Shown: in pieces, positions 1 to 24,009 of the stretch
Position numbering within the stretch: the first letter of the stretch is position 1
How the letters are laid out: each line of letters opens with the position of its first letter
Source: a virus
DNA: 24,009 bases
IMG/VR virus record: IMGVR_UViG_3300008267_000557
Span: 1-24,009 of that record
Strand: one strand, 5' to 3'
Made by a program: the position numbers and the translations under genes
Notes under the pieces: model-generated
The model's input: the letters and a program-made list of their open reading frames with translations, nothing else
Told to the model about the DNA's origin: nothing
The model's database searches: none

Positions 1-74
1 GCTCTCCCTTTAGCATTTAAACCTCCACTTGGAGATTTACCTTCTTTTCTTTGCCATGCTGGACTCTTTGCCAT
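1..74 (-). CDS. Small basic phage protein, 3' end cut by window edge
   Basis: A partial reading frame starts at 74 and runs off the left edge, giving 24 complete residues that begin MAKSPAWQRKEGKSPSGGLN. The PAWQRKEG...GGLNAKGR signature is one I recognise from many small, uncharacterised proteins of environmental tailed phages (I believe the DUF6321 type; the name is from memory). Its role is unknown. It starts one base after the stop of the 52-aa gene upstream, so the two are probably translated together. It is the last visible member of a run of tiny Lys-rich genes downstream of the capsid genes. Confidence 0.7.
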   Translation of the reverse strand, partial: MAKSPAWQRKEGKSPSGGLNAKGR

Positions 75-75
75 A

Positions 76-234
76 TTATCCTTTTTTTGCTTTAGCCATT
101 TTCTTAAAAGTTAATGCTAATGCTTTAGCTTTACCTGTGCAACCTGGTTTAGTAATAGGAGTACATTTACCTTCAGTACCTCTTCTTTTTATAGAGGCTG
201 TAGCTTTTTGTATCCAGTTTTTATCTTTAGCCAT
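76..234 (-). CDS. 52-aa Lys-rich basic protein
   Basis: The 52-residue product starts MAKDKNWIQKATASIKRRGT and ends KKMAKAKKG. It is strongly basic, has two Cys (in GKCTP and PGCTG) and no membrane segment. Similar short WIQ.A..S.KRRGTEGKCTP proteins occur in many environmental tailed phages, but no function is established that I know of. The start lies 2 nt after the stop of the 50-aa gene upstream, and the stop is 1 nt from the next start. Such tight spacing and the cluster position support a real gene despite its size. A structural or DNA-associated role is inference from charge and location. Confidence 0.8.
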   Translation of the reverse strand: MAKDKNWIQKATASIKRRGTEGKCTPITKPGCTGKAKALALTFKKMAKAKKG

Positions 235-236
235 TG

Positions 237-389
237 TTATTTCTTTTTAGCTGTTTTAGCTGATTGAACAAATGCTTTAGAAGTTGGGGCACCAGCAGCT
301 CCAGGTTTTCTCATTTTCTCCCCAGAGCCAGCTTGTATCCTTTTTCTTTTAGCATGTATGTTTGCATACAAACCTGGTTTAGTTGCCAT
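237..389 (-). CDS. 50-aa basic protein of the PGLYANIHAKRKRI type
   Basis: The product has 50 residues, beginning MATKPGLYANIHAKRKRIQA, followed by GSGEKMRKPGAAGAP and a Lys-rich end. The pattern (PGLYANIHAKRKRI, GSGEKMRKPG, GAPT) is recurrent in small proteins of marine tailed phages; I know of no assigned function. Its ATG overlaps the TAA of the 201-aa gene upstream (TAATG), a classic translational-coupling arrangement. It is not membrane-bound and is very basic, which fits a nucleic-acid or capsid-associated role, but that is inference. Confidence 0.8.
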   Translation of the reverse strand: MATKPGLYANIHAKRKRIQAGSGEKMRKPGAAGAPTSKAFVQSAKTAKKK

Positions 390-994
390 TATTTCTTTTT
401 AGTTTTAGTAGCACCACCCATTTTTTTAATAACACCTCTACCTTTTAAGATATCAGCTTTGGTTACTTTTCCATCTTTGTTAAGATCTGGAAAACTACCA
501 CCTGTTTTTCTAACAGTTACTGCTGGTTTAGCTGAACTAGTAAATCTACCAGCAAAGTTTTTTTGATAGTTAGCTTTGTTAGCTGCATCTGATGCTGCAG
601 ATCTAGCTGATTGAGCTCTTTCTTTTTCATAAGCTCTAACATTAGAAGGTCTTTTAGTAGCTCTAGCTGCAGCTTCCATTTTAGGTTTTATGTTAGAACC
701 TTGTAACTCTTCAGGACTAAATTTAGATTTAGCTTGAGCCATATATTGAGCACCTGCTGTACTATCTGAAACTGCTTTTTGCATTCTTGGAGATATAGGA
801 GCTATTGGTTTTACTGGAGCTGGTGTTGTAGCCATTCCTACTTGTGCTTTTTTTAATGCAGATTTCTTGGCAAGTGAATCTCCTATAGCACGAGCTTTTT
901 CAATTTTATTTGATGCAGCTTTAAATGCTGAATCATAAGATGATTTCTTAACTTTTGTTGAACCACCTGTTTGTTTTTTAGCTAATTTTCTCAT
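389..994 (-). CDS. Basic Ala/Lys-rich protein with one EF-hand/dockerin-like calcium loop
   Basis: A 201-aa, Lys/Ala/Ser-rich, low-complexity protein with predicted helical stretches. Near the C-terminus is a canonical 12-residue calcium loop, DLNKDGKVTKAD (residues 170-181), with acidic or Asn ligands at loop positions 1, 3, 5 and 12 and Gly at 6. It is preceded by GGSFP and followed by ILKGRGV, then KKMGGATKTKKK. In dockerins such loops come in pairs; here there is only one. The KMGG-Lys ending resembles the end of the neighbouring 58-aa protein (KMGGSKKSC). The gene sits in the basic mini-protein cluster behind the capsid genes. The role is unknown; a virion-associated, Ca-stabilised protein is a reasonable guess. 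Confidence 0.85.
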   Translation of the reverse strand: MRKLAKKQTGGSTKVKKSSYDSAFKAASNKIEKARAIGDSLAKKSALKKAQVGMATTPAPVKPIAPISPRMQKAVSDSTAGAQYMAQAKSKFSPEELQGSNIKPKMEAAARATKRPSNVRAYEKERAQSARSAASDAANKANYQKNFAGRFTSSAKPAVTVRKTGGSFPDLNKDGKVTKADILKGRGVIKKMGGATKTKKK

Positions 995-1006
995 AATATT
1001 TTTATA

Positions 1007-1183
1007 TTAACATGATTTTTTAGAACCACCCATTTTCATTTTAGCAGGTACTGCACCTTTAGGGGGAGTATTAACTTTACCAGATGGTTTAGCTTTAATA
1101 CCTTTTTGTACTTTAGCAGTACCATTAGTACCACCTTGTTTACCTGTAGGTTTAGTAACTACTTTTGCTTTTATATCTTTCAT
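1007..1183 (-). CDS. 58-aa Lys/Gly-rich basic protein
   Basis: The 58-residue product starts MKDIKAKVVTKPTGKQGGTN and ends KMKMGGSKKSC. Composition is dominated by Lys, Gly, Thr, Val and Pro, so it is probably disordered and nucleic-acid binding. Its stop is followed after 12 nt by the start of the 201-aa gene, and its start lies 5 nt after the stop of the 56-aa gene. The intact frame, the tight spacing and the C-terminal motif shared with the 201-aa protein support it as a real gene. I do not recognise a named family. Confidence 0.7.
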   Translation of the reverse strand: MKDIKAKVVTKPTGKQGGTNGTAKVQKGIKAKPSGKVNTPPKGAVPAKMKMGGSKKSC

Positions 1184-1188
1184 GATTA

Positions 1189-1359
1189 TTATTTTTTTAA
1201 TTTACCTGCTGGTACATTACAAGCTTCAATATTTTTTCCACCAGTATAACGAGTAGGGTTAGTTACTACAGTAACATTAGCATTTTTTCCTCCTGTGTAT
1301 CTTGTAGGGTTTGTTACAACTTGAGGATAAGAGTTTGCGGTTTTCATTTGTCCAGCCAT
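1189..1359 (-). CDS. 56-aa protein with a tandem duplicated 13-residue motif
   Basis: The 56-aa product starts MAGQMKTANSYPQ and then carries VVTNPTRYTGGKN twice (residues 14-26 and 31-43), separated by ANVT; the end is Lys-rich. The two copies use different synonymous codons, so the protein sequence has been kept while the DNA has drifted. This argues for selection on the peptide. It is the first of the small basic genes after the 338-aa gene and ends 5 nt before the next start. I do not recognise the family; a minor virion or DNA-contacting protein would fit the location. Confidence 0.75.
   Translation of the reverse strand: MAGQMKTANSYPQVVTNPTRYTGGKNANVTVVTNPTRYTGGKNIEACNVPAGKLKK
1231..1320 (-). 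repeat. Tandem 39-bp coding duplication (VVTNPTRYTGGKN x2)
   Basis: The copies are 1282-1320 and 1231-1269 on the minus strand, 12 nt apart. The amino acids are identical in all 13 positions, while the DNA differs at several third codon positions (for example Arg is AGA in one and CGT in the other). Confidence 0.9.
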
Positions 1360-1378
1360 GATATTTAATTTTAATTAG

Positions 1379-2395
1379 TTATACATTCCAATATTTTTCA
1401 ACCTTTTTAGTTAAGTCTAATAATAAACCATCATTAAGAGGGTTCTTTAAGAACTCAACACAATCAGCTGCATTTCTTCCCATCAAAGCACTTGAATCAG
1501 TATGGTAAATAAATCCATCAGATTTTGCTATAATAAATTTGTAGTAAGTAGAATCTTTAACAATAGATTTCAACTTAAGTGTCTCCATATCAGATACTGC
1601 TGCATCTAAGAATAATTGAGATGCTCTTTTGATATTTGGTTCAACACCTTCTCCTCTAATAAATCTATCCATGTTGTCATATACAATATCATTAGGAGTA
1701 GATTTTTTGTATTGAACACTATTACCATCTACTACTTTAGCAACATAGAAAAGTTTGTTTTGATTTTTATCAAACAACTTAGTAAGTTCAGCAATAGCTT
1801 TATTTCTAAGTTTAGAAAGCTCAGTTTTAGTAGATACAGTTTCAACAAATTTATCTAAGTAAAATTTAGGTGCAACAGATCTGCTTCTTGCATCTTCATA
1901 GCTTCTAGCTACTATAGAGAATCCACCATTTTCTATTGCATATATCTTAATCAAGTCATGTGCATCTTTAGAGGGATCCAAATAAACTGGTTCATTACCA
2001 CATCTAATTGTAATCTTACTCCAAAAGTCATGATTGTTAGGAGATAATAATTGAACTTTATTCCAAAAATCTTTATCATTAGGATCAATAATGTTAGCAG
2101 CTAATTCTTTTTCTAATTCAGAAACTACATTTCTAATTTCTTTAATCTTAGCTTCTCTTTCTTCTGGATCCTTGATTAATTTAATTTCAGGTGCAAATTC
2201 ATTTAGTCCTGTTAAATATCTTGTTATACCATTTCTCTCTATACAAGCTAATTGCTCTTCATGGAATACTCCATCAAATAAAGACATGTTATATTTTTCA
2301 AGACCTAAATTACTTTTGTTTGGGTCAAAGAACGGTTTGATAGTTATACTACCAGATTTTGCTGTTTCAGCTAATGATACAATTGAGTAACTCAT
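1379..2395 (-). CDS. Unknown protein downstream of the major capsid gene
   Basis: A 338-aa soluble protein with mixed alpha/beta character, a charged helical stretch at about 70-95, and no signal peptide or membrane segment. I recognise no catalytic motif. It follows the major capsid gene, separated by a terminator-like hairpin and its own promoter-like sequence, and it precedes the basic mini-protein cluster. In related phages this position is often occupied by head-completion or auxiliary capsid proteins, which is the most likely role by context only. The start at 2395 is supported by the leader AAAATAAACCAACATG, identical over 16 nt to the leader of the gene starting at 13564. Confidence 0.85.
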   Translation of the reverse strand: MSYSIVSLAETAKSGSITIKPFFDPNKSNLGLEKYNMSLFDGVFHEEQLACIERNGITRYLTGLNEFAPEIKLIKDPEEREAKIKEIRNVVSELEKELAANIIDPNDKDFWNKVQLLSPNNHDFWSKITIRCGNEPVYLDPSKDAHDLIKIYAIENGGFSIVARSYEDARSRSVAPKFYLDKFVETVSTKTELSKLRNKAIAELTKLFDKNQNKLFYVAKVVDGNSVQYKKSTPNDIVYDNMDRFIRGEGVEPNIKRASQLFLDAAVSDMETLKLKSIVKDSTYYKFIIAKSDGFIYHTDSSALMGRNAADCVEFLKNPLNDGLLLDLTKKVEKYWNV

Positions 2396-2429
2396 GTTGG
2401 TTTATTTTTGTTGGTTTATTTATTTAATG

Positions 2430-2460
2430 TAAAAATAACAATTATTGGTTAAACTTACAA
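2430..2460 (-). promoter_or_regulatory. Bacteroidota-type promoter for the 338-aa gene
   Basis: On the minus strand, TTG (2460-2458) is followed by exactly 20 nt and then TATTTTTA (2437-2430), a 7 of 8 match to the Bacteroidota -7 element TAnnTTTG. The upstream half, TTGTAAGTTTAA, is identical to that of the promoter at 13867-13897. Transcription would start about 30 nt before the ATG at 2395. Confidence 0.5.
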
Positions 2461-2466
2461 TTTTGC

Positions 2467-2515
2467 CCCACATCAGAATCATGATTTCTGTAGAAGTCTT
2501 TAACTTGCATGTGGG
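2467..2515 (-). other. 49-nt tRNA-like fold lacking a T-arm, or a 22-codon mini-ORF
   Basis: Read on the minus strand, CCCACAT pairs perfectly with ATGTGGG over 7 bp. Enclosed are GC, a 4-bp hairpin (AAGT/ACTT with a 5-nt loop), CTA, and a 5-bp hairpin CAGAA/TTCTG with the 7-nt loop ATCATGA. That loop has T at the position equal to 33 and CAT at 34-36. This matches tRNA geometry without variable loop and T-arm. It could equally be a chance fold. The same strand also holds a 22-codon ORF (2510-2442) starting MQVKDFYRNHDSD, with no good ribosome-binding context. The element lies between the MCP terminator and the next promoter. Confidence 0.3.
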
Positions 2516-2536
2516 TGAAGGTACCTATAATTTAAA

Positions 2537-2558
2537 AGGGGGTATTTAACAACCCCCT
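2537..2558 (-). terminator. Intrinsic terminator-like hairpin after the capsid gene
   Basis: A 7-bp G/C-rich stem, AGGGGGT/ACCCCCT, with an 8-nt loop lies 15 nt after the MCP stop. On the minus strand it is followed by TTTTAA. A further inverted repeat, GTACCT/AGGTAC (2521-2526 and 2563-2568), surrounds it. The T-tract is short, so termination may be partial. Confidence 0.65.
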
Positions 2559-2573
2559 CTTAAGGTACAAGTA

Positions 2574-4199
2574 TTAGAATGATCCACCTGTGATTGGGTT
2601 TCTCATAACAATTTTCAACACTTTGGTTGGATCTTTAACCCAAATAGCTGGCATTGTTTGTGTCATCATTACACGGTATCCATTGAAGTTACCATTAGAT
2701 TGGAAACCTTGAGTTCTTCCCATGTAATCCATAGTTCCATTTTGGTAGAACCATTTCAATTGATTATCCCAAGATAATTTTAACATGTAGATGTTGTCAT
2801 TACCTGTATCAGTGATATCAAAAATTACAAAGCTGTAAGAAGATAAAGGATTACCATCAATGATTGGATTCTCAATATCATTAGTATGTAAGTTATCAAA
2901 AGCTGGATTAAGAACAAACTTAACATTAGCTAAGAAAGGAATTACATAACTAGTGAAAGCAAATCCAAAATTTAAATCCATTCCTTGACCAGAGATTGCA
3001 CCAATACCATTGTTAGATGCAGCTTGGATTACTAAACCTGAGTTAACAGCTTCACGCTTGATAGCCTCATTTACTAATCTCATACCACCCATACCAGTTT
3101 GTACAATCAATTGTCTTTTTGGATCTGGACCTTGGAACTCCACACGACCTGCATAGAAGTTATACAATTCAGATCTGAACAATTCTAAGCTGAAGCTAGA
3201 TTTGTTGTATACTCTTTTGTAAGAGTTATCTAATTGTTTCCAAAGACCCACAGATAATCTCATATCATCTGGACCATCTTGCTTAATTCTACCACCATGA
3301 CCCCACATTAAGTAAGTTTCAATGTCAGTAGCAATTTTAGTCAAGTGAGCTGCTTCCATGCTAGTTAAGAATGTACGAGTTAATGTACCATTTCCTACTG
3401 CTCTTTTTAAATAGTCTTTACCCATTTTAGAAGCAACATCCTCAATTTTAGAAATTGCAGGATCAACATTTTTGTCAAAGTTTCTCCAGATTTCTGTAAC
3501 AGGAACTGTTCCATCTGCATTCATACCACCTTTTAACATTAAATCAGCTCTTGAAGAAACTGAATAATGAACATGAGCTTCAGCACCACCCACAAAGTTA
3601 TAGAATTCACGGAAACCAGATCTAGTTTGAATATCTGAAAATCTTTCACCATACTCACCTCTAGCAGAACCTTTTCTGAACAATTTAGTTTGTGGTGTTA
3701 AATACTTGTTCTCTAAGAATTTGTAGTTATCATTGTTTACTAATTGAACAGTATAGATGAAACCATCACCCATAGGTAAGATATCATCAGCTGTGATGTA
3801 CATCTCAACACCATTGTATTTGTCATAAGTGATGATATCACCATGTCCAAATTCTCTTTTGTTGATTTTAACTTTGAAAGTTGTACCATCAATACCTTTT
3901 GTAGCATTTCCTGCTTCAATATCTTCTACAATGTAAGGAAGATCTTGAGACACTGGAGTTTGCCATTTGTACTCACCACGAGCATTATCTACATTAATGA
4001 TGTTCTTGCCACCAAATGAAGATAATTGGTAAAGAGGCATTTCAACCTTTTGAGACATAGCCCAGATATCTACTGGTCCTAAATCCATAGGTTCTGCATC
4101 TTTCAACATATTCACTAAGTGATAAGAATCTACATGTGAACTAGCTTGGTAGTTGGTATCACGTAGAAATATACCATTGTTTAAAACTGGAGTTGACAT
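2574..4199 (-). CDS. Major capsid protein
   Basis: A 541-aa protein that forms the icosahedral shell, probably with an HK97-type fold. Assignment rests on length, on the position directly after portal and probable scaffold genes, and on resemblance to crAss-like MCPs, including the N-terminal region with LGPVDIWAMSQK and a Gly/Asn-rich C-terminal half (residues about 350-540). There is no signal peptide or membrane segment. The gene is preceded by a long A/C-only leader and followed by a strong hairpin, an arrangement expected for a very highly expressed transcript. Whether the N-terminus is processed cannot be told from sequence. An alternative virion protein is possible but unlikely given gene order. 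Confidence 0.85.
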   Translation of the reverse strand: MSTPVLNNGIFLRDTNYQASSHVDSYHLVNMLKDAEPMDLGPVDIWAMSQKVEMPLYQLSSFGGKNIINVDNARGEYKWQTPVSQDLPYIVEDIEAGNATKGIDGTTFKVKINKREFGHGDIITYDKYNGVEMYITADDILPMGDGFIYTVQLVNNDNYKFLENKYLTPQTKLFRKGSARGEYGERFSDIQTRSGFREFYNFVGGAEAHVHYSVSSRADLMLKGGMNADGTVPVTEIWRNFDKNVDPAISKIEDVASKMGKDYLKRAVGNGTLTRTFLTSMEAAHLTKIATDIETYLMWGHGGRIKQDGPDDMRLSVGLWKQLDNSYKRVYNKSSFSLELFRSELYNFYAGRVEFQGPDPKRQLIVQTGMGGMRLVNEAIKREAVNSGLVIQAASNNGIGAISGQGMDLNFGFAFTSYVIPFLANVKFVLNPAFDNLHTNDIENPIIDGNPLSSYSFVIFDITDTGNDNIYMLKLSWDNQLKWFYQNGTMDYMGRTQGFQSNGNFNGYRVMMTQTMPAIWVKDPTKVLKIVMRNPITGGSF

Positions 4200-4236
4200 T
4201 TTGTTTTGTTTTTGTTTTTAGTTGTTGTTTATAATT
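4200..4236 (-). promoter_or_regulatory. A/C-rich translation leader of the capsid gene
   Basis: The leader starts TTATAAACAACAACTAAAAA and continues with CAAAAACAAAACAAA up to the ATG. It contains no Shine-Dalgarno motif and no G. Similar leaders precede the two large fibre genes. This fits Bacteroidota-type initiation, in which unstructured A-rich leaders replace Shine-Dalgarno pairing. ATTATAAACAA may also mark the transcript 5' end. Confidence 0.55.
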
Positions 4237-4245
4237 TATGTTAAT

Positions 4246-5502
4246 TTATCTTTTGAAAAAATTCTGAGATGGTCTAGCTATTCCTGAAGATTGTTTTTTA
4301 ACTTTAGATTCAGAAGTATCATTAGACATACCAGATGTTAATTTATTACTTTGTTCTGTTTTTAATGCTCTAACTGTTTTTTCAGTTGCTTCTTTTTTAC
4401 CTATCTCTCTAACTCTTGCTTCAAAGCCTTGTTCATCTGATAATAACCAAAGTGCTTTAGCAATTAATCCATGATTAGGTTCAACATATTGATATTTTTC
4501 TAACAAGTGCCCTAAAAGATTTGTAGGCTTTCCAGACATTGATGGATAGTTAGCTTGAGTTAACCCAGAGAATAATTGACTTTGAGTTTTTTTATCAAGT
4601 TTTAATCCATTTAATTCACCTGGCTCTAACACTCTATAGATATTATCAGTATATAATTGAGCTTGTTTTTGTTGTTGTTTGCGTAAGTGCTCTTGTTGTT
4701 CTAGTTGTCTAGCTACAACTTGCTCTTGCATAGCATCTAATTTTGGTTTGAATTTTTTAGCTTTAGCTTCTAATTCATCCCTATCTTTCCATGCTTCAAT
4801 TTCTTCTTCTATTTCATCAGCATCACCAAAGTTAGTTGCATGTAAATAGCTTCTAACAATTTGTTCTTGACTGTTTTCATCAGAAGTATCTAAACTTCTA
4901 ATTTCTTCTGCTGCTGCTAATGATCTGAATAGAGACTTAAGATCTTTACCACCATTTGCTACATAGTGAGCAGCAACTTGCAACTCATTAGGAAGAGCAT
5001 CAAAAAATTCAGATGAAACTTGTTCTTGTAGTTTTGTTACTCTTTCATGCTCATTAGCTTCATATAACTCTTCAAAATCTTTGACAGTATATTTTTCAAT
5101 ATCATCATTGTCCTCAAATGGAACAATTAAACCTTTTTGAATAAGTTTATTAGTTAACTCTACAAGCCCATTAGGTCTGCCACCTTTTTTAGTAGGTCCT
5201 TCATTTTCTTCAGCTTCAGCAGTCTCATTAATAATACTATCAATTTCAGCTGATGCTTGCTCTGCTGTTTTCTTTGGTTTAAAAGAACCTTCAGCTCCTG
5301 CAGTTTCACCTTCTGATGATTCTTCATTTTCTTCAGGATTATCAAGGAACGATAGATCTGCATCTTTTCTAGAAAAGATACTAGGTTTCTCTTCTTTTTT
5401 TGTTTCAGCAACCATGATGTTTTCAGCACCAGGTGTACCTAATAGTTCATCAAGGTTCATTTCAACCTCTTGAACTGTTGTTGTGTCTTTATTTTCTGAC
5501 AT
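4246..5502 (-). CDS. Probable capsid scaffolding protein
   Basis: A 418-aa, highly charged protein between portal and MCP, the usual place of the scaffold. The first ~110 residues are acidic and probably disordered (many Glu, Asp, Ser, including EENEESSEGE). A strongly helical middle contains a Gln-rich coiled coil (about residues 255-285, EQEHLRKQQQKQAQ-like). The C-terminus is basic and ends PSQNFFKR. An acidic start, coiled-coil core and basic tail that could touch the capsid protein are typical scaffold features; no sequence motif proves it. The start at 5502 follows the leader AATTAAACCAACACTT. Confidence 0.65.
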   Translation of the reverse strand: MSENKDTTTVQEVEMNLDELLGTPGAENIMVAETKKEEKPSIFSRKDADLSFLDNPEENEESSEGETAGAEGSFKPKKTAEQASAEIDSIINETAEAEENEGPTKKGGRPNGLVELTNKLIQKGLIVPFEDNDDIEKYTVKDFEELYEANEHERVTKLQEQVSSEFFDALPNELQVAAHYVANGGKDLKSLFRSLAAAEEIRSLDTSDENSQEQIVRSYLHATNFGDADEIEEEIEAWKDRDELEAKAKKFKPKLDAMQEQVVARQLEQQEHLRKQQQKQAQLYTDNIYRVLEPGELNGLKLDKKTQSQLFSGLTQANYPSMSGKPTNLLGHLLEKYQYVEPNHGLIAKALWLLSDEQGFEARVREIGKKEATEKTVRALKTEQSNKLTSGMSNDTSESKVKKQSSGIARPSQNFFKR

Positions 5503-5532
5503 AAGTGTTGGTTTAATTGACTATGTTACTAA

Positions 5533-5540
5533 CAAATTTA
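5533..5540 (-). promoter_or_regulatory. Candidate -7 element upstream of the scaffold gene
   Basis: TAAATTTG on the minus strand is an exact TAnnTTTG match about 30 nt before the start at 5502. No TTG is found at the expected 20-nt distance upstream (the bases there read TAA), so the promoter would be weak or activator-dependent. It lies in the 108-nt gap after the portal gene, the natural place for a capsid-gene promoter. Confidence 0.4.
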
Positions 5541-5610
5541 ATAAAATAAACTTTATAAATTTAATACTAAGGGATACTATAGAATAATTTTTTCCATTAT
5601 ATGGCTAACT

Positions 5611-8379
5611 CTATTTCTTCTTATTATTATTTTTAGCTTTTACATCAAATTTATTTTTATTTTCTCTTGCTATATTTAAATCCATCTGCTTCATTTGCAT
5701 TTGAGCTTGTAATTTCTCTCTTTCAATTTGAGCCTTTTCTCTATCATTCTCTGTTCTGTTAGACTCTTTATTGTATTGCAAATTCATGTTTTCTTTATAC
5801 TGTTCAGTTTTTTGAATTTGTCCTAAAGCATCCATATAATCAGACTGTTGGTTCTGATTAATATCTTGCATAGCACCATATCCAGCAGATTTAATTTCAG
5901 CAATAAGTATATCTTTTCTTCTATCTTTCTCAGCTTCTTGCATTTTAGTATCAAGTTCAAGTTGTTTTTCTTGAAGTCTAGTTTGCATTTCTTGCTGTTG
6001 CATTTCTTGTTCATGCTGTTGTTGTTCTTGTCTCAACTTATCAGCTTTCTTCTCTATTCCTTTTAATGCATTAGTAAGTTCACCAATAGATTCAGTTTGG
6101 ATAATATTTCCTAAATCATAAATAGATGCACCAGCAGTATTGTTAGAAATAGCTAACTGTTTCATTTGCTCTAATATAGATCTTTGATTTGCCTTAGTAG
6201 AAGAGAATATATTAAGATCTCTTAATAATAAATCAGTACCATTCATTTCAAAGTTTACTTTTTCATCAGCAGATGTCATATACTGAAGTCTTACAGATGG
6301 TTTTTTAGCTTGATAATATTGTGCTAAATCAGTTCTCATCTGGTGAACTCTTGGCATTAAGTAATCTGAATGTTGAATAAAGTAGGTTTCAGTCTGTGCA
6401 TAAGATCCTGTTACAGCTTGTTCAATTCCTTTAGCAGTATCAGTTTGTCCTATTTGTTGACCTAATCTTTGAGGAGATACACCAATTACTTCAAAACATT
6501 GTTGTTTAAAGTAGTTAGCCATTTGAATCCTAGATAACATCCTTTGAGTTTGTTCTAGGTTCATTACTTGGAAATGCTGGAAGTTTAATGCATTTTCTGT
6601 ATTAGTAATAGAAGTATCCAATGGTAACATTTGGAAATTCTTCATTGCTACATAAGCTTTGGCTAAATTGTTTTTACCCCAATCACCTCCTAAAGATTTT
6701 TGTGGTAAAGCATTTTGATCCAACATAATAACTGTACCTAATTCATCTACTAGAATATCAGCTATCTGGTTATTAACAATGTTGTATCCAATTTGGAAAG
6801 GTTTCATTAAATCTACCATAGAAGTAGATCTTGTATTTCTATCATTAAATACAGCACCTTCTACTGGAAGTTTACAACCATAAAGTGTACTGTCTCCTTT
6901 GAATTGAAATTTTAATGGTCCTAATTTGTTTTGATCTATACCTAAGTACATTGGGTTAATACCTCCTGGATTATTCATACCCCAGAATGATGGATGGTTA
7001 GGTCCTATTTTAATACCTCCCCAAGTTTGATTAATCCATATCCAATCAATGTGCTCACCAAATACTAAGTTATCTTTAGTTTTATTTTTAACTAAAGTTG
7101 TATCATAGATTGGTTTATCTGTTACTATATAGTCTTCTGTGATGATGTCTGTATCTACTTCACCTGTTTCACTTATCTTAGTAAGATGACCTACTTTTCT
7201 TTGTGATTTCCAGTATGCTGTAGTTACCCTTAGTAGGAAGGCTGCACCCATAGGAGCATAATCCTCATTCTCAGACATGATCCAGTTAATAATATCTCCA
7301 CCATTATAAATGAAGTTATCATACATAGACACAAACTGTCTGTATGCTAAACCTGGCATATTTGTATTCCACTCATGTGATTTAGTAGCATCATAGTAAC
7401 TACCATCATTTTGATAACCTTGAAGTGGATAACCTGCAGATCTTACCGGGTAAATAGCTTCAATAGATTCTAATTGTTCTTGAGTCATTACATAACCATA
7501 CTTGTCAATAACATCAGCAATGGTCATCATCTCAATTTTACCAACCCAGTTACCTTGAGAAATATATCTAGCATCAGGAGATTTATGATAGAATGTAGTT
7601 ACAGGATTCCATAATTCTACATCATAATCATCATCATTCATTTTAAAGTGCCAGAACTCTCTATCAGTAATAAGCATATCTCTGAATCCTCTTTCCTCAA
7701 GCTCATCCATTTTAAATCTTTCTTCATCAATTTTATACTGATGAATAGCCCATTGTTCACACATACTTCTATAATCTTTATCAAAGAATGATTGAATCTC
7801 TGGTAAAGTTTTAAGATTTTCTGGAGACATTTGTTGTTCCATTTGTTGTTGAACTTCAGGATCATTTTGATCAAGACCTTGTTCAAGCATTTTAGCCATA
7901 AGCTTTTGTTGTGCTTTAGCTAATAATACTTCTTCAACTTGAGATCTCTTTTGTTCTAATTGTTCATTATAAGAGAATTCATCTACAGCTTTAAATGTAA
8001 TTTTAGTATTTCTTTTTGCAAACTCAGCAGTAAGGACATTAATTACATTAGGAATGATAGGATAAAACTTTAATTCAAGAGCACTAACATCTTCTTTTGC
8101 TAGAGTGTCAACTATATCTCTCATCTCATTATCATCTTCAACAAGATAATCTGTTTTATCAATTACACCTTTAGCTAATTTGTAATTTTTCATCAACCTC
8201 CTGGCATTTCTTCTGATTTGCTTTAATCCATTCCATTCAAGCCAATCTAAATTCCAGGCTGCCCATTCTGCATCTTTTTCACTTTTAGGTAAAAACTGGA
8301 GAGGTTGAGTAATAGAACCCATTCTATTGTACTCAGCCTTTTTTCCAGACTTCATTTGCATTGCATTTAATACTTGCAT
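5611..8379 (-). CDS. Portal protein
   Basis: A 922-aa protein that would form the dodecameric ring through which DNA enters and leaves the capsid. It lies directly between TerL (7-nt gap) and the probable scaffold/MCP genes. Size and content match crAss-like portals: a long N-terminal wing/clip region rich in Trp/Tyr and acidic patches, a central region with NDRNTRSTSMVDLMKPFQIG (about residues 510-535), and a helical region containing GVSPQRLGQQIGQTDTAKGI that is typical of portals in Bacteroidota phages. Roughly the last 145 residues are a Gln/Lys/Glu-rich coiled coil ending in a basic Lys/Asn tail; this tail could be the internal barrel. The call is based on motif memory and synteny. Confidence 0.88.
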   Translation of the reverse strand: MQVLNAMQMKSGKKAEYNRMGSITQPLQFLPKSEKDAEWAAWNLDWLEWNGLKQIRRNARRLMKNYKLAKGVIDKTDYLVEDDNEMRDIVDTLAKEDVSALELKFYPIIPNVINVLTAEFAKRNTKITFKAVDEFSYNEQLEQKRSQVEEVLLAKAQQKLMAKMLEQGLDQNDPEVQQQMEQQMSPENLKTLPEIQSFFDKDYRSMCEQWAIHQYKIDEERFKMDELEERGFRDMLITDREFWHFKMNDDDYDVELWNPVTTFYHKSPDARYISQGNWVGKIEMMTIADVIDKYGYVMTQEQLESIEAIYPVRSAGYPLQGYQNDGSYYDATKSHEWNTNMPGLAYRQFVSMYDNFIYNGGDIINWIMSENEDYAPMGAAFLLRVTTAYWKSQRKVGHLTKISETGEVDTDIITEDYIVTDKPIYDTTLVKNKTKDNLVFGEHIDWIWINQTWGGIKIGPNHPSFWGMNNPGGINPMYLGIDQNKLGPLKFQFKGDSTLYGCKLPVEGAVFNDRNTRSTSMVDLMKPFQIGYNIVNNQIADILVDELGTVIMLDQNALPQKSLGGDWGKNNLAKAYVAMKNFQMLPLDTSITNTENALNFQHFQVMNLEQTQRMLSRIQMANYFKQQCFEVIGVSPQRLGQQIGQTDTAKGIEQAVTGSYAQTETYFIQHSDYLMPRVHQMRTDLAQYYQAKKPSVRLQYMTSADEKVNFEMNGTDLLLRDLNIFSSTKANQRSILEQMKQLAISNNTAGASIYDLGNIIQTESIGELTNALKGIEKKADKLRQEQQQHEQEMQQQEMQTRLQEKQLELDTKMQEAEKDRRKDILIAEIKSAGYGAMQDINQNQQSDYMDALGQIQKTEQYKENMNLQYNKESNRTENDREKAQIEREKLQAQMQMKQMDLNIARENKNKFDVKAKNNNKKK

Positions 8380-8386
8380 ATCTTTT

Positions 8387-10588
8387 TTATCTTAAATTTT
8401 TAAATGGTGATCTTGGTACTCTATAAGAAGAATCCCAATTACTTTTACCCATATGTCTAAAAGGACTATTAGTAAATTTATATAAATCTTGTGAATTATC
8501 CAAAGATTTTTTATCTGTCTTATCTATTCTCTTTTTGATACCTCTATTGGCTTCCTGCACTTTAGCAAAAGCTATAAGAGCCCCCAATGCAACTAGTCTA
8601 TCCACATTCATTCCTTCTCTGTATTGTTGCATTTCTATCATTGCCATTATATCAGGAATCCTTTCAATACCATACTTAATTCTTACAACTACACCATCTT
8701 CTTTTTCAACTCTGTCCAGTTCTTCTTTACAGTAATCAATTAAGTAATTTAGAATGTAAGTTTTAAATATAGTACCACTATTTCTCCAACCATATTCAGT
8801 ATATCCTCCTATAGAGTTTTCTATATCTTTTCTAAATATAATTTGATCTTTAGGAACAAGGTACTTTTGTTTTCTTTTTTTAATCATATGTGTTAGAAAG
8901 CCTGGTACATTGTTCTCAACAATAGTCCAAGCATTATACCACTCTATGAGTAACTCTAATCTTTCATGTGTTTTATTAATATCATCAAACCTTCCACACC
9001 AGCTTGCTACAATTCTATCTTCTTCAATATAAGTAGTTACTTCACCACCATCAATCTTAGTTACTTCTACTGGAATTTTATACACATAAATAGAACATAA
9101 AGATTCTGATGTAGTTGTTTTACCCTGAGCTACTGGATCTATAGAGGCATAATATGTTCCCCAACTAGCATTTTTATCTGGTCTTTCATAAACAACAATA
9201 ACACCTGTTTTATCTTCAGTGTTTTTAGTTATAGGAAATTCACTAATAGGAATCTTATTACTCTTTTCTACATTCCATGTAGCATCTGCATTTCTTGATA
9301 AATTAATAAATTCAGTTACATATTCCTTTTCTTCAATTCTTCTTTTCTGAGCAGCAACTAAATGACTAGGAAATATAGAAACAGATCTTGTAGCAAATGC
9401 TTCTTCAATATTTCTAGGATGCTGTGATAACTCTAACTGGAAAAGCTCTGGAGATAAATCCTTTTTCTTTTTATCAAAGTATTCATCTAGCATTTTTAGA
9501 GCTTCCTCTACTAATGAGTTACCATACTTATCTACACAAGGAGGCATTGACCATTGTTCAGGAATAAATAATCCTGATTTACCATGAGTATTTTTATTGT
9601 CTAATAGATTAGATTCAACATAAAAAATATCATTAGCTTCTGGATGAAGTATCATTTCTCTTAATGGTTCACATTGATCTAAATCACCCACTGATCCAGC
9701 AGCAATAAAAGTACCTGTTGTAATCATACCTGATTTAAGTGCAGGCTTCATGTATCCAAATGTGTTATCCATCTTTGGAGCAATTCCTGCCTCCTCATGG
9801 AAGAAGTAAGTACATGGTCCCCCTACACCAGCAGTAGGATCTTTTTCAAATGATGTTCCTTTAAGAACTCCTTTCAAACCTTTGTTAGTTTTTCTGTTTT
9901 GACCTGGGACTGAAGTCTCAATTTGCTGTTGCCAGTCAAGGACTTTACCTGGGTTCATTGGTCTATACCAAGCAGTATTATCATCTAAGAAGTTTCTATA
10001 TTCATTTAAGAATCTCCATGTATCATTAACATAAGTCTTAAGACTTGCACCTATTTTTAAGATAGGAGTTTCTTCAAACCAAATACAGTTTATAAGTTTA
10101 GCTGCATGGAAATAAGAAGAGGCTATCTGCCTTTTCTTTAATACAGCTGCATGTTTATAGAATAACTCTGCTAAAACTTCATATAATGCTAAATGGTATT
10201 GAGCATCTCTTATATCTGGGAAGGAGAATCTTCTTATCTCTTTATTATTAATTGGTAGGAAGTTCAACCACATGTAGTACTCTCTAGTTAGATACCAACA
10301 CTTTTCCCCATTCTTAAAAATAACTCCCTTTCTACATCTTGTTTTTTGTTCATCCCAGTATGTTATATAGTCTTTACTTTTAACTGGAGCTGCTACATAG
10401 TAACCATTTTTATTATACTTTGAAGCCTCTTCATTAAATACAAATGAAGTCTCATCAAATTCATACTTACCTGGTTCTTTAAATATAGACAATACAAAAT
10501 CTCTAAACTCACTTCTGGTATCAAAACTAGTTGTTGTCCAAGTACCATTGTCCCAAGTAGGAATATCAGTATAAAAAAATTTATCCAT
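8387..10588 (-). CDS. terL: Terminase large subunit (packaging ATPase and nuclease)
   Basis: A 733-aa DNA-packaging motor. The N-terminal ATPase shows a Walker A-like KKRQIASS (residues 151-158) and a Walker B-type strand CTYFFHEEAG (259-268) with catalytic Glu. The C-terminal RNase H-like nuclease shows the expected acidic residues: ASIDPVAQG (Asp484), IVENN (Glu558) and NVDRLVALG (Asp663). Length matches crAss-like terminases. It overlaps the upstream 70-aa gene by 8 nt and is followed 7 nt later by the portal gene, the standard head-gene order. No small terminase subunit is recognised beside it; one of the small upstream genes might fill that role. Confidence 0.93.
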   Translation of the reverse strand: MDKFFYTDIPTWDNGTWTTTSFDTRSEFRDFVLSIFKEPGKYEFDETSFVFNEEASKYNKNGYYVAAPVKSKDYITYWDEQKTRCRKGVIFKNGEKCWYLTREYYMWLNFLPINNKEIRRFSFPDIRDAQYHLALYEVLAELFYKHAAVLKKRQIASSYFHAAKLINCIWFEETPILKIGASLKTYVNDTWRFLNEYRNFLDDNTAWYRPMNPGKVLDWQQQIETSVPGQNRKTNKGLKGVLKGTSFEKDPTAGVGGPCTYFFHEEAGIAPKMDNTFGYMKPALKSGMITTGTFIAAGSVGDLDQCEPLREMILHPEANDIFYVESNLLDNKNTHGKSGLFIPEQWSMPPCVDKYGNSLVEEALKMLDEYFDKKKKDLSPELFQLELSQHPRNIEEAFATRSVSIFPSHLVAAQKRRIEEKEYVTEFINLSRNADATWNVEKSNKIPISEFPITKNTEDKTGVIVVYERPDKNASWGTYYASIDPVAQGKTTTSESLCSIYVYKIPVEVTKIDGGEVTTYIEEDRIVASWCGRFDDINKTHERLELLIEWYNAWTIVENNVPGFLTHMIKKRKQKYLVPKDQIIFRKDIENSIGGYTEYGWRNSGTIFKTYILNYLIDYCKEELDRVEKEDGVVVRIKYGIERIPDIMAMIEMQQYREGMNVDRLVALGALIAFAKVQEANRGIKKRIDKTDKKSLDNSQDLYKFTNSPFRHMGKSNWDSSYRVPRSPFKNLR

Positions 10589-10793
10589 TTTTTAATAGCT
10601 TTTTAATTTTAGCTTCATCACCATCAGTTCTTTGTATAACATCAACTAATGTACTGTGATTTTTTGAAGTCAAAACATTTTGTAATTCTCCATTAAAATA
10701 TTTGCTTGCATCTTCTCTTTTAAATGCAGCCCAACTTTTAATATGATAGTTATAATGAAATAACCAATTGTATAAAATATTATCATTGATCAT
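10581..10793 (-). CDS. Small unknown protein before the terminase
   Basis: A 70-aa, Trp/Tyr/Lys-rich soluble protein starting MINDNILYNWLFHYNYHIKS. It overlaps the 170-aa gene upstream by 11 nt and TerL downstream by 8 nt, so all three are almost certainly co-translated. This permanent position next to TerL suggests a packaging-related role, for instance a TerL partner, but I see no helix-turn-helix or other diagnostic motif. Similar short proteins at this place occur in other Bacteroidota phages as far as I recall. Confidence 0.75.
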   Translation of the reverse strand: MINDNILYNWLFHYNYHIKSWAAFKREDASKYFNGELQNVLTSKNHSTLVDVIQRTDGDEAKIKKLLKNG

Positions 10794-11295
10794 AAGCTAA
10801 TGAGCCTCCACCTCTTGTTCTAGTTAATTGTTCATCTTGTAAATCTTTATATACTCCTTTGTAAGATTGTCTTACAGCATCAAAGTCTTTTGCTATTCTA
10901 AGTAAAGCAGTAGCAGATCCATCTCTACCAAATGTTGGTTTAGTTGTACTCATTACTTCTGCCATATTATCTAGTGCAATTTTAATCCCATTATAAGCTC
11001 TTGATGTAGGAGTTTCATTTAACTCTTTACATTTTTGTAAAGCAATTAAAATCAATTCATCTTCAGAAAAGAAATTAGCATCTATATCTCTTAGGATTAA
11101 TTCTTCTTTGTCATCTTCTGAAATATTAAAATACGGATTCAAGTCTTCACTAGGGCATGTCATATAAAATAAATAAGAATAAATAGATGTATAATCATCT
11201 GGATAACTCTCCATTATATCTTTAAGAAACTTTAAAGTATAACAATGTTCAGTAGGAATTATCTTTCCATTTTGTAAATCAAATAGTCTTATCAT
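10783..11295 (-). CDS. Unknown conserved protein in the packaging operon
   Basis: A 170-aa protein with a recognisable start, MIRLFDLQNGKIIPTEHCYT, an acidic middle (ISEDDKEELILRDID) and a basic helical end containing RIAKDFDAVRQSYKGVYKDL. I have seen this protein type upstream of terminase in Bacteroidota phages, without an assigned function. It overlaps the gene before it by 17 nt and the gene after it by 11 nt. The helical C-terminus and the location make a small-terminase-like or head-assembly role conceivable; this is inference. Confidence 0.8.
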   Translation of the reverse strand: MIRLFDLQNGKIIPTEHCYTLKFLKDIMESYPDDYTSIYSYLFYMTCPSEDLNPYFNISEDDKEELILRDIDANFFSEDELILIALQKCKELNETPTSRAYNGIKIALDNMAEVMSTTKPTFGRDGSATALLRIAKDFDAVRQSYKGVYKDLQDEQLTRTRGGGSLAYDQ

Positions 11296-11464
11296 CTTTA
11301 ATTTTTTTTATTTGTCCACAAAAAAGTTCATGTACTTGTTCTTTGTCATTAAGTTCTAAAAAAACATACCTAGCTGATACAAGACATTTACCATTTTTAT
11401 CTTTTTCTAAACATATGTTAGGATTTGTCCAATAGTTTTGGTGTGTATATTCTTCGTTACTCAT
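11279..11464 (-). CDS. 61-aa unknown protein
   Basis: The product starts MSNEEYTHQNYWTNPNICLE and contains a KDKNGKCLVSARYVF segment plus a charged C-terminus. Its ATG overlaps the TGA of the preceding gene (ATGA), and its 3' end overlaps the next gene by 17 nt. The two Cys-containing segments (NICLE, GKCLV) are too far from a standard zinc motif to assign one. Translation coupling and an intact frame support a real gene; the function is unknown. Confidence 0.65.
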   Translation of the reverse strand: MSNEEYTHQNYWTNPNICLEKDKNGKCLVSARYVFLELNDKEQVHELFCGQIKKIKDDKTI

Positions 11465-11709
11465 TTTGTTTTTTCTATAAATAATTTGTGAAAATCATCA
11501 TAAGGTATATCAATACAAATACTGATACCTGGATCTATTATTATTAATGTATATGGTTCAGGTTCTCCATCATCATCTACAGATTCTCTGTAGTAAATTA
11601 CACCATCTAAATCAAAAGAACATTTGGAAAAATGCAATTGCTCAATTCCTAAATCTTCTTTCATTTTACTATTTTCTAACACTAAGTTAAATTGTACTAT
11701 ATTTTTCAT
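11461..11709 (-). CDS. 82-aa unknown acidic protein
   Basis: I chose the ATG at 11709, one base after the stop of the nuclease gene; a GTG 18 nt further upstream would overlap that gene and is less likely. The product starts MKNIVQFNLVLENSKMKEDL and has a beta-rich pattern with an acidic turn (SVDDDGEPEPY) and a repeated Ile-rich segment (LIIIDPGISICIDI). No family is recognised. It is sandwiched in a tightly packed operon between a PD-(D/E)XK nuclease and packaging genes. Confidence 0.65.
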   Translation of the reverse strand: MKNIVQFNLVLENSKMKEDLGIEQLHFSKCSFDLDGVIYYRESVDDDGEPEPYTLIIIDPGISICIDIPYDDFHKLFIEKTK

Positions 11710-11710
11710 A

Positions 11711-12529
11711 TTATTTTTTATTTTCACTTAACCAATTTAACATTGATAATACTTCTGATTTTAAATATGGTACCTCATAAGGAACCACTTCTTTTACTAT
11801 TGGATCTCCATTTGTATCTTTTCTAGGAATAGGGTTTCCAAATTTATCTTCACCTTCCTTTTCAAATATAATATGATGCAATATTAGTTTACCTGCTTTG
11901 TATCTAGGATTATGTTTTAAAATAAAATACATGTATGTACTTAATTGTAAAGCATAATGGTTATAGTTACAATCATCTAAATGTTCTAAAGGATGTAACA
12001 TTTTTGTTGATTTACCTTCCCAGTTTACAAAACTTGTTTTCTTAATTTCTTTGTTTGTTTTGTAATCTACAATATCAACTGTATCTTTTATTACTTCTAC
12101 TCTATCTGACTGACCACATACTCCTACTGATTTTAAATATACAAAATGTTCAGGATAAATCCCTTCAGTAAGTTTCTGATTAGGAGCATGTTTTACTTTA
12201 CCATCCCAAATAGGTTTGATAATAGGAATAGCTACACCTTGTCTTTGTATAGTATCTATACTAAGTAAATCTGATTCTCTTTGATCATGATACCAAGACC
12301 CTGCAGTAATTGCTCTATCTGTTTCACTTGCCCAATGAGCTTGAATTTCTTCAGGCTTCATACCAAACCATTTAGATTTAGGATTTTTTGCAGACTTGAT
12401 AGATTGCTTAATAGGATCAAACTTTTGCTTAAACTGACCAACAAATGTTGTAACACTTACCCAATCTATTTTATCATTTGGGTCTAAGCTTTCATATTTA
12501 TGATTCTGTGCTTTGAATATTACTGCCAT
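11711..12529 (-). CDS. PD-(D/E)XK family nuclease (Cas4/RecB-like)
   Basis: A 272-aa protein with the full PD-(D/E)XK signature: Glu127 in YPEHFVY, GQSD (Asp142), the VDYKTNK strand (Asp155, Lys157) and the following QLSTY motif (Gln195, Tyr199) typical of RecB/Cas4-like exonucleases. The family cuts DNA with two metal ions. I see no four-Cys iron-sulfur cluster as in Cas4. crAss-like phages are known to carry PD-(D/E)XK nucleases near an IHF-like gene, as here. Roles could be processing of replication intermediates or concatemers before packaging. The start at 12529 follows a 10-nt gap after the Cys-rich gene. Confidence 0.85.
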   Translation of the reverse strand: MAVIFKAQNHKYESLDPNDKIDWVSVTTFVGQFKQKFDPIKQSIKSAKNPKSKWFGMKPEEIQAHWASETDRAITAGSWYHDQRESDLLSIDTIQRQGVAIPIIKPIWDGKVKHAPNQKLTEGIYPEHFVYLKSVGVCGQSDRVEVIKDTVDIVDYKTNKEIKKTSFVNWEGKSTKMLHPLEHLDDCNYNHYALQLSTYMYFILKHNPRYKAGKLILHHIIFEKEGEDKFGNPIPRKDTNGDPIVKEVVPYEVPYLKSEVLSMLNWLSENKK

Positions 12530-12539
12530 TGTTATTTAA

Positions 12540-12818
12540 TTAAAGTTTTACTTCTTTCCATTTAGCTCCATCTGGATGTGGACATTCTGATTCTAAAGAG
12601 CGAAGCTTTAGAGAAAGACTGCAACCACATTCCCCACAACAAGGATGTGTACCAGATACTACACACTTTTCTCCTTTTACATCTAATAAAGGACATGTGT
12701 TACAAATCATTAATCTTTTATAATAAACTTTTTCAACAGGATCTGTTTTAAATATCTTGTTGATCAGTCCCTTTAGAATCAAAGTTTTGTTTTTCCATAT
12801 TGTTTTTACTTTGCTCAT
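12540..12818 (-). CDS. 92-aa Cys-rich protein, probably zinc-binding
   Basis: The N-terminal helix (MSKVKTIWKNKTLILKGLIN) is followed by a Cys cluster: C39-x2-C42, C52, CC60-61, C64, C66 and C79, ending in CPHPDGAKWKEV. This fits a conserved phage family with the layout ICxxCP...CC..CGC...K.RS....CP...KW (I believe DUF6171; not verified). Zinc binding is likely; the role is unknown. The gene overlaps the HU/IHF-like gene by 71 nt in another frame. Because the N-terminal helix is part of the family, the long start at 12818 is preferred over the internal Met37. Confidence 0.8.
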   Translation of the reverse strand: MSKVKTIWKNKTLILKGLINKIFKTDPVEKVYYKRLMICNTCPLLDVKGEKCVVSGTHPCCGECGCSLSLKLRSLESECPHPDGAKWKEVKL

Positions 12819-13170
12819 TTCTTAGGTTTTTAATTTTATTAAATTTCTCAGTTGTTTCTAATGCTTGTTTCTTAATGTTTTCTAAAAGAGCAATTCTTTC
12901 TTCAAGTTTTTTCTTGATGTGAAACTTTTTAAATTCCCCATCTAACTTATTAACTGCTCTAGTATATTTGGTTACAATCTCATCAATCTTCCAGTGTTTA
13001 ACTTTGAATGTCCCTAGATTAGCTACAGATATGTTCATATATTCCATATTAACTATATCTTGTCTAATGTTTTTCCAATAGTAATTAACTACTGCAGCTA
13101 CTAACTTATCTGATTGACCAGTTTTATTAGCTGTAACCTTTATAAAATCTTTAGCTTTTTTGGGATTCAA
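12748..13170 (-). CDS. HU/IHF-like DNA-binding protein
   Basis: A 140-aa protein whose first ~60 residues match the HU/IHF dimerisation part: a helix around AKDFIKVTANKTGQ, a second helix AAVVNYYWKNIRQDI and the beta turn VANLGTFKVKH, equivalent to the GFGTF motif. A charged helical extension follows (about residues 75-120). The canonical Pro-tipped DNA-bending arms are not obvious, so DNA bending is likely but altered. IHF-like subunits are a known feature of crAss-like phages. It may help packaging, replication or virion DNA folding. It overlaps the genes before and after it. Confidence 0.8.
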   Translation of the reverse strand: MNPKKAKDFIKVTANKTGQSDKLVAAVVNYYWKNIRQDIVNMEYMNISVANLGTFKVKHWKIDEIVTKYTRAVNKLDGEFKKFHIKKKLEERIALLENIKKQALETTEKFNKIKNLRNEQSKNNMEKQNFDSKGTDQQDI

Positions 13171-13564
13171 TGTAAATAATTTTATAGTTTAACAAAATAT
13201 TACCTTCAGTTTGAATCTGCAATTCACTATTAATTTCTACTGTTTTACTATGACCTGAACCTTTTTTAATAACAAGCTGATAGTTAGCCATTTTGGCTAG
13301 GCAGTTTCTAACTGTTTGTGGTGTTTTAAAAATAAGTCTGCTAAATGGTAATGTAGAATCCTTCTCTTTATTCTCAGGATCACAACAAGCATTACAAAAA
13401 TTTGATAGCTCAGATTTTTTAACAAGAGCTAAGACTGTAAGACACTCAAGATCAGAGTCACTTATTGTTAACTTTTTAGTAAAACAATAAGTGATTATCT
13501 GATACTTGATAACCTCTTCCAAAGTCATAGCAACTTTCTTATCTACAAGGTTAACTTTAGCCAT
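13151..13564 (-). CDS. Winged-helix-like protein, possible regulator or replication accessory
   Basis: A 137-aa protein. The segment TPQTVRNCLAKMANYQLVIK (residues 81-100) and the following KKGSGHSKTVEIN look like a recognition helix plus wing of a winged helix-turn-helix. The N-terminal half has helices and a Cys cluster (FCNACCDPE, residues 57-64). Proteins of this shape occur in Bacteroidota phage late operons, but I know no proven function. The leader AAAATAAACCAACATG supports the start at 13564 and equals that of the 338-aa gene. DNA binding is inference. Confidence 0.7.
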   Translation of the reverse strand: MAKVNLVDKKVAMTLEEVIKYQIITYCFTKKLTISDSDLECLTVLALVKKSELSNFCNACCDPENKEKDSTLPFSRLIFKTPQTVRNCLAKMANYQLVIKKGSGHSKTVEINSELQIQTEGNILLNYKIIYIESQKS

Positions 13565-13590
13565 GTTGGTTTATTTTAGCTAAGTTAATC

Positions 13591-13845
13591 TTAAGAATTT
13601 GCTTCTGCTTTTTGTTCAGCTTCTTGATTCTCTTGTTCTTCTTTTGGTCCCATTGTCAAATGAGTCCTTTTGATAATACAACTGATTTCTCTTAATGCTG
13701 ACTCTTCAATATCAGCTTTAAGTTTTTGATACTCAGCTTGTAATTTTAAAATTTCAATTTGATTTTTGAAAAACTCAGTTGTTTGAATTCTTCTTTTCAT
13801 TAACTCTTCTGGAGTAATTTGCTCTTGTTGGTTTTCTGTTGACAT
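13591..13845 (-). CDS. 84-aa helical coiled-coil protein
   Basis: The product starts MSTENQQEQITPEELMKRRI and is almost entirely helical, with a heptad-like middle (EILKLQAEYQKLKADIEESA) and an acidic Gln/Glu tail. I chose the ATG at 13845: a longer in-frame ATG at 13869 lies inside the promoter -7 element and would not be on the transcript. It resembles small conserved proteins of Bacteroidota phages, with no known role. It begins a transcript that continues through the HU/IHF, nuclease and packaging genes. Confidence 0.75.
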   Translation of the reverse strand: MSTENQQEQITPEELMKRRIQTTEFFKNQIEILKLQAEYQKLKADIEESALREISCIIKRTHLTMGPKEEQENQEAEQKAEANS

Positions 13846-13866
13846 AATTGTTAGTTTAACTTTATA

Positions 13867-13897
13867 CAAATTTAATGTATAAAGTTTAAACTTACAA
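13867..13897 (-). promoter_or_regulatory. Bacteroidota-type promoter for the packaging operon
   Basis: On the minus strand TTG (13897-13895), a 20-nt spacer and TAAATTTG (13874-13867) form a complete match to the Bacteroidota promoter consensus TTG...TAnnTTTG. The expected transcript start, around 13860, leaves a leader of about 15 nt before the ATG at 13845. This is the best promoter match in the window. Confidence 0.65.
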
Positions 13898-13911
13898 TAT
13901 TTATTTTAAAA

Positions 13912-14445
13912 TTATTTAAATTTAAAATAAGATGCTAACCCTCTTAAACCAAGGTAAATAGCTATTAAAAGAATTGTAATCCAGAACCACCAGAATGTAA
14001 AACCAGTAAATTTAGTTTGATGAGGTTCTGTACATGCAGATACTTGTGTAGTTACTGAAGTTGAACTGGTTGAGATATAATGTTCTAACCATTGAATTCT
14101 AGCTTTTAATGAATCTGTTTCACACTTAATAACTAATGAATTTCCTACAGATTGAACTGTAGATTTTAAACCTCTGTTAGAAGTTGATTTATAAAACTTT
14201 TTTAATCTTCCTAAAGAATCACATAGTTCTGAACAAGGGTTCTCTAAATATATAGGTTCATTAACTATATAAGGAATACTAATTGTTGTATCTCTAAATA
14301 CTATTGAATCTTTATATACATATGATATACTGTCTTTTGTAGTACAGTACTTTTCTAAGAATCTATTCTTTTGCTTTTTAGTTAATACACATTGTGTAAA
14401 AGTAATCAGTAAGAGGATAACCCAAAGTTTATTTAGCTTTTTCAT
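13912..14445 (-). CDS. Spanin-like lysis protein (possible unimolecular spanin)
   Basis: A 177-aa protein with a hydrophobic N-terminus, LWVILLLITFTQC (residues 7-19), whose Cys19 could be a lipobox cysteine, a periplasmic middle of about 125 residues rich in Ser/Thr with a helical stretch, and a C-terminal membrane segment (about 147-168, FWWFWITILLIAIYLGL). A lipid anchor in the outer membrane plus an inner-membrane helix is the layout of a u-spanin, which joins the two membranes during lysis. The residue before Cys19 is Gln, not a standard lipobox, so the N-terminus might simply be a membrane anchor. It overlaps the holin gene by 17 nt. Confidence 0.6.
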   Translation of the reverse strand: MKKLNKLWVILLLITFTQCVLTKKQKNRFLEKYCTTKDSISYVYKDSIVFRDTTISIPYIVNEPIYLENPCSELCDSLGRLKKFYKSTSNRGLKSTVQSVGNSLVIKCETDSLKARIQWLEHYISTSSTSVTTQVSACTEPHQTKFTGFTFWWFWITILLIAIYLGLRGLASYFKFK

Positions 14446-14659
14446 CAGAAAAGAAATTAGTTAAAAACTTACCTAAAATACCTACTACTAATGTTACACC
14501 AATAGCTACTTTTAATTGTTCAGGAGAATATAATTCTTTTAATTTATCATACTCAATTAAACCTCCACCACCTACTAAAGCAGCACAAGCTAATAAAGCA
14601 TCTCCAAGTTTTCTCCATTTAACAGGAGTAGGTTTATAATAATGTTTTAATGATTTCAT
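14429..14659 (-). CDS. Holin
   Basis: A 76-aa protein with two hydrophobic segments (residues about 20-36, LLACAALVGGGGLIEY, and 51-70, VAIGVTLVVGILGKFLTNFF) and a short charged C-terminus (SDEKAK). It starts on the base right after the stop of the endolysin gene and overlaps the spanin-like gene, giving a compact endolysin-holin-spanin cassette. Its role would be to form inner-membrane lesions that release or activate the amidase. Size and topology match class II holins; the call depends on context. Confidence 0.75.
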   Translation of the reverse strand: MKSLKHYYKPTPVKWRKLGDALLACAALVGGGGLIEYDKLKELYSPEQLKVAIGVTLVVGILGKFLTNFFSDEKAK

Positions 14660-15349
14660 TTATAATGATTTTAATAATTCAATTAATTGAGGATGTGGAT
14701 ACATATCACTTTTATCTGACCTTACATTACTGTGAGACCATACACCAGGCCAACCTTTTTGAGCAATTTGATTTACTTCAAAACAGTCATCATTTGTAAT
14801 AATTTCTTTTAAGCCTTTTTTAAGATCAATTTTAGGATGCTTTTCAGCAATTAATATCATTAACTCTTTTAAACTTTCTAATTGTTTTTGAGTATAAGCA
14901 TGATAATATGTATATCCTCTAAATGGTTTGTTAAGTTTAATAACCATTTCTTTAGGTATCACACCTTTTACATAATTATAATATTGTCCATCTTTACCTA
15001 AGATTAATGGACCATAATTACATACTTCAATAGCAACTGATTTTTTATTTAAAATAGAATTGTTAGGAAGAGTTGTACCTAAATGGTGAGCCCAGTATTT
15101 ATCATCAAATGCATTTACTACTACACCATCCCAGCTATTATCTTTAGGATCTCTAGTAGATAATCCACCTATTACATAAGCTGTTGCTACTTTTAGACTT
15201 AATCCTGTTTTAGTTTTATCATGTTCCCATGAACCTACAGTCCAATCAGCTCTATGACTTCCTGCAGTATGATGAATATAGATTGTATCTTTTTCATAGA
15301 TCTCACTATAATATTCATCTTTTTCTAATAGTATTTTTTTTATTTCCAT
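14660..15349 (-). CDS. N-acetylmuramoyl-L-alanine amidase endolysin
   Basis: A 229-aa Amidase_2/PGRP-type enzyme that cuts the amide bond between MurNAc and the peptide stem of peptidoglycan. Motifs: YIHHTAGSHR (His26/His27), IEVCNYGPL, and WSHSNVRSDKSDMYPHP near the end, giving probable zinc ligands His26, His206 and Asp215. There is no signal peptide, so it would depend on the adjacent holin for release. There is no separate cell-wall-binding domain, as is normal for phages of Gram-negative hosts. It ends directly against the holin start. Confidence 0.9.
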   Translation of the reverse strand: MEIKKILLEKDEYYSEIYEKDTIYIHHTAGSHRADWTVGSWEHDKTKTGLSLKVATAYVIGGLSTRDPKDNSWDGVVVNAFDDKYWAHHLGTTLPNNSILNKKSVAIEVCNYGPLILGKDGQYYNYVKGVIPKEMVIKLNKPFRGYTYYHAYTQKQLESLKELMILIAEKHPKIDLKKGLKEIITNDDCFEVNQIAQKGWPGVWSHSNVRSDKSDMYPHPQLIELLKSL

Positions 15350-15360
15350 TTTTAGTACAG

Positions 15361-15666
15361 TTAGTTAGTGTGTTTTCCCAATTGTGTTTGTACAAGCATT
15401 TGCACATTGGTAGTCAGCTTTCCCACTTGATCAGCTAAATTTCTAAGTTCAAGCTGGGTTGTTTGTTCTATTCTTTTTACATCACTAGTAAGCTGTTGCT
15501 CTACTAATTCAATTCTACCTTTGTTTTTACCACACTCTTCTACAGAAAATTTTACATCTGTATGTACAATCTTTAGGAAGTAACCAATAATACCAAATAG
15601 CAATAAAATAAAGCCACCAAGTAAACCGGCTACAAAATATATTAAATCTATGTTTTCAGCAGTCAT
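15361..15666 (-). CDS. Single-pass membrane protein with coiled coil
   Basis: A 101-aa protein with one strong membrane helix at residues ~8-31 (LIYFVAGLLGGFILLLFGII), a charged linker and a coiled-coil C-terminal half with Leu/Val heptads (IELVEQQLTSDVKRIEQ...). It lies 11 nt upstream of the endolysin gene, so it may belong to the lysis cassette as a holin-like or spanin-partner protein, but its topology is also seen in unrelated phage membrane proteins. Confidence 0.7.
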   Translation of the reverse strand: MTAENIDLIYFVAGLLGGFILLLFGIIGYFLKIVHTDVKFSVEECGKNKGRIELVEQQLTSDVKRIEQTTQLELRNLADQVGKLTTNVQMLVQTQLGKHTN

Positions 15667-15742
15667 AATTGTATAAATAAATAATACTGTTAAAATACAA
15701 ATAATATAAATTTTATAAAAGTTTTTTATTAATTATTTATTA

Positions 15743-15985
15743 TTATAAATAATAATTATTTCTAATTTCTATAGGGACACTATCTAATTCTTGAAATTTT
15801 GTAAATAAAATAGGTGTGTAATTTATAACTAATTGATCAATTTCATTTAATGCTTCTTGCTCATTTGGGAAACTAAAAAAACTAGCAATATAATCTGATA
15901 TTTCTGGATCAGATGGTCTTAAACATACATTAGCCTCTAAATCTGGCTCAATAAAATAACTTGTTACTATTGTAAATTGTTTCAT
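15743..15985 (-). CDS. 80-aa unknown protein
   Basis: The product starts MKQFTIVTSYFIEPDLEANV and is acidic and aromatic-rich with no membrane segment. It begins 2 nt after the stop of the 651-aa fibre gene, so the two are translated together; it might be a fibre chaperone or a small fibre-associated protein, but nothing in the sequence demonstrates this. Its end is followed by an AT-only inverted repeat (15732-15740 with 15745-15753) without a clear T-tract. Confidence 0.7.
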   Translation of the reverse strand: MKQFTIVTSYFIEPDLEANVCLRPSDPEISDYIASFFSFPNEQEALNEIDQLVINYTPILFTKFQELDSVPIEIRNNYYL

Positions 15986-15987
15986 AA

Positions 15988-17943
15988 TTATAAAGAATAA
16001 ACACCTAATCTATAAACATCAAATTGTCCTGAGTTATTAATACCACCTAATTGTGAACCCATAGTTCTTACACCAAAGAAATTTAATCCTACTGTAGAAG
16101 CTGGTAAATTAGTTGATAAAGTTCCTTGTGCAACATCACCTGTTCCTTTATTTACTATTCTGTAAATAACATTACTTGAGTTTGGAGCATTGTATAAGAA
16201 ACAACTATATATTGTTGTAATAGCAGCACCTGCTGTTCTATTTGATGGGAAGCTACTTCCTAGATCAGTTTTAGTTACTACACCACTTGCATCATTGTGC
16301 ATGATCTGTAAGTTAGCATCTCCTGAGTCATTAGCAAAAGCAATAATATTTGTTAATGCAGATGGTTGATCATTATTAACACCACCAATTAATAAATCAG
16401 TAGTAGATGATGCTAACCCCCAAAAGTTATGTGTACCTGTTACAAATGCTGTATCTGATATATTAAATTCACCGCTATATAAAAAACCACCAGTAAGATA
16501 CCAAAGTAAAGCAGAACCTCTTAGTCCTGTATATCTACCTACTGAAGTAGTAGCTGCCACCATACCCATTCTTATACTTCTTGTTGCAAATGATGTAGAT
16601 GCTACAGCTCTTGCGGTTGCTGTTCCTGTAATTGAGAGTGTAATACTTGGTGCAGTATCAACTGTTATTGAGCTATTTCTAAATGTGCTACCTCTCCAAA
16701 TTTCATTACCAGACATTTTAGGAATCAATGATGATTCATAAGTTGGGATATTTAATGTGTTTCCTATTAATGTAGCTACACCATTTGTTCCTGTTGTTGT
16801 TAAAGTTATAGCATTTTGCTTACTATTAAATGTAGACCAATCAGTAGAGGAAAGATATCCATCTGCTGTTGATGATGCAGCACCTTGTATGGTATTAATA
16901 GATGCTGTTTTCCATTGGCTAGGAGAAACTGTATTATCATACCACAATGTGTCTTTTAAATTTGGACTTTGTGCTTGGACATTATGTAATTCATCTAATT
17001 CATAACCATTTTGAACTCTGACATACATTCTACCTGAACTACCATTACTAGCAGTAGTAACTACTCCTAAGTAAACTAAATGATTTGGAGCATAAGGTTT
17101 TACATTTGTTATTGTTCCTGCAGTTGCACCTAAATATATAGCATCTCCATCTGCAAATGTTGCTGTAGGTAAAATAGATAATCCATCTAGTAAACCTTGC
17201 ATCATTATTAAACCTTTTTGATTTGAAGCTATTGATGTTGATAATACAATCCCAACTGTTTGAGCAGATGTAGAATCACCTACATTACTTGCTCTTTTAA
17301 CTGTCATTCTATCTCCTGTTCCACTAAAAGCATAAACAGGCATACCTTTTGTCAAAGTAACAGTATCATCATTTGTTACATAAGAAATTAAAGTATTAGG
17401 TGCAGTACCAATAGCTTGAAAAACATTTGAAGTTGAATTGTAAACACATAACATTTCTCCTCCATTAACAATATCTCCACCTATTAAAGCACCATCATTA
17501 TTTCTATATAATGGTATAGCTCCTAAACTATTAATATTTAATGTAGCAGAAGTAGTATTACCATTTGTAAATCTAATTAAGTAAGCATCACCATCAGTAT
17601 AAGCTGTTACGCCTGTTATAGTTGCAGTATAAGTATCAGTTCCACTTGCTATTGCAAAAGGTATTCCACTACCACCTCCACCTGTTTGGTCAACCCATTC
17701 TAAATCATAATCAGTATTTGTAGCTTTAGCTAATACTTGTCCAGTAGTTCCACCATCAGGTACAACATTAGTCATTAGAACCCAATTAGTACCATCTGAA
17801 TAATAATAGTCATTATTGTAATAAACTATTCTTTTAGGATTAGCACTTGCAAGGTTTGTAGTTATATCTAAAGTATCAGCCTTTAAATTATCTACTTTGT
17901 TACTTTGTAAATCTATATCAACAAAATATTTTTTAGATGCCAT
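15988..17943 (-). CDS. Tail fibre / receptor-binding protein with MASKKYFVDIDLQ anchor
   Basis: A 651-aa fibre. The N-terminal anchor MASKKYFVDIDLQSNKVDNL is shared with the two fibre-type genes upstream. A beta-rich domain after a GGGGSG hinge (about residues 93-97) and the segment STDWSTFNSKQNAITLTTTG are typical of Bacteroidota phage tail fibres. The C-terminal ~230 residues (from about SLIPKMSGNEIWRGS) contain RMGMVAATTSVGRYTGLRGS and end in the short YRLGVYSL tail, a form I associate with receptor-binding tips. It was presumably selected to recognise a host surface glycan. The start at 17943 follows an A/C-rich leader. Confidence 0.85.
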   Translation of the reverse strand: MASKKYFVDIDLQSNKVDNLKADTLDITTNLASANPKRIVYYNNDYYYSDGTNWVLMTNVVPDGGTTGQVLAKATNTDYDLEWVDQTGGGGSGIPFAIASGTDTYTATITGVTAYTDGDAYLIRFTNGNTTSATLNINSLGAIPLYRNNDGALIGGDIVNGGEMLCVYNSTSNVFQAIGTAPNTLISYVTNDDTVTLTKGMPVYAFSGTGDRMTVKRASNVGDSTSAQTVGIVLSTSIASNQKGLIMMQGLLDGLSILPTATFADGDAIYLGATAGTITNVKPYAPNHLVYLGVVTTASNGSSGRMYVRVQNGYELDELHNVQAQSPNLKDTLWYDNTVSPSQWKTASINTIQGAASSTADGYLSSTDWSTFNSKQNAITLTTTGTNGVATLIGNTLNIPTYESSLIPKMSGNEIWRGSTFRNSSITVDTAPSITLSITGTATARAVASTSFATRSIRMGMVAATTSVGRYTGLRGSALLWYLTGGFLYSGEFNISDTAFVTGTHNFWGLASSTTDLLIGGVNNDQPSALTNIIAFANDSGDANLQIMHNDASGVVTKTDLGSSFPSNRTAGAAITTIYSCFLYNAPNSSNVIYRIVNKGTGDVAQGTLSTNLPASTVGLNFFGVRTMGSQLGGINNSGQFDVYRLGVYSL

Positions 17944-17964
17944 TTTGTTTTTGTTTTATATGTT
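17944..17964 (-). promoter_or_regulatory. A/C-rich leader of the 651-aa fibre gene
   Basis: The leader reads ATATAAAACAAAAACAAA before the ATG, without a Shine-Dalgarno motif. It is related to the leaders of the capsid and 602-aa fibre genes. Confidence 0.5.
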
Positions 17965-17973
17965 GTAAAAATA

Positions 17974-18162
17974 CTAAATATTAGTATCTTTTGTTATTAT
18001 CTCATTTGTTGTAGTGCCATTATTATACTCTAATTTATTTGTATTAGAGTTAAATCTTAAAGCACCCTCTTTTGTCATATCTACATTAGAACCTATAACT
18101 ATATTAGTTAATGTGCTTCCTTGCATATCTAAATTTACATTATATTTTTTAGATTTTGACAT
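17974..18162 (-). CDS. Orphan fibre anchor domain, 62 aa
   Basis: The product starts MSKSKKYNVNLDMQGSTLTN and then shows GALRFNSNTNKLEYNNGTTT. It aligns with the first ~60 residues of the 602-aa fibre (KKFFVDIDLQGNALNN, then SFRFDGTRLEYFDGTA) but has no shaft or tip. The longer in-frame ATG at 18192 lies in the loop of the preceding terminator hairpin, so the start at 18162 is preferred. It may cap the attachment site when no fibre is bound, or be the remains of a lost fibre gene. Both are inference. Confidence 0.65.
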   Translation of the reverse strand: MSKSKKYNVNLDMQGSTLTNIVIGSNVDMTKEGALRFNSNTNKLEYNNGTTTNEIITKDTNI

Positions 18163-18178
18163 TTTAAATATTTTTATA

Positions 18179-18206
18179 AAAAACCACCCCAATTAAGGAG
18201 TGGTTT
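18179..18206 (-). terminator. Intrinsic terminator after the 602-aa fibre gene
   Basis: A hairpin with an 8-bp stem AAAACCAC/GTGGTTTT and an inner CC/GG pair is followed on the minus strand by a T-rich stretch (TTTTTTATAAAAAT). It lies 35 nt past the stop of the fibre gene. Some read-through is needed if the orphan-anchor gene downstream has no promoter of its own, and I see none. Confidence 0.75.
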
Positions 18207-18241
18207 TATTATGTGTATTGTATTAAATTGTGTTAATTTAA

Positions 18242-20050
18242 TTAAAAATTACCTGCTGCTTTTATAATAGAAACTATTACATTTTCAGATGGTTCAAAAT
18301 TAGATGCAATATATAAAGTATTATTAGTATCAGGGTACATAAAAAAATCTGCAAATATACCTTCATACCTAGAAGTTGCAATAACACCTGCTGTACCTAA
18401 ATTATGAGTAATAGTTGCTTCGTATACACCTGCACCTGCATTATAAGTCCACCCACTTGTTCCAGTAGTACCCTCAATTATAGCGGTATAAGATTGAGCA
18501 TTGATAGCAGCATTTCTATCAATTACTTCTTGTGCAATTTGAGTATCTGTATAATCATTAGCATCAGATTCAGCAGTTGCAGCAGCACCATCAACATAAG
18601 TTTTGTTAGCAGCATCACCATCGTTTGTTGGAGTTGGTAAGTTGATAATAGAATTACCTGATGCATTTAAATTTGAAGCTAAAATAACACCATCTCCTAC
18701 ATTTCTTTCTTGTAAATAAGTAGTTTGTACAAAGTTAACATTAGTAACACTTTGACCACCCATGTCAATATCACCAGACATAGTACCACCTGTAAGTGAT
18801 AATTTCAATGCATCTTGACCATCAACATAAGTCTTGTTAGTAGCATCACCACCATTAGTTGGAGCTGGTAAGTTTGTTACTTTACCAGTATTTTGAAAAT
18901 CTAACTCACCGCCATCGAATAATACATTAGTATTGACTGGTGCAATAGTATTAACTGATAAGTAATCAACACCAGTAACATTATTACCAACCATGTCAAT
19001 ACCACCTGACATAGTGCCACCTGCTAATGGTAACTTGTTAGATGTGTTATCATCAACATAATCTTTGTTAGCGGCATCTGCACCATTAGTTGGAGCAGGT
19101 AAGTTAACAATGGTTTGAGCATTTTGAGCATCTAAACCAACCAAAAGATTAACATTAACGTTATCTCTGCTATAAATGTCATTAACAAAAATAGCAGCAG
19201 TTCTTAATTCAGTAACTCCACTAATATTGTAAGCATCCATTTCAATGTCACCTGACATTGTACCACCTGCTAAAGGTAATGCAGTAGCTACTTGGTCATC
19301 AACATATTGTTTATTAGCAGCATCATCATTAGTTACTGGTGTACCAATACCATTAACTCTTTGATTACCAAGATTAATTTCCTCAGCACCATTAGCTACA
19401 ATTAAACTACCTCCGACACCAATATTTAATTGATTAACTCCATTAATATTATTACCACCCATATCAATAGCACCACTCATAGTACCACCAGCTAATGGTA
19501 ATTTGCTAGAAATCTCAGGAGTAATTTGAGCATCAATTTTACCTTGTAATGTAGCAGGAGTTACAACAACTGCACCACCTTCTGTACCATCATTAACTTC
19601 TGTTTGTGTAGCTAATCTTACAATACCATCAACAGTTTCAGTAGCTAAAACTACATTACCTTGAAGAATTAACCAATTAGCAGCAGTAGAACCTGGGTTA
19701 TCTAGTTTAGCAATAACTAAATCACCAACTTGTACTGATTCACCTAAGAAAGTACCAACAGCAGTTGCTACCCAAAAGAAACCTTTTAATACAGTTGTAT
19801 CAGCTGCAATATCAGGAGTGTTAGTAGTTGGATCATAACCACCTTGTAAAATAAGACCACCTGTTACAGCAGAAATATCTGTTAAGTTAGCTACTTGTTT
19901 AACAGCAGTACCATCAAAATATTCTAATCTAGTTCCATCAAATCTGAATGAACCAGCTTTAGTCATACTTGAGTTAGCACCAATTGTTGAATTGTTAAGA
20001 GCATTACCTTGTAGGTCAATGTCTACGAAGAATTTTTTTGAAATTGCCAT
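18242..20050 (-). CDS. Tail fibre with GGTMSG-type repeats
   Basis: A 602-aa fibre. The N-terminal anchor MAISKKFFVDIDLQGNALNN is followed by a beta-rich domain, then four repeats each containing LPLAGGTMSGxIDM (GGTMSG at residues 188, 262, 344 and 421, 74-82 residues apart) and ending DAANKxYVD. Such repeats build triple-stranded beta shafts in phage tail fibres. Residues ~486-520 are a helical DANDYTDTQIAQEVIDRNAA linker, and a small C-terminal domain (EATITHNLGTAGVIATSRYE, 545-564) probably binds the receptor. The gene has an A/C leader and its own terminator, so it can be transcribed alone. Confidence 0.88.
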   Translation of the reverse strand: MAISKKFFVDIDLQGNALNNSTIGANSSMTKAGSFRFDGTRLEYFDGTAVKQVANLTDISAVTGGLILQGGYDPTTNTPDIAADTTVLKGFFWVATAVGTFLGESVQVGDLVIAKLDNPGSTAANWLILQGNVVLATETVDGIVRLATQTEVNDGTEGGAVVVTPATLQGKIDAQITPEISSKLPLAGGTMSGAIDMGGNNINGVNQLNIGVGGSLIVANGAEEINLGNQRVNGIGTPVTNDDAANKQYVDDQVATALPLAGGTMSGDIEMDAYNISGVTELRTAAIFVNDIYSRDNVNVNLLVGLDAQNAQTIVNLPAPTNGADAANKDYVDDNTSNKLPLAGGTMSGGIDMVGNNVTGVDYLSVNTIAPVNTNVLFDGGELDFQNTGKVTNLPAPTNGGDATNKTYVDGQDALKLSLTGGTMSGDIDMGGQSVTNVNFVQTTYLQERNVGDGVILASNLNASGNSIINLPTPTNDGDAANKTYVDGAAATAESDANDYTDTQIAQEVIDRNAAINAQSYTAIIEGTTGTSGWTYNAGAGVYEATITHNLGTAGVIATSRYEGIFADFFMYPDTNNTLYIASNFEPSENVIVSIIKAAGNF

Positions 20051-20090
20051 TTTGTTTTTTTTGTTTAGTTTTTGTTTTGTTTATAATTGA
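20051..20090 (-). promoter_or_regulatory. A/C-rich leader of the 602-aa fibre gene
   Basis: The leader begins ATTATAAACAAAACAAAAAC and continues TAAACAAAAAAAACAAA before the ATG. The start, ATTATAAACAA, is also present in the capsid gene leader at the same relative place. Confidence 0.5.
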
Positions 20091-20099
20091 GTTGTTTAA

Positions 20100-20317
20100 T
20101 TAGTTACAGTATACATAACCAGTTGTTGGGGTATTAAAACTTACTTTAACAGTATTATTATCAATCCATCTACTACTTGAATAGAACATCTAGTTCCTAA
20201 ATTATGATTTACTGTCCACTCAGTAGAGGCAACACTTTGTTGATGTACAAAACTGGAATCTGATACACTATTTACATAATCAAATTCACCAGATACTGGA
20301 TTATATATATTTTTCAT
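20100..20317 (-). pseudogene. Fibre-tip gene broken by a frameshift/deletion
   Basis: A 58-codon frame (20317-20141) starts MKNIYNPVSGEFDYVNSVSD, has EWTVNHNLG and then VVDG, after which it runs into IIILLK and a stop. Shifting to the -1 frame at this point gives WIDNNTVKVSFNTPTTGYVY-CN (20168-20100), which is the normal end of such beta-sandwich fibre tips (HNLG...VVD...IDNNTVxVxF). Typical tips have roughly ten extra residues between VVD and WIDNN, so a small out-of-frame deletion is likely. No slippery heptamer is present, so programmed frameshifting is less likely. It could also be a sequencing or assembly error. Confidence 0.65.
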
Positions 20318-20320
20318 ATC

Positions 20321-20692
20321 TTAAATATAATTAATATTTGTGACATTTCCATTAACATCATATGTTAAACTTTCTAATATTGTTTCAACTCCTAACTCAG
20401 TTGTTCCTATATGTGTTATAGTTGTAACATCATTGTTAGCATTATATGTTAATGTTCTGCTGTAATTAGCAGCACCTGATATTCTATCTATTTTAGAAAT
20501 AGAATTGTTTTTAATCTCCTCTATAGAGGAAACCATTGTAGCTTGATTATTAAGAATATCAGTTAATAAATCAATTAAATCAGTAAGAGGTGCAACCGAT
20601 GTAGAAATCTCTCCTAATATTTGCAACTCTCTTAGTTGATAAGGAAAGTTATTTCCTTTATTTCCCTGGGTTTTAGTATTACCTACACTCAT
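20321..20692 (-). CDS. Small conserved structural-type protein (GNTKTQGNKGNN)
   Basis: A 123-aa protein starting MSVGNTKTQGNKGNNFPYQL, a signature I have seen in many Bacteroidota phages just before tail fibres. The middle is helical (PLTDLIDLLTDILNNQATMV). The C-terminal part is beta-rich with two related strands, LTYNANNDVTTI and LTYDVNGNVTNI, resembling a YD-repeat pair. The stop lies 3 nt before the start of the broken fibre-tip gene. The function is unknown; a baseplate or fibre-attachment role fits. Confidence 0.75.
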   Translation of the reverse strand: MSVGNTKTQGNKGNNFPYQLRELQILGEISTSVAPLTDLIDLLTDILNNQATMVSSIEEIKNNSISKIDRISGAANYSRTLTYNANNDVTTITHIGTTELGVETILESLTYDVNGNVTNINYI

Positions 20693-20698
20693 GTTTTA

Positions 20699-20929
20699 TT
20701 ATTTATAAAGTTCTTTAATTCTAGCTACTACATCTGCATCAGTCCATTGACCAATAGCATCATAAGCAGCTCCTTCCCAAAGAGTTATAACTCCTAATTG
20801 TTGAACAAAAGCTTTAACTTCTTTTCTTTCAGAGTTATCAACAACTTCTTCAACTGTTAAATCATTAACAGTTCTTTTTAATTCTTTAACTACTATTATT
20901 TCTTTAGGTGTTTCAAATGTTATTTTCAT
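20699..20929 (-). CDS. 76-aa conserved phage protein
   Basis: The product starts MKITFETPKEIIVVKELKRT and ends with VKAFVQQLGVITLWEGAAYD-AIGQW. The LWEGAAYDAIGQWTD motif is one I recognise from phages of Flavobacteriia, without a known function. It lies 6 nt upstream of the 123-aa gene and 20 nt after the repeat fibre gene, within the tail module. Confidence 0.7.
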   Translation of the reverse strand: MKITFETPKEIIVVKELKRTVNDLTVEEVVDNSERKEVKAFVQQLGVITLWEGAAYDAIGQWTDADVVARIKELYK

Positions 20930-20949
20930 AATTATTTTTTATTTAAATA

Positions 20950-21900
20950 TTAAATTCTAAATGCTTTTACAGTATTATTATCTGTTGAGTCTATCCATAA
21001 ATAAGTACTACCTGATGATCCTCCTGTTAGAGATGCTGTTGCAGCTGCTAATCCTGCATATACAGGCATACTAGAATTACTAATTATAAATTGCCCATTT
21101 TTAGTATTATTTTTACCAGCTGTATGTCCAAGAGCTATTACATATGAACAATTACTTTGTTCACCAGCTCTTACACCAATATAGTTTGAATAAGGTGCAT
21201 ATGAATTATAACCAGCTGCATTTCCTATAAAATTAGAACTTGATGAATTAGGAGAATTTCCACCTGCTGATGCACCAATAAAATTAGAAAAATTTGAACC
21301 TGAAGCTGATTGACCAGCACCACTACCAAGAAAAATTGAAGCATTTGAATTTGCAGCTCCAAATCCTGCTGATAGACCTAAAAAAATCGCACTTGAAGTA
21401 TTATATGCATTTACTCCTGAACTACTTCCTATAAAAATTGCTGAATTACTACTGTATGCATTATAGCCTGCATTATCTCCGACATATAATGAAGAAAAAC
21501 CATAAGTTGCTTGATATCCAGCACGATATCCTATAAATGTGCTATTATTTGCTCCATCAGTTTGATAACCTGCTGATGTACCTAAATAAACACTATAATT
21601 GCTAGAAGGTGTATCTTGCCCTGCAGATTCTCCAAAAGCTATTGAACCATTACTGTTTATATTACTAGTTGCTGGATTTATTGAATATAATGATGTACCA
21701 TATACTCCAATAGTTGATGGAGAAGCTATATCACTTATACTAATAGCATAAGAAGCATAAGCATTTGGATTAGATGGTCCTGATTTTCTGTTACCTGGTT
21801 GGAATACACCAACTTGTAGATATGTTTCATCAGGATTTATGTCTGATTGAGAAACTAATTTACCTTCTTTAATTAAGGCTTGTATGTTTAAAATATCCAT
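20950..21900 (-). CDS. Fibre with YadA-like 17-residue repeats
   Basis: A 316-aa protein. Residues 1-65 form an N-terminal part starting MDILNIQALIKEGKLVSQSD. Residues ~85-262 hold eleven copies of a repeat with core (F/I/L)(I/L)Gxx(A/S)G and Tyr/Asn/Ser spacers; the glycine period is exactly 17 residues through nine copies and 16 for the last two. Such repeats are known from the left-handed beta-rolls of trimeric YadA-like adhesins and phage fibres. The end (GSTYLWIDSTDNNTVKAFRI) resembles fibre tips that fold after the shaft. It is preceded by a terminator and a promoter-like element. Confidence 0.85.
   Translation of the reverse strand: MDILNIQALIKEGKLVSQSDINPDETYLQVGVFQPGNRKSGPSNPNAYASYAISISDIASPSTIGVYGTSLYSINPATSNINSNGSIAFGESAGQDTPSSNYSVYLGTSAGYQTDGANNSTFIGYRAGYQATYGFSSLYVGDNAGYNAYSSNSAIFIGSSSGVNAYNTSSAIFLGLSAGFGAANSNASIFLGSGAGQSASGSNFSNFIGASAGGNSPNSSSSNFIGNAAGYNSYAPYSNYIGVRAGEQSNCSYVIALGHTAGKNNTKNGQFIISNSSMPVYAGLAAATASLTGGSSGSTYLWIDSTDNNTVKAFRI
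21115..21636 (-). repeat. Eleven-fold 17/16-residue beta-roll repeats
   Basis: The repeat core Gly residues fall at 90, 107, 124, 141, 158, 175, 192, 209, 226, 242 and 258 of the protein. This is 51-bp periodicity, with the last two units one codon shorter. Units differ at the DNA level, so this is an old repeat array rather than a recent expansion. Confidence 0.9.
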
Positions 21901-21918
21901 GATGTTTTATTATATATA

Positions 21919-21926
21919 CAAATATA
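21919..21926 (-). promoter_or_regulatory. Candidate -7 element for the repeat-fibre gene
   Basis: TATATTTG on the minus strand fits TAnnTTTG exactly, 18 nt before the ATG at 21900. No TTG lies at the 20-nt distance. It directly follows the T-tract of the terminator at 21933-21971. Confidence 0.35.
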
Positions 21927-21932
21927 ATAAAA

Positions 21933-21971
21933 ATATCAGCATCTAATTGATCTGTAAGAAGATGCTGATAT
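21933..21971 (-). terminator. Strong intrinsic terminator of the lectin-like genes
   Basis: A perfect 12-bp stem, ATATCAGCATCT/AGATGCTGATAT, with a 15-nt loop is followed on the minus strand by TTTTATT. It begins 10 nt after the stop of the 178-aa gene and separates it from the repeat-fibre gene. Confidence 0.85.
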
Positions 21972-21981
21972 AATTATTTTA

Positions 21982-22518
21982 TTAAAATGATTTAACTGCA
22001 CGTACAGTAAGTGCTGTGGTCTTACTAAGACTGGAGCTGGTAATTCCATAGTCAAAGTTGCAGCTCCATGCATAGTTGATACCATCCTCTGTACTACTCC
22101 AATATAGTAGTGTATTAGATAATAAAGTACCACTTCCTAAAGCACTAATAGCTTTATTAACATGGTATCTATTATTATATACTGTATTAATCTCATCTAT
22201 AGAAGGAATGTGCCATCCTTCTCCTAAAGATTCAACCCATGTTTTAGCAAGACTATCAGTATATAAACTAGTATTAGTAGCACCATCCCAAGTACTATCA
22301 GCTCCAACTAAACTTGCTGGATTTTGTAAAGAAGTGATTGTTTCTGTTAAACTAACCACTTGTCCATGCTGTTGACCATCACTACCAGTATAAAGGTTAA
22401 AGATGATTCCACCTAAAAATTCTTCACCTAAGTAACGAATTCCTGGTAATGATGCAGCACCTATTGATTGGTTAGCTAACTCCCAATTAAATTTTCTTTG
22501 TAATTCAAACTCTTTCAT
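21982..22518 (-). CDS. DUF1566-type (lectin-like) receptor-binding protein, copy 2
   Basis: A 178-aa protein. The N-terminal anchor MKEFELQRKFNWELANQSIG is nearly identical to that of the adjacent 193-aa gene. The C-terminal domain has the DUF1566/Lcl pattern: GWHIPSIDEI (101-110), LYWSSTEDG (138-146), AWSCNFDYG (150-158) and TVRAVKSF at the end. DUF1566 domains have been linked to C-type-lectin-like folds and surface binding. The protein probably forms a tail tip or fibre-bound receptor-binding unit. The terminator at 21933-21971 ends this two-gene unit. Confidence 0.8.
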   Translation of the reverse strand: MKEFELQRKFNWELANQSIGAASLPGIRYLGEEFLGGIIFNLYTGSDGQQHGQVVSLTETITSLQNPASLVGADSTWDGATNTSLYTDSLAKTWVESLGEGWHIPSIDEINTVYNNRYHVNKAISALGSGTLLSNTLLYWSSTEDGINYAWSCNFDYGITSSSLSKTTALTVRAVKSF

Positions 22519-22529
22519 TGTTTTATATT

Positions 22530-23111
22530 TTAAATTGTAAATTTTCTAACTGCTCTAACTGTATATATATAACTTTGTTGATATATAAAAGAAGTAGTTT
22601 TACTAGCAAAATTTAAATACCAAGCTCTATCATTTTCATAAGAAGTACTACTCCAATACCAAAAATTTGGATTTGGGTATCTAAAATCATCTCCTCCTGC
22701 TTGTTCTAAACCTTGTGAAACATTATATAAATTTGTAGAAATTAATCTAAGTTCTTCAATAGCTGGTAAATACCAATCAGATTTTGTGTTTCTTGTTGAA
22801 ATGGTACATTGATATGCTGCTGTATTTGTATTTTGTGCTACTATTGAATTTGTGTTAGATTGACCATTCCATAAACTAATTGCATTATATGAACTATTTG
22901 TACTAGCCCATTCAAAAGCACCTATGTTTTCAGTATCCACAACTAAGTAATTTTGTATACCTCCTGTTATAAATCTATGAAAAATAACTCCTCCTTCTGC
23001 AGGTACATACTCCCCTATTTCATATTTAAATTGTGAGCCGGATACATTACTATTTATTTTTTCACTAGCTAATTCCCAGTTAAACTTTTTTTGCAACTCA
23101 AATTCTTTCAT
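22530..23111 (-). CDS. DUF1566-type (lectin-like) receptor-binding protein, copy 1
   Basis: A 193-aa protein, first gene of the minus-strand block. The anchor MKEFELQKKFNWELASEKIN is shared with the next gene; the middle differs. The lectin-like domain reads DWYLPAIEEL (112-121), FWYWSSTSYEN (150-160), AWYLNFASK (163-171) and TVRAVRKF. The surface positions between the conserved strands differ fully from copy 2, as expected of receptor contacts. The start at 23111 lies just after a promoter-like region. Confidence 0.8.
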   Translation of the reverse strand: MKEFELQKKFNWELASEKINSNVSGSQFKYEIGEYVPAEGGVIFHRFITGGIQNYLVVDTENIGAFEWASTNSSYNAISLWNGQSNTNSIVAQNTNTAAYQCTISTRNTKSDWYLPAIEELRLISTNLYNVSQGLEQAGGDDFRYPNPNFWYWSSTSYENDRAWYLNFASKTTSFIYQQSYIYTVRAVRKFTI

Positions 23112-23128
23112 AGTATATAAATTTAATA

Positions 23129-23164
23129 ATATACTAATATACTATATAACCTGCAGATAAACAA
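23129..23164 (-). promoter_or_regulatory. Promoter and possible operator of the minus-strand block
   Basis: On the minus strand TTG (23164-23162), a 20-nt spacer and TATATTAG (23141-23134) match the Bacteroidota consensus at 7 of 8 positions of the -7 element, with the same spacing as the promoters at 2430 and 13867. The -7 element overlaps two tandem copies of ATATACTA (plus strand 23129-23136 and 23137-23144), and the inverse, TAGTATAT, lies at 23111-23118. These repeats could be an operator or a leader hairpin. Confidence 0.55.
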
Positions 23165-23178
23165 GCACTTAAATAAAA

Positions 23179-23206
23179 AAACCCTGGAATGGAAAAACCA
23201 GGGTTT
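23179..23206 (-). terminator. Terminator insulating the promoter of the late block
   Basis: A perfect 9-bp stem, AAACCCTGG/CCAGGGTTT, with a 10-nt loop is followed on the minus strand by TTTTATTT. It lies just upstream of the minus-strand promoter at 23129-23164, so it would stop leftward transcripts from the intergenic region before they enter the lectin-like genes. On the plus strand the T-tract is only TTT. Confidence 0.8.
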
Positions 23207-23503
23207 CAAGCAAACAATTAATTAATCTAAAGCCCCATGAAAAATTGAGCACACAAATATAATACATTATTATATATATAAAAAATCAGTAGGAAGAAAA
23301 CCCAAAAAATCTCTGTGGGGTTTGGGGTGGGCAAACTATATAGATATAAGGTAGGCAGGGGTCCTATTCAAAACTCCCCCCGGGGTCTACAAACTTCCCC
23401 CCTACCCCCTATGTCTAGCTATGCCCTTTCCTAAATTCATCTATGAAAAAAGTTTTTTTCATGCTAAGTATCATATCTCATAAACTATCTTAATCTTAAA
23501 ACT
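23207..23503. other. Gene-free divergent intergenic region with G-run/C-run element
   Basis: I find no convincing reading frame here. Its left part is AT-rich. Between 23317 and 23409 are runs of G on the plus strand (GGGG at 23317, 23324 and 23358, GGG at 23329) followed by runs of C (C6 at 23376, C6 at 23397, C5 at 23405). On the minus strand this gives TAGGGGGTAGGGGGG. The segment GTAG...GGGG...CCCC...CTAC (23351-23390) can form a hairpin. Next comes an inverted repeat ATGAAAAAA/TTTTTTCAT (23443-23462). This could be an origin, packaging site or junction; none is proven. Confidence 0.6.
23463..23486 (+). repeat. 24-nt repeat R1, candidate early promoter/leader
   Basis: The copy contains GTATCATATCTCATAAACT and matches R2 at 20 of 24 positions. 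It directly follows a T-tract, as do R2 and R3, and it lies 17 nt upstream of the 43-codon ORF at 23504. Confidence 0.75.
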
Positions 23504-23635
23504 ATGATGACTTTGATTCTTGGATTCCCTGTTGCTATGTCTGATCATGACTCTTGGACAAACACAAAAAAAGCTTTATCTATCTGCTGGTGTGCAGTAT
23601 TAGATGTGTGCGTTGTAGCACTATGTATGGTATAA
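23504..23635 (+). CDS. 43-aa putative small protein of mini-unit 1
   Basis: The frame starts MMTLILGFPVAMSDHDSWTN and ends with a hydrophobic, Cys-rich segment (ICWCAVLDVCVVALCMV). It lies between repeat R1 and a strong plus-strand terminator whose stem begins 3 nt after the stop. That neat fit argues for a small gene, possibly a host-acting membrane peptide. Against it: it is short, its composition is unlike the other phage genes, and there is no homology I can name. The transcript might instead be a non-coding RNA. Confidence 0.35.
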   Translation: MMTLILGFPVAMSDHDSWTNTKKALSICWCAVLDVCVVALCMV

Positions 23636-23637
23636 TG

Positions 23638-23665
23638 AAAGGGGTTAATTCCCCTTTTGTTTTTT
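23638..23665 (+). terminator. Intrinsic terminator 1 of the plus-strand mini-units
   Basis: Stem AAAGGGG/CCCCTTT (7 bp, 6-nt loop TTAATT) is followed by TTGTTTTTTC. It is a strong plus-strand terminator directly before repeat R2. Confidence 0.85.
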
Positions 23666-23671
23666 CTTTAT

Positions 23672-23695
23672 GCTGTGTATTATATCTCATGAACT
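23672..23695 (+). repeat. 24-nt repeat R2, candidate early promoter/leader
   Basis: Second copy, containing GTGTATTATATCTCATGAACT. It matches R1 and R3 at 20 of 24 positions each. It starts 209 nt after R1, just after terminator 1. Confidence 0.75.
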
Positions 23696-23802
23696 TACCT
23701 GATGAAGTTATAATCCCTTCATCCTATTATATAACTCAACTCAGAGGCTTTCTCCTTATTGCTTTGGAGATGTAAGGACCGTAAACAGCTTTAGCAGGCA
23801 CA
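23696..23802 (+). other. Short transcribed unit 2 between R2 and terminator 2
   Basis: Only about 107 nt lie between the repeat and the terminator. A 28-codon frame (23689-23775, MNLPDEVIIPSSYYITQLRG...) starts inside R2, which makes it doubtful as a gene. A hairpin TCTCC/GGAGA is visible around 23750-23770. A small non-coding RNA is about as likely as a peptide. Confidence 0.4.
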
Positions 23803-23835
23803 AAGTAAGGCACATATTGTGTCTTACTTATTTTT
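23803..23835 (+). terminator. Intrinsic terminator 2 of the plus-strand mini-units
   Basis: A 12-bp stem with one G-U pair (AAGTAAGGCACA with TGTGTCTTACTT) and a 3-nt loop TAT is followed by ATTTTTC. It precedes repeat R3. Confidence 0.88.
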
Positions 23836-23838
23836 CAT

Positions 23839-23862
23839 TCTGTGTATCATATCTCATTAAGT
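23839..23862 (+). repeat. 24-nt repeat R3, candidate early promoter/leader
   Basis: Third copy, containing GTGTATCATATCTCATTAAGT. Its downstream flank (TTAACTCTTAAAATATAG) resembles that of R1 (TTAATCTTAAAACTATG). It lies 37 nt upstream of the frame at 23900. Confidence 0.75.
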
Positions 23863-23899
23863 TCCTCAAATTAATATTAACTCTTAAAATATAGAAATC

Positions 23900-24009
23900 A
23901 TGTTAGCACATCCATTAAGCTATTTAGAAGCTCCAACTGTTGAGGTTATGAAACCAACAACTAATCTAAAAACTATTATAATCAATGCAGATCTTACTGT
24001 TATAACAGC
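23900..24009 (+). CDS. Start of a plus-strand gene, cut by window edge
   Basis: A frame of 36 complete codons runs off the right edge, starting MLAHPLSYLEAPTVEVMKPT and continuing TNLKTIIINADLTVITA-like. It is the first reading frame after repeat R3 and would be the beginning of the oppositely oriented gene block, where crAss-like phages usually keep replication and early genes. No family is recognised from this fragment. Confidence 0.5.
   Translation, partial: MLAHPLSYLEAPTVEVMKPTTNLKTIIINADLTVIT

Follow-up and report, generated by a model that had tools for sequence, protein, structure and literature searches.

Two tandem genes of a crAss-like phage, here called P1 and P2, encode lectin-like proteins of a family whose C-terminal end, in 22 phage relatives, is a textbook variable repeat (VR) of a diversity-generating retroelement (DGR). 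The reading that we favour, with modest confidence, is that P1 and P2 are paralogous lectin-fold proteins, that the patch in many relatives is a VR written by a DGR not found in the phage records, and that P1 ends in an old cassette of this kind that has since drifted. The twins differ in a way that the initial annotation had not foreseen: the end of P1 is VR-like, whereas that of P2 carries no VR signature.

The window, meaning the whole stretch of DNA analysed here, is a virus record of 24,009 nt and a fragment of its phage genome. It belongs to a crAss-like phage (Crassvirales), with a Crass_capsid major capsid protein and a crAss-type portal and terminase (Table 1). crAss-like phages infect Bacteroidota. 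No near-identical DNA was found among named phages for positions 16000–24009, single-protein searches of IMG/VR returned no relatives of P1 or P2, and P1 had no tblastn match among named phages. Elsewhere in the window (23455–23869, plus strand), a 39-nt unit containing TGTATCATATCTCAT occurs in three copies (at 23467 with one mismatch, 23676, and 23843), with 0.12 copies expected by shuffling. These units lie outside the structural block, close to short plus-strand frames, and appear promoter- or leader-like; a pattern close to this repeat had no exact copy in the 278 loci examined.

Table 1. Positions of the twin genes, their modules, and other features of the window.
Feature	Position	Strand	Basis or remark
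Major capsid protein, crAss-like type	2574..4199	-	Crass_capsid PF23898, 7.3e-31
Portal (5611-8379) and large terminase (8387-10588)	5611..10588	-	phrog_6547 and phrog_6681
Repeat-rich neighbour protein	20950..21900	-	N-terminus 31% identical over 67 aa to that bearing Lcl_C in G007
Inverted repeat at P1 stop, ATATCAGCATCT...AGATGCTGATAT then T run	21921..21983	-	24-nt arms, 88% complementary
P1, Lcl_C (DUF1566) lectin-like, 178 aa, downstream twin	21982..22518	-	ORF; Lcl_C 2.3e-8
P1 36-codon C-terminal cassette (TAT TGG AGT AGT ACA GAG ... GTA CGT GCA)	21997..22104	-	Template match
P1 N-terminal anchor-like module MKEFELQRKFNWELA (first 15 residues)	22474..22518	-	14/15 identical to P2; putative anchor
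P2, Lcl_C lectin-like, 193 aa, upstream twin	22530..23111	-	ORF; Lcl_C 6.4e-10
P2 C-terminal segment homologous to the cassette, AT-rich, without VR signature	22551..22658	-	Template score
P2 N-terminal anchor-like module MKEFELQKKFNWELA (first 15 residues)	23067..23111	-	G007 N-terminus alike; putative anchor

Both reading frames were recovered on the minus strand at exactly the limits first noted, in tandem with a gap of 11 nt, and both contain the YWSST...AW..NF...VRAV motif. P1 and P2 align end to end with 63 of 196 columns identical (32%, BLASTP E 4e-22), so their likeness is full-length and far above chance. The loops between the shared strands had been called unrelated, a claim that proved too strong: the middle has diverged but can still be aligned between the two proteins. 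Against the Pfam model Lcl_C (PF07603, the former DUF1566; curated cut-off 34.9 bits), P2 scores 39.8 bits, above the cut-off, and P1 34.8 bits, 0.1 bit below it. The proposed lectin-like nature is supported by structure prediction: the AlphaFold model of P1, built on 30 aligned sequences, has a C-type lectin fold (mean pLDDT 79.7, pTM 0.76, residues 2–24 with pLDDT <50).

The P1 model comes closest to two folds. One is the C-terminal domain of Legionella Lcl (8q4e; for 8q4e_A, Foldseek E 4.7e-6 and Z 13.4, with 117 residues aligned at 2.8 Å), and the other is a fimbrial protein of Bacteroides ovatus (4eps; Z 13.5, with 150 residues aligned at 2.7 Å); snake C-type lectins reach Z 8.0–8.8. P1 has the fold of 8q4e and 4eps by prediction but is phage-encoded, and its short N-terminal module is modelled with low confidence. 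A phmmer search of solved structures with P2 gave two matches only, both at chance level. The lectin pair is genuine and comes from a family that DGRs target. The inverted repeat at the P1 stop is likely to be the transcription terminator of the twin genes, and it is unlike the bacterial DGR hairpin described below.

P1 and P2 are probably displayed on the virion through their near-identical N-termini. The shared anchor proposed initially behaves as an interchangeable module: in the crAss-like record G007, an N-terminus of the MKEF..FNW type, 74% identical to that of P2 over 19 aa, carries another head, and the Lcl_C protein (49% identical to P2 over 174 columns) has another N-terminus, from which we conclude that heads and anchors are shuffled. 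Both Lcl_C and a reverse transcriptase (RT) were sought in 27 terminase-relative records, the longer members of a set of 80, and only G007 among them has an Lcl_C gene. Neighbouring proteins of the window likewise have N-terminal modules in common with relatives, with different C-terminal parts. The protein at 20321–20692 (minus strand) begins with MSVGNTKTQGNKGNNFPYQLRELQIL, which recurs in many relatives ahead of differing C-terminal parts, a widely used module that is perhaps a virion anchor. The repeat-rich neighbour protein (20950–21900, minus strand), rich in A, G, S, and N with repeats spaced roughly 51 or 102 nt apart in the DNA, had no Pfam or PHROG match.

The C-terminal patch stood out in the relatives, for which a profile search retained 79 loci. 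Twelve distinct AT-rich phage genes have a third-base G+C of 0.57–0.78 after YWSST compared with 0.11–0.19 before it, and the gene ends have nearly identical codons at fixed positions with NNC codons in between; the G007 Lcl_C gene shows the same step (0.64 in its last 36 codons vs 0.11 before). The fixed-position pattern was found in 27 stretches in IMG/VR and in six GTDB genomes, and one of these six, a Chitinophagaceae MAG (contig L210), contains a template repeat (TR). This template reads TATTGGAGTAGTACGGAG AAC GAC AAC AAC AAC GCG TGG AAC..., its second codon being GAC. The L210 locus consists of its own VR gene followed by Avd, TR, and RT side by side.

The L210 Avd matches bAvd (PF22296, 1.2e-21) above the Pfam cut-off and scores 66.5 bits for the NCBIfam DGR Avd, below the cut-off of 80. 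The RT passes RVT_1 (2.6e-18) and reaches no curated NCBIfam cut-off; we regard it as a DGR RT because of its neighbours and its relatives in DGR phages. The VR gene of L210 encodes an Lcl_C protein, and a type IX secretion sorting domain is encoded two genes away, which gives the locus a bacterial appearance. The L210 template has 62 non-A (fixed) and 43 A positions for scoring, and the 22 distinct phage VRs, from 35 virus records, keep 53–62 of the former and differ at 13–24 of the latter. The link of this family to DGRs is stronger than the initial annotation had suggested.

These phages share with known DGRs that target Lcl_C/DUF1566 the target domain, the C-terminal patch, the AAC-rich template codons, and the A-directed differences; they differ in that RT and TR were not found in the 35 records, the matching cassette is bacterial, and the cassette of the window is worn. 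Several named Pseudomonas and Bacteroides phages (Cruim01, SC_8_H2H8_2017, Haboob, phPA-G, and BS-TP1) have an Lcl_C domain as in P2. In contrast to the window, an L210-like RT is present in at least these five of the 12 matching records. DNA searches with the L210 TR against plasmids and with one phage VR against named phages found nothing.

No matching TR was found in the other five of the six bacterial genomes with a VR, and the VR pattern occurred in 4 of 396 and 1 of 395 genomes in two order-wide samples, each count including the centre genome. From this absence of matching templates and this rarity, we conclude that the true donors are largely unsampled. Another bacterial contig, L218 (G095 contig C43), has a DGR-like locus with RT and Avd 65% and 40% identical to those of L210 and a template-like repeat unlike that of L210; an L210-type VR lies on another contig of the same genome. 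On L222, the bacterial-type hairpin CCGCGAAGCGGTCGATTTT occurs twice (positions 800 and 3419) in the vicinity of an RT that is accompanied by a different A-rich, template-like repeat.

Hypervariability of the C-terminal end, which the initial annotation had proposed to look for among strains, holds in relatives: near-identical phage contigs differ within the 105-nt patch. L196 and L198, both fragments, are 98.6% identical over 4,903 nt (57 mismatches, BLAST), and the 105-nt VRs of the two differ from each other at 21 positions, 20 of them template A. Between the VRs of L198 and L207, also fragments, all 19 differences are at template A. The genomes of these fragments may carry a DGR outside the sequenced part. 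In two pairs of large-phage relatives, L109/L110 and L169/L170, the loci are about 91–94% identical in longer blocks and the 266-nt downstream flank is 98% identical, with VRs that differ, also in length.

As the initial annotation had reported, no RT is seen in the window: RVT_1 has no match in this 24-kb record, itself a genome fragment, and no TR for P1 or P2 was found there. RVT_1 was also without a match in the 35 VR-bearing virus records (G007, 21, and 13 others), most of which are fragments, and in all 91 virus records searched (the window, the 27 terminase-relative records, 50 of a further set of 78, and 13 more); each of the six bacterial genomes has one or two matches, not all of them DGR-like. 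Nor was a TR found in the 35 records, where the single pattern match in each (≤3 mismatches) is the VR itself. A strict TR pattern derived from P1 had no match in viral contigs, one derived from the G007 cassette matched that cassette alone, and the 79 relative loci yielded no TR candidate with each gene's own end as query at a fixed score threshold. Among the loci examined, the L210 RT and Avd proteins matched bacterial loci only.

G007 (120,123 bp) is probably complete because an exact 123-bp direct repeat lies at its ends, and neither an RT nor a TR was found in it, the template being sought in overlapping pieces. Ten records were checked for end repeats: G075 and G078 have a second copy of their first 127 bases less than 600 bases from the end, and the remaining eight have no such repeat. 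The VR-bearing records are of several kinds: Crass_capsid is present in 5 of the 35, and genes sampled from other records include a crAss-type terminase and portal in L187, a tail sheath in L201, a portal in L170 (a 296-kb record), and replication genes in L196, L202, and L207.

One rival explanation, to which we give a minority weight, is that ancestors of these phages had a full DGR in cis and lost RT and TR, leaving the P1 cassette as a relic. It draws on the fact that crAss-like gut phages carry DGRs that are often incomplete (PMC7290462): in the accessible text of that report, 66 of 91 genus I crAss-like genomes have incomplete DGRs, 80 have a VR, and 30 a TR, so a VR without a TR is already known and is read there as an incomplete phage DGR, with host origin left open by its authors. 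The L210 RT also matches 104 phage records elsewhere, crAss-like gut phages included. These 104 matches likewise mean that the RT search is able to see phage DGRs, and at the sensitivity used the 35 records yielded neither RT nor Avd nor TR; an unusual RT could nonetheless be missed here too, as one DGR program misses the non-standard motif of Epsilon crAss-like RTs (PMC12386605, accessible text). Further points against a relic are that a single template pattern, that of a bacterial DGR, recurs in 35 virus records of several phage kinds, and that A-directed differences between contigs 98.6% identical need a recently active system.

The DGR described for crAssphage LMMB and relatives (PMC7290462) likewise belongs to crAss-like phages; there, too, the VR gene closes the structural block, and the VR often lacks a TR. 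In that system, RT and TR are carried by the phage or survive in truncated form next to the target, which is a tail-collar fibre gene, whereas no such remnant was found in the window and its relatives.

The place of P1 itself rests on its comparison with the template. The P1 cassette keeps 47 of the 62 non-A positions (0.76; 0.65 at third positions) and has one extra codon relative to the template. Differences fall on 20 of the 43 A positions and on 15 of the 62 non-A ones (p 0.021), a modest excess at A, with the exact template not found. The 15 mismatches at fixed positions (six G>A, six C>T, and three others) are mostly synonymous (11/15) and at third positions (12/15), a pattern that fits a VR drifting to AT-rich phage codon usage, although a different template, richer in A and T, could account for P1 equally well. 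The end of P1 is probably a worn copy of a DGR variable repeat.

The end of P2, by comparison, keeps 28 of 62 fixed positions (0.45; 7/34 at third positions) with 34 differing, and its third-base G+C is 0.03; it is not a DGR variable repeat and resembles the controls. These 29 control ends keep 0.30–0.60 of the non-A positions (≤37/62) and ≤0.41 at third positions. They are Lcl_C ends with third-base G+C <0.25, some near-identical to each other, and their choice by low third-base G+C is a bias against a G+C-rich template. Left out were ends of higher third-base G+C that do not match the VR pattern (L108, L152 and its copy L153, L178, L180, and L184), the truncated L147, and ends without the YW motif; scored later, L108 and L152 reach 44/62 and L180 36/62, so P1 is not alone between VRs and controls.

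A second rival, which we also consider rather unlikely, is that P1 and P2 are ordinary diverged paralogues and that P1 matches the template because both have the common Lcl_C end (YWSST..AW..NF..VRAV) and because G+C rises locally. The P1 value of 0.76 lies below those of all 22 clear VRs, the two unclear genes at 44/62 and the low-G+C choice of controls favour the same view, and the composition of P1 is not unique in the window. Composition of the P1 end was rejected as sole evidence, as its third-base G+C is reached by 2.5% of 5,287 overlapping stretches of 35 codons from the other genes of the window. P1, however, stands at 0.76 overall and 0.65 at third positions, where none of the 29 controls exceeds 0.60 and 0.41, respectively, and its mismatches are mostly synonymous transitions to A or T. 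That P1 and P2 serve alternately as receptor-binding proteins, as initially suggested, is quite improbable: the shared N-terminus, tandem order, and predicted lectin fold would suit it, but a repeat search of the window gave no sign of a switch, and the 11-nt gap on one strand suggests joint expression.

Under the favoured reading, P1 and P2 would sit on the crAss-like virion, held by their shared N-terminal module, and the C-terminal patch in many phages would be a VR cassette written by a DGR that was not found in their records. The template of the pattern adjoins an RT and Avd in a bacterial genome, and a bacterial (host) DGR is the putative source. P1 would then retain an old cassette since drifted to AT-rich phage codon usage, and P2 would either never have had a cassette or have lost all trace of it. 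The cassette may have entered by retrohoming of host cDNA in trans into the phage lectin gene, or the phage gene may have recombined with a bacterial VR gene by way of their conserved ends.

The region downstream of the VR bears on these two routes. Efficient homing in BPP-1 needs a hairpin just 3' of the VR, with far less activity without it (PMC3240598, accessible text). In the bacterial loci L208–L211, a hairpin CCGC-GAA-GCGG is followed by TCGATTTT; this arrangement (CCGC-GAA-GCGG...CGATTTT) is exact after four of the six bacterial VRs, and the hairpin is absent after all 22 phage VRs and after P1. Some phage VRs (e.g. L191) are followed by other short inverted repeats. The missing hairpin weakens simple retrohoming into the phages and favours recombination or less efficient homing, which makes recombination no less likely a route of capture than homing in trans. 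We are doubtful of the stronger proposal that the DGR of a Bacteroidota host, with its RT, Avd, and surface-lectin template, re-randomises in trans the putative receptor-binding patch of an infecting phage that lacks an RT, which would make P1 an old product of this process.

VRs apart from their RT have precedents in other settings. Some prophages have an additional VR at a great distance from the cassette that holds their RT (PMC12629997, accessible text), and partial DGRs consisting of a VR alone have been described in nanoarchaea (PMC4372165, accessible text). A literature search that left subscription papers and preprints mostly uncovered brought up no account of phage VRs that fit a bacterial template or of host DGRs acting on phages. 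DGR surveys look mostly for targets adjoining the RT, and remote targets were not detectable by the approach of Roux et al. 2021 (PMC8144416), according to its accessible text.

A named template, a set of phages that fit it, and one apparently complete genome without a detected RT make the question directly testable. If host DGRs are indeed the makers of phage VRs, hypervariability in phages would be undercounted, and a match between VR and template would offer a means to link phages to their hosts. DGRs would then be a shared resource in the conflict between host and phage.
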